A stretch of DNA of 64,000 bases, taken from Caulobacter vibrioides. GTDB taxonomy: Bacteria > Pseudomonadota > Alphaproteobacteria > Caulobacterales > Caulobacteraceae. The stretch is from assembly GCF_002858865.1 (NCBI RefSeq), contig NZ_PJRR01000018.1, forward strand, positions 1 to 64,000, in the 5' to 3' direction. A program made the position numbers and the translations under genes. Positions 1 to 64,000 of the stretch are shown piece after piece. A model generated the notes under the pieces. That model was not told where the DNA came from. It was given only the letters and a program-made list of their open reading frames with translations, and made no database searches. Each line of letters opens with the position of its first letter. The stretch's first letter is position 1.

Positions 1-117
1 TCCGATCCCACGCCGCGTCGCTCAGCACTAGCCGATCCATCACACCCAAGACCGCCTCCAAAAGACAGCCTTGAATCACGCATCAGCGATCCTGGGAATC
101 CTTAGAGTCCACACCAC

Positions 118-474
118 CTAGGCGTTGTCTTCGGCCGGCAGAGTGGCGAGAAACCGACGCGCGATCTCAAGCGCTCCGGCGGCGCCGCCCGCCCGAGGTC
201 CGATCCGTTGGGTGGCGGCGAACTGGACCCCGACCTCGGTCCCGGAGCGCCAGACGACGTTGGCGAGATGAACACGCCTACCGCCGGCGTCCACGAACAC
301 GAAGGTGTCCGGCGGTGAAGCGATGCCCGCGATGGAGATCCGCCCGCCCTTCTCGGCGACGTCCAGCAGAGAAGCCTTCCACGACCGCGGGTCGTCCACG
401 ATGTAGATTTTCCGCGCCGCCGGCATCCGGGGATGCGCGCGCCGCTCAGCGCCCGAGGTCTCGACCATGACCAT
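118..474 (-). CDS. small PilZ-like domain protein
   Basis: 118 residues, nearly all one PilZ-like domain. An N-terminal ERRAHPR matches the RxxxR c-di-GMP-binding motif. The second motif, normally D/NxSxxG, reads DVAEKG, with Ala in place of Ser, and GVQF closes the barrel. Caulobacter carries several short PilZ proteins of this kind, some of which no longer bind c-di-GMP. No signal peptide or membrane segment is visible, so it is probably cytosolic. The ATG start begins MVMVETSG. It lies about 100 bp downstream of cysA on the same strand but need not be co-transcribed. The fold call is fairly secure; ligand binding is uncertain. Confidence 0.7.
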   Translation of the reverse strand: MVMVETSGAERRAHPRMPAARKIYIVDDPRSWKASLLDVAEKGGRISIAGIASPPDTFVFVDAGGRRVHLANVVWRSGTEVGVQFAATQRIGPRAGGAAGALEIARRFLATLPAEDNA

Positions 475-578
475 CCGCTTCTCAAACCCCGCCGAGTCAT
501 TCTCGGAAATAGCGTAACCTTCTCGGGGCTTCCCGCGAACGTTGCGCCAGACATTGGGTCCACTTAGCGGAATTATGC

Positions 579-1598
579 TTAAGCCGCGTAAACGTGAGCC
601 TTGCGCGCGACGATCTTCACAGCGCCGGTGAAACGGTCGGCGTCAGCGCGGGAAGCACTGATCTCAAGCCGCCGGCCATCCGACGTCAATGCGGTCACGG
701 CGGTCAGGGCGCCCTGGACCTGCGCGCGTTCGATCAGAACCTCGAAGCCAGCTTCGTCCAGCGCGAAGTCATGGGGCCGGACATAGGCTGTCGCCGCACC
801 GTCTTTCAAGGCGGAGGCCGGCACGGTCAGGGCGCCCGCGTTGAAGCGCCCGCCGCTGACTTGACCGTCAAACCGGTTCGCCTCGCCGACAAAGCCGCAG
901 ACGAAGGCGGTTTCGGGCGCGTCATGGACCTGATCGGGCGTACCGATCTGCTCGATGCGGCCATTGTTCAGGATGGCGACGCGATCAGCCAGTTCCAGCG
1001 CCTCTTCCTGGTCGTGAGTCACGAAGATGGTGGTGACCCCGGTGGCGTCATGAACGCGGCGAAGCTCACGGCGAAGCGACTTGCGCACCGTGGCGTCCAG
1101 GGCGCCAAACGGTTCGTCCAGGAGCAGCACGCTCGGCTGCACCGCCAGGGCGCGCGACAGAGCCACACGCTGGCGCTGTCCACCCGACAGCTGCGACGGG
1201 TACCGACCGCCCAGCCCTTCGAGTTCGACCAGCTTCAAAAGCTCCTCGACCCGGCGCGCGATCTCGGCCTTCGACGGCTTGTCCTTGCCCTTCCGCACGT
1301 CGAGGCCGAACGCGATGTTTTTGGCCACGGTCATGTGCTTGAACAGCGCATACTGCTGGAAGACGAAACCCACACGGCGCGCCGCAGCCGAGGCGTAGGT
1401 CACATCCTGCCCATCGAACAGCACCTGCCCCGCGTCAGGAAACTCCAGGCCGGCAATGGTGCGCAACAGCGTCGTCTTCCCCGACCCCGAAGGGCCAAGA
1501 AGGGCCAGGAGCTCGCCGTCGGCGATCTCCAGATCGACCTTGTTCAAGGCCGGATAGCGCCCGAACTGCTTTTCGACGGAGCGGATGGCAATGGTCAT
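579..1598 (-). CDS. cysA: sulfate/thiosulfate ABC transporter ATP-binding protein CysA
   Basis: ATPase subunit that powers sulfate/thiosulfate import at the inner membrane for cysteine synthesis. 339 residues. Walker [10 protein letters not shown] lies near residues 36-44, followed by the signature [15 protein letters not shown], Walker [13 protein letters not shown] and the H-loop [11 protein letters not shown]-terminal regulatory TOBE-like part follows. I start it at [13 protein letters not shown]; an upstream in-frame ATG would overlap the end of cysW and adds a non-family N-terminus. It is the last gene of cysT-cysW-cysA, about 16 nt after cysW. No periplasmic binding-protein gene lies beside it. 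Confidence 0.93.
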
Positions 1599-1614
1599 GG
1601 GTTCCGTAGTCCGT

Positions 1615-2472
1615 TCAGTGTCCGCGGCGGCCACGCACGTCCGGCTGAGCGATCTCAAGCGCCGTCTTCAGCACCAGAGTCACCACCGCCAGAAGGCAGA
1701 GCAGCGCCGCCACGGCGAAAGCGCCGACAAAGTCGTACTCGTTGTAGAGGATCTCGACGTGCAGCGGCATGGTGTTGGTCAGGCCCCGGATGTGGCCGCT
1801 GACCACCGAGACCGCGCCGAACTCGCCCATGGCGCGGGCGTTGCACAGCAGCACGCCATAGAGCAGCCCCCAGCGCACGTTGGGCGCAGTGACCCGCCAG
1901 AAGGTGTAGAGCCCGCTGGCGCCCATCGAGATGGCCGCCTCCTCCTCGCTGGTCCCCTGCTCCTGCATCAGCGGGATCAGTTCGCGCGCCACAAAGGGGA
2001 AGGTCACGAACACCGTCGCCAGCACGATACCCGGCACGGCGAAGATGATCCTGATGTCGTTGTCGAGCAGCCACTCGCCAAACCAGCCCTGCAGGCCAAA
2101 GATCAGCACATAGATCAGGCCCGCGACCACCGGCGAGACCGAAAATGGCAAGTCAATCAGGGTGATCAGCAGGGCCTTGCCGCGGAAATCGTGCTTGGCG
2201 ATCGCCCAGGCTGCGCAAAGTCCGAACACCGCGTTGAACGGGACGGCGATGGCGGCTGTCAGCAAGGTCAGCTTCACCGCCGCCAGAGCGTCGGGTTGAC
2301 GGGCCGCCAAGATCGCCGCGTCCAGGCCCTTTCGAAGCGCCTCGGCGAACACCGCGACCAGCGGCAGGATCAGCACCAAGGCCAGAAAGACAAAAACGGC
2401 GCCGATGAGCAGGATCTTGGCCCACGCCGGATCATCGGTGGCGCCCCGCGCCTTGGAACTTGCGGCTCCCAT
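1615..2472 (-). CDS. cysW: sulfate ABC transporter permease CysW
   Basis: 285-residue inner-membrane permease that pairs with CysT and is driven by CysA. Hydrophobic segments run throughout, beginning at [19 protein letters not shown]. The EAA loop that docks on the ATPase is visible ([19 protein letters not shown]...), followed by [15 protein letters not shown], typical of CysW. The ATG overlaps the cysT stop as ATGA, so the two are translationally coupled, as expected for equimolar membrane partners. Confidence 0.93.
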
Positions 2473-3344
2473 CAGTCGAACCTCCGCGCCCAGGCCTGGA
2501 TGGCGTTGATGATCAGAAGCATCAGGAACGAGACCGCCAGCATCACGACTGCGATCGTCGCCGCGCGCGTGTACTCGAACTGCTCCAGCTGGATGATGAT
2601 CAGCAGCGGGGCGATCTCCGATCGGTAGGGCATGTTGCCGGCGATGAAGATCACCGAGCCGTACTCGCCCACCCCGCGCGCGAAGGCCATGGCGAAGCCC
2701 GTCAGCCAGGCAGGCCCCAGCGCCGGCAGAATGATCCGGGCAATCGTCTGGATTCGGCTGGCGCCCAGGCTGGCCGCGGCCTCCTCGACATCGGCGGCGG
2801 CGTCACGCAACACAGGCTCGACGGTGCGCACGACAAAGGGCAAGCCGATGAAGATCAGGGCGATCACGACACCGACAGGATTGTAAGCCGCCTTGATCCC
2901 CAGCGGCGTGAGAAACTGTCCCACCCACCCCGTCGGCGCATAAAGCGTCGCCAGGGCGATACCGGCAACTGCGGTCGGCAGCGCGAAAGGCAGGTCGACC
3001 AGAGCGTTCACCAGCGTCTTGAGCGGGAACTCGTAACGCACAAGCACCCAGGCTGTGAGGACGCCGAACACCCCATTGATCGCCGCCGCCACGAACGCCG
3101 CCCCAAAGCTCAGCCGATAGGCGGCCATGGCGCGCTCCGACGTCGCCACCGCCCAGAACTCGGCCGGCGATTGTTGCGCGGCCTTGAGAACCACGGCGCT
3201 CAAAGGGATCAGGACCAGCAGGGAGAGAATCGTCAGCGTCACGCCCATGGTCAGGCCGAAGCCCGGTATGGCTGATCGCTTGCGGAAAAACGGCTTTCGC
3301 ACGGTCTGAACTGGCGGCCGCTGATCGGCGGTGTCGGCGGTCAT
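2472..3344 (-). CDS. cysT: sulfate ABC transporter permease CysT (CysU)
   Basis: 290-residue first gene of the sulfate-uptake operon. After a basic N-terminus (VRKPFFRKRSAIPGF) it has about six membrane segments, the EAA loop EEAAASLGASRIQTIARI, and the CysT-type stretch GVGEYGSVIFIAGNMPYRSE. Start chosen at MTADTADQRPP; the open frame continues 43 codons upstream but that part has no permease character. CysT and CysW form the heterodimeric channel. The substrate-binding protein must be encoded elsewhere. Confidence 0.92.
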   Translation of the reverse strand: MTADTADQRPPVQTVRKPFFRKRSAIPGFGLTMGVTLTILSLLVLIPLSAVVLKAAQQSPAEFWAVATSERAMAAYRLSFGAAFVAAAINGVFGVLTAWVLVRYEFPLKTLVNALVDLPFALPTAVAGIALATLYAPTGWVGQFLTPLGIKAAYNPVGVVIALIFIGLPFVVRTVEPVLRDAAADVEEAAASLGASRIQTIARIILPALGPAWLTGFAMAFARGVGEYGSVIFIAGNMPYRSEIAPLLIIIQLEQFEYTRAATIAVVMLAVSFLMLLIINAIQAWARRFD

Positions 3345-3406
3345 CGTCTGATCGTCGTCCAGGGTCCAGAACCGCCAACAGCGCGGCGCGAGGGGGGCGA
3401 CATCAC

Positions 3407-3423
3407 GATCCCCGAGGGGGATC
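3407..3423. promoter_or_regulatory. perfect dyad in the cysT leader
   Basis: GATCCCCGAGGGGGATC has two 7-base arms around a 3-base spacer and sits about 65 bp upstream of the cysT start. It could be an operator or a leader hairpin. No regulator can be assigned from sequence. The rest of the 263-bp kdpE-cysT gap shows no gene. Confidence 0.35.
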
Positions 3424-3607
3424 ACCGACATCGAACGTGAGCCGCTTAAATCTCTACCATGTCGATCGGGCAAACGAGAAAAGCCACATCACGATCACAG
3501 AAAAACTACGCCCGAGATCAGCGACACACTGACGCTACCTGATAGCCATCATCAAGAGGCGGTTAGCCTCCGGCTGCCGGTAGTCTTGGCGACGTCAGCC
3601 CTGCCCG

Positions 3608-4306
3608 CTAGCTGGCCGCCCCCTGGAGCCGATAGCCTACGCCAGGTTCGGTCAGGATCAATCTGGGATGCGCGGAGTCGTCCTCAAGCTTCTGCCGGAG
3701 CTGCCCCACGAACACCCTCAGATACTGAGTGTCGTCCGTGTGCGAGGCGCCCCAGATTCCGACCAGAAGCTCCTTGTGGGTCAGCACCTTGCCGGGCGAA
3801 AGCGCCAAGCGAGCGAGAAGTTCGAACTCTTTGGGCGACAGCTTCACGGCGGCGCCCGCCTTGGTCACGAGGCGCAGATCAAGATCGATGACCACATCAC
3901 CGAAGGTCAGGGGCCCCGTGGGCCGTTTCGATGCTGCCGATTGCCTGAGCGCCACGCGCAGGCGCGCCAGGAGTTCGCCGACACCGAACGGCTTTTCCAC
4001 ATAGTCGTTAGCCCCGCGATCCAGAGCCTCGATCTTCTCGACCTCGCGATCCCGGGCGGAGAGGATCAGGATCGGGCCTTCGTAAAAGGCTCTCGCCTTC
4101 TCCAGCACGTCCTTGCCGTCCATGTCGGGCAAGCCCAGATCCAGCACCACGGCGTCGGGCGACCACAGCGCTATGCCGCGCAAGCCCTCCTGGCCGCTGT
4201 CAGCGCGCAGGGCCTCATAGCCGGCCGCATCAAGCGCCGGTCCCAGGAAGCGATGGATTTGCGGTTCATCGTCGATGACAAGGATGCGGTGGCGAAGCGC
4301 GCTCAT
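3608..4306 (-). CDS. kdpE: response regulator KdpE
   Basis: 232-residue OmpR-family regulator. The receiver domain (about 1-120) has the acidic pocket IDDEP at 11-15, phospho-acceptor Asp56 in VVLDLGLPDMDG, and the switch Lys in VEKPFGVGEL. The C-terminal winged helix includes LSPKEFELLARLALSPGKVLTHKELL and ends GVGYRLQ. It starts 8 nt after kdpD with ATG at MSALRHRILVIDD. It should activate the kdp operon under potassium limitation or osmotic stress; a matching operator is visible at 11625-11673. Confidence 0.95.
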   Translation of the reverse strand: MSALRHRILVIDDEPQIHRFLGPALDAAGYEALRADSGQEGLRGIALWSPDAVVLDLGLPDMDGKDVLEKARAFYEGPILILSARDREVEKIEALDRGANDYVEKPFGVGELLARLRVALRQSAASKRPTGPLTFGDVVIDLDLRLVTKAGAAVKLSPKEFELLARLALSPGKVLTHKELLVGIWGASHTDDTQYLRVFVGQLRQKLEDDSAHPRLILTEPGVGYRLQGAAS

Positions 4307-4313
4307 GGTTCCG

Positions 4314-6992
4314 TCATAGCAGGTGATGCGGCGTCGTGACGGTCTTGGGCAGGCTGATGAGAATCCGCGTGCCCCTTCCATCGTGAATCGGGCTGGCGGC
4401 GGCGATACGTCCGCCCAGCGCGTCGATGAAGCCCTTGGCGATCGAAAGCCCAAGGCCCGCCCCCTGAGTGCGGTCGCTGGGCTCCTCCATGCGGCGGAAC
4501 TTGTCGAACACCCGCTCCAGCTCGGAGGTCGGTATCCCGCGCCCCTCGTCCTCGATGCTGATCACCACGTTGGCGCGATCCTCATAGGCGGCCATTTCGA
4601 TGCGCGCTTCTGGCGGGCTGTAGGCGATCGCGTTCTCCAGCACATTGACGACCACCTGCTCCAGCAAGCTCGCATCGGCCTGGATCAGAGACAGCTCGCG
4701 CGGAAAGTCCCGGGCGAGATCGCGGCCGCCAAGCCGACGCGACACTCGGTCGGCGGCGGCGTTCAGGACATCGCGGACGTCGATCCAGTCGGTCCGCAGG
4801 CGCAGGGCGCCGCCCTCGATGCGCGTCATGTCGAGCAGGTTGGCGACATAGCGATTGAGCCGTTCAGCCTCCTCCCGGATGCTGACGACAAGGTCCTCCC
4901 GCACGGGCTTGGCCAGCTTGTCGCCATAGTCGATCAGGGTCGTGGAGGCCCCCAGCACCGTCGATAGCGGCGTTCGCAGGTCATGGCTGACCGAGTTCAT
5001 CAGGGCCGAGCGGAAGCGATCGGCGCGGCGAAGCGTTTCGGTCTCGACCGCCTCGGCCGCGAGTTGCGAGCGCTCCAGCGCCACGGCGCCCTGTTCCAGC
5101 AGCGCCAGGACGAGGCGCTCCTGGTCTGCGCCCAGTGGCGCTGCGCCCGCCGCTAGGCCGGCCACGCCCGTGCGGGCGCGGACACCGTCCAGCGGCCAGA
5201 AAGTCCACCGGCTCTGCGGCAAGGTGCCCGTCCCGAAGCCGGCGACTTCGCCCTTTTCCCAGGCCCAGCGCGCGGCGGCCATCTGGGCGGCGTCCAGAGG
5301 GGCGAGCTCCGGTGAGCCGTGCGCGAGCGCGATCTCGCCCCCCTGGGGCAGCAGCACGACGGCGCGCGCGCCCGCCGCGGCGGAGACCTGTTCGGCCAGC
5401 GCCTTGGCCACGGCGTCGCGGCCGCTGGCGGCGGAGAACGTGCGGCTGGCGGCCAGCAGTGTGGTGACGGCGGCGGCGCGCCGTTGCGAGCCGAGAGCCT
5501 GCTCACGGACCCGCCCTGCCAGCCCGCCCGAGGCCAGGGCCACCGCCCAGAACACCACCAGGGTGATGAAATCGGTGGGCGAGCCGACCACGAAACTGTA
5601 GCGCGGCTCCAGGAACAGATAGTTGTAGACCAGAAACGCTACGGTCGCGGCCGCCAGCGCGGGCCGCAAGCCATGCAGCACGCCCGCCGCCAGGACGGCC
5701 GCCAGGAAGATCATCCCCAGGTCGACACGATTGAACGCCACGTCCAGGCCCCAGGCCGCCAGTGTGGCCGCTGCGATGAACAGGGCGCCGACCGCATAGC
5801 CGCGCCAACGATCGGGCCGGAGCGGCGCGGGCGGTCTCGGCTCACGCTCGGGCGCGGCCTCGGTGACGACGTGAACCGCAACGCCGCGCGCTTCGCGCAG
5901 CAGCGCGCCGGCCAGGGACCGCCCCAGAAGCTCCCGCCAGCGGCTCTCGACGGACTTGCCGATCACGATCTGGGTGACGTTGTGACGGCGGGCGTAGGCC
6001 ATCACCGTGTCGACGATGTCCCCGCCGCTGAGGGCCACCGTCGCGCCCCCCAGTTGCTCGGCCAGGCGGTAGGCCTCGCGCAGCCGGGCGACGTCGCCAT
6101 CCCTGGCCAGCGGCCGATCGGTCCGTTCGACGTGGGTGACCGTCCACGGGGCGTCCATCATCATGTCCGAAAGGCGCCGGCCGGCCCGCACTAGGGTGGC
6201 GGCCATGGTGTCGCCGCTGACCAGCACCAGGATCCGTTCGCCGGCGGCCCAGGGGCCCTCGACCCCCTTCTCGCGCATGGTGGCGATCAGCTGATCGTCC
6301 ACTGTCTGGGCCGCCCGGCGCAGCGCCAGTTCCCGCAGCGCCGTGAGGTTCTCGACCTTGAAGAAGTTGTCCGCCGCAAGGCGCGCCGTCTCGGGCACAT
6401 AGACCTTGCCGGCCGCCATCCGCTCCCGCAGCTCGTCGGGCGTGATGTCCACCAGCTCGATGTCGTCGGCGCGAGAGAGGGCGCTGTCGGGCACTGTCTC
6501 GCGCTGGCGCACGCCGGTGATGCGCTGGACGACGTCGACCAGGCTCTCCAGGTGCTGGACGTTCAGCGTGGTCCAGACATCGATGCCCGCCGCAAGCAGC
6601 TCTTCGACATCCTGCCAGCGCTTGGGATGCCGCGAGCCGATGGCGTTGGAGTGGGCGTACTCATCGACCAGCAGGATCTTGGGCTTGCGCTCAAGGGCCG
6701 CGTCGATGTCGAACTCCATCTGGACGCGGCCGCGATGCTCGATCGGCCGACGTGGCAGCACGTCCATGCCGCGCAGCAGGCTTTCGGTTTCGCGCCGACC
6801 ATGAGTCTCGACAACCCCGATCAGCACATCGGCGCCCTCGGCCTTGCGGCGACGGGCGGCGCGCAGCATCTCGTAGGTCTTGCCCACGCCCGGCGCCATG
6901 CCCAGGAACACCTTGAGGCGCCCCCTGCGCGCCTTGTTGGCGGCGGCCAGGAGCGCCTCGGGGTCGGGTCGTTTCGGGTCGTCCGCCGGCAC
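4314..6992 (-). CDS. kdpD: osmosensitive K+ channel sensor histidine kinase KdpD
   Basis: 892-residue inner-membrane sensor kinase. In order: the KdpD N-terminal domain with Walker A GMAPGVGKT at 31-39; a Usp-like domain containing GGDIVDTVMAYARRHNVTQIVIGKS; a cluster of four membrane segments (about 405-500); a GAF-like region; the H-box SVSHDLRTPLS with His near 670; and an HATPase domain with ENAIAYS, DEGRGIP and GAGLGLSIAKG. It starts with GTG, overlapping the kdpC stop by one base (TAGTG). It should phosphorylate KdpE. Confidence 0.95.
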   Translation of the reverse strand: MPADDPKRPDPEALLAAANKARRGRLKVFLGMAPGVGKTYEMLRAARRRKAEGADVLIGVVETHGRRETESLLRGMDVLPRRPIEHRGRVQMEFDIDAALERKPKILLVDEYAHSNAIGSRHPKRWQDVEELLAAGIDVWTTLNVQHLESLVDVVQRITGVRQRETVPDSALSRADDIELVDITPDELRERMAAGKVYVPETARLAADNFFKVENLTALRELALRRAAQTVDDQLIATMREKGVEGPWAAGERILVLVSGDTMAATLVRAGRRLSDMMMDAPWTVTHVERTDRPLARDGDVARLREAYRLAEQLGGATVALSGGDIVDTVMAYARRHNVTQIVIGKSVESRWRELLGRSLAGALLREARGVAVHVVTEAAPEREPRPPAPLRPDRWRGYAVGALFIAAATLAAWGLDVAFNRVDLGMIFLAAVLAAGVLHGLRPALAAATVAFLVYNYLFLEPRYSFVVGSPTDFITLVVFWAVALASGGLAGRVREQALGSQRRAAAVTTLLAASRTFSAASGRDAVAKALAEQVSAAAGARAVVLLPQGGEIALAHGSPELAPLDAAQMAAARWAWEKGEVAGFGTGTLPQSRWTFWPLDGVRARTGVAGLAAGAAPLGADQERLVLALLEQGAVALERSQLAAEAVETETLRRADRFRSALMNSVSHDLRTPLSTVLGASTTLIDYGDKLAKPVREDLVVSIREEAERLNRYVANLLDMTRIEGGALRLRTDWIDVRDVLNAAADRVSRRLGGRDLARDFPRELSLIQADASLLEQVVVNVLENAIAYSPPEARIEMAAYEDRANVVISIEDEGRGIPTSELERVFDKFRRMEEPSDRTQGAGLGLSIAKGFIDALGGRIAAASPIHDGRGTRILISLPKTVTTPHHLL

Positions 6993-7585
6993 TAGCCGTC
7001 CTTCTGGCTGGCGAGTGGCGGATAGCGGGCGTCGAGCGCCCGGTTGAGGGCCAGGACGTTGACGCGGGGCTGGCCGATGAAGCCCAACAACGGTTGCTGG
7101 ACCTGTGCGTCGATCAGCGCGGTCACGTCTTTCTCGGGAACGCCTCGCGCCCCGGCCACGCGCGGCGCCTGGAAGCGGGCGTTGGCCGGCGAGATGTCCG
7201 GATCAAGGCCCGAGCCCGAGGTGGTGACAGCGTCGGCGGGGATCGCCACGCCGGGGTTCTCGGCCCGCAGGGCGGCCGCATCGGTCTTTTGCCGGGCGAT
7301 CAGGGTCTCGTTCAGCGGGCCCATGTTGGAGCCGCTCGACGCGCTGGCGTCATAGCCGGCGCCCGCAGCCGAAGGACGACCATGAAAGTACTCGGGCTTG
7401 GCGAAAACCTGGCCGATCAGGGCCGAGCCGACCGCCTTGCCGTCGGCGTCGCGGATCAGACTGCCATTGGCTTGGTTGGGAAAGGCCGCCTGGGCCACGC
7501 CGGTGACGGCCAGCGGATAAGCCAAGCCGAGCAGGACGGTGAACAGCCCCATCGAGACCAGGGCGGGACGAAGATGTGAAAGCAT
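6992..7585 (-). CDS. kdpC: potassium-transporting ATPase subunit KdpC
   Basis: 197-residue subunit that stabilises the KdpA-KdpB complex. One N-terminal membrane helix (LVSMGLFTVLLGLAYPLAVTGVAQ) is followed by a periplasmic domain with the family stretches GSALIGQVF, YFHGRPSAAG, SGSNMGPLN and DVTALIDAQVQQPLLGF. Length is normal for KdpC. It lies 27 nt after kdpB and is directly coupled to kdpD. Confidence 0.95.
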   Translation of the reverse strand: MLSHLRPALVSMGLFTVLLGLAYPLAVTGVAQAAFPNQANGSLIRDADGKAVGSALIGQVFAKPEYFHGRPSAAGAGYDASASSGSNMGPLNETLIARQKTDAAALRAENPGVAIPADAVTTSGSGLDPDISPANARFQAPRVAGARGVPEKDVTALIDAQVQQPLLGFIGQPRVNVLALNRALDARYPPLASQKDG

Positions 7586-7612
7586 GACGGATGACTCTCC
7601 GATGGCTCGTGT

Positions 7613-9673
7613 TTACGCCAGACCCAGGGCTGAGACCACGAGGTCGATCAGCTTGATGCCGACAAACGGTGCGATCAGGCCGCCCAACCCATAAAGGGTC
7701 AGGTTACGCGACAGCAGCTTGCCGGCGCCGACGGCGCGGTACTTCACGCCCTTCAGGGCCAGCGGGATCAAGGCGACGATCACCAGGGCGTTGAAGATCA
7801 CCGCCGACAGGATGGCGCTCTGCGGGCTGTGCAACTTCATCACGTTCAGCGCGCCGAGCGCCGGCAGCGAGACCACGAACATCGCCGGGATGATGGCGAA
7901 GTACTTGGCCACGTCGTTGGCGATCGAGAAGGTGGTCAGGGCGCCGCGCGTGATCAGCATCTGTTTGCCGACCTCGACGATCTCGATGACCTTGGTCGGG
8001 TCGCTGTCGAGGTCGACCATGTTGCCGGCCTCGCGCGCGGCCTGGGCGCCGGTCTGCATGGCCACCCCGACGTCGGCTTGAGCGAGCGCGGGCGCGTCGT
8101 TGGCGCCGTCGCCGCACATGGCCACCAAGCGGCCCTTGCCCTGCTCTTCCCGGATCAGCCGCAGCTTGTCCTCGGGCGTGGCCTCGGCAAGGAAGTCGTC
8201 GACGCCGGCTTCGGAAGCAATCGCCGCTGCGGTCACCGGGTTGTCGCCGGTGATCATCACGGTGCGCAGGCCCATGCGGCGCAGGTCGGCGAAGCGCTCC
8301 TTCACGCCGGGCTTCACCACGTCCTTCAGGTGGATGACGCCGACCAGGACGCCATCCTCGCTGACCGCCAGCGGCGTGCCGCCCGAGCGGGCGATGCGAT
8401 CCACGGCGGCGGACAGTTCAGTCGGAATGCTCTGGGGCTCCAGTCCAAGCGTCCTGTAGACGGCGTCCACCGCGCCCTTGCGCCAGCTGCGACCACTGTG
8501 ATCGAGGCCCGACTGGCGTGTCTGGGCGGTGAAGGGGATCGCTGTGGCGCCGTCCGGGGCCTCCAGGGTCAGGCCGGCGTTGCGCGCCAGTTCGATGATC
8601 GAGCGGCCTTCCGGCGTCTCATCGGCCAGCGAGGCCATCAGGGCCGCCTTCATCGCCGCGTCGGGACGCACACCCGGCGCCGGGATCACCTCGGTGGCCA
8701 TCCGGTTGCCGAAGGTGATGGTGCCGGTCTTGTCCAGCAGCAGGGTGTCGACATCGCCCGCCGCCTCGACCGCGCGGCCTGAGGTGGCCAGGACATTGAC
8801 CTTCAAGAGGCGGTCCATGCCGGCGATGCCGACGGCGCTCAGCAGGCCGCCGATGGTCGTCGGAATCAGGGTGATGAACAGCGCGCCCAGCACCAGCGGG
8901 TCCAGCGCCACGCCCGAGAACTTGCCCAGGCCCAGCAGGGTCACCACGGCGATCAGAAAGATCAGGGTCAGGCCCGCCAGCAGCACGGCGAGCGCGATCT
9001 CGTTCGGCGTCTTGCGACGGTCCGCGCCCTCGACCATGGCGATCATCCGGTCCAGGAAGGTCGAGCCCGCCTCGGCCGTCACCCGCACCTTGATCCAGTC
9101 GGAGACGACCGTGGTGCCGCCGGTGACGGCCGAGCGATCGCCGCCGCTTTCGCGGATCACAGGCGCGCTCTCGCCGGTGATGGCCGCCTCGTTGACGCTG
9201 GCCATGCCTTCGATGATCTCGCCGTCGGTCGGGATCACCTCGCCGGCCTCGACCAGGATCACCTCGCCGACGCCCAGCTTGTGGGCGGGAGTGGGAATCC
9301 AGGTTCCGGTGTTGGGATCGACGATCAGTTTGGCCTTGGTCGTCACGCGGGTGGCGCGCAGGCTGTCGGCGGCCGCCTTGCCCCGCCCCTCGGCGACGCT
9401 TTCGGCCAGGTTGGCGAACACCACCGTGGCCCACAGCCAGACGGCGATCTGGATGGCGAAGCCCGCCGGTTGCTGGCCCACGACCGCCGCAACCGCCGAG
9501 AGGGTGGCCAGCAGGGCCACGATCCAGGTGGCGAAGATCACGGGATTGCCGGTCAGCTTGCGCGGATCCAGCTTGAGGAAGGCCTCCTTGACCGCGCGGG
9601 CGAGCACGGCGTTGGAGAGGCCGCCGGCCAGGGCGCGTCGGCCCTGATCGGCATGGATGTCGGGAGTGCTCAT
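7613..9673 (-). CDS. kdpB: potassium-transporting P-type ATPase subunit KdpB
   Basis: 686-residue catalytic subunit of the high-affinity K+ pump. It has the actuator motif TGES (in [15 protein letters not shown], including the serine position that is inhibited by phosphorylation in E. coli), the phosphorylation motif DKTGTITFG, nucleotide-binding sequence and the hinge [19 protein letters not shown]. Hydrophobic segments flank these. Start placed at [13 protein letters not shown]; extending upstream would run into kdpA. The gap to kdpA is 11 nt. Confidence 0.96.
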
Positions 9674-9684
9674 GGGATCACCAC

Positions 9685-11397
9685 TCAGCGGAGGGCGGCG
9701 ACCGCGTCGAGCGCCTGGAAGTGCTCGACGATCGGTCCCAGCGCCATCGCGGGGAAGAACTGCAGGCCGCCCAGGATCAGGATCACCCCGATCAGGAGGC
9801 CGATGAAGAGGCCGCCGTCGGTCGGCAGCGTGCCGGCGGTTGGGGCGAGCTTGGGCTTGCTCACGAGGCTGCCGGCGATGGCCAGCACCGCGACGATGGG
9901 CATGAAGCGGCCCATGGCCATGGCGATGCCCAGAGTCACGTTCCACCAGGGGGCGTTAGCGGTGAGCCCTGCGAAGGCCGAGCCGTTATTGGCCGTGCCC
10001 GAGACGTAGGCGTAGAGGATTTCCGACAGCCCATGCGGGCCACTGTGCATCAGGCCCTTCAGCGCCTCGGGCAAAACCGCGGCGACCCCGGAGAAGCCCA
10101 GCATCGACAGCGGGATGATCACCACCGCCAGGATCGAGAACTGGATCTCGCGCGCCTCGATCTTCTTGCCCAGATATTCGGGCGTGCGGCCGACCATCAG
10201 GCCGGCGACGAACACCGACAGCAGGGCCATCACCACCATGATCGCCACACCCGAGCCGATCCCGCCGGGCAGGATCTCGCCCAGCTGCATCAGGAACATC
10301 GCGATGCCGCCGCCAAGCGGCATCAGGCTGGAGTGCATGCCGTTGACCGAGCCGTTCGAGGCGCCGGTGGTCATGGCGACCCAGGCGGCCGTGGCGGGGG
10401 CGCCGAAGCGGACCTCCTTGCCCTCCATGTTCGCCGAGGTGTCGACCTGCGCCGCGACCTGGGCCGGGGCCGGTTGCGTCTCGGCGGCGTAGACTCCCGC
10501 CGCGCCGGCGAACAGCAGCACGAAGGCGGCGATCACCAGGGCGCGGACGTCCTTCTTGGCCAGCACGGTGCGACCGAAGGCGAAGAAGGCCGCCCAGCCC
10601 AGGGTGTTGATCGAGATCGCCGTGATCAGATTGGTCAGCGGGGTCGGGTTCTCGAACGGGTGGGCCGAGTTGGCGTTGAAGATCCCGCCACCGTTGATGC
10701 CCAGCATCTTGATCGCCTCCTGAGAGGCCACCGCATAGAGCGAGATCTTCTGCTCGGCGCCTTCCAGCGTATGGGCGGTGACGCCGGCGGCCAGGGTCTG
10801 GGGCAGGCCCAGGGCGACAAGAACGACCGCGACCACGAACGCCAGGGGCAGCAGCAGGTAGAGGGTGGTACGGATCAGGTCGGCCCAGAAGTTGCCGACG
10901 CCCTCGCCGCGATTGGCGACGAACGCTCGCGCCAGGGCCGCCGCCACAGTCGCGCCGGTGGCCGCAGAAACGAAGTTCTGCACCGTCAGCACCAGCATCT
11001 GGCTGAGCGTCGACATGGTGGTCTCGCCCGCATAGCTCTGCCAATTGGTGTTGGTGATGAAGCTGATCGCCGTGTTGAACGCCAGGTGGCCCGAAAGCCC
11101 CGGGAAGCCCTGCGGGTTCAGCGGCAGCACGCCCTGCAGGCGCAGCACCGCATAGACGAAGACAAAGCCGATCAGGTTGAAGGCCAGGAGCGCCAGGGCG
11201 TAGGCGTGCCAGCTCTGACTCTTGCTCGGATCAACGCCGCAGGCCTTGTAGAACAGGCCCTCGACGGGGCGCATCACAGGATCGAGGAAGGTCTTCTCGC
11301 CGTTCCAGACGCGCGAAAGAAAGACGCCCAGCGGCCAGCCGATGGCGACCGCTAGGCTCAGGGTCAGGGCGATTTCCGCCCATCCTTGCCATGTCAT
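9685..11397 (-). CDS. kdpA: potassium-transporting ATPase subunit KdpA
   Basis: 570-residue channel-like K+-binding subunit with about ten membrane helices. Selectivity-filter-type loops are visible: [51 protein letters not shown] and [12 protein letters not shown]. The N-terminus ([24 protein letters not shown]) and length fit the family. It is preceded by kdpF (12-nt gap) and followed by kdpB. Confidence 0.96.
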
Positions 11398-11409
11398 GGA
11401 ATTGGTCCG

Positions 11410-11496
11410 TCAGAACTTGTCGGGCCGCAGCATCGCCGCGACCATGTAGCCGGCGACGATGATCGCGCCGGCGGCCCACAGGATGTTCACAAGCAT
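11410..11496 (-). CDS. kdpF: KdpF small membrane subunit
   Basis: 28-residue single-helix peptide, MLVNILWAAG... ending in GYMVAAMLRPDKF. The end matches the KdpF pattern GYLxxALxxPExF, and its place just before kdpA is the normal KdpF position. KdpF stabilises the Kdp complex in the membrane. The stop is TGA at 11410-11412. It starts 2 nt after the stop of the preceding 27-residue gene, so translation is probably coupled. Confidence 0.85.
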   Translation of the reverse strand: MLVNILWAAGAIIVAGYMVAAMLRPDKF

Positions 11497-11498
11497 CG

Positions 11499-11582
11499 TC
11501 AGACGCGCCTCAGCGCGGCGACGAACGCGCCGAACAGGGCGAACAGGCCCAAGGCCAGCGCCCCATAGAAAAGATCAGCCAT
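11499..11582 (-). CDS. 27-residue membrane peptide heading the kdp operon
   Basis: MADLFYGALALGLFALFGAFV... is a 27-residue one-helix peptide ending in a basic AALRRV tail. A strong Shine-Dalgarno AAGGAGG lies 6 nt before the ATG, so it is very likely translated. Similar short peptides precede kdpF/kdpA in other bacteria as far as I recall, usually unnamed. It is the first gene of the kdp transcript. It may be an extra small Kdp subunit or a coupling leader; no function is proven. Confidence 0.7.
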   Translation of the reverse strand: MADLFYGALALGLFALFGAFVAALRRV

Positions 11583-11935
11583 CGCGGCCTCCTTAGGTGT
11601 CGGAGGCCAGGGACCACGGAGGCGCGTAAAGGCTCCATGCGGAAGACGTCGCCGGGCGTAAAGGCGGCATAAAGATGGACTGGCGCCAGCCCAAGACGCC
11701 GTCCATCGCTGTGATGATGGCTGGGGGGTGAGTAAGGGCGACGCTGATCGGGTCAATGCCGACCTGTCGCTGATCCAGGACAACGCTAAACCAGGTACGA
11801 CCCGCGCTGTTCAACGCTCATCAAGAGCGTGACGCCTGCCACCGGGGCAGCCGCGGCGCACGAGGGGCGGCGCTTCAGCAATCTCAGTGTCTAACCCGAC
11901 CCGTCGCATTGTTTCTGCTTGGGTATTCGGGGAGT
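11583..11935. other. kdp promoter region; no gene seen
   Basis: This 353-bp stretch between the kdp operon and tRNA-Lys contains no convincing coding frame. It holds the Shine-Dalgarno of the first kdp peptide next to 11583 and three CTTTAYGC-type direct repeats at 11624-11674 (minus-strand sense). The remainder up to the tRNA shows nothing I can name; the kdp promoter must lie here. Confidence 0.5.
11625..11673 (-). promoter_or_regulatory. candidate KdpE-binding site (direct hexamer repeats)
   Basis: Read on the minus strand, TTTATG-ccgcc-TTTACG spans 11673 to 11657, and a third TTTACG lies at 11630-11625. The first pair has 5 bp between hexamers, giving an 11-bp period; the third copy is 32 bp from the second, about three helical turns. 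E. coli KdpE binds TTTATA/TTTACA hexamers 5 bp apart. The site is 75-91 bp upstream of the first kdp gene, a sensible activator position. Confidence 0.65.
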
Positions 11936-12010
11936 TGGTAGGCCGGCTGGGACTCGAACCCAGGACCATTCGATTAAAAGTCGAATGCTCTACCACTGAG
12001 CTACCGGCCC
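11936..12010 (-). tRNA. tRNA-Lys (anticodon UUU)
   Basis: The minus strand folds as a cloverleaf. The acceptor arm starts GGGCCGG, the D arm has GCTC/GAGC, and the anticodon stem TTCGA/TCGAA encloses loop CTTTTAA with anticodon TTT. The T arm is CTGGG-TTCGAGT-CCCAG. The 3' end reads CCGGCCT-A-CCA, so CCA is encoded; pair 1-72 would be a G-U wobble. It stands alone, not in an rRNA operon. Confidence 0.95.
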
Positions 12011-12137
12011 GCTCACGATCCGGCGGGGACCGGTGGAAGCGGCGCGGAACATAGTCGGGGGTCGCCTGCGTCGCAAGCACGGTTTCGCCGTTTTTGCGTG
12101 GGATGACGGTAAAGCTGTGTACGCGTTAGGGTGACTC

Positions 12138-12830
12138 ATGCGTCGAACCTTGCTTTTGGCGGCCTTTTGCGGCGCGACGCTCGCCGCTGGCGCTTCCGCG
12201 CGCGCTCAACAAGCCCCGGCCGCCGGAAGCGACGAGCGGATCAAGTCAACCTCCGAGGCCAACAAGGAAGGAATCACCGGTGCGGTCAGCGCCCCGCTGC
12301 GCGACGTGAACATCGTCCGCACCAAGATCCCGCGCATTCTGCTGGAGGCGATGGATGACCCCTACCAGCGCCCTGCCCGCGCGGACTGCCGGACGCTGAT
12401 CGCCCTGGTTCAGCCGCTCGACGCCGCCCTGGGCGAGGATATCGATCGCAACCCGCCCCAGGAAAACGAGGATCTGATGGATCGGGGGCGCAAGGCCGCC
12501 GGTGACGCCGCGCTGGGCGCGATCGCCAGCACCGCCCAGGATCTGATTCCCCTGCGAGGCTGGGTGCGCAAGCTGACCGGGGCCGAACGGCACGACAAGC
12601 TCGTGCAAAGCGCCATCGCTTCAGGCGCCGTGCGCCGGGCCTATCTGAAGGGCCTCGGCGAAGCGCGCGGCTGTCCCCCGCCGGCCACGCCTCAGCACAA
12701 GCCTCCCACTGCGCCGCCGGTGGTCGATCCCGGCATGCCGCCGCCGCCTGACCCCTATGGTCCCCGGCGCCCGAGATTCCCGATCGTCAAGGAAGAGGCC
12801 CCTCGGGTTCCCAACGGCCCTGAAGACTAG
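12138..12830 (+). CDS. exported protein of unknown function with proline-rich tail
   Basis: 230 residues. The N-terminus MRRTLLLAAFCGATLAAGASARAQQ is a clear Sec signal with an ARA-QQ-type cleavage site, so it is probably periplasmic. The middle has two cysteines (ADCRTLIAL and ARGCPPP) that might pair. The tail from about residue 185 is rich in Pro (PPVVDPGMPPPPDPYGPRRPRFP). I do not recognise the family. Its TAG stop is the first three bases of a palindromic repeat. It converges on tgt. Confidence 0.75.
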   Translation: MRRTLLLAAFCGATLAAGASARAQQAPAAGSDERIKSTSEANKEGITGAVSAPLRDVNIVRTKIPRILLEAMDDPYQRPARADCRTLIALVQPLDAALGEDIDRNPPQENEDLMDRGRKAAGDAALGAIASTAQDLIPLRGWVRKLTGAERHDKLVQSAIASGAVRRAYLKGLGEARGCPPPATPQHKPPTAPPVVDPGMPPPPDPYGPRRPRFPIVKEEAPRVPNGPED

Positions 12831-12943
12831 AGCCTGTCTGGTTTAGATGGAACCATCTAAACCAGATAAACAGGCTCTAAAATCAAATACTTAGAGCCCT
12901 TTTAAACACTTTAGATAATTCCATCTAAAGCTAAAGGGCTCTA
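12828..12943. repeat. 116-bp double-hairpin intergenic repeat, copy A
   Basis: The element begins TAGAGCCTGT and ends AAGGGCTCTA. Hairpin 1: arms 12828-12837/12870-12879 around a perfect inner palindrome 12838-12850/12853-12865. Hairpin 2: arms 12892-12902/12933-12943 and 12909-12916/12923-12930. A second copy lies at 16960-17075 with 7 differences by eye. TAG at each end supplies the stops of the 12138 gene (12828-12830) and of tgt (12941-12943). It probably also acts as a two-way terminator. Confidence 0.9.
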
Positions 12944-14056
12944 GCCGCCGAGGTGTCGCGCGGCGAAATCGCGCCGGAACTGCTCGAAGCGCCCCTCCGC
13001 GATCGCCGCGCGCATGGCGGCGGTCAGCGCCTGGAAGAACGCGATATTGTGCCAGGACAGCAGCACCTGGCCGAGGATTTCCTCGGCCTTGAAGAGGTGG
13101 CGCAGATAGGCCTTCGAATAGTCGCGGCTGGCGGGGCAGTCGCTGTCGGGATCCAGCGGCGTCTCGTCCTCGGCGTACTTGGCGTTCTTCAGGTTGATCG
13201 GCCCGTCCCAGGTCCAGGCCTGACCATGGCGGCCGGAGCGCGTGGGCAACACGCAGTCGAACATGTCGACGCCTCGGGCCACCGCTTCGACCAAATCGAT
13301 CGGCTTGCCCACGCCCATCAGATAGCGCGGGCGGTCTTCAGGCAGGAAACCCGGCGCATAGTCCAACACCTCGCACATCGCCTGGTGACCCTCGCCGACC
13401 GCCAGGCCGCCGATGGCGTAGCCGTCGAAGCCGATCTCGCGCAGGCGCTCGGACGACTCGCGACGCAGATTTTCGAAGGTCGAGCCCTGCTGGATGCCGA
13501 ACAGGGCCTGGGTGTCGCGGGTTCCGAAGGCGTCCTTCGAACGCTTGGCCCAGCGCGCCGAAAGCTCCATGCCCTTGCGCGCCCGCGCCTCTTCCGCCGG
13601 CCAGGCGACGCACTCGTCCAGTTGCATGACGATGTCGCTGCCCAGAAGGTCGGCCTGGATTTCGATCGAACGCTCAGGCGTCAGCACATGCTTTGAGCCG
13701 TCGACGTGGCTGGAGAAGGTCACCGCCTCCTCGGTCAGCTTGCTGATCCCTGACAGGCTCATCACCTGGAAGCCGCCGCTGTCGGTCAGGATCGGCTTGT
13801 CCCAGCGCATGAACTTATGAAGCCCGCCCAGGCGCTTCACCCGCTCAGCCGAGGGCCGCAGCATCAGGTGATAGGTGTTGCCCAGGATGATGTCGGCACC
13901 GGTGTCCTTGACCTGATCGACCGTCATGGCCTTGACCGTCGCGGCGGTGCCGACCGGCATGAAGGCTGGCGTGCGGATGTCGCCGCGCGGGGTCTTGAGC
14001 ACGCCGGTGCGCGCCTTGCCGTCCGTGGCTTCGATCTCGAAGGGGAACGCTGCCAT
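12941..14056 (-). CDS. tgt: tRNA-guanine transglycosylase Tgt with reduced zinc site
   Basis: 371 residues. Exchanges G34 of Asp/Asn/His/Tyr tRNAs for preQ1 in queuosine synthesis. The TIM-barrel motifs are intact: [10 protein letters not shown] with the catalytic Asp, [33 protein letters not shown] and the nucleophile region [13 protein letters not shown]. The zinc motif is unusual: the normal CxCxxC reads S305-D-C307-P-A-S310, while the distal His in SWHNIAFF remains. Two of four expected ligands are therefore Ser. The ATG overlaps the queA stop (ATGA). The TAG stop lies in the repeat. Confidence 0.95.
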
Positions 14057-15156
14057 CAGCAGGTCTCGTCTTTGAACAGCAGACTGCTGTCGCCGTAGGA
14101 ATAGAAGCGGTAACCCGTCGCGATCGCATGCTCATAGGCCGCGCGCATGGCCTGCGTCCCGGCGAAGGCACTGACCAGCATGAACAGAGTCGACTTCGGC
14201 AGGTGGAAGTTCGTCATCAGCACATCAGCCGCCCGGAACCGGTAGCCGGGCGTGATGAAGATCGCAGTCTCGTCGGCGAACGGCCGCACAATCCCGTCTT
14301 CGCCCGTCGCGCTCTCCAGCAGCCGCAACGAGGTGGTGCCGACGCAGACGATGCGTCCGCCGGCCGCGCGCGCGGCGTTCAGGGCGTCGGCGATCTCTTG
14401 CGTCACCTGACCGTACTCGGCGTGCATCCTGTGTTCGGAGACCTCGTCGGTCTTGACGGGCAGGAAGGTGCCCGCGCCGACATGCAGCGTGACGAAGTGG
14501 AGCGAAACGCCCTTGGCCTTCAGGCGCTCTAGGAGCTGCGGCGTGAAGTGCAGCCCCGCGGTCGGGGCGGCGACAGAACCGTCCTCGCGGGCGTAGACCG
14601 TCTGGTAGTCGGCGCGATCGCGCTCATCCTCGCCCCGCTTGGCGGCGATATAGGGCGGCAGCGGCATGTCGCCATGCTGGGCGATGCCGACATCCAGGTC
14701 CGGACCTGAAAGGTCGAACGTCAGGACGACTTCACCGCCGTCATGCTTCTCGGCGATCACGGCGTCCAGGCGGCCAAGATCGCCGACGCGGCCTTCGTGT
14801 CCGCCGAACGCGACCCGATCGCCGACCTTCAGACGCTTGCCGGGGCGCATGAAGGCGCTCCAACGATCGGGCGCCAGGCGGCGGTGCAAGGTGGCCTCGA
14901 CGGCCACGGGCGTACCGTCGGCGCCGCCCGTCGTGCGCCCTTCGCGAAGACCGGAAAGGCGCGCGGGGATCACCCGCGTGTCGTTGAACACCAGAGCATC
15001 GCCCGGCCGCAGGAAGTCCGGCAGGTCGCTGACGATGTGATCAGCTATAGCCTGATCAGGGCGCACGACCAGAAAGCGCGCTGAGTCGCGGGGCTCTGCG
15101 GGTCGCAACGCGATGCGGTCCTCAGGCAGGTCGAAATCAAAATCGGAAAGTCGCAT
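14056..15156 (-). CDS. queA: S-adenosylmethionine:tRNA ribosyltransferase-isomerase QueA
   Basis: 366 residues. Converts preQ1 in tRNA to epoxyqueuosine using the ribosyl part of AdoMet, the step after Tgt. Diagnostic stretches: [66 protein letters not shown] and [19 protein letters not shown]. Start chosen at [11 protein letters not shown], six codons inside the open frame and typical of QueA. Translationally coupled to tgt. Confidence 0.95.
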
Positions 15157-15278
15157 GGGCGGCTTCAAGCACACGATGACCGCCCAAGGTCAAGACGCGC
15201 CCGTCTTCGTGGCTCGGTAGACAACGCCGCTCGCAAGATCGCATGCTCGCTGCGAAGACGATTGAGGGCCCCATCATA

Positions 15279-15887
15279 ATGAAACGTCTGCTTGTTCCGT
15301 TCGTGGCGCCTCTTGCGCTCCTGGCCGCCTGCGAAGATCCGGCAAGCCAAGGGAGCAAGCCCCCGCCCGCGACGCAATCAGCGGCCAAGCCAGCGCAGGA
15401 AGGCCCTGCCCCGTCGACCGTCGCAGGCTTTCAGCATGACCCCAAACTGGACGCCTTCGGCTACTACTTTAGCGAAACCCCCGTCCGATCAGGCGACTGG
15501 GAACTTTCCTCCCTGCACATCGGGGCTTTGGACGACTTCGCGGCTTGGGAGGGCGGCAAACGTACCAGCACCTACGCCCCGATCTTCTTGGAGTTCGACA
15601 ATGTCACCAGCCCCACCGCCGTCAGCGAACTGGGGCAGACCTACTATACCGTCAGCATACGCCTTCTGCCGGAAGCTTATCGCGTGAACACGCGCGAGGT
15701 GGTCTATCGCGCCAAGGATCCGAAGCTTGGCGAGATAGTCTTTACCGGCGCCTTTGACTTGGAGGCGCTCGCGGCGGCCAAGAGCGGCGAGGCCGAGAGC
15801 GTAGATCGACCTGTTCTACGCGGCGATCTCACCGTGGGCGCCCTGCGGCTGCGCAACATCGCCCTCAGCTATTTCGCCGGCGACTAG
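15279..15887 (+). CDS. lipoprotein of unknown function
   Basis: 202 residues. MKRLLVPFVAPLALLAAC is a lipoprotein signal with Cys18 in the lipobox LAAC, followed by a Ser/Pro/Gln/Ala-rich linker (to about residue 50) and a folded domain. Start taken at this Met, which gives an ideal signal; an earlier in-frame Met at 15243 would bury it. The D-P after the Cys (CEDP) does not give a clear Lol signal, so inner versus outer membrane is undecided. Family not recognised. The EEP gene follows 41 bp later. Confidence 0.75.
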   Translation: MKRLLVPFVAPLALLAACEDPASQGSKPPPATQSAAKPAQEGPAPSTVAGFQHDPKLDAFGYYFSETPVRSGDWELSSLHIGALDDFAAWEGGKRTSTYAPIFLEFDNVTSPTAVSELGQTYYTVSIRLLPEAYRVNTREVVYRAKDPKLGEIVFTGAFDLEALAAAKSGEAESVDRPVLRGDLTVGALRLRNIALSYFAGD

Positions 15888-15928
15888 ATCGCTCTTTCAC
15901 CGTCGCAAAGCCGTGCTAAGGGCCATCC

Positions 15929-16906
15929 ATGCGCTTGCTCGCCCAACTCCTCAGCCTGCTTTTCCGCGGCACCGCGCTGATGCTCGGTCTGGTGGGCGCC
16001 GGCATGGCCCTCGTCTGTCTCGGCGGCGCGTTCAGCGACCGGCTGGACGCCTTCACCCACGCCGCGCCGCTATGGCTGGCGATGGCTGTTGGCGCGGTGG
16101 TCCTGGGTGGCGTCTGCGCCCGTGGCGCGGAGCGGTGGGTGATGGTCTCCCTCGGCGGGATCGGCCTGCTGGCATGCACCATCCTGATGGCGCCGGAACT
16201 CTGGGCCGCCGCGCGCTTCAAGCCGGCGACGGTCGCCCAAAGTGATCTCAAGGTCGTGCAGTTCAACGTCTGGCACGACAACCGATCGCCTGAAAAGAGC
16301 CTCGCCTGGATCCTCGCCCAAGACGCGGATGTCGTTGTGATTGAGGAAGGCGCCGGCGAATCTTGGCCGATCGTCAAGGCGCTCCGCGCAAACTATCCCT
16401 TCGCCTCCTGCGGAAAGGGCGCGCGCTGCGAGACTTGGATCTTCTCCCGCAAGAAGATGATCGCCCGAGGCGGAGCCACCTTTGAAGGGCCTTATCTTTC
16501 CGCAGCCTGGGCGACGCTGGCAGACGCCAAGGGCCCCTTCACGGTGATCGGCGTGCACTACACTTGGCCCGTGCCTGCCGGACCTCAGCAGGCGCAAGGC
16601 CGCAAGCTGGCCAGACTGGCTTCCGGATTTGACCGCAAAAGCATGATCCTAGCCGGCGATTTCAACTCAACGCCCTGGTCTTTCACGCTGAAACGACAGG
16701 ACGAGACCCTGGGACTGCGACGGTGGACGCGGGCGATGGCTTCCTGGCCGGCGGGCAAGTTCTCGCGGATCATGGCCGCGCCCGCTCCGTTCTTGCCGAT
16801 CGATCACGTCTACGCGGGCGAGCAATGGCGCGCGGTCAAGGTTGAACGGGGACCGGCCGTCGGTTCGGACCATCGGCCGATCGTGGTGACGTTCCGCCGC
16901 CAATAG
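15929..16906 (+). CDS. membrane-anchored endonuclease/exonuclease/phosphatase (EEP) family protein
   Basis: 325 residues. The N-terminal ~95 residues carry three hydrophobic segments (LFRGTALMLGLVGAGMALVCL, WLAMAVGAVVLGGVC, VSLGGIGLLACTILM). The rest is an EEP fold with QFNVWHDN, VVIEEGAGE, GVHYTWPV, AGDFNSTPWS, PIDHVY and GSDHRPIVV, that is, the metal and catalytic residues. The domain should face the periplasm. Substrate unknown; relatives include phosphodiesterases and nucleases. The call is to family only. Confidence 0.85.
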   Translation: MRLLAQLLSLLFRGTALMLGLVGAGMALVCLGGAFSDRLDAFTHAAPLWLAMAVGAVVLGGVCARGAERWVMVSLGGIGLLACTILMAPELWAAARFKPATVAQSDLKVVQFNVWHDNRSPEKSLAWILAQDADVVVIEEGAGESWPIVKALRANYPFASCGKGARCETWIFSRKKMIARGGATFEGPYLSAAWATLADAKGPFTVIGVHYTWPVPAGPQQAQGRKLARLASGFDRKSMILAGDFNSTPWSFTLKRQDETLGLRRWTRAMASWPAGKFSRIMAAPAPFLPIDHVYAGEQWRAVKVERGPAVGSDHRPIVVTFRRQ

Positions 16907-16909
16907 AAA

Positions 16910-16936
16910 ACGGCCCCGGACGAGGTCCGAGGCCGT
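16910..16936. terminator. hairpin after the EEP gene
   Basis: Arms ACGGCC-C-CGGAC and GTCCG-A-GGCCGT enclose a GAG loop, with one C/A mismatch. It begins 4 nt after the stop codon, preceded by AAAA. There is no clear T tract on the plus strand, but the four A's would give a U tract for transcripts coming from the right. Probable two-way terminator together with the adjacent repeat. Confidence 0.55.
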
Positions 16937-16959
16937 CTGCCGATCTCTGCGGGAGACCT

Positions 16960-17075
16960 TAGAGCCTGTCTGGTTTAGATGGAACCATCTAAACCAGATA
17001 AACAGGCTCTAAAATCAAACACTTAGAGTCCTTTCAAACGCTTTAGATGTTTCAATCTAAAGCTAAAGGGCTCTA
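16960..17075. repeat. 116-bp double-hairpin intergenic repeat, copy B
   Basis: Same length and structure as 12828-12943, with 7 differences by eye, all in the second half (spacer and hairpin 2); the first hairpin is identical. The right end, CTCTA, gives the TAG stop of the cyclophilin gene (17073-17075). The left end is not used as a stop here because the EEP gene ends 54 bp earlier. Both copies separate convergent genes. Confidence 0.9.
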
Positions 17076-17540
17076 TGCGTCAGCGGCGATCTTGGCGCTG
17101 ACGATCTTGCCCGGCGCGCGCGGCGGCTCGCCCTTCGGCAGGGCGTCAACATGTTCCATGCCTTCGGTCACCTGGCCCCAGACAGTGTATTGCTTGTCGA
17201 GGAAGGTGGCGTCGTCGAAGACGATGAAGAACTGGCTGTTGGCCGAGTCCGGGTTCGGCGTGCGGGCCATCGAGCAGACGCCGCGCACGTGCGATTCGTC
17301 GTTGAACTCGGCCTTCAGATCCGGCTTGTCCGAACCGCCACGGCCGGTGCCGCTCGGGTCGCCGCCCTGGGCCATGAAGCCCGGGATCACGCGGTGGAAG
17401 ACGACGCCGTCGTAGAAGCCTTCGCGCACCAGTTCCTTGATGCGGGCCACGTGCCCCGGCGCCAGGTCGGGACGCAGCTTGATGGTGACCGGACCGCTCT
17501 CGAGCGTCAGGATCAGGGTGTTTTCGAGGTCGGCCGACAT
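17073..17540 (-). CDS. cytoplasmic cyclophilin-type peptidyl-prolyl isomerase
   Basis: 155 residues without a signal peptide: a compact bacterial cyclophilin (PpiB type) that isomerises X-Pro bonds. Core residues are present in VVFHRVIPGFMAQGGDPSGTGRGG, VCSMARTPNPDSANSQFFI and the late segment FLDKQYTVWGQV. The last codon before the stop abuts the 116-bp repeat, which provides TAG. It lies 91 bp downstream of two exported paralogs on the same strand. Confidence 0.92.
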   Translation of the reverse strand: MSADLENTLILTLESGPVTIKLRPDLAPGHVARIKELVREGFYDGVVFHRVIPGFMAQGGDPSGTGRGGSDKPDLKAEFNDESHVRGVCSMARTPNPDSANSQFFIVFDDATFLDKQYTVWGQVTEGMEHVDALPKGEPPRAPGKIVSAKIAADA

Positions 17541-17631
17541 GGTCTTCCCTTGGATGGCGAGTGTTATCCGCGCTTCTAGCGCGGTTCACGCCCGCCTGTG
17601 AACCAAGTTGCGGCCGGAAATCGGTTTAGCC

Positions 17632-18480
17632 TCAGCGGACCTCGACCGGGAGCGCGATATCGCAGACCGAGAAGTCCGCGCCCTTCTCCGCGCGCAGGCG
17701 CTTGGTCTCGGCGGCGAACCAGGGACCCTTGGGGTCGATCACGCGCACCTTGGGCCGCTCGCTCTCGAGGATGTCCGAGAGCAGACGGACCTTCTGCATC
17801 ATGTCCTGCGGCGCGGGAACCGGTTCGCCCGTCTTGATCGCGCGGACCGCATCCAGGCCGCTGATCACCCGACCAAACGCCGTATAGCGCTTGTCGAGCG
17901 ACGGATAAGGCTGGCGCATCAGAAAGAACTGGCTGTTGGCGGAGTTGTTATCCTCACTTCGCGCCATGCCGATCACGCCGGGGCAATAGGTGGCCCAGGC
18001 GGCGACCTTCTTGTCGCTGGTGACGTCGCTCCAGCTCCAGTTCTGGCTGACGACGGGCAGCGACTTGATGTAGCCGACCTCAAGCCCGGCCGGCGCGGCC
18101 ATCGGTACAAAGCCGGTGTCGGCGGCGCGCCGGAACGTGAACTCGGCCTTCAGGTTCGGGCGATCCGAACCGCCCTCGCCCGTGTTCGTCGGGTCACCGG
18201 TCTGAGCCATGAAACGGTCGATGACGCGGAAGAACGTACGGCCGTCATAGACACCCGCGCGGGAGAGGTCCTGCAGGCGCGCCACGTGGTTGGGGGCGAC
18301 CTCTGGAACCAGTTCGACCAGCACGCGGCCTTTGTTGGTGTCGATCACCATGATCGATTCAGGCGCAGGCGTGCGCCAATCAGCCTCGCCCGGCTTCGCC
18401 GTCTTCGGCGCCGCCGTTGCGACACTGGCGCAGGCGGCAAGACAAAGACCGGTCAGAAGCGCGCGCGAGAGCATCATCAT
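17632..18480 (-). CDS. periplasmic cyclophilin-type peptidyl-prolyl isomerase (paralog 2)
   Basis: 282 residues with signal peptide MMMLSRALLTGLCLAACASVATAAP. The cyclophilin domain has TFFRVIDRFMAQTGDPTNTGEGG and NSANSQFFLM, separated by an insert of about 60 residues not found in the cytoplasmic paralog. Cysteines in YCPGVIGMAR and the C-terminal FSVCDIAL could form a disulfide. The start overlaps the stop of the upstream paralog. The start of the signal could be any of three adjacent ATGs (ATGATGATG). Confidence 0.88.
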   Translation of the reverse strand: MMMLSRALLTGLCLAACASVATAAPKTAKPGEADWRTPAPESIMVIDTNKGRVLVELVPEVAPNHVARLQDLSRAGVYDGRTFFRVIDRFMAQTGDPTNTGEGGSDRPNLKAEFTFRRAADTGFVPMAAPAGLEVGYIKSLPVVSQNWSWSDVTSDKKVAAWATYCPGVIGMARSEDNNSANSQFFLMRQPYPSLDKRYTAFGRVISGLDAVRAIKTGEPVPAPQDMMQKVRLLSDILESERPKVRVIDPKGPWFAAETKRLRAEKGADFSVCDIALPVEVR

Positions 18481-19310
18481 TTCACCTGGGCGGGGACGTC
18501 GACGTCACAATTGGTGAAGCTGGAGCCCAGCTCGCCCTGGCGCTTGGTCACCAGAGCCTTGAACGCGGGGCCGCGCGTGTCCATGACCTGGATCGTCGGG
18601 CGCTTGTCAGCCGGGATGTCGGCCAGAACCTTCACGCTCAGCATCTTGTCCTGCGGGTCCGGCACGGGCTCGCCGGTCTTGATGGCCTTGACCACATCCA
18701 CGCCCTGCAGCACGCGGCCGAAGGCCGTGTAGGTCTTGTCGAGGCCCGCGTTCGCAGCGCGCATGAAGTAGAACTGGCTGTTGGCGCTGTTCGGGTCACC
18801 CGCCCGCGCCATGCCCACCACGCCGGGGCAGAAGTTGCCCCAGGTCGACACCTTGCGGTCGGCGGTCATGACGGCCAGGGCGGAGGGCTGGCTGGTGACG
18901 GGCAGCGCGTAGACCCAGCCCGACTCGTTGCTGCCCACCTTGAAACCGGCGCCCAGCGGCATGTCGGCGCCGCGACGGAAGTTGAACTCCGCAGTCAGGT
19001 CCGGGAGGTCCGATCCGCCCTCCCCGGTGTTTTTCGGGTCGCCCGTCTGGGCCATGAAATCCGAGATCACGCGGAAGAAGGTCAGGCCGTCATAGAAGCC
19101 GCTCTTGGCCAAGCCGCGCACGCGCTCGACGTGGTTCGGCGCGACCTCGGGATAGAGCTCGGCGATGATGCGGCCCTTGTTGGTCTCGACCACCAGGACA
19201 TTGTTGGGATCGGGCGTGCGCCAGTCAGACACGGCCTGGGCCGAGGCCGCGCCAAAGGAAACCGTGGTGGCGGCCAGCGCCAGCGCGGCGGCGGTCATGG
19301 CGAGCTTCAT
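18477..19310 (-). CDS. periplasmic cyclophilin-type peptidyl-prolyl isomerase (paralog 1)
   Basis: 277 residues. The signal peptide MKLAMTAAALALAATTVSFGAASAQ is followed by the same layout as the next gene: DWRTPDPNNVLVVETNKGRI, TFFRVISDFMAQTGDPKNTGEGG, an insert, FCPGVVGMARAGDPNSANSQFYFM, and a C-terminal NCDVDVPAQVK. The two exported cyclophilins are clearly a tandem duplication. Paired cysteines are conserved. Likely folding helper for envelope proteins. Confidence 0.88.
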   Translation of the reverse strand: MKLAMTAAALALAATTVSFGAASAQAVSDWRTPDPNNVLVVETNKGRIIAELYPEVAPNHVERVRGLAKSGFYDGLTFFRVISDFMAQTGDPKNTGEGGSDLPDLTAEFNFRRGADMPLGAGFKVGSNESGWVYALPVTSQPSALAVMTADRKVSTWGNFCPGVVGMARAGDPNSANSQFYFMRAANAGLDKTYTAFGRVLQGVDVVKAIKTGEPVPDPQDKMLSVKVLADIPADKRPTIQVMDTRGPAFKALVTKRQGELGSSFTNCDVDVPAQVK

Positions 19311-19440
19311 GGAGTACCCCGAACAGAACAGTCGGAGCCGGGCGTAGAACGGCGCGGCCTTTCCGACAAGTGCGGCGACCGTTCAAGCGCAGGAATTCGG
19401 CGGCTTCGGGGCGAGCGCCTCGTTGTTTTGTCGCCAAGGG

Positions 19441-19920
19441 TCACGCTTCATCAAATGTCTTCACTAGGAGCAAAGTCGTGAGACCGCTTCTCCATTCCTC
19501 ATCCGGATACTGATCGACCTCGCGATAGCCACGCTTGGCGTAAAACGCGCGAGAACGTGTATTGAAGGTATCGGTCTCAAGGCGCGCGGCGGTGTACCCA
19601 GCGCGGGCAATCTCATCTTCAGCCATATCCATCAGGCGAGCGCCAATACCCCTCCGGGCATGACTTGCGCGCACGTGAAGCGCATTGACGAAATCGGCGT
19701 CCCAATCGACGAAGCCCACAACCTCGTCGTCCGTCTCGGCCACCCAGAAAAGGGTCCCGCGCTCGGCGACATAGGCCGCTGGCCGGTTCTCACCCGGAAA
19801 AGCCCGCGCGGCGTCGGGCTTGAGCTGAGGAAGCCAAGTGCTCTCGTAGGTATCGTTAAGGATGGCGCAAAGCGCGCTCCCGTCGGTCTGACGCGCGCGA
19901 CGAACCACCAGGCCGGACAA
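19441..19920 (-). CDS. GNAT family N-acetyltransferase
   Basis: 159 residues. The GNAT fold is recognised by VVGFVDWDADFVNALHVRASHARRGIGARLMDMAEDEI (broken at the acetyl-CoA loop RRGIGA) and by ARLETDTFNTRSRAFYAKRGYREV. Substrate unknown. The best start is TTG at 19920, immediately after the coaD stop; GTG a few codons on is possible. The base composition looks less GC-rich than its neighbours, which may mean later acquisition. Confidence 0.8.
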   Translation of the reverse strand: MSGLVVRRARQTDGSALCAILNDTYESTWLPQLKPDAARAFPGENRPAAYVAERGTLFWVAETDDEVVGFVDWDADFVNALHVRASHARRGIGARLMDMAEDEIARAGYTAARLETDTFNTRSRAFYAKRGYREVDQYPDEEWRSGLTTLLLVKTFDEA

Positions 19921-19921
19921 A

Positions 19922-20413
19922 CTAGCCCCTACGGACCTTGGCGAGCAGCTGCTCCGCCACGCCGGGCGGCACGAACTTGCCGATGTCGCCGCCGAGGGTC
20001 GCGATTTCTTTCACCAGCCGTGAAGCAATCGCCTGGTGGCGCGGATCGGCCATCAGGAAGACTGTCTCGATCTCACGATCCAGCTGCTGGTTCATCGCCG
20101 TCATCTGGAATTCGTACTCAAAGTCGGCCACGGCCCGCAGGCCGCGCACGATCATCTGGGCGTTCACGTCACGGGCGAAGTGCATCAGCAGGCTGTCGAA
20201 GGGCCGCACCTCGATCTCGGCGATCTTCTTGAGATGCGCGGTCTCGCGCTCGAGGATCTCAACCCGCTCCTCCAGAGAGAACAGCGGGCCCTTGCCAATA
20301 TTGATCGCGACGCCGATCACCAGCTTGTCGACCAGCTTCACGGCCCGCCCGATGATGTCGAGGTGACCGTTGGTGACCGGATCGAAGGTCCCCGGATAAA
20401 GCCCGACCCGCAT
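19922..20413 (-). CDS. coaD: phosphopantetheine adenylyltransferase CoaD
   Basis: 163 residues. Makes dephospho-CoA from 4'-phosphopantetheine and ATP, the penultimate step of CoA synthesis. The nucleotidyltransferase motif is YPGTFDPVTNGHLDII (T/HxGH), followed by VRGLRAVADFEYEFQMTAMN and the C-terminal SRLVKEIATLGGDIGKFVP. Length and start MRVGLYPGTFDP are canonical. It lies 26 bp after gyrA, so it may be read from the gyrA transcript. Confidence 0.96.
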   Translation of the reverse strand: MRVGLYPGTFDPVTNGHLDIIGRAVKLVDKLVIGVAINIGKGPLFSLEERVEILERETAHLKKIAEIEVRPFDSLLMHFARDVNAQMIVRGLRAVADFEYEFQMTAMNQQLDREIETVFLMADPRHQAIASRLVKEIATLGGDIGKFVPPGVAEQLLAKVRRG

Positions 20414-20439
20414 GCAACCCCCTATTCTGGCTCCGAGGG

Positions 20440-23199
20440 TTACGGGGTCTCGTCCGCCCCGCTGTCCTCGCCCTGGTTGTCGTCCCCGCCGGAATCGGCG
20501 AGGCGCTCGACGCTGACGACGTGCTCGTCCTGCGCGGTGCGGAAGATGGTTACGCCCTGAGTATTCCGCGCCGCAACACGAATTTGCGAGACTGGCACCC
20601 GGATCAGCTGTCCCTGGTCGGTGACGAGAAGGATCTGGTCGCTCTCATCGATGGGGAACGAGCCCACCAGACGGCCGCCTCGCTTGCTCAGATCCTGCGC
20701 CGCAAGGCCCTGACCGCCACGACCCGTGCGACGGAAATCATAGGCGCTGGTCCGCTTGCCGAAGCCTTCCGACGAGACGGTCAGAAGGATTTCCTCGGCA
20801 GCGCCCAGCTCGGCGATGCGCTCGGGCGTCAGGGACGCTTCGCCGACCTCCTCATCGCCGTCATCCGCGGCGGTCGCGGTGTCTTCGCCCTCCTCGCCGT
20901 CGGCGGCGCGCAGCATGGCGCGCTGATGCTTGAGGTAGGCGGCGCGCTCAGCAGGTGTGGCGTCCACGCTGCGCAGCACGGCCATCGAGATGACCTGGTC
21001 GCCGTCCAGCAGCTTCACGCCACGCACGCCGGTCGAGTCGCGGCTGGCGAACACACGCACTTCATCGACCGAGAAGCGGATGCAGCGGCCGGCCGCCGTG
21101 GTCAGCAGCACGTCCTGGTCGGCGTTGCACACCGCCACGCCGACAATGCCATCCCCTTCGTCCAGTTTCATCGCGATCTTGCCGTTGCGGCGCACGTCCA
21201 CGAAGTCGCTGAGCTTGTTGCGGCGGACGCTGCCCGAGCGGGTGGCGAACATCACATCCAGGCCGCCCCAGGTGGCCTCGTCCTCCGGCAGGGCCAGGAT
21301 CGAGGTGATGGTCTCGCCCGGCTCGATCGGCAGCAGATTGACGAACGCCTTGCCGCGCGAATTGGCGACGCCCAGCGGCAGACGCCACACCTTCATCTTG
21401 TAGACCTTGCCGCCCGAGGTGAAGAACAGCAGCGGCGCATGGGTCGAGGCCGAGAACACGCGGGTGACGGCGTCCTCGTTCTTGGTCGCCATGCCCGACT
21501 TGCCCTTCCCGCCCCGGTGCTGGGTGCGGTAGTTGGCCAGCGGCGTGCGCTTGACGTAGCCGCCCATGGTGACGGTGATGACCATGTCCTCGCGGACGAT
21601 CAGGTCTTCGTCTTCCATGTCGGCGTCGCCGTCGACGATCTGGCAGCGGCGCGGAATGGCGAACTTCTCGCGGACCTCGACCAGCTCCTCGCGGACCACG
21701 GCCATGATGTTGGCGCGGTCGGACAGCAGCTCCAGATAGCCGCGGATGGCGTCGGCCAGGGCCGCCGCCTCGTTACCGATCTCGTCACGGCCAAGGCCGG
21801 TCAGGCGCGAGAGGGTCAGGGCCAGGATGGCGCGGGCCTGCTCGTCGGTCAGGCGGATGAGGCCGCCGTCTTCCTGCACGGTGCGCGGGTCGGCGATCAG
21901 CTCGACCAGGGGCAGCATGTCACCGGCCGGCCAGGACTTGGCCACCAGGCGCTCGCGCGCCTCGGTCGGATCCTTGGACGAGCGGATGATGTGGATGAAC
22001 TCGTCGATATTGGCGACGGCGATCGTCAGACCGACCAGCACGTGGCCGCGATCACGGGCCTTGCCCAGCTCGAACTTGGTCCGGCGGACGACGACTTCCT
22101 CGCGGAAGTCGACGAACAGCTGGATCAGCTGGTGCAGGCCCATCTGCTCCGGGCGCCCCCGGTTCAGGGCCAGCATGTTGACGCCGAACGAGCTCTGCAG
22201 CGCGGTGAAGCGATAGAGCTGGTTCAGGATCACCTCGCCCGAGGCGTCGCGCTTCAGCTCGACTACGATGCGCATGCCGTCGCGGTTGGACTCGTCGCGG
22301 ATGTCGGCGACACCCTCGATCTTCTTGTCGCGCACCAGTTCGGCGATGTGCTCGACCAGATTGGCCTTGTTCACCTGATACGGGATCTCGGTGACGATGA
22401 TCGCTTCGCGCCCCGCGCGCAGCTCTTCAACGCTAGCGACGCCGCGCATGATCACCGAGCCACGGCCGGTCAGCAGCGCCTGGCGCGGACCCGCGCGACC
22501 GATGATCTCGCCACCGGTCGGGAAATCGGGGCCGGGCACGAGATCAAGAAGTTGGTCGGTCGTCACGTCCGGCTGATCGATCAGCAGCAGACAGGCGTCG
22601 ATGACCTCGCCCAGGTTATGGGGCGGGATATTGGTGGCCATGCCGACGGCGATGCCGCCCGCGCCGTTGACGAGTAGATTGGGAATCCGCGACGGCAGGA
22701 CGGTCGGTTCCTGCTCCTTGCCATCGTAGTTGTCGGCGAAATCGACCGTGTCCTTGTCGAGATCAGCCAGCAGGGCCATGGCCGGCGGGGCCATCCGGCA
22801 CTCGGTGTAGCGCATGGCCGCGGGCATATCGCCGTCGACCGAGCCGAAATTGCCCTGGCCGTCGATCAAAACCAGACCCATCGAGAACGACTGGGTCATC
22901 CGCACCAGGGTGAAGTAGATCGAGGCGTCGCCGTGCGGGTGATACTTACCCATCACGTCACCGACCACGCGGGCCGACTTGACGTAAGGCCGCTCGGGCG
23001 TCTGCCCTTGCTCATGCATCGAGAACAGCACCCGGCGGTGCACGGGCTTAAGACCGTCGCGCGCGTCCGGCAGGGCGCGGCTGACGATCACGCTCATCGC
23101 GTAATCCAGATACGAGCGGCGGAGTTCGTCCTCGATATTGATCGGGGCGATATCCCCGCGCGAACCGTCAGCGGGGATGGTGTTGTGATCGTCGCTCAA
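20440..23199 (-). CDS. gyrA: DNA gyrase subunit A
   Basis: 919 residues. Breakage-reunion subunit with catalytic Tyr131 in [10 protein letters not shown], GyrA-box QHRGGKG, and a pinwheel C-terminal domain. The quinolone region reads [10 protein letters not shown], with Ala92 and Phe96 where E. coli has Ser83 and Asp87. The C-terminal domain carries an acidic insertion near residues 780-815 ([21 protein letters not shown]). Start [12 protein letters not shown]. It is divergent from sodC, with 124 bp between the starts. Confidence 0.97.
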
Positions 23200-23323
23200 G
23201 GGAATTTTTCGCCGTCAGAATCGAACACGGAACTGTCTAAAACTGTTAGCATTCGGACAGGGAAGACGCCACCTTTCGGGGGGCTTCTCCCCACCGTTTC
23301 GCTTGAATCCGAAGGAAAAACGC

Positions 23324-23848
23324 ATGATCCGTCTCTCCGCCGCCGCCGCGCTCGGCCTCGCCGCCGCCCTCGCCGCCTCCCCGGCCCTGGCGCAGACCAG
23401 CGCGACCGCCGTCGTCAAGGCGGGCGACGGCAAGGACGCCGGCGCGGTGACCGTCACCGAAGCCCCGCGCGGCGTGCTCCTCAAGCTCGAACTCAAGGGC
23501 CTGACGCCCGGCTGGCACGCGGTGCATTTCCACGAGAAGGGCGACTGCGGGACCCCGGACTTCAAGTCGGCGGGCGCGCACGTCCACACCGCCGCGACCA
23601 CCGTCCACGGCCTGCTGAACCCCGACGCCAACGATAGCGGCGACTTGCCGAACATCTTCGCCGCAGCAGATGGCGCGGCGACGGCTGAAATCTACTCGCC
23701 GCTCGTTTCGCTGAAGGGCGCCGGCGGCCGCCCCGCCCTGCTGGATGCGGACGGCTCGTCGATCGTCGTTCACGCCAACCCCGACGATCACAAGACTCAG
23801 CCCATCGGCGGCGCCGGCGCGCGGGTGGCTTGCGGGGTGATCAAGTAG
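23324..23848 (+). CDS. sodC: periplasmic Cu/Zn superoxide dismutase SodC
   Basis: 174 residues. Signal peptide MIRLSAAAALGLAAALAASPALAQ. Copper ligands His68/His70 (VHFHEKGDC), bridging His86, zinc His95 (TVHG), Asp107 (SGDLPN), and His in VVHANPDDH; the terminal GARVACGV supplies the disulfide and active-site Arg. The position of the third zinc His (His80 of human SOD1) is Asp104. A periplasmic Cu/Zn SOD is an established Caulobacter enzyme. Start chosen at the ATG with GAAGGA upstream. Confidence 0.94.
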   Translation: MIRLSAAAALGLAAALAASPALAQTSATAVVKAGDGKDAGAVTVTEAPRGVLLKLELKGLTPGWHAVHFHEKGDCGTPDFKSAGAHVHTAATTVHGLLNPDANDSGDLPNIFAAADGAATAEIYSPLVSLKGAGGRPALLDADGSSIVVHANPDDHKTQPIGGAGARVACGVIK

Positions 23849-23855
23849 CCATCAT

Positions 23856-23900
23856 GAGCCTCCTCCCATGGCGGTCCGCCCGCCATGGGAAAGGGCTCTA
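23856..23900. terminator. two-way hairpin between sodC and the DMT permease
   Basis: Inner arms TCCCATGGCGG (23864-23874) and CCGCCATGGGA (23880-23890) are perfect, with an outer GAGCC/GGCTC pair. The right end, AAGGGCTCTA, is identical to the right end of the two 116-bp repeats and again holds the flanking gene's TAG stop (23898-23900). It begins 8 bp after the sodC stop. Confidence 0.7.
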
Positions 23901-24803
23901 GGCCGTTTCCGCCAGCGCCTCTTCGGCCCGCGCGCGCTTTTCCGTCATGGCCACCAGCGCCACGCCGACCATCGTCGCCGCCCCGCCGATCAGCAGTTGC
24001 GGTGTAAGCTTGTCGCCCAGGAAAGCGACGCCGAGCGTGCAGGACACCAGAGGCGTCAGCAGAAAGTACGGCGTCACCCGGCCCGCCTCGCGCCGCTGGA
24101 CCAGCCAGAAGAGCAGCGCGCTGGCGCCGATCGTTGAGACCACCCCCGCGAAGATCACGCACGCCCAGGCGATCGGCGGCGCGGTCATGATCCGTTCTAC
24201 GACCTGGGTCTCGAACGCGAACGACATCGCCAGAAGGCTCGGCGCGGCGAACAGCGCCGTGACCGCCTGCACCTTCAGGGGTTTCGCGCCCGGCGTCATA
24301 CGGACCAGAATCGTCGCCACCGCCCAGCAGGCGCTGGCCAGCACGATCAGGACAATCGCAGGCAGATCACCGGAGGTGTGGGGATCCAGGGTCATCCAGG
24401 CGACCCCGACGAAGGCGACGATCAGGCCCAGAACCGCCGGCAGCCGCATGGTCTCGCCGAGCAGTTTCCAGGCGACCAGGGCCGTGAACGGGATCCAGAG
24501 TTGGCTGGCCACCACCAGGGGGCTCAGCGACTGGCCCATGCCGAACCCGACATAGACGAGACCGAAGTGGATCGGGCCGGTCAGCAGCACGATCGCCGCC
24601 AGTTTCTTGGGCTCGGGGAACGGCGGACGAATGAACGGAAACAGAAAGACCAGCGCGGCCAGGAAACGCAGACCGCCGACGGTCATGGGCGGCAAATAGG
24701 CGGTCGCGACCTTGGCGGCGGCGTTGTTGATCCCCCAGGTCATGATGATCGCGAAGATCGCCAGATACTCCAGGACCGAGAGCGGGGATGACTTGCCGGA
24801 CAT
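23898..24803 (-). CDS. EamA/DMT-superfamily transporter
   Basis: 301 residues with about ten hydrophobic segments in two EamA repeats (IFAIIMTWGINNAAAKVA... and VLIVLASACWAVATILVRM...), typical of drug/metabolite exporters of the inner membrane; substrate cannot be read. Start chosen at MSGKSSPLS; a TTG 12 codons earlier would overlap bioA. It lies 32 bp after bioA on the same strand, so it may be co-transcribed and could export or import a biotin-pathway compound (inference only). Confidence 0.85.
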   Translation of the reverse strand: MSGKSSPLSVLEYLAIFAIIMTWGINNAAAKVATAYLPPMTVGGLRFLAALVFLFPFIRPPFPEPKKLAAIVLLTGPIHFGLVYVGFGMGQSLSPLVVASQLWIPFTALVAWKLLGETMRLPAVLGLIVAFVGVAWMTLDPHTSGDLPAIVLIVLASACWAVATILVRMTPGAKPLKVQAVTALFAAPSLLAMSFAFETQVVERIMTAPPIAWACVIFAGVVSTIGASALLFWLVQRREAGRVTPYFLLTPLVSCTLGVAFLGDKLTPQLLIGGAATMVGVALVAMTEKRARAEEALAETA

Positions 24804-24835
24804 GGCCACGCTTGGACCAGACCCGGCGAGCCCGG

Positions 24836-26098
24836 TCAATCGACGCCGACAACCTGTCGCACCGCCGAGGTGAGCCGCGAAAGATCCTCGTCTGGCGTCG
24901 TGAAGGCCGGCGTCAGATAGACCACCTTGCCCATCGGCCGGATCCAGACGCCCAGGGCGGCGAACCGCGCACAGAGATCCGATACAGGCACGGGCGCCTC
25001 GAACTCGACGACGCCGATCGCGCCCAAGGTGCGGACATCGACCACGCCCTCGCCGGCGCGACAGGGCTCAAGCCCTTCGGCCAACGCCGCCGACACGCGC
25101 GCGACGTTGCGCGCCCAGGCGCCATCCTCGAACAGATCCAGCGAGGCGTTGGCGGCGGCGCAGGCCAGCGGATTGGCCATGTAGGTGGGGCCGTGCATCA
25201 GGGCCGCGCCCGGATCATCCGACCAGAAGGCCTCGAACACATGCCGGCGGGCGACCGCCGCCGACAGCGGCAAGGTTCCGCCGGTCAGCGCCTTGGACAG
25301 GGTGACGATATCCGGCTCGACGCCCGCCGCCTGCATGGCGAACAAGGATCCCGTCCGGCCAAAGCCTGTGAAGATCTCATCGAAGATCAGCAGCACGCCG
25401 TGCTTGTCGGCCAGGCGGCGAAGGGTCCGCAGCACCTCAGGCGGGTGCGGAAGCATCCCGCCTGCGCCCTGGATCAGAGGCTCCACCAGCATGGCGGCGA
25501 TCTCGTGTCCGCGCGCGGCGAGCAGAGCATCGAGCGCCGCTTCGGACGCAGGGTCCCGGGGCAGGTCGGCGATCACCTGAGCGGGCATCACGCCGGCGAA
25601 CAGGCTGTGCATCCCTTCCTCGGGATCGCAGACCGTCATCGTCGCCAGGGTGTCGCCGTGGTAGCCGCCCCGGAAAGCCAGGAACCGTGTACGACCGCCC
25701 ACGCCCCGATTGATCTGGTGCTGCAGCGCCATCTTCATCGCGATCTCGACCGCGACCGAGCCGCTTTCGGCGAAGAAGACATGGTCCAGATCACCCGGCA
25801 GCAGGCGGGCCAGCCGCTTGGCGAGGCGATAGGCGGGTTCATGCGCCAGACCACCGAACATGACATGCGGCATGGTCTCGATCTGCTTGCGCAGCGCGCC
25901 AGCAATATGGGGGTGGTTGTAGCCGTGACAGGCCGTCCACCAGGACGCCAGACCGTCGACCAGTTCACGCCCGTCCTCAAGGATCAGGCGGGCGCCGCGC
26001 GTGGCGACGACCGGCAGTGGAGGCCTGGCGGTCTTCATCTGGCAGTACGGGCGCCAGACGTGCGGTGCGCCTTCGGTTAGCCAGCGAGGATCGGACAT
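24836..26098 (-). CDS. bioA: adenosylmethionine-8-amino-7-oxononanoate aminotransferase BioA
   Basis: 420 residues. PLP enzyme that converts KAPA to DAPA with AdoMet as amino donor. Class III transaminase motifs: HVWRPYCQMKTARPP, DGLASWWTACHGYNHP, HVFFAESGSVAVEIAMKMA, YHGDTLATMTVCDP, LLIFDEIFTGFGRTG and TLSKALTGGTLPLSA with the PLP lysine. Start at MSDPRWLTEGAP. It is divergent from bioF across 70 bp, which should contain both promoters. bioB is not in the window. Confidence 0.95.
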   Translation of the reverse strand: MSDPRWLTEGAPHVWRPYCQMKTARPPLPVVATRGARLILEDGRELVDGLASWWTACHGYNHPHIAGALRKQIETMPHVMFGGLAHEPAYRLAKRLARLLPGDLDHVFFAESGSVAVEIAMKMALQHQINRGVGGRTRFLAFRGGYHGDTLATMTVCDPEEGMHSLFAGVMPAQVIADLPRDPASEAALDALLAARGHEIAAMLVEPLIQGAGGMLPHPPEVLRTLRRLADKHGVLLIFDEIFTGFGRTGSLFAMQAAGVEPDIVTLSKALTGGTLPLSAAVARRHVFEAFWSDDPGAALMHGPTYMANPLACAAANASLDLFEDGAWARNVARVSAALAEGLEPCRAGEGVVDVRTLGAIGVVEFEAPVPVSDLCARFAALGVWIRPMGKVVYLTPAFTTPDEDLSRLTSAVRQVVGVD

Positions 26099-26168
26099 GT
26101 CGCTTTCCGTTTGCGGACTCGGGGCGCCTTGCCTATCCCCCGGCTCGATCCTCGGAAAGGAAAATGAC

Positions 26169-27323
26169 ATGCGGAGCCTCGACGCCTTCGCCGGCCAAAA
26201 GCTGGCGGCTCTCGACGCCCAGAGCCTCAGGCGGCGCCTGTCCCCGACCCGTCGCCACGACGGCGCGGTGGTCGAACGCAACGGCAAGCGGATGATCTCG
26301 TTCTCCTGCAACGACTATCTGAACCTGTCGCAGCACCATCTAGTGCGGGCTGCGGCGGCTGAAGCGGCGTTGAACTACGGCGCCGGCGCGGCGGCCTCGC
26401 GTCTCGTCACCGGCGATCATCCGCTGCTCTCCGACCTCGAAAAGCGGCTGGCGCGCTTGAAGGGAACCGAAGCCGCCTGTGTCTTCGGCTCCGGCTACCT
26501 GGCCAACACCGGGGTGATCCCGACCCTGGTCGGCCCCGGCGACGTCATCCTCATCGACGCTTTGGCCCACGCCTGCATCTGGGCGGGCGCGCAGCTGTCG
26601 GGCGCCAAGGTCGTCAAGTTCGCACACAACGATCCGGCCGATCTCGAGCGGCTTCTGCTCGCCGAGCGCGGCGCGGCCCGCCACGCCCTGGTGGCCACGG
26701 ACGGCGTCTTTTCAATGGACGGCGACATCGCGCCGCTGGACGCTTTGTCGGAGCTTTGCCAGCGCCATGACGCCTGGCTGCTCAGTGACGACGCGCACGG
26801 CGTTGGCGTCCTCGCTGAGGGACGCGGCTCGGGCGCGCTCTTCCCGACCGCCAAGATCCCCCTGCAGATGGGCACATTGTCGAAGGCGCTGGGATCGTAT
26901 GGCGGCTATCTGTGCGGCTCTCAGGCGGTGGTCGACCTTCTGAAGACCCGCGCCCGAACCCTGGTCTATGCGACCGGCCTGCCCCCCGCCTCCGCTGCGG
27001 CGGCGCTGGCTTCGCTGGACCTGATTGCGGCCAACCCGACGATGACCGAAGTCCCGCTGGCCAAGGCGCGGCTGTTCACGCGCCGTCTGGGCCTGCCCGA
27101 GGCCTGCAGCCCCATCGTTCCTGTGGTGCTGGGATCGGCGGAAAGCGCCCTCGCCGCCTCTACGGAATTGCAGAACCAGGGCTTCCTCGTCGTCGCGATC
27201 CGCCCGCCGACAGTTCCAGACGGCACGGCGCGCCTGCGGATCGCATTCAGCGCCGCCCATGAAGACGCCGATATCATCCGACTGGCCGACGCCATCGCCA
27301 AGCTCCGGGAGACCGCCTCGTGA
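26169..27323 (+). CDS. bioF: 8-amino-7-oxononanoate synthase BioF
   Basis: 384 residues. Condenses pimeloyl-ACP/CoA with alanine to KAPA, the substrate of BioA. Motifs: SCNDYLNLSQH, GAAASRLVTGDH, VFGSGYLANTGVIP, LLSDDAHGVGVLAEGRGSG and GTLSKALGSYGG, with the PLP lysine near residue 239. The ATG follows a purine-rich GGAAAGGAAA ribosome site. The last four bases overlap bioD (ATGA type), so bioF-bioD is one unit. Confidence 0.95.
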   Translation: MRSLDAFAGQKLAALDAQSLRRRLSPTRRHDGAVVERNGKRMISFSCNDYLNLSQHHLVRAAAAEAALNYGAGAAASRLVTGDHPLLSDLEKRLARLKGTEAACVFGSGYLANTGVIPTLVGPGDVILIDALAHACIWAGAQLSGAKVVKFAHNDPADLERLLLAERGAARHALVATDGVFSMDGDIAPLDALSELCQRHDAWLLSDDAHGVGVLAEGRGSGALFPTAKIPLQMGTLSKALGSYGGYLCGSQAVVDLLKTRARTLVYATGLPPASAAAALASLDLIAANPTMTEVPLAKARLFTRRLGLPEACSPIVPVVLGSAESALAASTELQNQGFLVVAIRPPTVPDGTARLRIAFSAAHEDADIIRLADAIAKLRETAS

Positions 27324-27979
27324 AATCGCTCTTTGTCGCCGGTACGGGAACCGACCTTGGCAAGACCCATGTCGCTTGCGCCCTTCTGGAGGCTGCGCGC
27401 GCGGGGGGCCTGAGTGTTGACGCCTTCAAGCCCGTGGTCAGCGGCTTTGATCCGGACGCGCCAGACGACAGCGACCCCGCCCGGCTGGCCCGCGCCCTGG
27501 GCCGCCCGGAAGCCTGGACAGACGTTTCGCCGCGTCGCTACCGCGCGCCTTTGGCGCCGAACATCGCCGCGCGGCTGGAAGGCGACACCCTCCAGATGGA
27601 CGACCTCATCACCGATTGTCGCGAGTGGCTGATCGGGCGCGATGTCGGTCTGGCCCTGATCGAAGGCGCAGGCGGGGTGATGTCGCCCATGACCGACGAG
27701 GCGACCAATCTGGACCTGATGGTCGCGCTTGGACTGCCGGTCCTGCTGGTGGCGGGCAGCTATCTGGGCACGGCCAGTCACCTCCTCACGGCGCTGGAGG
27801 TCTTGCGCGCGCGAGGCCTGTCCATCGCGGCGATCGTGGTCAGCGAAAGCCTGGACGCGCCGGACCTGGATCAGACCCTGGGCCTGCTGCGCGCGTTCGA
27901 ACACCAGGCGACGATCCTGAGCGCGCCCCGCGCCGGAACCTGGGACGCAGGGTCGCTGGTCGATCTGCTTATGGCCTAG
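27320..27979 (+). CDS. bioD: dethiobiotin synthetase BioD
   Basis: 219 residues. ATP-dependent closure of the ureido ring of dethiobiotin. P-loop GTGTDLGKTHVACALL, substrate Lys in FKPVVSG, and LIEGAGGVMSPMTDEATNLDLM are diagnostic. The start overlaps the bioF stop. The TAG stop shares the bases CTAG with the stop of the convergent dehydrogenase gene, so there is no intergenic space. Confidence 0.95.
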   Translation: MKSLFVAGTGTDLGKTHVACALLEAARAGGLSVDAFKPVVSGFDPDAPDDSDPARLARALGRPEAWTDVSPRRYRAPLAPNIAARLEGDTLQMDDLITDCREWLIGRDVGLALIEGAGGVMSPMTDEATNLDLMVALGLPVLLVAGSYLGTASHLLTALEVLRARGLSIAAIVVSESLDAPDLDQTLGLLRAFEHQATILSAPRAGTWDAGSLVDLLMA

Positions 27980-28836
27980 CCGTCCTTCTCGAGGCGAGCC
28001 ACCAGGCTGGAGGTATCCCAGCGGTTCCCGCCCATAGCCTGGACCTCGGCGTAGAACTGGTCGATCAGAGCCGTGGCCGGCAGTTTCGCGCCATTGGTTC
28101 GCGCCTCGTCCAGGGCGATGCCGAGATCCTTGCGCATCCAGTCGACCGCGAAGCCGAAGTCGAACTTGCCCTGCGCCATGGTCGGCCAGCGGTTCTCCAT
28201 CTGCCACGACTGGGCCGCGCCCTTCGAGATCGCCGCCAGCACATCGTCGGTCGGGAGGCCTGCGCGCTTGGCGAAATGCAGCGCCTCGGCGACGCCCTGG
28301 ACGACGCCGGCGATGGCGATCTGGTTGCACATCTTGGTTAGCTGGCCCGCGCCCACCTCGCCCATGCGCCGCACGGCCTTGGCGTACACCTCGATCACAG
28401 GCAGCACCCGGTCATAGGCCGCCTGGTCGCCGCCGGCCATGATGGTCAGCTGGCCGCTCTCGGCGCCGGCTTGGCCGCCGGAGACGGGCGCGTCGACGAA
28501 GGCTCTCCCGCTCTGGGCGGCGAGCGCCGCCATCTCGCGAGCCACCTTGGCCGAGGTGGTCGTATGGTCGACGATCACGCCGCCCTCGCCCATGGCCGGC
28601 AGGACCTGCGCTACGAGGTCGCGGACATCGTCGTCGTTGCCGACGCACAGCAGCACCACCTCGGCGCCGGCTACGGCCTCAGCGATGGTCTCGAAAGCCG
28701 CTCCGCCATGCTTTTCAGCCCAGCGACGGGCCTTTTCGGGGGAGCGATTGTAAACGGCGACCTCATGGCCTGCGGCCTTCAGGTGACCGGCCATCGGGAA
28801 GCCCATCACGCCCATGCCGATAAACGCCGTCTTCAT
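27976..28836 (-). CDS. NAD(P)-dependent 3-hydroxyisobutyrate dehydrogenase family protein
   Basis: 286 residues. Beta-hydroxyacid dehydrogenase: Rossmann motif FIGMGVMGFPMAGHL at the N-terminus, substrate loop DAPVSGGQAGAESGQLTIMAGG, and the catalytic Lys in GAGQLTKMCNQIAIAG. Possible substrates include 3-hydroxyisobutyrate, tartronate semialdehyde or succinic semialdehyde; sequence alone does not decide. Converges on bioD with a 4-bp overlap. Confidence 0.88.
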   Translation of the reverse strand: MKTAFIGMGVMGFPMAGHLKAAGHEVAVYNRSPEKARRWAEKHGGAAFETIAEAVAGAEVVLLCVGNDDDVRDLVAQVLPAMGEGGVIVDHTTTSAKVAREMAALAAQSGRAFVDAPVSGGQAGAESGQLTIMAGGDQAAYDRVLPVIEVYAKAVRRMGEVGAGQLTKMCNQIAIAGVVQGVAEALHFAKRAGLPTDDVLAAISKGAAQSWQMENRWPTMAQGKFDFGFAVDWMRKDLGIALDEARTNGAKLPATALIDQFYAEVQAMGGNRWDTSSLVARLEKDG

Positions 28837-28950
28837 GCCGCTGCTCCTAAAAAGAAGGCTGGGATTACGCGCGCCATGACCATTCCGGCAACCCCATCTT
28901 AACGACCTTTGGGCAGGTTGCGGACTTAAGGTTAAGCAGGCTTAAGCACG

Positions 28951-29847
28951 ATGGCGGTCAACAGCGAACAGCCGATCATCATCAAGAAGGTCAAGAAGGG
29001 CGGCGGTCATGGTCACCATGGCGGCGCCTGGAAGGTGGCCTATGCCGACTTCGTGACGGCGATGATGGCGTTCTTCCTGTTGATGTGGCTGCTGAACACG
29101 ACCAGCCCCGAGCAAAAGCAGGGCATCGCTGACTACTTCGCGCCGGCCTCGATCTCGTCCACCACCAGCGGCTCCGGCGGCATCCTGGGCGGCACGTCGC
29201 TGGGCGATGACGGCGCCAAGGCCGACGGCAAGCTGTCGGTCGTCCAGCAGATGGCCCCCGAGGCCCAGGACGTCACCAAGGAAGCCCAGAGCAGCGAAAC
29301 GGCCAATCTGGACTCGGCCAGCGAGCAGGCCCTTCGCGACGCCCTGGCCAAGAAGGAGCAGGACAGCTTCGCCTCTGCGGCCCAGTCCTTGCGCCAGTCG
29401 CTGCAAGACATGCCGGAACTGGCCGAACTCTCGAAGCAGATCCTGATCGATCAGACGCCCGAAGGCCTGCGCATCCAGCTCGTCGATCAGGAAGGTCGCT
29501 CGATGTTCAAGGAGAACTCGCGCGAGCCTAATGACCGGGCCCGGGTGCTGCTTCGCGCGGTCGCCAAGGTGATCAACCAGCTTCCGAACCGCGTGACCAT
29601 TTCCGGCCACACCAGCGCCAACGCCTTCGGCAAGAAGCAGGACGGCGACTGGGCGCTCTCGGCCCAGCGCGCCGACGCGTCGCGGCAGGTGCTCCGCAGC
29701 GCCGGCGTCGACGATGACCGCGTCTATCAGGTGTCGGGCAAGGCCAACTCCGAACCACTCTACGCCGACGACCCGACCCTGGCGGGCAACCGGCGGATTT
29801 CCATCGTCCTGCTTCGAGAAAAGCCCGTACTGCCTGACGGCCTGTGA
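28951..29847 (+). CDS. motB: flagellar motor stator protein MotB
   Basis: 298 residues. The basic, His-rich N-terminus (KKVKKGGGHGHHGG) precedes the single membrane helix WKVAYADFVTAMMAFFLLMWL with the proton-carrying Asp33. An Ala/Ser/Asp-rich linker follows, then an OmpA/MotB peptidoglycan-binding domain from about residue 160 (ISGHTSANAF, ADASRQVLRSAGV, GNRRISIVL). It anchors the stator around the flagellar rotor. motA is not adjacent, which is usual for Caulobacter. Confidence 0.95.
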   Translation: MAVNSEQPIIIKKVKKGGGHGHHGGAWKVAYADFVTAMMAFFLLMWLLNTTSPEQKQGIADYFAPASISSTTSGSGGILGGTSLGDDGAKADGKLSVVQQMAPEAQDVTKEAQSSETANLDSASEQALRDALAKKEQDSFASAAQSLRQSLQDMPELAELSKQILIDQTPEGLRIQLVDQEGRSMFKENSREPNDRARVLLRAVAKVINQLPNRVTISGHTSANAFGKKQDGDWALSAQRADASRQVLRSAGVDDDRVYQVSGKANSEPLYADDPTLAGNRRISIVLLREKPVLPDGL

Positions 29848-29947
29848 CCGTTCTCCGCGCGTGGCCTCTTGTGGAGCTTGCGCAACGAAACGGTATGCCG
29901 CCTAATCTCGTTCAAGGTGACAGAGCGCTGAAAGGGACTGGCTAGAC

Positions 29948-30787
29948 GTGACGCAGCATTTTCCGACGCGACAGCTTCGGTTCTTTCTGACGGCGCCCAC
30001 GCCTTGCCCGTACCTGCCCGGTCGCGAGGAGCGGAAGGTCTTCGCCCACCTGCCGCTGTCCGACGGCCCCATCGTCAATGACAGCCTGACCCAGGTCGGC
30101 TTTCGCCGCTCCCAGAACATCGCTTATCGCCCCGCCTGCGAGACATGCCGTGCATGTCAGTCCGCTCGCGCGCCGGCGACGGAGTACATCCTGTCGCGCT
30201 CCGAGCGAAAGATCCTCGGCCGCAACGATGATCTGGAACGTCACCTGGTCGAAGCAGAAGCGACGCTGGAGCAGTTCGAGCTGCTGCGCCGCTATCTGCT
30301 GACCCGCCACGCCGATGGCGGCATGGCCGAGATGACCTGGCCAGACTATGTGGCGATGGTCGAGGACACGGCGGTGCGTACGCACCTGATCGAGTATCGC
30401 CGCAAGTCACTCGACCGAGGCCCCGGCGATCTCGTGGCCTGCGTCCTGGTCGACGTGCTCGCTGACGGCCTGTCGCTGGTCTACAGCTTCTATGAGCCGG
30501 ACCAGCCACGTCGCAGCCTCGGCTCATTCATCATTCTGGATCACATCGTGCAGGCGCAGCAGAACGCCCTGCCCTATGTCTATCTCGGCTATTGGGTACC
30601 TGGCAGCGAGAAGATGGCCTACAAGGCGCGCTTCTCGCCGCTGGAGATCCTCAAGCCCGGCGGCTGGTCGCTGATGTCGGCCCGCGAGCGCGGCGCGCGG
30701 CCGCCGCGTGGGCCTGGCGCTCTCAAGGACGCCTGCGACCTGCCGCTCAGCGACGCCCAGCCGGCGGACATAGAAGACCTGGATTAG
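29948..30787 (+). CDS. bpt: aspartate/glutamate leucyltransferase Bpt (bacterial N-end rule)
   Basis: 279 residues. Transfers Leu from tRNA to N-terminal Asp/Glu, marking proteins for ClpS-ClpAP. Recognised by PYLPGREERKVFAHLP, GFRRSQNIAYRPACETCRACQSARAP, VYSFYEPDQPRRSLG and YLGYWVPGSEKMAYKARFSPLEIL. GTG start at 29948. It ends in DLD-TAG, the stop being part of the following hairpin. Confidence 0.93.
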   Translation: MTQHFPTRQLRFFLTAPTPCPYLPGREERKVFAHLPLSDGPIVNDSLTQVGFRRSQNIAYRPACETCRACQSARAPATEYILSRSERKILGRNDDLERHLVEAEATLEQFELLRRYLLTRHADGGMAEMTWPDYVAMVEDTAVRTHLIEYRRKSLDRGPGDLVACVLVDVLADGLSLVYSFYEPDQPRRSLGSFIILDHIVQAQQNALPYVYLGYWVPGSEKMAYKARFSPLEILKPGGWSLMSARERGARPPRGPGALKDACDLPLSDAQPADIEDLD

Positions 30788-30820
30788 ACGCTCCCCGCTC
30801 GGGAAGAACGGGGAGCGTCT
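30786..30820. terminator. 12-bp-stem two-way terminator hairpin
   Basis: AGACGCTCCCCG (30786-30797) and CGGGGAGCGTCT (30809-30820) form a perfect 12-bp stem with an 11-nt loop. It overlaps the bpt stop codon and stops 6 bp before the end of the convergent SDR gene. There is no long T run on either side. Confidence 0.75.
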
Positions 30821-30826
30821 GACCGA

Positions 30827-31594
30827 TCACCGCGCGAAGCTGACGCCGCCGTCGACGGTTACCGCACCGCCCATCACATAGTCACCGGCGCGCGAGGCCA
30901 GATAGATGGCCGCGCCCGCCATGTCCTCGGCCTCGCCGATGCGGCCGGCGGGGATCATCTTGGCCACGGCGTCGGCGTGGTCGCGGGCGACCTTGTTCAT
31001 GTCCGAGGCGAAGGCGCCCGGCGCGATGCAGCTGACGGCGATGTTCTCCGGCGCCAGACGCAGGGCCATCCGCTTGGTCATGTGCAGCAGGCCGGCCTTG
31101 GAGGCGCCATAGGGATAGGTCTCGTCCTTGGTCACCGACTGGCCGTCGATCGACGCGATGTTGATCACCTTGGCGACACGGTCCTTGGCCGCCGCGCGCA
31201 GTTCGCCGATCAGGGCCTGGGTCAGGAAGAACGGCGTCTTCATGTTCAGGTCGACGGTCTTGTCCCAGCCGCTCTCGGGGAACTCGTCAAAGCCCGCGCC
31301 CCAGGCGGCGCCGGCGTTGTTGACCAGGATGTCGAGCTTGGGCTCGCGCTCCTTGATGCGGGCCGCCAGGCCCTGGATACCTTCCATGGTCGAGACATCG
31401 CCCGGCAGCGAGACGCATTCGCCGTACTGGCTCAGTTCCTCGGCGGCGGCGTCACAGGCGGCGGCCTTGCGGGCGGTGATGTAGACGCGCTTAGCGCCGT
31501 GGGTCAGGAAGCCCTTGACGATCATCGCGCCGATACCGCGCGAGCCGCCGGTGACCAGGGCCACGCGGCCCTCAAGCGAAAACAGGTTCTGCAT
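30827..31594 (-). CDS. short-chain dehydrogenase/reductase
   Basis: 255 residues. SDR with cofactor motif VTGGSRGIGAM, NNAGAAWGAG, catalytic Ser in INIASIDGQS, and YxxxK in YPYGASKAGLL; the C-terminus VMGGAVTVDGGVSF is typical. Arg after the glycine motif region (YITARKAAAC) suggests NADP(H). Last gene of a probable four-gene operon; substrate unknown, perhaps a 3-oxoacyl group or a xenobiotic ketone. Confidence 0.88.
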   Translation of the reverse strand: MQNLFSLEGRVALVTGGSRGIGAMIVKGFLTHGAKRVYITARKAAACDAAAEELSQYGECVSLPGDVSTMEGIQGLAARIKEREPKLDILVNNAGAAWGAGFDEFPESGWDKTVDLNMKTPFFLTQALIGELRAAAKDRVAKVINIASIDGQSVTKDETYPYGASKAGLLHMTKRMALRLAPENIAVSCIAPGAFASDMNKVARDHADAVAKMIPAGRIGEAEDMAGAAIYLASRAGDYVMGGAVTVDGGVSFAR

Positions 31595-31606
31595 AGTCTT
31601 CGTCCT

Positions 31607-32542
31607 CTAGAAGCCGCGAGCGGCGGCCAGGGCGCCGAGACGCCCGGTGATCTGGTGAAACTGGGCGACCGTCTCGTCGATGATGTCGTGGGCGGACTTC
31701 ACCTCGTTGATCAGACCCACGGTCTGACCGGCCAGGGCCGGCGCGGCCTCCATGTCGCCGCCGAAATAGACGCCGAGAATGTTCTTCAGAACGTCGGGCG
31801 GCATGACGCCCGCGTCGTGGATTTCCTTGGTCAGCTCAGACTTGATGGCCCGGATGCAGGGGCTGGCCTTCTTGTTCAGAACCCAGGTGCCCGTCTCCTT
31901 GGCCCCGGTGATGGCGGCCTTGTAGTTGGCGTGGACGGGGCTCTCGGCCGAGCTGACGAAGCGGGTGCCCATCTGCACGGCCTCGGCGCCCAGGGCGAAG
32001 GCGGCGGCCATGCCGCGCCCGTCGCAGATGCCGCCCGCGGCGACCAGCGGCACCTCGACCTTCTCACGGATGGCCTGCAGAAGGACCAGCGTCGAGACCT
32101 CCTCGGGGTTCTTAAACCCGCCGCCCTCGGCGCCTTCGACCACCAGGCCATCGACGCCGGCCTCCACGCATTTGACCGCCGCATCGACGGTCGGCACGGC
32201 GTGATAGACGACGATGCCGGCGTCCTTCAGCGGGCCGATGAACTTGGCCGGACTGCCGGCCGAGGTGGTCACGAACTTGACCCCGCTCTCGCAGACGAAC
32301 CGCAGCATGGCGTCGTCGCGCAGGAACATGATCGGCAGGTTCACCCCGAACGGCAGGCCGCTCTGGGCCATCTTGGTGATCTCGGCCTTGCAGTTCTCGG
32401 TTTCGCCCGACGAGGTCTCGATAATCCCGAGGCCTCCGGCGCGGGAGACGGCGCTGGCCAGTTGATAGCGGGCGATCCAGCCCATCGGGGCCTGGATGAT
32501 CGGATATTTCGCCCCGGTATGGGCAAGCACGCGGTTGGTCAT
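31607..32542 (-). CDS. nitronate monooxygenase family (2-nitropropane dioxygenase-like) flavoprotein
   Basis: 311 residues. FMN TIM barrel: YPIIQAPMGWIARYQLASAVSRAGGLGII at the start, then GVDGLVVEGAEGGGF, PLVAAGGICDGRGMAAAFALGAEAVQMGTRF (read as separate barrel motifs). Oxidises alkyl nitronates in characterised relatives; others are enoyl reductases, so the reaction here is open. 12 bp from the SDR and 8 bp from the oxidoreductase gene: clearly one transcript. Confidence 0.85.
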   Translation of the reverse strand: MTNRVLAHTGAKYPIIQAPMGWIARYQLASAVSRAGGLGIIETSSGETENCKAEITKMAQSGLPFGVNLPIMFLRDDAMLRFVCESGVKFVTTSAGSPAKFIGPLKDAGIVVYHAVPTVDAAVKCVEAGVDGLVVEGAEGGGFKNPEEVSTLVLLQAIREKVEVPLVAAGGICDGRGMAAAFALGAEAVQMGTRFVSSAESPVHANYKAAITGAKETGTWVLNKKASPCIRAIKSELTKEIHDAGVMPPDVLKNILGVYFGGDMEAAPALAGQTVGLINEVKSAHDIIDETVAQFHQITGRLGALAAARGF

Positions 32543-32550
32543 GATCGGCC

Positions 32551-33513
32551 TCAGGGGATGAGCAGCACGCGGCCGACGGCCTGGCGGCTTTCGATATAGG
32601 CGTGGGCGGCGGCGGCTTGCGACAGCGGGAAGGTGCGGTCGATGACGACCTCAAGCTCGCCGCGCGCGGCCTTCTCGATCAGGTCCTGGATCATATCGTG
32701 GACGCGATCGGTCATGATCTCGGCGCCCAGGAACACGCCGGTGAGGCTGCGATTGCCGCCCATCAGTGAGCCGACATCGACCTTCATGGGCTCGCGGCCG
32801 GCGTTGCCGACCAGCGAGACGCGGCCGCGATAGCCCAGCGCCGCGAGACTGCCGGGCAGCGTCGCGCCGCCGACGGGGTCAACGACCAGATCGACGCCCT
32901 TGCCGCCGGTCAGCTTCATGACCTGTTCGACCAGATCATCGCGCCGATAGTTGATCCCGTGATCCATGCCGAACGGCTTCAGGCGCTCCAGACGCTCGTC
33001 GCTGGAGGCCGAGGCCAGAACCGTCGCACCGGCCTGCTTGGCCAGTTGAATGGCGGCAAGGCCCACGGCGCCGGCCCCGGCCTGCACCAGAACCGTCTCG
33101 CCGGCCTTCAGGCGCCCCGCGCCGAACAGGCACTCATGCGCCGTACCGAACGGCACCGGGATGGCCGCGGCCTTGTGGAGATCAAAGCCCTCGGGGATCG
33201 GCCAGGCGTTACGCGCCGGCACGGAGCGCAGTTCGGCATGCGAGCCGAAGGCGTTCACGGTCACGACCTTCTGGCCGACCTTCAGGTGCGAGACCTCGGC
33301 GCCGACTTCGATGATCTCGCCGGCCGCCTGGTAGCCGACAATGTGCGGGACGCCCGCCATCTGGCCGCCGCCGCGATTGAGCGTGTCGCCGCCCTCGATG
33401 CTGACGGCCTCGACGCGGATGACGACGCCTTGCGCGTGGCAGACCGGATCGGCGGCATCCTCATAGCGCAGGACGTCCGGAGCGCCGGTTTCATAATAGA
33501 CAGCCGCCTTCAT
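32551..33513 (-). CDS. quinone oxidoreductase-like MDR family NADPH oxidoreductase
   Basis: 320 residues. Medium-chain reductase without the catalytic zinc cysteines. N-terminal GroES-like domain (VEAVSIEGGDTLNRGGG), then Rossmann domain with ETVLVQAGAGAVGLAAIQLAKQAGA broken into VQAGAGAVG and a DHGINYRRDDLVEQV substrate-side loop; ends AYIESRQAVGRVLL. Reduces quinones or enones in relatives. Second gene of the operon headed by the serine hydrolase. Confidence 0.87.
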   Translation of the reverse strand: MKAAVYYETGAPDVLRYEDAADPVCHAQGVVIRVEAVSIEGGDTLNRGGGQMAGVPHIVGYQAAGEIIEVGAEVSHLKVGQKVVTVNAFGSHAELRSVPARNAWPIPEGFDLHKAAAIPVPFGTAHECLFGAGRLKAGETVLVQAGAGAVGLAAIQLAKQAGATVLASASSDERLERLKPFGMDHGINYRRDDLVEQVMKLTGGKGVDLVVDPVGGATLPGSLAALGYRGRVSLVGNAGREPMKVDVGSLMGGNRSLTGVFLGAEIMTDRVHDMIQDLIEKAARGELEVVIDRTFPLSQAAAAHAYIESRQAVGRVLLIP

Positions 33514-33550
33514 GGGGCGATCCTCCCTGAACAGTTTGCAGCTTTGGCCG

Positions 33551-34861
33551 CTATTTCTTCGGATCGATCAGCGCGTCGTAGACGAGCTTGGCGCTGTCGT
33601 CGTCGATGTCCTTGATCGCCGGATCGCCGGCCTTGTTGAGGATGTGGATCATGCCCAGGAAGAACAGGTCGTTCTTCGGGTCGATCCAGAACCAGGTGCC
33701 GGCCGCCCCGCCCCAGCTGTAGGTCCCCTCGCCTTGCGGCCCGGCCTTGGCGCTGTCGAGCACGATGGCGAAGTCGAGACCGAAGCCGCGACCGCGCGCC
33801 GTGTTAAACGGCGGTTCGCTAGAAGTCATGATCGCATCGCTCAGCGCGTTGGTGCGCATCAACGTCACGGTCTCGGGCTTAAGAATGCGGGCGCCTTCCA
33901 GCTCGCCGCCGTTCAGCAGCATCTGGGCGAAACGCGCGTAGTCGGCATTGGTCGAGACCAGACCGCCGCCGCCCGAGGCCATGGCCGGCGGCTTGGTGAT
34001 GTCGAGCACCATGTAGCCGTCCGCCGGGACCAGCTTGTTGACCTTCGGGCTCCAAACGTAGAGCGACGCCAGGCGGTCCGCCTTCTCGGCGGGAAGCCAG
34101 AAGCCGGTGTCCTTCATCTTCAGCGGGTCGAAGATACGGCTCTTCATGAAGTCGCCCAGCGACAGGCCGGTCAGCTTCTCAACGATCAGGCCCTGGATAT
34201 CGACGGCGATGCTGTACTTCCAGCGCTTGCCGGGCTGGTCCACCAGGGGAATCTCGGCGATCGCCTTGACGAAGTCAGCCCGCGAGCGCGCGCCCAGCAC
34301 CTTGTCGGCATAGGCCTTGTCGAGCGGGTTATCGGGCGTGAGGCCGTAGGCGAAGCCCGCCGAATGGCTCATCAGCTCGCGCATCGTCGGCGGGCGCTCG
34401 GCCGGGACCGTGTCAAACGATCCGTCGGCGTTGACGCCCTTCAGAACACGAAGATTGGCGAACTCGGGGATGAACTTGCTGACCGGGTCATCCAGCGTCC
34501 ACTTGCCCTCTTCAAAGAGGATCATCATGGCCACGCCGGTGACCGGCTTGGTCTGAGAATAGATCCGGAAGACCGTGTCCTTGGTCATCGGCGGGCCGTC
34601 GAAGCCCTTCTTGCCATGAACCTGGAAGTTCACGACCTTGCCGTGGCGCATCAGCATGGTGGTCACGCCCGGCAGGTGACCCTTGTCGACGAGGCCCTGC
34701 ATGTGGGCGTCGAGCTTCTTCAGCCCCTCGGCCGAGAAGCCGACGCTTTCGGGCGCAGCCGCGACAATGGCGGGCGCCTTGGTCTCCGCCCAGGCCGCCG
34801 GCGCTCCACTCGCCAGCAGCATCGCGACCGCACTGGCCGCCACCCATTTCCGGAACGCCAA
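33551..34861 (-). CDS. exported serine hydrolase, class C beta-lactamase/esterase family
   Basis: 436 residues. Signal peptide at the start (FRKWVAASAVAMLLASGAPAAWA). SxxK nucleophile motif in [15 protein letters not shown], Tyr motif in WKYSIAVDIQG, and a late [18 protein letters not shown]. EstB/lactamase-fold enzymes of this type are mostly esterases rather than resistance enzymes. Start set at TTG 34861, which has GGGAGG five bases upstream; no ATG is better placed. Head of the SDR operon and a paralog of the gene at 36557. Confidence 0.82.
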   Translation of the reverse strand: MAFRKWVAASAVAMLLASGAPAAWAETKAPAIVAAAPESVGFSAEGLKKLDAHMQGLVDKGHLPGVTTMLMRHGKVVNFQVHGKKGFDGPPMTKDTVFRIYSQTKPVTGVAMMILFEEGKWTLDDPVSKFIPEFANLRVLKGVNADGSFDTVPAERPPTMRELMSHSAGFAYGLTPDNPLDKAYADKVLGARSRADFVKAIAEIPLVDQPGKRWKYSIAVDIQGLIVEKLTGLSLGDFMKSRIFDPLKMKDTGFWLPAEKADRLASLYVWSPKVNKLVPADGYMVLDITKPPAMASGGGGLVSTNADYARFAQMLLNGGELEGARILKPETVTLMRTNALSDAIMTSSEPPFNTARGRGFGLDFAIVLDSAKAGPQGEGTYSWGGAAGTWFWIDPKNDLFFLGMIHILNKAGDPAIKDIDDDSAKLVYDALIDPKK

Positions 34862-34867
34862 CCCTAC

Positions 34868-34889
34868 CTCCCAAACAATTGTTTGAGAG
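34868..34889. promoter_or_regulatory. 22-bp dyad, candidate TetR-family operator
   Basis: The core CAAACAATTGTTTG (34872-34885) is a perfect 14-bp palindrome; extending to 22 bp adds three more pairs after one mismatch. It lies just upstream of the hydrolase ribosome site and in the 197-bp divergent region shared with the RsaA-like gene. The size and symmetry are typical of TetR/AcrR operators. No regulator gene is adjacent. Confidence 0.5.
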
Positions 34890-35058
34890 ACCTTAGAGCT
34901 TGGCTCCAAACCTTGGAACCCGTTTTTCGCGCGATCCTCACCCAGAGTCCGACCCGCAAGGTGAAGGTTATTTCATGTGAAGCTGGGTTGCCTGGACGCG
35001 AGGTATGTATATTTTTTACTGCACGAGGGATTACGAAATAGACAGGTTTCAGCCAGCC

Positions 35059-36492
35059 ATGGCCACGCTCGACCATCTCACAACGCTCTACCGGAACGTC
35101 ACACGGCTCCCCGGAAAAGATCCTCTCCCCCCATCGGCGGATGCGCAGCTCTCCATCATGGCGAATGGGATCGATGCGGGCCGCAACGGTCAGGTCGCCG
35201 ATCCCTGGTCATACGCCTCGGCGGTCCAATGGATCTACGACAGCGCGAGGACGACGACCCAAGTCGCGGCCCTGTCGTATGGTTTCCTCGCCGACATCAC
35301 CTTGGGCCGCGCGGGTCTGGACTATCTGGTGTCTCCAGCGGGCGGCAATCCCAACAACCTCAACAGCGCCTACTACGCCAACTTCAACCTGGAGAACCGC
35401 TACATCAACTTCGCGGTCAACCTCGTGAAGCACGGCGAGGCCAAGCAGAACTTCATCGACGCCTACGGCGCGTCGGGAACCGCCTACGACACCTTCCGCA
35501 AGGCGTACGCCAAGCTCTTCGGGGTCGAAAAGTCGATTGACGACGTGATCCATATCCTGGCCGAAGAGATCACGAACGGCCGTGGCGGCGCCTATACGCG
35601 CGGAGAGTACTCTGCCGAACTTGGCGGCGACGGCGGCAATGGCCTCGGCACGCGGGCGGCGATGGTCGGCTGGCTGATGGCCGAAGCGATCAAGGCCAAC
35701 AAGGGCCCCTATGTCGAGGCTGCGCACGCCTATCTCGCCGACATCGGGATCGACGGAACGGCCTCGCCGCTCTCGGTGTTCATCTCGGCCTATGGGCCCG
35801 GCGGCGACTACGCCAAGGGCGGCGCTTCAGATCCGGGCTTGCCCGGCGAACGCGCCAGTTACGCCCATGACTGGAACGTGGATGTTTCCAAGAGGGAGGG
35901 CCAGGACGTCCATGTGCTGGCCACGGAGGGCAACGACATCCTCAAGCCGATCGTGGCCGACAAGGGCGGGCTGGACGCCGGGCGCTACATCCGCACCGGC
36001 GGCGGCAATGACATCGTCCATGCCGACAATGGTCCGATGCGCGGTCAAATCGACACCGGAACCGGCAACGACATCATCTTTGTCGAGCAATTCGACGGTC
36101 GGATCACCACCGGCGATGGCTATGACTCCGTGGATGTCGGGTCCTTCGCGGGCGTCCATATGGCAAGCGGCAAGGTCTCCGACATCGCCGTCATCGAAGA
36201 CTTCCAGAAAGGCCGTGACCTGCTCAGCTTCGCGGGCGTCGTCGGACCGGGCGAGAAGAAGCAGCTCTTTTTCATCACCACGGCCACCTTCGACGACGCC
36301 CTGACGGCCTATGCCGGCATGACCGCCGCGAACAGCAACACCGTCTTCGAATGGAACGGCGACACTTACGTCTTCCATCAGAACAGCGTGGCGGGCCTGG
36401 ATGCGGGCGATGGTCTGATCAAGCTGTCCGGCGTCACGGGCCTTTCGGTCGGACGCGCCAACGGCGCCGGCGACATCCTCTTCGCGGCCTAG
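35059..36492 (+). CDS. short RsaA-like S-layer/RTX protein (type I secreted)
   Basis: 477 residues, no Sec signal. Residues 65-122 (TTQVAALSYGFLAD..., GLDYLV, NNLNSAYYANF, ENRYINFAVNL) closely resemble, from memory, the N-terminal LPS-binding domain of the S-layer protein RsaA (GLDFLV, NDLNDAYYSKF, ENRFINFSINL). Residues ~310-350 hold RTX-like calcium repeats (GGGNDIVHAD, GTGNDIIFVE). The end (EWNGDTYVFHQNS, GDGLIKLSGVTGL) resembles the RsaA secretion signal (FGGDTYVVVDSS, ADAVIKLTGLVTL). The lattice domain is missing. Start MATLDHLTTLYRN; the ~150-bp leader is AT-rich. Export would need an RsaDEF-type system encoded elsewhere. Confidence 0.82.
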   Translation: MATLDHLTTLYRNVTRLPGKDPLPPSADAQLSIMANGIDAGRNGQVADPWSYASAVQWIYDSARTTTQVAALSYGFLADITLGRAGLDYLVSPAGGNPNNLNSAYYANFNLENRYINFAVNLVKHGEAKQNFIDAYGASGTAYDTFRKAYAKLFGVEKSIDDVIHILAEEITNGRGGAYTRGEYSAELGGDGGNGLGTRAAMVGWLMAEAIKANKGPYVEAAHAYLADIGIDGTASPLSVFISAYGPGGDYAKGGASDPGLPGERASYAHDWNVDVSKREGQDVHVLATEGNDILKPIVADKGGLDAGRYIRTGGGNDIVHADNGPMRGQIDTGTGNDIIFVEQFDGRITTGDGYDSVDVGSFAGVHMASGKVSDIAVIEDFQKGRDLLSFAGVVGPGEKKQLFFITTATFDDALTAYAGMTAANSNTVFEWNGDTYVFHQNSVAGLDAGDGLIKLSGVTGLSVGRANGAGDILFAA

Positions 36493-36519
36493 AACTTCAG
36501 CCCTTCCAGGTCGCGCAGG

Positions 36520-36555
36520 AGCTCCCCTCGCCTTACGGCGGGGGGAGCTTTCCTT
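36520..36555 (+). terminator. intrinsic terminator of the RsaA-like gene
   Basis: AGCTCCCCTCGCC (36520-36532) pairs with GGCGGGGGGAGCT (36537-36549) around a TTAC loop, with one G-T wobble, and is followed by TTCCTTCT. It begins 28 bp after the stop codon. It also closes the convergent serine-hydrolase gene, which ends at 36557. Confidence 0.85.
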
Positions 36556-36556
36556 C

Positions 36557-37945
36557 TCAGCGGGACGCCGTCGGCTTGGCGGGCGCCTTGGCCGAGACCT
36601 GGACCGGCGGAAGAGGCGGCCGCTCCAGCGCCTGGTAAACGAGCGTACGCGATTGCGCGTCCAGGCCAGGGCCCACGCCGCCCAGTCGCTGGATCATGCC
36701 GACGAAGAACAGGTTGTTGGTCGGGTCGATCCAGAACCAGGTGCCCGCGCTGCCGCCCCAGCTGACCGTGCCGGGGCCGACCGGCGCGCCAGACGCCGCC
36801 GGGTCGACGGCGACCGCCATGTCGATCCCGTAGCCCATACCCGCAGCGAACGGAAAAGGCCGAGCCGCCGGCGCCAGAACCCCTGCGGTGCCATTGGTGG
36901 TGACAACGAAACCCTCGGGCAGATGGTTCTGGGTCATCAGCGCCACGGTTTCCGGCTTCAGAATCCGGACGCCGTCGAGCTCACCCTTGTTGAGGATCAT
37001 CTGGGCGAAGCGCGCGAAATCGCTGGCCGTCGACAGCAAACCACCGCCCCCCAGCGGCGCGGCCGGCGGCTTGCTGACATCGCGCCAGGCCCCCTCGACC
37101 GCAGGGACCAACTGCCCCGTGGCCGGATCGCCGTCATACAGCGCCGCCAGACGCCCCTGCTTCTCCTCGGGCACATAGAAGGCCGTGTCCTTCATGCCCA
37201 GCGGCGTGAAGATGCGCTCCTGCATGAACACCGGCAGGCTCTGGCCCGACAGCTTCTCGACGATGTAGCCCTGGATGTCGGCCGCCACGCTGTAGCGCCA
37301 CAGCTGTCCGGGTTCGGCGAACATCGGCAGGCCCGAGACCTTCTGCACCAGGTCGGTCAGCGACGCCGACTGCAGGACTTCGGCCCGGTAATAGGCCTGG
37401 TCGGCCGGGCTGCTGGGATCGTTGGCCAGTCCATAGGCAAAGCCCGCCGTATGGGTCATCAGCTCGCGCATGGTGGGCGATCTGGAGACCGGGGTCAGGA
37501 TCGGCTGTCCGGTCTCATCGACGCCCTTGGCCACACGCAGATTGGCGAACTCCGGAATGTGCAGACTCACCGGATCGTCCAGCCGCCACAGCCCCTGCTC
37601 GTAGAGCATCATCATGGCGACGCCGGTGACCGGCTTGGTCTCCGAGCGGATGCGGAAGATCGCGTCCATCGGCATCGGGTCGCCGCCCAGCACGCGGCGC
37701 CCGAAGGCGCGGGCCTGAACCACCCGTCCGTGGCGCGCCAGGACGGTTACACCGCCGGCGATCTGTCCCCGATCGACCATGGTCTGCATATGGTCGTCGA
37801 GGCGTTTCAGTCGTTCGGCGCTGAAGCCGCCCTCCTCCGGCTTGCCCTTGGGCAGGGCCAGCGCCGGAGTCGCGGCGACGGCCGCGCAGCCGAAAACGCC
37901 GGCCAACAGGCTCAACGCGCGGCGACGCGACCGTCCGATCCTCAT
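36557..37945 (-). CDS. exported serine hydrolase, class C beta-lactamase/esterase family (paralog)
   Basis: 462 residues. Basic N-terminus [19 protein letters not shown] leads a signal peptide ending near ATPALALP. SxxK in [15 protein letters not shown], Tyr motif in [11 protein letters not shown], and [18 protein letters not shown] match the paralog at 33551 closely. Start chosen where ATG overlaps the parC stop (ATGA). The SRRRAL is not a convincing Tat motif. Coupling to parC probably reflects position rather than function. Confidence 0.85.
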
Positions 37946-40221
37946 TTGGGACGGAACCGCTTGTTGGTGGCGAAGCCCTTGGGAACCAGCTTCCCGGCGC
38001 CCGCGCGGCGGCCCACCCATTCCTTCCACTCGGCCCAGTCACGACGCCGGCCGGCGGTGTCGATCCAGTAGGCTCCGGTCTCGGCGTTGAACGACAGACC
38101 GTCGCGCAGGCCGCCTTCGCGGTAGGCCTGCAGCTTGACGCCCTTGCCGCGCGGCATTTCCGGCAGCTCTTCCAGCGGGAAGATCAGGATCTTGCCATTG
38201 TCGCCGATCACCGCCAGCTGGTCGCCGACGGCCTCCAGGCAGAAGGCCGCGCCTTCATTGCCGACATTCAGGACCTGCTTGCCGGCCTTGCGGTTGGCCA
38301 GGGCTTCTTCCTCGGGCATCAGGAAGCCATAGCCGCCCTTCGAGGCCAGAATGCGTTTGCGGCCGGCCTTGAACGGGAAGACGTCGATGATCTTCACCTT
38401 GTCGTCCAGCTCGATCATCATCCGTACCGGCTCGCCGTGACCGCGCGCGCTGGGCAGCTTGTCACAGCCCAGCGTGAAGAAGCGCCCGTCGCTGGAGAAG
38501 ATCAGCAGCTTGTCGGTGGTCTCGGCCGGGACCAGGAAGCCCAGCTTGTCGCCTTCCTTGAACTTCAGTTCCGAGGGATCGTCGATCTTGCCCTTGGCGG
38601 CGCGGATCCAGCCGCGCTCGGACAGGATGATCGTGATCGGCTCGCGCACGATCATCGCCTCGATCGCGGCGTCGGCGTCGACTTGCGGGGCCTCGCCGAA
38701 CACCGAACGGCCGGTCACGCCCGTGGGGCGCGGCTTGTCGAGCGGATGCTTGATCTTGAGCAGCGCTGTGCGGACCTCGGAGAGGCCCACGCCGACCAGC
38801 TTCCACTGCTTGGCCTCGCTGGCCAGCATGGCCAGAATGCCGTCGCGCTCTTCCACCAGTTCGGCGTGCTCACGCCGGATCTCCATCTCCTCCAGCTTGG
38901 CCAGTTGGCGCAGGCGGGTGTTGAGGATGGCGTCGGCCTGGATGTCCGTGAGCCCGAAGGTCTCGATCAGCTTTTCCTTCGGCTTGTCCTCATAGCGGAC
39001 GATCCGAATGACCTCGTCGAGGTTCAGATAGGCGATCAGCAGGCCGTCCAGGATGTGCAGACGGGCTTCGATCTTGGCCAGGCGGTGGCGAGCTCGGCGG
39101 GTCAGCACCTCGCGGCGGTGAGCCAGGAAGGCCATCAGCGCCTGCTTGATGCCCATCACGCCCGGCGTGCCGCGCGCATCCAGCACGTTGATATTGACCG
39201 GGAACCGGCTCTCCAGCGCCGAGAGCTTGAACAGGCTCTCCATCAGCACTTCGGGCTCGACGTTCTTGGACTTCGGCTCGAGCACCAGACGGATGTCCTC
39301 GGCGCTCTCGTCGCGGACGTCGCCCAAGAGGGCCGCCTTCTTGCTGTCGATCAGGTCGGCCAGCTGCTCGACCAGGTCTGACTTTTTCACCTGATACGGG
39401 ATCTCGGTGACGACGATCTGGTAGGTGCCGCGACCGGTGTCTTCCTTCTCCCACTTGGCGCGCATCCGCACGCCGCCGCGTCCGGTCTCGTAGGTTTCCA
39501 GCAACGAGGCGCGGGACTCGACGATCACGCCGCCGGTCGGGAAGTCCGGCCCCGGGACCTTTTCCAGCAGGTCTTCGGTGGTGGCGTCGGGATTGGCCAG
39601 CAACAGCTGGCAGGCGTCGATCAGCTCGGCGGCGTTGTGCGGCGGGATCGAGGTGGCCATGCCGACGGCGATGCCCGACGAGCCGTTGGCCAACAGGTTC
39701 GGGAAGCCCGAGGGCAGCACGACCGGCTCTTCGTCCTGGCCGTCATAGGTCGGGCGGAAGTCGACCGCGTCCTCGTCGATGCCGTCCAGCAGAAGCGTCG
39801 CCGCCTCCGTCATCTTGCATTCGGTGTAACGCATGGCTGCGGCGTTATCGCCGTCGATATTGCCGAAGTTCCCCTGCCCTTCGACCAGCGGGATGCGCTG
39901 CGCAAAGTCCTGCGCCAGGCGCACCAGGGCGTCATAGATCGACTGGTCGCCGTGCGGGTGGAAGTTACCCATCACCTCGCCGACCACCTTGGCGCACTTG
40001 CGCGCGGCGGCGTCGGGGTTCAGCCGCATATTGCTCATCGCGTAGAGCACGCGGCGGTGCACGGGCTTCAAGCCATCGCGCACGTCAGGCAGCGCCCGCG
40101 AGCCGATCGTCGACAGCGCATAGGCCAGATAGCGCCGCGACAGCGCCTCGGTCAGCGGCTCGTCGAGAATGCGGTCGCCGTCGTCGGGGCCGCCGGGGGG
40201 AGGAAGGACAGGCTTGTTCAT
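37942..40221 (-). CDS. parC: DNA topoisomerase IV subunit A
   Basis: 759 residues. Chromosome-decatenating type II topoisomerase subunit with catalytic Tyr132 in [10 protein letters not shown]. No GyrA-box is seen and the C-terminal domain is short, separating it from GyrA. The quinolone region reads [10 protein letters not shown], with Gln93 where E. coli has Ser80 and Asp97 at the Glu84 position. Start [11 protein letters not shown]. The stop overlaps the next gene. Confidence 0.95.
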
Positions 40222-40292
40222 CGAGGGGATTCGTTACTCCGGGGAAGGAGCCTAGCAGAAATCCCCTCGATGATTCGAGCGGTCAGGGCCTC

Positions 40293-41879
40293 TTAGGCCT
40301 GAACGATCCCCGTCTTTCCGGCCTCCAGCGCCCATTTGGCGCGGGTCGACAGCTTGCCGTCCCGGCGGGTGATCGCGTCCAGCACCTTGAACTCGGCCAC
40401 GAACGCCTTGGGCGTGACGTCGCAGAGCGCATAGCCGCGCTGGGCGTTGTTGAACTTGAGGATCGGATTGGCGGCCTGGATCCTGGCCATGTCGGCGCGC
40501 TGGTCAGTCCCGTCGCCGCCGGAGCTGATCGAGGTGACGACAAACTCCGAGGCGATCGGAGCCCCTTCGGCCTTGGCGCCGTCGAGATAGAGATCGCCGG
40601 CATAGTTCTGGTGCTCGTCGCCGGTGAGCACCACGACATTGCCGACCTTGCGGTCGCGGATGGTCTGCAGCAGGCGATTGCGCGGCATGCGATAGCCGGC
40701 CCACGAGTCCGGATTGACCGCCTTGCCCTCGCCCGGCTCGCGGTCGAGGTCCATCATCATGATCTGCTGGGCCAGCACGTTCCAGGTCGACTTGGACTCG
40801 ATCAGCCCGTTGGTCAGCCACTTTTCCTGAACCTGGCCGATGACCTCGGCGCGCGAAGCCTCCACCGCGTCGCAGTAGCCGAACCGGTCGCCGCAGGGCT
40901 GGTCGGTGCGATACTGGCGCGTATCCAGCAGGTTCAGGTTCAGCAGCTGGCCATAGGTCGCCCGGCGATAGATCTGCAGCGACGTGCCGGTCGGGAAGCT
41001 CGAGGCCCGCAGCGGCATGTTCTCGTAATAGGCCTGGACGGCGGCCTGGCGGCGCAGGTTGAAGATCTTGGGATCGACGCCGTCCTGGTCGAGGTCAGTG
41101 ACCCAGTTGTTGTCGATCTCGTGGTCGTCCCAGACCGTGAACCACGGCGCGGCCGCGTGGGCGGCCTGCAGGTCGGTGTCCATCTTGTACTGGGCGTAGC
41201 GGCGACGATAGTCGTCGAGGCTGTAGATCTCGCCACCGAAATGCTGGCGCACGTTTTCCACCGGACCGCTGGCGCTGTTCCAGACCCGGTTGCCACGATA
41301 CTCGTAGATGTAGTCGCCGTAGCAGAAGACGAAGTCGGGGTTTTCTTCGGCCAGACGGCGATAGGCCGTATAGTAGCCCTGCTCGTAGTGCTGGCAGCCG
41401 GCCACCGCGAAGCGCACGCGCTCCAGCGCCGCGCCCAGCGCCGGCGTCGTGCGGGCCCGGCCCAGCAGGCTGCGCTCCCGTCCGGCGGTGAAGCGATACC
41501 AGTAGTCCCGATTGGGCTGCAGGCCGCCGACTTCGACGTGGACCGCGTGGCCCAGCTCCGGCGGCGCGATGGCCGTGCCCTTGGCCACGATGTTGCGCAT
41601 GTTGGGCGCGTCACCGACTTCCCATTCGACGGCGACCGGCGCGGACGGCATGCCGTAGCCGATCTCGAGCGGCTCGGGCGCCAGACGCGTCCAGATCACA
41701 AAGCCATCCGACGACGGGTCGCCCGACGCGACGCCCAGCTGGAACGGGTAGGTCGAGAACACGGCTTGGGCCAGCGCCTTGCCGCTCTCGATCGGGATGG
41801 CGAGCGCGGTGACGGCCGCGCCGCCGAACACGGACAGCAGACGGCGGCGGCTGAGAGCGTAACGATCGAGAACAGACAT
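40293..41879 (-). CDS. phoD: alkaline phosphatase D (PhoD family)
   Basis: 528 residues. Twin-arginine signal in LSRRRLLSVFGGAAVTALA, then a Fn3-like domain (FQLGVASGDPSSDGFVIWTRL) and the PhoD metallophosphatase domain: AGCQHYEQGYYTAYR, CYGDYIYEYRG, TVWDDHEIDNNW and LTGDEHQNYAGDL. It should hydrolyse phosphodi- and monoesters in the periplasm with Ca/Fe. Start MSVLDRYALSRRRL. No convincing Pho box is seen in the 51-bp gap after recO. Confidence 0.92.
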   Translation of the reverse strand: MSVLDRYALSRRRLLSVFGGAAVTALAIPIESGKALAQAVFSTYPFQLGVASGDPSSDGFVIWTRLAPEPLEIGYGMPSAPVAVEWEVGDAPNMRNIVAKGTAIAPPELGHAVHVEVGGLQPNRDYWYRFTAGRERSLLGRARTTPALGAALERVRFAVAGCQHYEQGYYTAYRRLAEENPDFVFCYGDYIYEYRGNRVWNSASGPVENVRQHFGGEIYSLDDYRRRYAQYKMDTDLQAAHAAAPWFTVWDDHEIDNNWVTDLDQDGVDPKIFNLRRQAAVQAYYENMPLRASSFPTGTSLQIYRRATYGQLLNLNLLDTRQYRTDQPCGDRFGYCDAVEASRAEVIGQVQEKWLTNGLIESKSTWNVLAQQIMMMDLDREPGEGKAVNPDSWAGYRMPRNRLLQTIRDRKVGNVVVLTGDEHQNYAGDLYLDGAKAEGAPIASEFVVTSISSGGDGTDQRADMARIQAANPILKFNNAQRGYALCDVTPKAFVAEFKVLDAITRRDGKLSTRAKWALEAGKTGIVQA

Positions 41880-41930
41880 CAAGCGGCTCCGAAACTTCCG
41901 TCTCGGGATAAACCGCATTTATGACGCCTC

Positions 41931-42683
41931 TTAAAGCCTTCCCGCCTCAGTCAGGCGATCCAGCAGCCAAAGCCTGGCCGGTGGCAGCGGCCTGTTCAGG
42001 GGGCCGAAGACGAACTGCTCCAGAAAGTGGCCGGTGATGTCCAGGCCCGCCTTCACGTCGCCCTCTGCCAGTCCGCCTTGCGACGACAGCATGAACGGCG
42101 GCAAGGGCAACAGCTTGTCGTGATAGGGTTTGCCCGCTTCACGACTGACGGCCCGCCCGGTGCGCGGGCTGACATAGACGAGATCGTCGAACGCGCCGGT
42201 CGCTGCGCACTTCGACAGATCGAGGCCAAAGCCGAGCTCCTGCAACAGCCCCGCCTCGTAGCGGACATAGACCGCCGGCCAGATCTCGGGGATTTCCAGC
42301 ACGCGGATCAGCGCCTCCAGGGCGTGGAACGCGCCAGGGTGAGCCTCGCGTTCCGGCAAGGCCGCCGCCGCGACGGCCGCCGCGGCCGAGAGACCGGCCA
42401 GGGCCAGGCGATCATCGAACAGGGATGAAGGCCCCTCACCCATCGGCTCCAAAGTGGCTGAGCCCAGCTGCCCCTCGACCTTGGCCCGGTAGCGGACGAT
42501 CACCCGCGCGCCGGGCTGCAGGAAGGGTTTCATCCGCCGCGACGCCGCGCCGGCCACGTGGGCGGCGACCTTGCCACGCGCCTCGGTCAGGAGTTCGACA
42601 ATGGCCCCCGTCTCGCCGTGCGAGCGGGCCGAGAGGACATAGGCTTCGTCCTCCCACTCCAGGCTCAAGCGGGGGTTCCCCAC
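41931..42683 (-). CDS. recO: DNA repair protein RecO
   Basis: 250 residues. RecFOR-pathway mediator that loads RecA on SSB-coated gaps. N-terminal OB fold (EWEDEAYVLSARSHGETGAIVELLTEARGKV seen as EDEAYVLSARSHGE and VELLTEARGKV) and the helical part YVRYEAGLLQELGFGLDLSKCAATG. The start is GTG at 42683 or, more like other RecO proteins, TTG at 42668. Either way it overlaps or abuts the end of nat. Confidence 0.92.
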   Translation of the reverse strand: MGNPRLSLEWEDEAYVLSARSHGETGAIVELLTEARGKVAAHVAGAASRRMKPFLQPGARVIVRYRAKVEGQLGSATLEPMGEGPSSLFDDRLALAGLSAAAAVAAAALPEREAHPGAFHALEALIRVLEIPEIWPAVYVRYEAGLLQELGFGLDLSKCAATGAFDDLVYVSPRTGRAVSREAGKPYHDKLLPLPPFMLSSQGGLAEGDVKAGLDITGHFLEQFVFGPLNRPLPPARLWLLDRLTEAGRL

Positions 42684-43516
42684 GCCACGACCTTTTCCAG
42701 CACCGGCCGCCAGTCCGGCTCCACCGGCAGGCCGATCACCTCCCGCAGGGTCGCCTCCAGCTCATCGACGCTCAGGTCGCGCTGCTCAACCACGGCGCCC
42801 GTGACGTCGCGATGGGTGAAGCGGTTGTTCTTCAGGGCATAGCGCGCGGTCGGCGTCGTGCGCCCCACCGTCATGCTCCAGGTGAAGTGCGAGCTGGGGT
42901 GGGTGTAGGTGTAGAAATTGGCCTGCTCGTAGTCGACCTCGGCCCAGGCGCCTTGCGACACCTGATAGAGCGGCGCCCAGCGGCCCGACAAATCGGCCTG
43001 GACCTGGCGTTCGGCGACGCCGTTCGTCTGCGTGTCGACGATGCGGAACTTGCCGTGCGGACTGTCCTGGACCTCGTCCGAGAACAGGCGCAGCGGCGCG
43101 GTCAGCACGCAGCCGCCAAAGCCGGCGTCGGCCAGCCAGGTCTCGCCGTCGATTGTGACACCCAGCACCTGGTGCGAGCGCGGACGCGGCGGCGCACCTT
43201 CCGGCGCCATCCACAGCACGCGGGCCATCAGCCCCTCGACTTGGAAGCCCAGCGCCTGCAGCACGCGTTTCAAAAGCCCGTTCTGCTCGTAGCAATAGCC
43301 GCCCCGCCCGGCGCCGATCAGCTTGGCGTCGACATCGTTGGGGACAATGCTGATCCCACGCCCCAAGAGGACGTCGAGGTTCTCGAACGGGATGGCGTCC
43401 GGGTGGCGGAAGGCGATGGCCCGCAGCGTATCCAGGGTCGGCTCGCGCGGGCCGTCATAGCCGATACGCCGGAAATAGGCGTCCAGCTCCACGGCCGGCG
43501 CCGGCGCGTCAAACAT
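42665..43516 (-). CDS. nat: arylamine N-acetyltransferase
   Basis: 283 residues. Acetyl-CoA-dependent acetylation of arylamines/hydrazines by a Cys-His-Asp triad: Cys75 in GRGGYCYEQN, His in RPRSHQVLGV, and Asp in WLADAGFGG. FENLDVLLGRGISI is a NAT hallmark. The start lies 8 nt inside the end of era and the end reaches into recO, so nat is woven into the era-recO unit. The physiological substrate is unknown. Confidence 0.9.
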   Translation of the reverse strand: MFDAPAPAVELDAYFRRIGYDGPREPTLDTLRAIAFRHPDAIPFENLDVLLGRGISIVPNDVDAKLIGAGRGGYCYEQNGLLKRVLQALGFQVEGLMARVLWMAPEGAPPRPRSHQVLGVTIDGETWLADAGFGGCVLTAPLRLFSDEVQDSPHGKFRIVDTQTNGVAERQVQADLSGRWAPLYQVSQGAWAEVDYEQANFYTYTHPSSHFTWSMTVGRTTPTARYALKNNRFTHRDVTGAVVEQRDLSVDELEATLREVIGLPVEPDWRPVLEKVVAWGTPA

Positions 43517-44459
43517 CGAAGTCCAGGCCGATGTCGCTGAACAGGCCACGTTCCTCGGCCCAGTTCTCCTTGACCTTCACGTGCAGGAACAGGTGCACCT
43601 TGCGATCCAGGATGTCGCACAGCTCCTCGCGCGAGGCCTGGCCGATCCATTTCAGGGTCTGGCCGCCCTTGCCGATGACGATGACCCGCTGGCCTTCGCG
43701 CTCGACCAGGATGGTCTGCTCGATGCGCACCGAGCCGTCCTTGCGCTCCTCGAAGGCGGTCGTTTCGACCGTCGCTGCGTAAGGAAGCTCCTCGTGGACG
43801 CGCAGATAGACCTTCTCGCGGGTGATCTCGGCGGCCAGCAGCCGCGCCGGCAGGTCGGCGGTCTGATCTTCCGGATAGAGCCAGGGCCCTTCCGGCATCA
43901 TCGACACCAGCTTGGCCGTCAGGTCCTCGACGCCCGCGCCGGTCGAGGCGCTGATCATGAAGACGTCGGAATAGACGCCGGTGTCGAAGAAGTCCTTGGC
44001 CACGGCCAGCAGGGTGTCGCGCTTGATCCCGTCGATCTTGTTAAGCGCCAGGATGACCTTGCGGTCGGCGGCCTTCAGGCCCTCGATGATGGTCTGCACG
44101 TCCTGGGCCGAGCGATACTCGCCGGGCGTGGCCTTGTCGGCACGGCTGGCCAGTTCGGCCTGCACGTCAACGAGGTGAACGGTGGCCTCGGCCTCTTCCG
44201 ATCCAGCCCAAGCGGCGCGGACCATGGCGCGGTCCAGGCGGCGGCGAGGGCTGAAGATCCCGGGGGTGTCGACGAGGACGATCTGGGTGTCGCCTTCGAT
44301 GGCGACGCCGCGCACGGGGAAGCGGGTGGTCTGGACCTTCTGGGTCACGATCGAGACCTTGGCCCCGACCATGCGGTTGACCAGGGTGGACTTGCCGGCG
44401 TTCGGCGCGCCGATGATGGCGGCGAAGCCTGCGCGGGTTTTGGAGGTGGTGTCAGTCAT
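43509..44459 (-). CDS. era: GTPase Era
   Basis: 316 residues. Ribosome-assembly GTPase acting on 16S rRNA 3' end. G1 GAPNAGKS at 17-24, the TTRFPVRG G2 region, G3 VDTPGIF, G4 NKID and G5 SASTGAG; then a KH domain with VIVIGKGGQTLKWIGQASREEL split as IGKGGQTLKWIG. Start at MTDTTSKTRAGF. The usual partner rnc is 1.2 kb away, separated by an opposite-strand stress gene. Confidence 0.96.
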   Translation of the reverse strand: MTDTTSKTRAGFAAIIGAPNAGKSTLVNRMVGAKVSIVTQKVQTTRFPVRGVAIEGDTQIVLVDTPGIFSPRRRLDRAMVRAAWAGSEEAEATVHLVDVQAELASRADKATPGEYRSAQDVQTIIEGLKAADRKVILALNKIDGIKRDTLLAVAKDFFDTGVYSDVFMISASTGAGVEDLTAKLVSMMPEGPWLYPEDQTADLPARLLAAEITREKVYLRVHEELPYAATVETTAFEERKDGSVRIEQTILVEREGQRVIVIGKGGQTLKWIGQASREELCDILDRKVHLFLHVKVKENWAEERGLFSDIGLDFDV

Positions 44460-44613
44460 TGCGCGTGCGTGTAGCACCAATGGGGGTTCGGCGGTAGCGA
44501 GGGGCTTCAACCGACGTGAGAGCGGATGTTCGCAGGGGCTGTTGAGGGTGGAAGCCGACCTTGGCCGGAGCCCATCTAAGGGGTGGTCTGCTGTTCGTAT
44601 CCAGCCGGCTATT

Positions 44614-44627
44614 TTGACTTAGATCAA
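44614..44627. promoter_or_regulatory. FixK/FNR-type box upstream of the universal stress protein
   Basis: TTGACTTAGATCAA matches the FNR/FixK pattern TTGAY-N4-RTCAA. Its centre is about 60 bp before the stress-protein ATG. If it sits at -41.5, the usual activator position, transcription would start near 44662. In C. crescentus FixK drives the low-oxygen regulon under FixLJ. Confidence 0.75.
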
Positions 44628-44680
44628 AGTCCGAAAATCCCAAGCGTTCACAGTCAATCTACGCTTCGTGGAGACAAATC

Positions 44681-45529
44681 ATGCCGCCGCTGGACATTTT
44701 ACTTCATCTTGACGCTTACCCCGAAGCGACTTCAACTGAAGCGATTGATCAAGCAGTACGATTTGCCGCCTCGGTTGGCGGGGTATTGTCAGCTATCGCG
44801 GTTGAGGTGGACATCAAACCTCCAAATAATCGTCTGGCCAACTATGTGATCGGCCTCAGCCACATGGCGGCGGAAGAGGAGCGAAAGAGCCGCGAGTTCT
44901 GCACTGCGGCGCTTGGGACGTTCACATCAAAGGCTCGCGAATTGGGCGTTTTGGGCGAGGCTATCCACGCAAAAGCTGACCTCTACGTTGTCGCGGCCTA
45001 TGTTGCTGAGCGGTCTAGGACGCGCGACTTGTGTATCGTACCTGTTGCTTCCCAGTCAGACGGTCAGCGCGCTGTCGTTGAGGCCGTCGCCTTCGGGTCT
45101 GGCCGCCCTGTTCTAACCTTCTGCCCGGGGGGCGCGGATCTGCCACCCAGCGGTCTGGATACCGTTGTGCTTGCCTGGGATGGGAGCCGCACGGCGGCGC
45201 GCGCCATGGCCGACGCCATGCCGATCCTTCGGAAAGCTCGTGAGATCACGGTGCTCACCGTGACAAACGATAAAGCGTCCACCGGCTCGGGCGCGGGCCG
45301 GGACGTCGTGCGGTATCTCGGAGCCCACGGCATAAGCGCCGTGGCCGAAGAGATAGACGGCGATGGACGTCGAACAGGGGTCGTGTTTTCGGACTATGTC
45401 GCAGCGAAGCGTCCCGGGCTTTTCGTCATGGGAGCCTATGGCCATTCGCGGGCAAGGGAGTTTTTATTGGGCGGAGCGACCGAACACATGCTTCATCATG
45501 TTCCGGTCCCCATGCTGCTCTCGCATTAG
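44681..45529 (+). CDS. universal stress protein (tandem UspA domains)
   Basis: 282 residues, two UspA units. The second is well formed, with TVVLAWDGSRTAARAMADAMP and the nucleotide motif GAYGHSRAREFLLGGATEHML; the first (1-140) is degenerate. The ATG follows GTGGAGACAAATC, which provides a GGAG ribosome site. The opening codons are visibly less GC-rich than the neighbours. The FixK box upstream points to induction under low oxygen. It sits on the plus strand between rnc and era. Confidence 0.88.
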   Translation: MPPLDILLHLDAYPEATSTEAIDQAVRFAASVGGVLSAIAVEVDIKPPNNRLANYVIGLSHMAAEEERKSREFCTAALGTFTSKARELGVLGEAIHAKADLYVVAAYVAERSRTRDLCIVPVASQSDGQRAVVEAVAFGSGRPVLTFCPGGADLPPSGLDTVVLAWDGSRTAARAMADAMPILRKAREITVLTVTNDKASTGSGAGRDVVRYLGAHGISAVAEEIDGDGRRTGVVFSDYVAAKRPGLFVMGAYGHSRAREFLLGGATEHMLHHVPVPMLLSH

Positions 45530-45721
45530 GGATACGTCGGCTTGGGGCGTGGCATGTAGCGGACGGCGGCCGGATGTTTGCGGTGCATGCCCAACGAGAT
45601 CGCACCGTCCCGTTGATGGCCACGAGCCGAGGCGCCAACCTAGCCGGATGTCTGTCTCGGGTCGAAAGGGGTCTTCGGCGCCGCCGCCTGCTGCGGATCC
45701 AGCGCGTCTCGTGGCGCGGAG

Positions 45722-46417
45722 CTAATCAGCCCCCTCGCGCTCCAGCAGCGCCTTAGCCGCCGCTTTTTCGGCCTCCTGCCGGGACTTGCCCTTAGCGATG
45801 GCCGGATCGACGCCCTTGACCGCGACTTCGACCGTGAAGACCGGCGCGTGGTCGGGACCCGTGCGGTCCAGCACGCGGTAGGTCGGCAGCGGGCGGCCCT
45901 GGCCCTGCGCCCACTCCTGCAGCGCGGTCTTGGGATCGCGCGGACGCCCCTCGCCCGCCCGGTCGAACTCGTCGTTCCACAGATCGAGGAACACCTTGCG
46001 CGCCGCCTCCAGCCCGCCGTCCTGGTAAAGCGCGGCCATCAGGGCCTCGGTGGCGCCGGCCAGGATCGAGTCGGTTTCGCGGCCGCCGATCTTGCTGGAC
46101 GAGGCCGACAGCCGCAGGGCGGGGCCGAGTTCGGCCTTGCGCGCGACGCGGGCGCAGGTCTCACGGCTGACCAGGGCGTTGAGGCGCGGCGCAAGCTCGC
46201 CCTCCTTGGCCTTGGGGAAGCGCTGCGCCAGCGCCTCGGCGGCCAGCAGGCCCAGCACGCGGTCGCCGATGAACTCCAGCACCTCGTTGTCGCGGACCTT
46301 CTTGGCCCCGTCCCCGACGCTGGCGTGCGTCAGGGCGCGTTCGAGCAGTTCGCGGTCTTCGAACCTGTGGCCGATCCGGCGCTCCAGGTCGCCGACGGCG
46401 GCGACCCGTCTATCCAT
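45722..46417 (-). CDS. rnc: ribonuclease III with altered metal-ligand position
   Basis: 231 residues. Double-strand RNA endonuclease for rRNA and mRNA processing. The signature [14 protein letters not shown] keeps Glu45, Glu48 and Asp52. The second motif, usually ILADxxEAL, reads ILAGATEAL: the Asp that binds Mg2+ (Asp114 of E. coli) is Gly121, while Glu124 remains. The C-terminal dsRNA-binding domain ([20 protein letters not shown]..., [17 protein letters not shown]) is intact. It follows lepB by 9 bp. Confidence 0.94.
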
Positions 46418-46426
46418 GAGGCAAGA

Positions 46427-47272
46427 TCACTTCAGCACGTGGAAGAAGCGGCTGGGACGCGCGTCCAGGAACCAGGTCCACGGCTTGAAGAGGCTCGCCT
46501 CAGCGTTCCACGACAGCAGGATGATCTGGGCGCGGCCGACCAGGTTCTCGGCCGGCACGAAGCCGACGCCGATCTCGTCGCCGATGTACTGGTCCAGTTC
46601 ATAGTCCCACTTGCAGGCGCTTTCCTTGTAGGGCGAGACGCCCGGATCAAAGCGGCTGTCGGCCGAGTTGTCGCGGTTGTCGCCCATGAAGAAGTAGCAG
46701 CCGGCCGGAACCGTATAGATGCCGGTGTTGTCGCCACGGCTGTCGGGGCCGAAGTCCTGGATGTTGTACGGACGGCCCTCGGGGCTCGTTTCCTGGAAGC
46801 GCTGGACCTGCTGGGTGAAGCCATAGCCGGTGTCAACGAGGGCCGGGGCCTGGGCCTTGCGCGGCAGGGCCTTGCCGTTGATGTAGACTTCGCCGCCGCG
46901 GATCTGGACCTTATCGCCGGGCATGCCGATCAGGCGCTTGATGTAGTCGGTGCGATTGTCGCGCGGCAGCTTGAACACGACGATGTCGCCGCGCTTGGGC
47001 GCGCGATCGAAGATTCGGCCCTTGATGATCGGCGGGCTGAACGGGATCGAGTGCTTGCTCCAGCCGTAGCTGAACTTAGACACGATGATGTAGTCGCCCT
47101 GGTAGAGGTTCGGCTCCATCGAGGCCGACGGGATCGTAAAGGGCTGGAACAGCAGCACGCGCAGCACCAGGGCGATACCCAGCGCATAGGCGACGGTTTT
47201 GACGATCTCGATAAGCTCGGCGACGACGCCCTTCTCTTCGGGCGGCGTGAAGTCGTCGGCGGCGTCAGTCAT
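46427..47272 (-). CDS. lepB: signal peptidase I
   Basis: 281 residues. Cleaves Sec signal peptides at the periplasmic face. N-terminal helix (VAYALGIALVLRVLLFQPF), catalytic Ser51 in IPSASMEPN, Lys112 in YIKRLIGMPGD, and box E GDNRDNSADSRF. Start at MTDAADDFTPPEEKG; the frame stays open 34 codons upstream without family character. Paired with rnc, a common arrangement. Confidence 0.95.
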   Translation of the reverse strand: MTDAADDFTPPEEKGVVAELIEIVKTVAYALGIALVLRVLLFQPFTIPSASMEPNLYQGDYIIVSKFSYGWSKHSIPFSPPIIKGRIFDRAPKRGDIVVFKLPRDNRTDYIKRLIGMPGDKVQIRGGEVYINGKALPRKAQAPALVDTGYGFTQQVQRFQETSPEGRPYNIQDFGPDSRGDNTGIYTVPAGCYFFMGDNRDNSADSRFDPGVSPYKESACKWDYELDQYIGDEIGVGFVPAENLVGRAQIILLSWNAEASLFKPWTWFLDARPSRFFHVLK

Positions 47273-47395
47273 GCGGGCGCGGAGCTCTACGAAATGGGAT
47301 GGCCGGCGAACCGGTTCGGCTTTGCTAGACGGGCTTGGCCGGACGGGCAAGAGCGGCGCGTAGCCAAGCTTCATGGCGAGGTTTGGGCCGCCGCG

Positions 47396-47689
47396 TCAAA
47401 CGTCCTCGGGCAGCAGGCGAATTTCCACCGTGCCGCCGGCCTCGTAGACCGGGTTGCCGGCCAGACAACGCGCCGCGTCTTCGAGGCTTTCGGCGACAAT
47501 GCGGACAAAGCCCGTCACATGCCCGGAGACCGGCCCTGGAGCGCCGACCTTCCGGTAACAGGCGCCTTCGCCCATGGCGCTGCCGCCGCGCAGGCGGCCC
47601 GCGCCGGCCAGCCCATCCAGATAGGCCTCCCAGTCGGCCGCCCGCTCCTCCCCGCCGTCGTCATGCATCAGCAGGATGTACTCGGCCAC
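47396..47689 (-). CDS. YCII-related (DGPF) domain protein
   Basis: 97 residues, one ferredoxin-like YCII domain: MAEYILLMHDD at the start, YLDGLAGAGRLRGGSAMGEG and AESLEDAARCLAGNPVYEAGGTVEIRLL. GTG start. Some relatives are dehalogenase-like or sigma-factor-associated proteins; no function is assignable. It sits between acpS and lepB on the same strand. Confidence 0.82.
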   Translation of the reverse strand: MAEYILLMHDDGGEERAADWEAYLDGLAGAGRLRGGSAMGEGACYRKVGAPGPVSGHVTGFVRIVAESLEDAARCLAGNPVYEAGGTVEIRLLPEDV

Positions 47690-47700
47690 GCAGGTCTCCC

Positions 47701-48102
47701 TTAGCGCTTTGGCAGGGCCTCGATGATCACGAACGCCTGGGCGTAGGGGTGATCGTCGGTCAGCGACAGATGGATCACAGGCTCCATCCCTTCGGGCACC
47801 ATGGCGTTCAGGCGCTCCAGCGCCCCGCCGGTGAGGGCCATGGTCGGCTGGCCCGACGGCAGGTTGACCACGCCCATGCCGGCCAGATGCACGCCGCGCT
47901 TGAGGCCGGTGCCCAGGGCCTTGGAGCAGGCTTCCTTGGCCGCGAACCGCTTGGCGTAGCTGGAGGCTCGATCAGGCTTGCGCTCAGAGCGCATGCGCTC
48001 GGTCTCGGTGAAGACCTTGTGCGTAAACCGGTCGCCGAAGCGCTCCAGCGACTTCTCGATCCGCCGGATGTCGCAGAGGTCCGAGCCGATGCCGATGATC
48101 AC
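47701..48102 (-). CDS. acpS: holo-[acyl-carrier-protein] synthase AcpS
   Basis: 133 residues. Transfers 4'-phosphopantetheine from CoA to apo-ACP. Metal-binding Asp8 in GIGSDLCDI and Glu57 in [15 protein letters not shown] are present. GTG start overlapping the pdxJ stop by 4 bp, the conserved pdxJ-acpS pair. Confidence 0.95.
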
Positions 48103-48863
48103 GCCAGGGCCTCAAGTTCGACGCGCGCAGCCTCCATCAGGGCCCGCATGCGGTGGATCGCTTCAGGCAGACCCACGAAGATCGCCTCGCCGATCAGGAA
48201 GTGACCGATGTTGAGCTCGGCGATCTGCGGGATGGCGGCGATCGGCTTGACCGTGGCGTAGTCGATGCCATGGCCGGCATGGACCTCCAGACCCAGGTCG
48301 TGAGCCAGGGCGGCGCCGGCTTTCAGGCGCTTGAGGATCGCCTCGGCCCGGGCCTCCTCCCCCGCCCGCGCCGCGTCGCAATAGGCGCCGGTGTGCAGCT
48401 CCACGACCTGGGCGCCGGCGGCGACCGAGGCGCGGATCTGGTCGGGATCGGGCTCGATGAACAGCGACACCCGCGCGCCCACGGTGCGCAGCCGCGCGGT
48501 CGCATCAGCGATGCGGTTCTGGCCCTTGATGACGTCGAGGCCGCCCTCGGTGGTGACCTCCTCGCGGCGCTCGGGCACCAAGCAGGCCGCGTGCGGACGG
48601 GCGCTGAGGGCGATGCCGACCATCTCGTCGGTGACGGCCATCTCGAAGTTCAACGGCTTGCCGCGCTTGTGGCAGAGGTCGGTGAGCACGGCGATGTCGG
48701 CGTCGCTGATGTGGCGGCGATCCTCGCGCAGGTGGGCGGTGATGCCGTCGGCGCCGGCGATCAGCGCCAGCTCGGCCGCGCGTACGGGCTCGGGATAGGA
48801 CGCGCCGCGCGCGTTCCGGATCGTGGCCACGTGATCGATATTGACGCCCAGCCGCAAGCTCAT
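48099..48863 (-). CDS. pdxJ: pyridoxine 5'-phosphate synthase PdxJ
   Basis: 254 residues. Condenses 1-deoxyxylulose-5-phosphate with 3-amino-2-oxopropyl phosphate to PNP. TIM barrel: [69 protein letters not shown] and [14 protein letters not shown]. Start at [12 protein letters not shown]; the open frame upstream is not PdxJ-like. Confidence 0.96.
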
Positions 48864-49041
48864 GCGCTCAGGTCCTCCTGCCTTCGACGGCAGGGTTACT
48901 CCCCCCGCCGCCCGAATCCTAGGGCGCCGCACCTCACTTGGGCAGGTGAGGCTTTGCAACGGGGGCGGGCGTTCGCCGGATGGACAAAGCCCGGAAGGCG
49001 TCGGATCGTGCGGCCGGGGCAATTGGGGGAGACATCAAGCC

Positions 49042-50661
49042 ATGTTCAGGAAGACTGGTCTCGCGATCACCGCGAGCCTGCTGACGCTCGTCGTCGCGCA
49101 AGGCGCTGCTGCAGCCGAAATCTCGGCCGGCAAGCTCAAGAGCCTGAAGGCCGACGCCGTCGCGGGCGTCGAAAGCCGGGCCAAGCTGGCCCAGGTGATG
49201 AACGACAAGATCTTCTCGTTCGGAGAGCTGGGCTTCCAGGAGGTCGAGACCTCGGCCTACATCACCAAGGTGCTGGAGGAGAACGGCTTCACCATCCAGC
49301 GTGGCGTGTCGGGCATCCCGACCGCCTGGACGGCGACCTGGACCCACGGCCAGGGCGGTCCGACCATCGCCCTGGGCAGCGACATCGACTGCATCCCCAA
49401 GGCCTCGCAGAAGCCGGGCGTGCCCTGGCATGATCCGATCATCCCCGGCGCGCCGGGACACGGTGAAGGACACAATTCCGGTCAGGCCGTAAATGTCGTC
49501 GCCGCCCTGGCGGTGAAGGACCTGATGGTCAAGCAGAACATCGCCGGGACCCTGGTGCTGTGGCCCGGCGTCGCCGAGGAGCTGGTGGCCGGCAAGGCCT
49601 ATATGGTGCGCGACGGGGTGTTCAAAGGCGTCGACGCGACGATCTTCACCCATGTGGGCGCGAACCTGCAGACCACTTGGGGACAGCCGTCAGGCACAGG
49701 CCTGGTGTCGGTGAAGTACAGCTTCCACGGCGAGTCCGCCCACTCGGCCGGCGCGCCCTGGCGCGGCCGCAGCGCCCTGGACGCGGTCGAGCTGATGAAC
49801 ATCGGCTGGAACATGCGCCGCGAGCATCTGCGGCCCGAACAGCGCTCGCACCACGTGATCAGCGACGGCGGCGACCAGCCCAATGTCGTGCCGTCCGCGG
49901 CGACCGTCTGGTACTATTTCCGCGAACAGACCTTCGACGCGATCAAGAAGAACTGGGCGATCGGCGACAAGATCGCCAAGGCCGCCGCCGACATGACCGA
50001 CACCAAGGTCAGTTCCGCCATCGTCGGCACGGCCGCGCCGCGCCACTTCAACCGCCCCATGGCCGAGGCCGCCCAGAAGAACATCGAGCAGGTCGGCCTG
50101 CCCAAATGGACCGAAGACGAGCAGGCCTTCGCCAAGGCGGTTCAGAAGAACGTCGGCTCGACCAAGCAGGAGGGTCTGGACGTCAAGTTGAAGGGCTTGA
50201 AGCCGCCGGAGGAAAAGCCCGAGAGCGGCGGGTCGGACGACATCGGCGACATCTCGTGGATCATGCCGACGATCACCATCAACTATCCGTCCAACATCCC
50301 CGACCTGCCGGGGCACCACTGGGCCAACGCCATCTCAATGGCGACGCCGATCGCCCACAAGGGCGTGGTGGCCGGCTCCAAGGTGGTGGCGATGACGACG
50401 CTGGACCTGCTGACCCAGCCCAAGCTGCTGGCCGACTCGAAGGCCTACTTCACCAACGTCCAGACCAAGGACCAGAAGTACGTGCCGATGCTCTCGGCCG
50501 CCGACAAGCCGCAGACCCAGATGAACGCCAACATCATGGCGACGTACCGGCCCGAGATGAAGGCGTTCTACTACGACCCCGACAAGTACGGCACATACCT
50601 GGAGCAGTTGGGCGTCGCCTGGCCGGTGAAGACGCTGACACCGCCGGCGGCGGCGAAGTAG
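49042..50661 (+). CDS. exported M20-family amidohydrolase/peptidase (AbgB-like)
   Basis: 539 residues. Signal peptide MFRKTGLAITASLLTLVVAQGAAA. M20D layout: metal site region LGSDIDCIP, PGHGEGHNSGQ, acid pair in GVAEELVAGKA, dimerisation domain with FHGESAHSAGAPWRG, and a late His in LPGHHWANA. In M20D relatives the second motif is HxCGH; here it is H140-G-E142-G-H144, Glu for the metal-binding Cys. Resembles aminobenzoyl-glutamate hydrolases; the substrate is unknown. ATG preceded by GGGGGAGA. Confidence 0.87.
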   Translation: MFRKTGLAITASLLTLVVAQGAAAAEISAGKLKSLKADAVAGVESRAKLAQVMNDKIFSFGELGFQEVETSAYITKVLEENGFTIQRGVSGIPTAWTATWTHGQGGPTIALGSDIDCIPKASQKPGVPWHDPIIPGAPGHGEGHNSGQAVNVVAALAVKDLMVKQNIAGTLVLWPGVAEELVAGKAYMVRDGVFKGVDATIFTHVGANLQTTWGQPSGTGLVSVKYSFHGESAHSAGAPWRGRSALDAVELMNIGWNMRREHLRPEQRSHHVISDGGDQPNVVPSAATVWYYFREQTFDAIKKNWAIGDKIAKAAADMTDTKVSSAIVGTAAPRHFNRPMAEAAQKNIEQVGLPKWTEDEQAFAKAVQKNVGSTKQEGLDVKLKGLKPPEEKPESGGSDDIGDISWIMPTITINYPSNIPDLPGHHWANAISMATPIAHKGVVAGSKVVAMTTLDLLTQPKLLADSKAYFTNVQTKDQKYVPMLSAADKPQTQMNANIMATYRPEMKAFYYDPDKYGTYLEQLGVAWPVKTLTPPAAAK

Positions 50662-50688
50662 GCAGGGGCAACCCAGTCCCAAGAACGC

Positions 50689-50809
50689 GTGTCATCCCGG
50701 CCGAACCCCGGCGAAAGCCGGGGGTAGAGCCGGGACCCAGGGGCGGCGCGCACAGCGCTTCGTCACCCCTGGGTCCCGGATAGCCTCTGCGAGGCTTCCG
50801 GGATGACAC
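50689..50809. repeat. nested palindromic intergenic (REP-like) element
   Basis: Outer arms GTGTCATCCCGG (50689-50700) and CCGGGATGACAC (50798-50809). Inner arms CCGGGACCCAGGGG (50730-50743) and CCCCTGGGTCCCGG (50766-50779). Two small hairpins lie between: CCCCGGC-GAAA-GCCGGGG (50706-50723, a GNRA loop) and GCCTC-TGC-GAGGC (50783-50795). The whole can fold as a cruciform. It lies between convergent genes. Elements with this TCATCCCGG end are common in alphaproteobacteria, as I recall. Confidence 0.88.
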
Positions 50810-50832
50810 CCTTTATCGTGTGACGTGCTCGC

Positions 50833-51417
50833 TCAGCCCTTCAGCCGGCGGCTGCCCGGATCCTCGATCGGGATCGCGGCCAGCTCCGGCGGCAGGGCGT
50901 CGGCCGGATAGGCCGGGACTTCCAGGCTGGCCAGGGCGATCAGCGGCACGCCGACATCGGCCTTGCCGCCCGAGCGGTCGACGATGCACGCAGCCGCCAC
51001 GACGTCGCCGCCGGCGTCCTTGATCGCCTGGATGCACTCGCGCGACGACAGGCCGGTGGTGACGATGTCCTCGACCATCACGACCTTCTGGCCGGGCTCC
51101 AGGTGGAAGCCGCGCCGGAACTTGAAGCCGCCGCCCTCGCGCTCGACATAGATCGACGGCACGTTGAGGTGGCGCGCGGTCTCATAGCCCGGAATGATGC
51201 CGCCGACGGCCGGCGAAACCGCCACGTCGACCTGGCCGACCGTGGCGATGATCTTCTGGGCCAAGGCCTTGCAGAGCCGCTCGCAGCGCTCGGGGCGCAT
51301 GAACACCAGGTTCTTCTGCAGGAACACCGGGCTATGCAGGCCGCTGGACAGCACGAAGTGGCCTTCGCGCAGGGCCCCTGCGGCGCGGAATTCGTCGAGG
51401 ACGTCGTCGTTGGTCAT
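50833..51417 (-). CDS. pyrE: orotate phosphoribosyltransferase PyrE
   Basis: 194 residues. Orotate + PRPP to OMP in pyrimidine synthesis. PRPP motif [18 protein letters not shown], substrate loop [18 protein letters not shown], and [15 protein letters not shown]. The length fits the shorter PyrE branch. Start [14 protein letters not shown]. Divergent from the NUDIX gene. Confidence 0.95.
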
Positions 51418-51497
51418 GAGCGCTGCCTATAGGCCCAAGCGGGCGAGTCTTCAAATCCCGGTTGCCTCGGCATCGCGTTTCGGGCTCTACCGCGACC

Positions 51498-51905
51498 ATG
51501 ACGGAAGAAGCCCAACGCCCCCGCGTCGGCTGCGGCGCAGCCATTCTGGACGACCAGGGCCGCCTCTTGCTGGTCAAGCGGGTCAAGACCCCCGAAGCCG
51601 ACCACTGGGGCGTGCCCGGCGGCAAGCTGGACTGGGGCGAAGCCACCCGCACCTGCGCTGCGCGTGAGATCCATGAAGAGCTGGGCGTCCGGATCACCGC
51701 CGGCCGCGTCCTGGCCGTCACCGACATGGTCGCCGACGACTACCACTGGGTGGCGATCACCTACGCCGCCGAAAGCTTCGAGGGCGAGCCGCTCATTCAG
51801 GAAGCCCACGCCCTCCACGAATGGGGCTGGTTTCCCCTGGACGCCCTGCCCTCGCCGCTGACGGCGGCGACGCGGGATGCGGTGGCGGCGTTGGGGGCGG
51901 GTTAG
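51498..51905 (+). CDS. NUDIX hydrolase
   Basis: 135 residues. The Nudix box spans GGKLDWGEATRTCAAREI-HEELGV, with all catalytic Glu/Arg residues of GX5EX7REUXEEXGU. The conserved GVPGG precedes it. It hydrolyses a nucleoside diphosphate linked to another moiety; substrate unknown. Start at MTEEAQRPRVGCGAAI. Divergent from pyrE with about 80 bp between. Confidence 0.9.
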   Translation: MTEEAQRPRVGCGAAILDDQGRLLLVKRVKTPEADHWGVPGGKLDWGEATRTCAAREIHEELGVRITAGRVLAVTDMVADDYHWVAITYAAESFEGEPLIQEAHALHEWGWFPLDALPSPLTAATRDAVAALGAG

Positions 51906-51950
51906 GCGCTCGCGCCGGGAGCGGTCGAAGGGAAGTTCCGCAACGGGTGG

Positions 51951-52409
51951 TTATCGGACATCGATCGCCGGATTCCACTCTTCCTCGATCCTTTCGATAA
52001 GAAGAGTGTCGATCATCACTCCGCGAACGGGAAACTGTCTCTGTTCAGGGGTTAAAGCCCCGACGCGCCATTCGTTTTCTCCGTCCCACAGCCACCAGGT
52101 ACCGACCTCTCCGGTGAGAGGGTTGACAACTCCAGCTCGGAAGGTGGGGAACGAGGTCAGGGAGGGAGCAACGGGTGCGTGTCCAGCAATTTGGACGAGC
52201 TTCCGTGTCACGGCGGTGTTCAGAGGAAAGAATGTTGAGAACCGAACAGGTCGGCTAGCAACCTGGAGAACGTCAGGACGCTCTGCGTCAAAGCCTGTGA
52301 ACACCCTCAACAGCGATCCGTAGATCGCATGTCGATGGGTATGGTGAGCGTAGGCAAAGCCTCGGCCCGTGGATATCTCGACGATGTCGCCAATTTTCGA
52401 CCTGGCCAT
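51951..52409 (-). CDS. Imm26-like protein (putative toxin-immunity family)
   Basis: 152 residues. The opening MARSKIGDIVEISTGRGFAYAH is like the Imm26 fold of polymorphic-toxin immunity proteins (KxGDIxEIPLxxGxxAYGxV). No membrane segment. Codon use (ATA, AGG, TCC, CGA) is unlike the flanking core genes. No toxin gene is adjacent, so it would be an orphan. The family assignment is from pattern only and could be wrong. Confidence 0.5.
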   Translation of the reverse strand: MARSKIGDIVEISTGRGFAYAHHTHRHAIYGSLLRVFTGFDAERPDVLQVASRPVRFSTFFPLNTAVTRKLVQIAGHAPVAPSLTSFPTFRAGVVNPLTGEVGTWWLWDGENEWRVGALTPEQRQFPVRGVMIDTLLIERIEEEWNPAIDVR

Positions 52410-52527
52410 GGGCCCTTGTCGCTGAGGCAGGCCACGCGCGCAATCTTAGAGCTGACTTTCCGATCGTCCGACAAGGGTCGTGTCCGGACATCAACGCCCA
52501 TCCCATAACGCGACCGAAGACGCCCCC

Positions 52528-54756
52528 CTACCCCCGCGTCCGGTCCACCGTCTCCACCGACGGACACGCCCGCAGCGCCGCCTGGATATTGGTCAGGTGC
52601 TTGGCGTCGCGGACCTCGACGTCGATGTCGGTGTCGAAGAAGTCGCTCTGCCGGTGGTGCATGCGCAGGTTGACGATGTTGCCGCCGGCCTCGCCGATGA
52701 TCGTGCAGACCAGGCCCAGCACGCCGGGCGCGTTCTGGATGGTGGCGTGCAGGCGGGTCAGCGAGATGGTCGAGCGCTCGGCCTCGGGCGTCCAGTTCAG
52801 GTCGCGCCAGAGCTCCTCGCGGTCCTCGTATTCGGCCAGGCGCGGACAGTCGATCGTGTGGACGTCCAGGCCCTCGCCGTCCTCGCGCAGAATGCCGACG
52901 ATGCGGTCGCCCGGCACGGCGCTGCAGCAATGGGCGAAATGCAATGAGACGCCCGGCGTCAGGCCGCCGCCGCGCACATAGAGCCGCGCCGCCTCCTGAC
53001 CGCCTTCGATCTTGCGCCGGGCCGTCGCGGCCTCGCGCTCGGAGTCCTTCATGCCCGGATAGGCCGTCTCCAGCACCTGGCTGGGCGACACCCGACCGCG
53101 CCCGACAGCGTCGAACAGGGCCTCGTCAGTCTCCAGCACGAAGCGCTCCAGGATCGGTCGCAGCGACACGTCCTTCAGCTTCTTGCCGGCCCGCTCGAAC
53201 ACCTGCTCCAGAGAAGCGCGCCCCAGACGCAGGAACTCTTCCTTCTCGGTCTGGCGGATATGGCGACGGATGGCCGAGCGGGCGCGACCCGTGACCGTCA
53301 GCGAGCGCCAGTCCGGCGGCACCACGGGCTTGGAGCCCCGCACGACCTCGACCACGTCGCCATTGACCAGCGGCGTGCGCAGCGGCTTGAGCTCGCCGTT
53401 GATCTTCACGCCGATGCAGGTGTCGCCGACGCTGGTGTGAACCGCATAGGCGAAGTCCAGTGGCATGGCCCCGCGCGGCAGGCTGACCAGCTTGCCCTTG
53501 GGCGTGAACACGAACACCTGGTCGAGGAACATCTCGAGCTTGGCGTGTTCGACCAGTTCTTCGCTGTCGCCGCCATGCTCCAGCACCTGGACCAACTGGC
53601 GCAGGTTGGCCAGCGGGTCGCGGCCGCCGGCGGCCTCCATGCCTTCCAGGTCGAGGCCGTAGGAGGCGTCCTTGTAGCGGAAGTGGGCGGCGACGCCCTC
53701 TTCGTTGACGCGGTCCATGCTCTCGGTGCGGATCTGCATCTCGATGCGCATGCCGCGCGGCCCCACCACGGTGGTGTGCAGCGAGCGGTAGTTGTTCCGC
53801 TTGGGCGTCGAGATGTAGTCCTTGAAGCGGTCGGGCACGCTGGACCAGGCGCGGTGGACCACGCCAAGCGCCCGATAGCAGTCTTCCTCGCTGTCGACGA
53901 TCACCCGAAACGCATAGATGTCGGACATCTGCGAGAAGCCGATCGACTTGCGCTGCAGCTTGCGCCAGATCGAATAGGGCGACTTCTCGCGGCCAAAGAC
54001 CCGCGCCGGCAAACTGGCCGACTCCAGGCGCGCCGCGATTTCCTGACTGACCAGCGTCACCGCCCCGCCCTGCTCCTCGCGCAGGACGTCCAGGCGCCGG
54101 ATGATGGCGTCGCGCGCCACCGGGTTGGTGTGCTGGAAGCTGAGCTCCTCCAGCTCGGTGCAGATGCGGTGACAGCCGATATTGCGGGCCAGGGGCGCGT
54201 AGATGTCGCGCGTCTCGCGGGCGATGCGCTCGCGCTTGGCCTGGTTCTTGATGAAGTGCAGCGTCCGCATGTTGTGCAGACGGTCGGCCAGCTTGACCAG
54301 CAGGACGCGCACGTCCTTGGAGATGGCCAGGATGAATTTGCGCAGGTTCTCGGCCTGCCGCATATGCTCGGCCTGCAGCTCAAGCTTGGAGAGCTTGGTG
54401 ACGCCCTCGACCAGCTCGCCGATCTCCTCGCCGAACAGCTTGGCGATCTCTTCCTTAGTGACCGGGGTGTCCTCGATCACGTCGTGCAGGAGCGCGGTGA
54501 CGATGGTCGCGGTGTCCAGCCGATACTCGGTGAGGATGCCCGCCACCTCGATCGGGTGAGCATAGTAGGGATCGCCGCTGGCCCGCGTCTGCGAGCCGTG
54601 CATGCGCATCGCATAGACATAGGCGCGGTTCAGCAGCGCCTCGTCGGCGGTCGGGTCATAGGCGTGGACCCGCTCGATCAGTTCGTACTGGCGAAGAAAC
54701 TTGGGACGCGGCTTGGCCGGCGCTTCGGTCACAGCGACGGGGGCCACAGACGACAA
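52528..54756 (-). CDS. spoT: bifunctional (p)ppGpp synthetase/hydrolase SpoT (RSH)
   Basis: 742 residues. Sole long RSH of Caulobacter in my knowledge. HD hydrolase with LLHDVIEDT (His91, Asp92), synthetase region with DYISTPKRNNYRSLHTTVVG and EMQIRTESMD, TGS domain (VFTPKGKLVSLPRGAMPLDFAYAVHT in pieces), a zinc-finger/helical part with HFAHCCSAVPGD, and a C-terminal ACT (TIQNAPGVLGLVCTIIGEAGGNI). Start uncertain: TTG at 54756 or a GTG three codons on. It lies about 100 bp after rpoZ. Confidence 0.94.
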   Translation of the reverse strand: MSSVAPVAVTEAPAKPRPKFLRQYELIERVHAYDPTADEALLNRAYVYAMRMHGSQTRASGDPYYAHPIEVAGILTEYRLDTATIVTALLHDVIEDTPVTKEEIAKLFGEEIGELVEGVTKLSKLELQAEHMRQAENLRKFILAISKDVRVLLVKLADRLHNMRTLHFIKNQAKRERIARETRDIYAPLARNIGCHRICTELEELSFQHTNPVARDAIIRRLDVLREEQGGAVTLVSQEIAARLESASLPARVFGREKSPYSIWRKLQRKSIGFSQMSDIYAFRVIVDSEEDCYRALGVVHRAWSSVPDRFKDYISTPKRNNYRSLHTTVVGPRGMRIEMQIRTESMDRVNEEGVAAHFRYKDASYGLDLEGMEAAGGRDPLANLRQLVQVLEHGGDSEELVEHAKLEMFLDQVFVFTPKGKLVSLPRGAMPLDFAYAVHTSVGDTCIGVKINGELKPLRTPLVNGDVVEVVRGSKPVVPPDWRSLTVTGRARSAIRRHIRQTEKEEFLRLGRASLEQVFERAGKKLKDVSLRPILERFVLETDEALFDAVGRGRVSPSQVLETAYPGMKDSEREAATARRKIEGGQEAARLYVRGGGLTPGVSLHFAHCCSAVPGDRIVGILREDGEGLDVHTIDCPRLAEYEDREELWRDLNWTPEAERSTISLTRLHATIQNAPGVLGLVCTIIGEAGGNIVNLRMHHRQSDFFDTDIDVEVRDAKHLTNIQAALRACPSVETVDRTRG

Positions 54757-54857
54757 CGCGCCCGATTCGGTCCCCGTGGGGGGCGAATCCGGCGCGCGTT
54801 CGGATGGAGCGGTCTGATCGACCGCTTCAAGGGTCAGAGGGTCTGCGCCGTCGGGGC

Positions 54858-55217
54858 TCAGTACCGCTCCTCCTGACCACCGTCTCGGTCGCTTTGCAGC
54901 GCGCGGACCAGTTCCAGTTCGCTCATCTGCATGTGGCTGGGATCGGCCAGCAGGGCCAGGGTTTCGGCCTCTTCCTCGGCCTCGGTGTGCTCGTCAACGC
55001 GCTGCAGCGTGCTGATGAGGTGTTCCTTCAGGCCTTCGTGGTCGATCACGTCGTCGGCGATCTCGCGCAGAGCGACAACCGGGTTCTTGTCGTTATCGCG
55101 GTCGACCATCAGCGCGGCGCCGGCGGAAATGCCGCGAGCGCGGTGGGCCGAGAGCAGAACGAGCGCGAAGCGGTTCGGAACCTTCTCGACGCAATCTTCG
55201 ACGGTGACGCGGGCCAT
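54858..55217 (-). CDS. rpoZ: RNA polymerase omega subunit
   Basis: 119 residues. The omega core is [31 protein letters not shown], followed by [22 protein letters not shown] longer acidic C-terminus than the enterobacterial protein ([19 protein letters not shown]...) ends GGQEERY. Start at this Met rather than an upstream in-frame one. Omega assembles beta' and helps ppGpp bind RNA polymerase; the spoT-rpoZ link is widely conserved. Confidence 0.94.
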
Positions 55218-55345
55218 GAGTTCCTCGGGCTGCCGGTAAGCAATCGCAAAATAGGCTTCTGTGCCGCGACACGCAACGCCGCGCACGAGCATCCTGCTTT
55301 CGCGAGCGGGCGCTTATGCCCGCTTCGGGGTGCGATGTCCACCCT

Positions 55346-55852
55346 CTAGGCCGTCGGCGCCGCCATTGGTCGCGCATCGCGGCCGACCGTCGCGGTCGCC
55401 GCCAGGCGAAAAGCCGGCTCGCCGGTGACGGGGTGAATCCAGCCAGAATACAGCTCCGAAAGCGGCCCCATCACAAACAGCCGCTGGTGGGCGCGGGGGT
55501 GCGGCACGACCAGGCCGTCGTCCAGCACCGTGCGGCCATGGGCGATCAGGTCCAAGTCCAGAGTGCGCGGCGCATTGGCCTCTCCCCTCGCCCGCCCGAA
55601 CCGCGCCTCCAGTGAATGCAGCGCGTCCAGGACCTGACGCGGCGAGAGCGTCGTCCGCACGACCGCCACGCCGTTCAGATACGCGGGCCCCGCCGGGTCA
55701 GGCCAAGCGGCGGAGGTCCACCAGCCCGACCGCGTCACCACCTCCAGCCCGACCTGCGGCAGCGCCGCCACGGCGGCTTCCAACAAGGCCTCGCGACTCG
55801 GATAGGCTCCGGGCAGATTGCAGCCGAGCGCCACGACAACGGCCTCGTCCAA
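55346..55852 (-). CDS. folK: 2-amino-4-hydroxy-6-hydroxymethyldihydropteridine pyrophosphokinase FolK
   Basis: About 168 residues. Pyrophosphorylates the pterin of folate synthesis. Motifs VVALGCNLPG at the start, LEARFGRARGEANAPRTLDLDLIAHG and PHPRAHQRLFVMGPLSEL are FolK hallmarks. The start is uncertain: TTG at 55852 (DEAVVVALG follows) is the best fit; a GTG shortly after would cut the first strand. Divergent from the NYN gene 37 bp away. Confidence 0.9.
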   Translation of the reverse strand: MDEAVVVALGCNLPGAYPSREALLEAAVAALPQVGLEVVTRSGWWTSAAWPDPAGPAYLNGVAVVRTTLSPRQVLDALHSLEARFGRARGEANAPRTLDLDLIAHGRTVLDDGLVVPHPRAHQRLFVMGPLSELYSGWIHPVTGEPAFRLAATATVGRDARPMAAPTA

Positions 55853-55888
55853 GTCATTTCGAACGACCTGATTTTTCAAGGAATTACC

Positions 55889-56485
55889 GTGACCTTCTAT
55901 CCGACCGACCGCATCGCCCTGTTTATCGACGGGGCCAATCTCTATTCCGCCGCCAAGGCTCTGGGCTTCGACATCGACTATCGCAAGCTTCTCGACGAGT
56001 TCAAAAAGCGCGGGATTCTGATCCGCGCCTATTACTACACCGCGATCGCCGAGAACGACGACTATTCGCCGATCCGGCCGCTGGTCGACTGGCTGGACTA
56101 TAACGGCTTCACCCTGGTCACGAAGCCGGCGCGCGAGTTCACCGACAGCCAGGGCCGCAAGCGCTGGCGCGGCGACATGGACATCGAGATCGCCGTCGAC
56201 ATGCTGCAGATCGCCGAGACCGCCGATCATCTCGTCTTGTTCTCGGGCGACGGCGACTTCCGCGCCCTGGTCGAGGCCGTCCAGCGCAAGGGCCGCCGGG
56301 TCACGGTCGTCTCGACGATGAAGAGCCAGCCGCCGATGACCAGCGACGACCTGCGCCGTCAGGCCGACAACTTCGTCGACCTCGCCGACCTTGGAACCAT
56401 CATCGGCCGCCCGCAACGCGCCCCGCCCCGGCAGGTGATGGACAGCCGCACCCCGGCCGAACGCGACGCAGACGACGAGTACTGA
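55889..56485 (+). CDS. NYN-domain (LabA/DUF88-like) putative ribonuclease
   Basis: 198 residues. PIN-like NYN domain: RIALFIDGANLYSAAKALG with the first Asp, RGDMDIEIAVDMLQIAE, LFSGDGDFRALVEAVQRKGRRVTVV and the final Asp-rich tail. Acidic residues for metal-dependent RNA cleavage are all present. GTG start (MTFYPTDR) with AAGGA upstream. 2 bp from the glycosylase gene, so the two are one transcript. Confidence 0.88.
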   Translation: MTFYPTDRIALFIDGANLYSAAKALGFDIDYRKLLDEFKKRGILIRAYYYTAIAENDDYSPIRPLVDWLDYNGFTLVTKPAREFTDSQGRKRWRGDMDIEIAVDMLQIAETADHLVLFSGDGDFRALVEAVQRKGRRVTVVSTMKSQPPMTSDDLRRQADNFVDLADLGTIIGRPQRAPPRQVMDSRTPAERDADDEY

Positions 56486-56487
56486 GC

Positions 56488-57165
56488 ATGGCCCAGCCCT
56501 CCAACATCGTCGGCGAAGTCGTCCCCAACCCCGCCGAGCCACCGCGCGACTGTCCGCTGTGCCCTCGCCTCGTCGCCTATCGGCGCGAGAACCAGGACCT
56601 TTATCCCGACTGGTTCAACGGCCCGGCGCCGTCGTTCGGCGACAAGAACGCTCGGCTTCTGGTGGTCGGCCTGGCGCCCGGTCGCAAGGGCGCCAACCGC
56701 ACAGGCCGGCCGTTCACCGGCGACTATGCCGGCGCCCTGCTCTACGAGACGCTGATCAAGTTCGGCTTCGCCACCGGCCAGTTCGAGGCGCGCCCTGACG
56801 ACTCGCTGCAGATGATCGACGCGGCGGTCACCAACGCTGTCCGCTGCGCGCCGCCCGGTAACAAGCCCGAGACTTCCGAAGAGAACGCCTGCCGACCTTT
56901 CCTGAAGGCGCGGCTTGATATGTTCCCGAACCTGAAGGTCATCGTCACCCTGGGCGACGTCTCGCGCCGCAATGTGCTCAAAACCCTGGGCCTGAAGGCC
57001 TCGGCCGGCGTTCCGGGCCATGGCTCGGAGTTTCAGGCGGGCCCCTACCGGATCTTCAACAGCTATCACTGCTCACGCCTCAACACGAACACGGGCCGCC
57101 TCACGACGCCGATGTTCGAGGACCTGTTCGCGCGGGTGAAGGCCTATCTGGACGAGGCGGGCTGA
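56488..57165 (+). CDS. family-5 uracil-DNA glycosylase (UdgB)
   Basis: 225 residues. Iron-sulfur UDG of the broad-specificity family 5: Cys pair CPLCPRL, motif A GLAPGRKGANRTGRPFTGD, cysteines in VRCAPPGNKPETSEENACR, and motif B NSYHCSRLNTNTGRLT. Removes uracil and other deaminated bases (hypoxanthine, xanthine) in relatives. ATG 2 bp after the NYN gene. Confidence 0.9.
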   Translation: MAQPSNIVGEVVPNPAEPPRDCPLCPRLVAYRRENQDLYPDWFNGPAPSFGDKNARLLVVGLAPGRKGANRTGRPFTGDYAGALLYETLIKFGFATGQFEARPDDSLQMIDAAVTNAVRCAPPGNKPETSEENACRPFLKARLDMFPNLKVIVTLGDVSRRNVLKTLGLKASAGVPGHGSEFQAGPYRIFNSYHCSRLNTNTGRLTTPMFEDLFARVKAYLDEAG

Positions 57166-57212
57166 GAACGCCGGAAGCGGAACCGAGGATCGCGCGATCG
57201 AGGCGGCGCTGG

Positions 57213-57764
57213 TCAGTCAGGTCGCGCGATCTCGTACCAGCAGCCGGGCTCCCAGACTCCCCGCGCGGAAGCGAAGACCGGCCGCTCGCCAACGAACCTC
57301 ATGCCCAGCTTGGACAGAATCGCTCGCGAGGCTGCGTTATCAGGGTGAGCCTGGGCTTCGATCGTTTCGGCGGCCGGCAACTGTGACCACAAGGCCGAAA
57401 GACCTGCCTGAGCGGCCTCCGTCATGTAGCCCTGGCCATGTGCCCCCTCTGCGAGATGATAGCCGATCTCGACCCGGAGCCTCTGGTCCCTCGCGCCACC
57501 ACCAAAGCCGCCGATCACCAGATCATCCGCCAATCTCTCGATGGCGTAGCTGACGTGCCAACCTTCGCTTACGCCTGCCCTCGCCTCAACGATGCGCTCT
57601 AGCGCCAGTTCGGGTGGGGTCGGATCTGGCCACGAGCTGAGCCAACGGCTCACCTTGGATGTCATGTTGGCCGACAGAGCCAGCGCGTCGCTCGGCCGCC
57701 AACAGCGGAGCCGAAGTCGCGGCGTAACGACGACGGGAAGCAACTCCTCCCCGTCTTCGCTCAT
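57213..57764 (-). CDS. RimJ/RimL-type GNAT N-acetyltransferase
   Basis: 183 residues. Begins VVTPRLRLRCWRPSDALALSANM, typical of RimJ-type GNATs, with the acetyl-CoA motif YHLAEGAHGQGYMTEAAQAGL split across strand 4-helix 3 and AQAHPDNAASRAILSKLGMRFVGE. The ATG overlaps the rodA stop (ATGA), so it is the last gene of the mre operon by coupling. The target is unknown: protein N-terminus or small molecule. Confidence 0.87.
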   Translation of the reverse strand: MSEDGEELLPVVVTPRLRLRCWRPSDALALSANMTSKVSRWLSSWPDPTPPELALERIVEARAGVSEGWHVSYAIERLADDLVIGGFGGGARDQRLRVEIGYHLAEGAHGQGYMTEAAQAGLSALWSQLPAAETIEAQAHPDNAASRAILSKLGMRFVGERPVFASARGVWEPGCWYEIARPD

Positions 57765-58921
57765 CAGACCAGCGAGCCCTTGCCGCTGGTCACTTCGGTG
57801 TAGCGGTGCACGCGGACGGCCTGGATCAGGCCAAAGCCGATCATCACCGTCAGCATGACGGTGCCGCCGTAAGAGAGCATCGGCATGGGCACGCCCACGA
57901 CCGGCGCCATGCCCATCACCATCGCGCCGTTGATCAGCACATAGACCGCGAAGGTCGAGATGGTGCCGCCGGCGGCCAGACGTCCAAAGTGGCTGTGGCT
58001 GATCGAGGCGATCCGCAGCGCCATGAAGATCACCGCGCCATAGAGGAACAGCACGGCGAAACAGCCGACAAAGCCGAACTCCTCGGCCAGGGTGGCGAAG
58101 ATGAAGTCGGTCTGCTTTTCGGGCAGGAAGTTCAGCTGGCTCTGCGAGCCCAGGCCAAAGCCCTTGCCCAGCAGGCCGCCCGAGCCCAGCGCGATCTTGG
58201 ACTGGACGATCTGATAACCCTTGCCCGAAGGGTCGGCCTCGGGGTTCAGAAAGGTCATGACCCGGTGGCGCTGATAGTCGTGCAGCACGAACATCACAAA
58301 GGGCGGGATCGCGGCCAGGAACGCGGCGATGCCCGCGAAGATGATCCGCCAGGACAGCCCCGCCAGGACCACGATCGACAGCCCGGTCGCCGCGATCAGC
58401 ATGGCGGTGCCGAGGTCAGGCTGGTGGGCGACCAGGAGGACAGGCGCGGCGATCATGCCCGCCGGGATCAGCAGGCGCCAGGACATCCGGGCGCTGTCGG
58501 CCGACAGGCCGTGATAGTAGCGCGCCAGGGCCAGCACGAGGCCGATCTTCATGATTTCCGAAGGTTGGAAGCGGAAGCCGCCGATCGACAGCCAGCGCTG
58601 GGCGCCCAGCGAGACATCGCCGGCGACCTCGACGGCGATGAGCAGCAACAGGCCCACGACATAGATCGGATAGGCGGCCATGAACCACCAGCGCAGATCA
58701 CACATGGCCAGAATGACCATCATGATGAAGTAGAGGCCAAAGCGGATCAGATGCTTGGCCGCCCAAGGCTCCCAGGACGCGCCGGCGATCGAGAACAGCA
58801 TCAGCGCGCCCGCGCCGGCGATCAGGCACAGGAACAGACAGAAGGTCCAGTCGATCTCCATGAACTTGATGGTCGGCCGGTCGCGTTCGCCGGGCCGGGA
58901 AAGGCCGCCGCTCAGGGTCAT
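57764..58921 (-). CDS. rodA: peptidoglycan glycosyltransferase RodA (SEDS)
   Basis: 385 residues, about ten membrane segments. SEDS polymerase of the elongasome that works with PBP2. Key stretches: GGFRFQPSEIMKIGLVLALARYY (in parts), VAHQPDLGTAMLIAA, GSGGLLGKGFGLGSQSQLNFLPEKQTDFIFATLAEEFGF in short motifs, and MLSYGGTVMLTVMIGFGL. The ATG overlaps the mrdA stop. Confidence 0.95.
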   Translation of the reverse strand: MTLSGGLSRPGERDRPTIKFMEIDWTFCLFLCLIAGAGALMLFSIAGASWEPWAAKHLIRFGLYFIMMVILAMCDLRWWFMAAYPIYVVGLLLLIAVEVAGDVSLGAQRWLSIGGFRFQPSEIMKIGLVLALARYYHGLSADSARMSWRLLIPAGMIAAPVLLVAHQPDLGTAMLIAATGLSIVVLAGLSWRIIFAGIAAFLAAIPPFVMFVLHDYQRHRVMTFLNPEADPSGKGYQIVQSKIALGSGGLLGKGFGLGSQSQLNFLPEKQTDFIFATLAEEFGFVGCFAVLFLYGAVIFMALRIASISHSHFGRLAAGGTISTFAVYVLINGAMVMGMAPVVGVPMPMLSYGGTVMLTVMIGFGLIQAVRVHRYTEVTSGKGSLV

Positions 58922-60936
58922 GTCTGGCCTCCCTGCGGAGTTGTGGGCGCTTCGGGCGCGGGCGGCGGCGCTTCGACCGGATCTTCCGGCGCGGCGCCTT
59001 CGATGTCGGCCTCGGGAACCGCCTCCGGCAAGGGCGCCGGCCGCTCGATGCGGGCGCGGATCTCCGGATCCTTCAGCAGCGCCACGCGCATCACCTCGCG
59101 GGCGCGCGGCGCGCCGGCCGTGGCCCCGCCCAGGCCACCGTGCTCGATGATGACCGACACCGCATAGCGGGGGTCGTCATAGGGCGCGAAGGCGACGAAC
59201 AGATTGTGGTCCTTCAGCCGCCAGCGCACGTCCTTGCTGTCGCGCGACACGCCCTTGTCGTAGCTGCGCACCTGGGCCGTGCCGGTCTTGCCGGCCATCT
59301 GCACGTCGCCCAGGCCCAGCTGGCTGTTGCGGTAGGCGGTGCCGCGCACGTCATTGGCCACGGCGGCCATGCCATTACGCACATAGGCCAGGTGCTCGGG
59401 CGAGAACGGCAGGTCCGGCACGTCCGAGCCGGCGGGACGCTCCATGTCGCCGATCGACTTGATGAGCCGGGGAACCAGCGCCTTCTTGGCGTTGGCCAGC
59501 CGGGCCGTCATCACCGCCAGTTGCAGCGCATTCACCGTCAAGGCGCCCTGCCCGATGGCGTAGCTGGGGGTTTCGCCCGGGAACCAGATCTGGTTGGCCG
59601 GATTGCGCTTGAAGGCGCGCTTCTTCCACTCGCGGTCTGGAACGATGCCCTTCTTCTGACCGGGGATGCCGATGTCGAAGGTCTGGCCAAAGCCGACGGC
59701 GCGGGCGGCGCGGGCGATGGCGTCGGGACCGATCTTCAGCGAGATCTGGTAGAAATAGACGTCACAAGAATTCTTGATGGCGTCGTGCATGTTCTGGGGG
59801 CCGTGGCCGCCCTTCTCCCAGCAACGCCACACCCGACCGCCATAGTACCAGCTGCCCGGACAGTTGACCCGGACCTCGGGATCGATGCCGGCGGCCAGGG
59901 CGGCCAGACCCACCGTGGGCTTGAAGGTCGAGCCGGGCGGAAACAGGCCGGTCATCGACTTGTCGAGCAGCGGCTTGCGCTCGTACTCGGCCAGGGCCTT
60001 GTACTCAGGACCGGACAGCCCCCGCACGAACCGGTTGGCGTCGAAGCTCGGCGCGGAGGCCATGCACAGCAGGTCGCCGTTACGGCAGTCCATCACGACG
60101 ATGGCGCCGCTCTCCTCGCCCATCACCTCGAGGGCGCGGTTCTGGATATCGGCGTCTAGGGTCAGGTGGATCGCCTTGCCGGCCACGGGCGGAATGTCGC
60201 CGGCCGGATCGAGCCGTACGACGCGCCCCACCGAGTCGACCTCGGTCTTGGTGGCGCCGGCGCGCCCCCGCAGATCCTTGTCGAACGCCTTCTCCACGCC
60301 CTGCTTGCCGATCCGGAAGCCCGGATGGTGCAGCAGTTCCTGGTCCTGGGTGGCGTCGCCCTCGGCCGCCTTGAGGTCACGGTCCGAGACCTTGGCGACA
60401 TAGCCGATCACGTGGGCGAAAGCGCCGCCGAACGGATAGACCCGGACCTCGCCCATGTCGGCGGTGACATTGGGCAGTTCCGGCGCGCGGATGTTGACGC
60501 GCGAGAACTCCTCCCAGGAGAGGTCCTCCATCACCACGACCGGCGCCTTACGCGGCGCCCGGTCCAGCTCCTTGAGGATCCGCGCCCGGCGGGTTCCGTC
60601 GATCGGAACCAGCTTGGAGAGATCGTCGAGGACCGCCTCGGCCTCCAGCCCCTTTTCCTTGTTGATCATCAGCCGGAAATTCGGGCGGTTGGACGCCAGC
60701 GAAACGCCGTTGCGATCCATGATCAGACCGCGCGGCGGCGGCACCAGGCGGTAGTTGAACTGGTTGCCGGCAGAGAGCTTCTGGTAGCGCTGAGCCTCGA
60801 CCAGCTGCAATTGCGCCAGCCGCCCGCCTAGGGTCAACAGGCCCAGGCCCGTAAGACCGCCCAGCAGGAACGCGCGCCGGTGGAAGACCCCCTGACGCTC
60901 GTTGACCTCGAAAAAGAAGATGGACGGTTCGCTCAT
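58918..60936 (-). CDS. mrdA: penicillin-binding protein 2 (elongation transpeptidase)
   Basis: 672 residues. One N-terminal membrane helix (FLLGGLTGLGLLTLGGRLAQLQL), a pedestal domain, then the transpeptidase: Ser336 in PPGSTFKPT, SxD in KNSCDVYFYQ, and KTGTAQVRS. A proline/glutamate-rich tail of about 45 residues follows the domain. Cross-links lateral-wall peptidoglycan with RodA, MreC and MreB; target of mecillinam in relatives. 4-bp gap to mreD. Confidence 0.95.
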   Translation of the reverse strand: MSEPSIFFFEVNERQGVFHRRAFLLGGLTGLGLLTLGGRLAQLQLVEAQRYQKLSAGNQFNYRLVPPPRGLIMDRNGVSLASNRPNFRLMINKEKGLEAEAVLDDLSKLVPIDGTRRARILKELDRAPRKAPVVVMEDLSWEEFSRVNIRAPELPNVTADMGEVRVYPFGGAFAHVIGYVAKVSDRDLKAAEGDATQDQELLHHPGFRIGKQGVEKAFDKDLRGRAGATKTEVDSVGRVVRLDPAGDIPPVAGKAIHLTLDADIQNRALEVMGEESGAIVVMDCRNGDLLCMASAPSFDANRFVRGLSGPEYKALAEYERKPLLDKSMTGLFPPGSTFKPTVGLAALAAGIDPEVRVNCPGSWYYGGRVWRCWEKGGHGPQNMHDAIKNSCDVYFYQISLKIGPDAIARAARAVGFGQTFDIGIPGQKKGIVPDREWKKRAFKRNPANQIWFPGETPSYAIGQGALTVNALQLAVMTARLANAKKALVPRLIKSIGDMERPAGSDVPDLPFSPEHLAYVRNGMAAVANDVRGTAYRNSQLGLGDVQMAGKTGTAQVRSYDKGVSRDSKDVRWRLKDHNLFVAFAPYDDPRYAVSVIIEHGGLGGATAGAPRAREVMRVALLKDPEIRARIERPAPLPEAVPEADIEGAAPEDPVEAPPPAPEAPTTPQGGQT

Positions 60937-60940
60937 CGCC

Positions 60941-61456
60941 TCACCGGAACCGCACGTCGGCGTCCTCGAAGCGATCGACCAGCCGGTGAGCGAACGGGAA
61001 CAGCAGCGCCGTCACCAGGAACTGCCAGAACACCGCCAGCAGGCTGGGCATGGCCAGGCTGTCGAGCATGGTGATCAGGAAGCTGGCGATCATGGCGATC
61101 GCCGTCACGCCGGCGAACCAGGCCCACATCATCGGACGGCTCTGCCCCGTCATCGCGTTGCGCAGGATCAGAACCATCGCATAGGCGACCAGCAGCGACA
61201 GGCCCCAAAGGCCGGTCGGGCCGCCCCAGAAGATGTCCAGGAACAAGCCCAACACCAGCAGGGCGAACGGCGCCATGATCGAGGGACGGATCATGGCCCA
61301 GGCGAAGGCCGGCACCATAGCGAAGACCGGCTCGGGCAATTGCAGACCCCAGATCCGGATCGGCGCGGCGAAAGCCATGGTGGCGCCGATGCACATCAGC
61401 ATGGGCACGCCCAGCCATCGCGCCGGATTGAGAGGCCGGGCGCCGCTCATGCTCAT
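60941..61456 (-). CDS. mreD: rod shape-determining protein MreD
   Basis: 171 residues with about five membrane segments (MLMCIGATMAFAAPI, APFALLVLGLFLDIFWGG, GLSLLVAYAMVLILRN, WFAGVTAIAMIASFLI, LAVFWQFLVTALLFPFAH). FLDIFWGGPTGLWGLSLL is the conserved MreD stretch. The start MSMSG overlaps the mreC stop as ATGA. A weakly conserved elongasome member called by context and topology. Confidence 0.9.
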   Translation of the reverse strand: MSMSGARPLNPARWLGVPMLMCIGATMAFAAPIRIWGLQLPEPVFAMVPAFAWAMIRPSIMAPFALLVLGLFLDIFWGGPTGLWGLSLLVAYAMVLILRNAMTGQSRPMMWAWFAGVTAIAMIASFLITMLDSLAMPSLLAVFWQFLVTALLFPFAHRLVDRFEDADVRFR

Positions 61457-62493
61457 CGGGGCGCTCCCGTCTGAGGCGGCGTGGCGGTGGTGGCCGGTCG
61501 TGCGGCCGGCGCCGCCGACGGCGTGGCCGTGGCCGGCGAAGGCGTCGGCGCGACCGGTCGCGAGACGGGGTTCGACAGGATCGAGGTCTGCGGATCCTCG
61601 GTCGTTACCGGCGGCAGAGAGCGGGCCTGAAGCTGTTTTTCGTCAGCCAGTTGGGCGAAGTCCTTGAACAGCAGAATCCGCACATAGTCGATCGAAGCCT
61701 GGTCGGCGAACAGCACGACGCGCCAGCGGCCATCGAGCCCCTTCACGGCCGCGCCCACCGGCAGGCCGCGCGGCACCACACCGCCGTCGCCGGAGGTGAC
61801 CACCCGGTCGCCCTGCTGGATCGGATCGACGCCGCGCAGGTAGTCAAGCTTGGGATTGGGCCCGCCATCGCCGGTCAGGATGGCCCGCGCATTGGTGCGG
61901 TCGATCATGACCGGGGTGCGCGAGGCGATGTCGGTCAGCAGCAGCACCCGGCTCACACCGCGCGAAACACCGACCACCCGGCCCACCAGGCCGCGCTCGT
62001 TCAGGACCGGATTGCCGACCACGATGCCGCGCTCCGAGCCCGCGTCCGCCAGACGGGTGTTGGCGAACGGGCCGCGGCTGTCGCTGACCACCCGGGCCGA
62101 CGCCATCGGGATCGGCGGATCGGTCCGCAGGCCCAGGAGGCTCTTGAAGCGATCGTTCTGGTCCTGCAGCGCCAGGGCCCGGTCGCGCCACTGGCGCATC
62201 TCGGCCAGTTCGACCTTCAGGCGCCGGTTCTCATGCGCGGTGAAGAAGTAGCTGCGGACATAGTCAAGGCCCAGGCCCGTCCAGCGCCCCGGCGCGGCGA
62301 TCGCGCCGCTGACAGGGCGGGCCACGGTGTCGACGGTCTGCCGCGTGACGCCATAGGCCTGCTCCTGAAGCGTCTCGCGACGGTCGGCCAGGAGAAAGGC
62401 GACGCCGATGACTGCGGCCACGATCAGCGCGACCGCCGCCGTCCACGTCAATGGCACCTTCAGGTCGCCCAGCGGACCTTCACGAAAGCGCAC
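61453..62493 (-). CDS. mreC: rod shape-determining protein MreC
   Basis: 346 residues. Membrane helix near 15-33 (VALIVAAVIGVAFLLAD), coiled-coil stretch RLKVELAEMRQWRDRALALQDQNDRFKSLL in pieces, then the periplasmic beta domain with GSERGIVVGNPVLNERGLVGRVVGVS motifs. The last ~50 residues are rich in Pro, Ala and Thr. GTG start. It activates PBP2-RodA. 49 bp after mreB. Confidence 0.93.
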   Translation of the reverse strand: MRFREGPLGDLKVPLTWTAAVALIVAAVIGVAFLLADRRETLQEQAYGVTRQTVDTVARPVSGAIAAPGRWTGLGLDYVRSYFFTAHENRRLKVELAEMRQWRDRALALQDQNDRFKSLLGLRTDPPIPMASARVVSDSRGPFANTRLADAGSERGIVVGNPVLNERGLVGRVVGVSRGVSRVLLLTDIASRTPVMIDRTNARAILTGDGGPNPKLDYLRGVDPIQQGDRVVTSGDGGVVPRGLPVGAAVKGLDGRWRVVLFADQASIDYVRILLFKDFAQLADEKQLQARSLPPVTTEDPQTSILSNPVSRPVAPTPSPATATPSAAPAARPATTATPPQTGAPR

Positions 62494-62542
62494 TTAAGTT
62501 TCTCCCGACGCCCCCCGCGGCGCTTCTATAAGGAATACCGGC

Positions 62543-63939
<1,397 letters not shown>

Positions 63940-64000
63940 CTAGCCGAGCGCGGCCATGACCACGCCGACCGCCGTCACGAGACCGGCGACCACCTGCAAA
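63940..64000 (-). CDS. C-terminal fragment of a gene running off the window
   Basis: Minus-strand frame entering at the window edge and ending at TAG (63942-63940). The last 19 residues, LQVVAGLVTAVGVVMAALG, are a hydrophobic stretch, perhaps the final helix of a small membrane protein. Too short to identify. Confidence 0.4.
   Translation of the reverse strand, partial: LQVVAGLVTAVGVVMAALG

Follow-up and report, generated by a model that had tools for sequence, protein, structure and literature searches.

A Caulobacter ribonuclease III with glycine at the place of a conserved active-site aspartate

The window analysed here, a 64,000-nucleotide stretch of a Caulobacter vibrioides contig, encodes a ribonuclease III (rnc, 231 aa; positions 45722-46417, minus strand) in which glycine stands where the Escherichia coli enzyme has Asp114. 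The active site of RNase III is conventionally listed with four acids, Asp114 among them. We propose, with a probability of about 0.8, that the window protein is an ordinary, working enzyme, the sole RNase III detected in its genome, and that its aspartate was replaced by glycine in the ancestor of a Caulobacter clade. The Asp114 acid is probably useful and not indispensable.

An intact gene with one altered catalytic residue

The complete rnc reading frame yields a protein that scores 234.8 bits against the NCBIfam RNase III equivalog TIGR02191 (cut-off 166.25; E 8.1e-70). Pfam places PF14622, PF00636 and PF00035 on it, that is, a nuclease domain (PF14622, residues 21-144; 45986-46357, minus strand) followed by one double-stranded RNA binding domain (dsRBD; PF00035, residues 162-226; 45740-45934, minus strand). 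An AlphaFold2 model built with 48 aligned rows reached a mean pLDDT of 91.9 and set Gly121 within a helix spanning residues 116-134; its best Foldseek match was E. coli RNase III (7r97, E 3.2e-18), a result that supports the fold only.

The replacement itself, which an earlier note had proposed from the letters, is upheld. The plus strand reads GCC at 46055-46057, giving a GGC codon on the minus strand in the residue context SILAGATEA, and in the alignment to 7r97 ILAGATEA lies over ILADTVEA, with Gly121 on Asp114 (Asp107 in Aquifex). The alignment also identifies the three catalytic acids that are kept: Glu48, equivalent to E. coli E41 (46274-46276), Asp52, equivalent to D45 (46262-46264), and Glu124, equivalent to E117 (46046-46048), all on the minus strand. 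The earlier note had likewise counted the remaining acids as intact and was correct on Asp52 and Glu124, but its third, Glu45 (46283-46285, minus strand), was misassigned: that residue aligns with E38, an RNA-contact acid outside the catalytic four that in E. coli sits away from the cleavage site, as described in the available part of PMC9291653, and the place it had been given belongs to Glu48. Next to it, Val46 (46280-46282, minus strand) is a marker of the Gly-bearing clade, changing NERLEF to NEVLEF at a position where almost every Asp-bearing relative compared has Arg.

Set against what unites TIGR02191 members, the profile score, the domain order and the equivalents of E41, D45 and E117 are all in place, and the D114 acid is absent, with Gly121 in its stead. 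The window protein belongs to bacterial RNase III on the strength of these other features. That D114 has been lost naturally again and again in otherwise normal rnc genes argues for its being typical rather than defining. Mini-III enzymes are recognised by having no dsRBD, and the window protein carries one at residues 162-226.

The surroundings of the gene are familiar on one side and variable on the other. Directly upstream lies lepB, for signal peptidase I (46427-47374, minus strand; ORF, NCBIfam and Pfam), and downstream lies the GTPase gene era (43509-44510, minus strand; ORF and NCBIfam), past an inserted universal-stress-protein gene on the strand opposite to rnc (44681-45529, plus strand). 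An N-acetyltransferase-family gene (PF00797; 42665-43549, minus strand) sits between era and recO and overlaps both as called. Where era was in reach, most Asp-type relatives keep it within about 50 bases of rnc; close Caulobacter relatives often show a gap of 0.7-1.4 kb with varying cargo, including an Nramp transporter (L005), a DsbA-like thioredoxin (L004), a methyltransferase (L008) and a GNAT acetyltransferase (L083). The rnc-era gap is a small insertion spot.

Inheritance within Caulobacter and recurrence beyond it

Alignment with alphaproteobacterial Rnc proteins, the check that the earlier note had named, placed Gly in 21 and Asp in 59 of 80 relatives from the named collection. Within the genus, 73 of 75 genomes gave an rnc match, with Gly in 54 of the 73 and Asp in 19. 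These counts refute the idea that Gly121 stems from an error in sequencing or assembly or from a contaminant record, to which we assign next to no probability: the residue lies beyond chance or error because it is common to many relatives, with several Gly codons in use.

We placed these proteins on a quick tree of 129 rows (170 loci, reduced to 147 distinct sequences and thinned at 97% identity), comprising 47 Gly, 81 Asp and one Asn. All Gly rows, together with a single Asp row (L021), formed one group with SH-aLRT support of 95, in a tree that, like the others used here, was quick, carried no bootstrap, and had long branches and many weak forks. Among the 47 thinned Gly rows the codons were GGC (39), GGG (5), GGA (2) and GGT (1), with at least seven codon changes on the tree; the codon turned over silently while the residue stayed Gly, L021 excepted. 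The distribution points to an Asp-to-Gly change that is old and inherited, made in the ancestor of a Caulobacter clade. The exceptional L021, an Rnc from a metagenome bin (1501-2187 of its locus), combines Asp with Val46 and is nested among Gly rows; it may be a reversal, a recombinant, an intermediate or a late branch.

A wider comparison drew on 185 distinct proteins, a sample enriched for non-Asp rows, so that its proportions are not a census. The equivalents of E41, D45 and E117 were each kept in 185 of 185, whereas the Asp114 column held Asp in 100, Gly in 75, Asn in six, Ser in two and Cys in two. Parsimony on a quick tree built without that column called for at least 14 changes there, and well-supported branches alone forced four changes between Asp and non-Asp. 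The codons observed (GAY, GGN, AGC, TGC and AAT) are linked by single-base steps. The contrast stands: across these sequences the Asp114 column is labile and the other three catalytic columns are invariant.

Much of this variation can be followed in one alphaproteobacterial family (f92), in which 58 of 60 sampled genomes had an rnc match and one (G1098, 4% contamination) had two. The 53 sequences read, a count that leaves out five genomes and the second match of G1098, comprised Gly in 27, Asp in 19, Asn in four, Cys in two and Ser in one. With all five residues at the Asp114 place, the f92 loci (L205 and L207-L258) make up a natural mutational series.

Pattern searches extended the survey, with tallies that are lower bounds, the patterns missing many genomes. 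A class-wide pattern with C, G or T as the second base of the codon matched 11 of 385 genomes in 12 rows; tblastn confirmed four of these as RNase III, one from the window's own genome and three from genomes of a single f92 genus, and the eight rows that were not RNase III were excluded before counting. The same pattern run across the phylum matched 7 of 393 genomes. Three of its seven rows were likewise set aside by tblastn as not RNase III before counting, and the others came from the window's own genome, a congener and, outside the class, one locus with Gly (L262) and one with Ser (L263). When Asp or Asn was allowed, the class pattern matched 198 of 367 genomes, and the matches listed (150 class rows, assigned by pattern and not individually confirmed as RNase III) held Asp in 140 and Asn in 10, a predominance of Asp that weighs against our proposal. 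A phylum-wide pattern (202 of 398 genomes matched), read by eye, gave one Asn (G594) and otherwise Asp among the matches listed, and an order-wide pattern (237 of 299 matched) served solely to pick rows.

Together, these placements show that Gly also arose in other bacteria, outside the Caulobacter clade. The earlier note had set against its own suspicion of altered function the prospect of Gly being widespread among active enzymes; the distribution half of that prospect is borne out, by the Caulobacter clade, f92 and one genome outside the class, in enzymes known from sequence alone. Our search of the open-access literature found no report of natural Asp114 loss in a dsRBD-bearing bacterial RNase III, and no paper on the activity of Caulobacter RNase III.

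How RNase III may work without Asp114

In the E. coli post-cleavage complex EcEEQ:RNA6, the portion of PMC9291653 available describes MgA as held by E41 and E117 and MgB by D45 and E117, leaving D114 as the only one of the four acids without direct Mg2+ contact; 7r97 appears to be the entry for this complex. Asp114 had been described in the earlier note as lying around the catalytic Mg2+, which is apt as to nearness and does not extend to coordination in that structure. The E. coli D114A variant is listed with weak activity at excess Mg2+ in vitro, low dsRNA binding and an in vivo entry of n.d. (PMC8708148, Table 1). Since Asp114 makes no direct Mg2+ contact and D114A is weakly active, normal cleavage by three acids is the likeliest mechanism.

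Under such a mechanism, Glu48, Asp52 and Glu124 would hold the usual metal ions, with which the Rnc dimer would cut dsRNA. Asp114 would normally act from the second shell, through metal-bound waters and charge; its loss would be expected to lower metal affinity or rate, catalysis not being abolished, and Gly in this helical position may make space for water. In the cell, rRNA processing would be predicted to run normally; in vitro, the Mg2+ optimum would be raised or Mn2+ preferred. A change in activity or metal use, as the earlier note had suggested, could thus be real, by analogy with the weak E. coli variant. The Sinorhizobium enzyme, which carries the well-known conserved residues, is described in the accessible text of PMC6121014 as needing more metal than the E. 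coli enzyme and preferring Mn2+, so an altered optimum is plausible here, yet would not by itself single out Gly121 as the cause. A broader proposal, that the irreducible RNase III site consists of three carboxylates, with Asp114 a tunable second-shell residue, and that Caulobacter and f92 have evolved distinct metal preferences or cleavage behaviour, is tentative, and we would put it at somewhat below even odds.

Data from other family members bear on what the loss might cost. Aquifex E40Q, D44N, D107N and E110Q are reported to bind RNA and to have lost cleavage, the excerpt of PMC8138440 available not stating whether singly or in combination. DICER D1810V, at a residue inferred from shared spacing to occupy the Asp114 place, is placed among mutations detrimental to metal coordination and to cutting of the 5p strand (PMC13049099, in part). 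The 3p cut of Drosha, made by RIIIDa, is called 'more vulnerable', a property that the authors, in the text of PMC8616936 available, do not tie to its Asn residue. By analogy, the Aquifex, DICER and Drosha data indicate a cost that a lineage might tolerate or make good.

Carried to its extreme, that cost would leave a crippled or binding-only RNase III, a dsRNA-binding regulator in cells whose rRNA is processed by other RNases. The presence of D107N among the Aquifex mutants without cleavage, the impaired cutting of DICER D1810V and the weak activity of E. coli D114A (PMC8138440, PMC13049099 and PMC8708148, each in part) would all fit such a protein, the low dsRNA binding of D114A included. 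We nevertheless consider it very improbable. The equivalents of E41, D45 and E117, which a non-cutter would not need, are invariant in the 185-protein sample, also in the rows with Gly, Asn, Ser or Cys. A protein search (E<=0.1) and a PF00636 profile search (E<=1) of the window's own genome found no second RNase III, and each of six other variant or neighbouring genomes checked (four from f92, two with Asn) gave one match. Stems of the RNase III type, moreover, are still found around 23S rRNA in five Gly-type operons.

These stems were examined in five Gly-type operons of eight fetched, a set that leaves out the window's own genome, G156 and the Asp-type G304. Folded with duplexfold, the 23S leader and trailer formed duplexes of 54-67 pairs, the longest run being 15. 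At one aligned stem position, compared by eye, four species had G-C and G345 had A-T; arms taken from different species paired about equally strongly, so that the energies show a conserved stem and not species-specific covariation. Gly-type species have the stem on which RNase III would be expected to act, as observed with no shuffled or Asp-type control, and rRNA stems could persist for reasons besides RNase III. An RF00177 search for 16S rRNA gave no match in the window's own genome, but its controls matched in only 9 of 14 genomes, Caulobacter vibrioides not among them, so that this blank carries no weight.

A different possibility is that Gly121 is compensated within the same protein, by R46V or L50I/V, which adjoin the catalytic acids, or by a gained acid, so that the site has been rebuilt and not merely relaxed. 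Within the family the association is close: among thinned Gly rows, Val46 occurs in 46 of 47 and Ile or Val at residue 50 in 46 of 47, compared with Val46 in 1 of 74 and Leu50 in 72 of 74 family Asp rows. The compensating acidic residue that the earlier note had entertained has candidates as well, with columns 43, 74, 86, 96, 114, 152, 161 and others more often acidic in Gly rows. The coupling is broken, however, by L022, which pairs Gly with Arg46, and by L021, which pairs Asp with Val46, and the f92 Gly rows have Arg46 in 27 of 27 and Leu50 in 24 of 27, with column 114 acidic, by eye, in 3 of 27. Common descent could by itself produce the association, and we hold such a rebuilt site to be unlikely.

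Other residues followed Gly121 to varying degrees. S117, S84 and R85 also looked fixed with Gly in the family comparison. A76 and N80 were perfectly coupled to Gly in the family but are present in Asp-bearing outgroup families, and were rejected as compensations. Residue 107 stands where E. coli has another conserved acid, E100. Among Gly rows 44 of 47 have Ser or Ala there, and among family Asp rows 31 of 74 have Ala, Ser or Thr; since the losses occur in both groups, this acid disappeared independently of Asp114.

Relation to known RNase III enzymes

As a probably working RNase III whose lineage dispensed with Asp114 long ago, the window protein and its natural counterparts offer ready material on the role of this residue and its dependence on the surrounding protein. 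In human DICER, the residue that spacing assigns to this place is a hotspot in tumours (PMC13049099, in part). The same enzymes counsel caution with annotation rules that demand all four acids.

With the canonical Rnc proteins of E. coli, Aquifex and Sinorhizobium, the window protein shares the nuclease domain and dsRBD, the NExLEFxGD motif, the E41, D45 and E117 equivalents, the fold and a gene setting with lepB beside rnc and era downstream; it differs in having Gly for Asp114, NEVLEF for NERLEF and Ser at the E100 place. Mini-III (MrnC) resembles it in lacking an equivalent of Aquifex D107 (PMC4632822, in part) and yet processing 23S rRNA (PMC8708148, in part). Mini-III, however, also lacks the E40 equivalent, both absences being described for the Bacillus subtilis enzyme in the section of PMC4632822 available, and has no dsRBD, whereas the window protein has both. 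Drosha RIIIDa, which cuts the 3p strand (PMC8616936, in part), likewise carries a non-Asp residue at the same alignment position and keeps the Glu that follows, but it belongs to a eukaryotic tandem-domain enzyme and has Asn, not Gly. Loss of the aspartate is therefore already known in Mini-III and Drosha RIIIDa; what is new, as far as the open-access literature shows, is its occurrence in a dsRBD-bearing bacterial RNase III.
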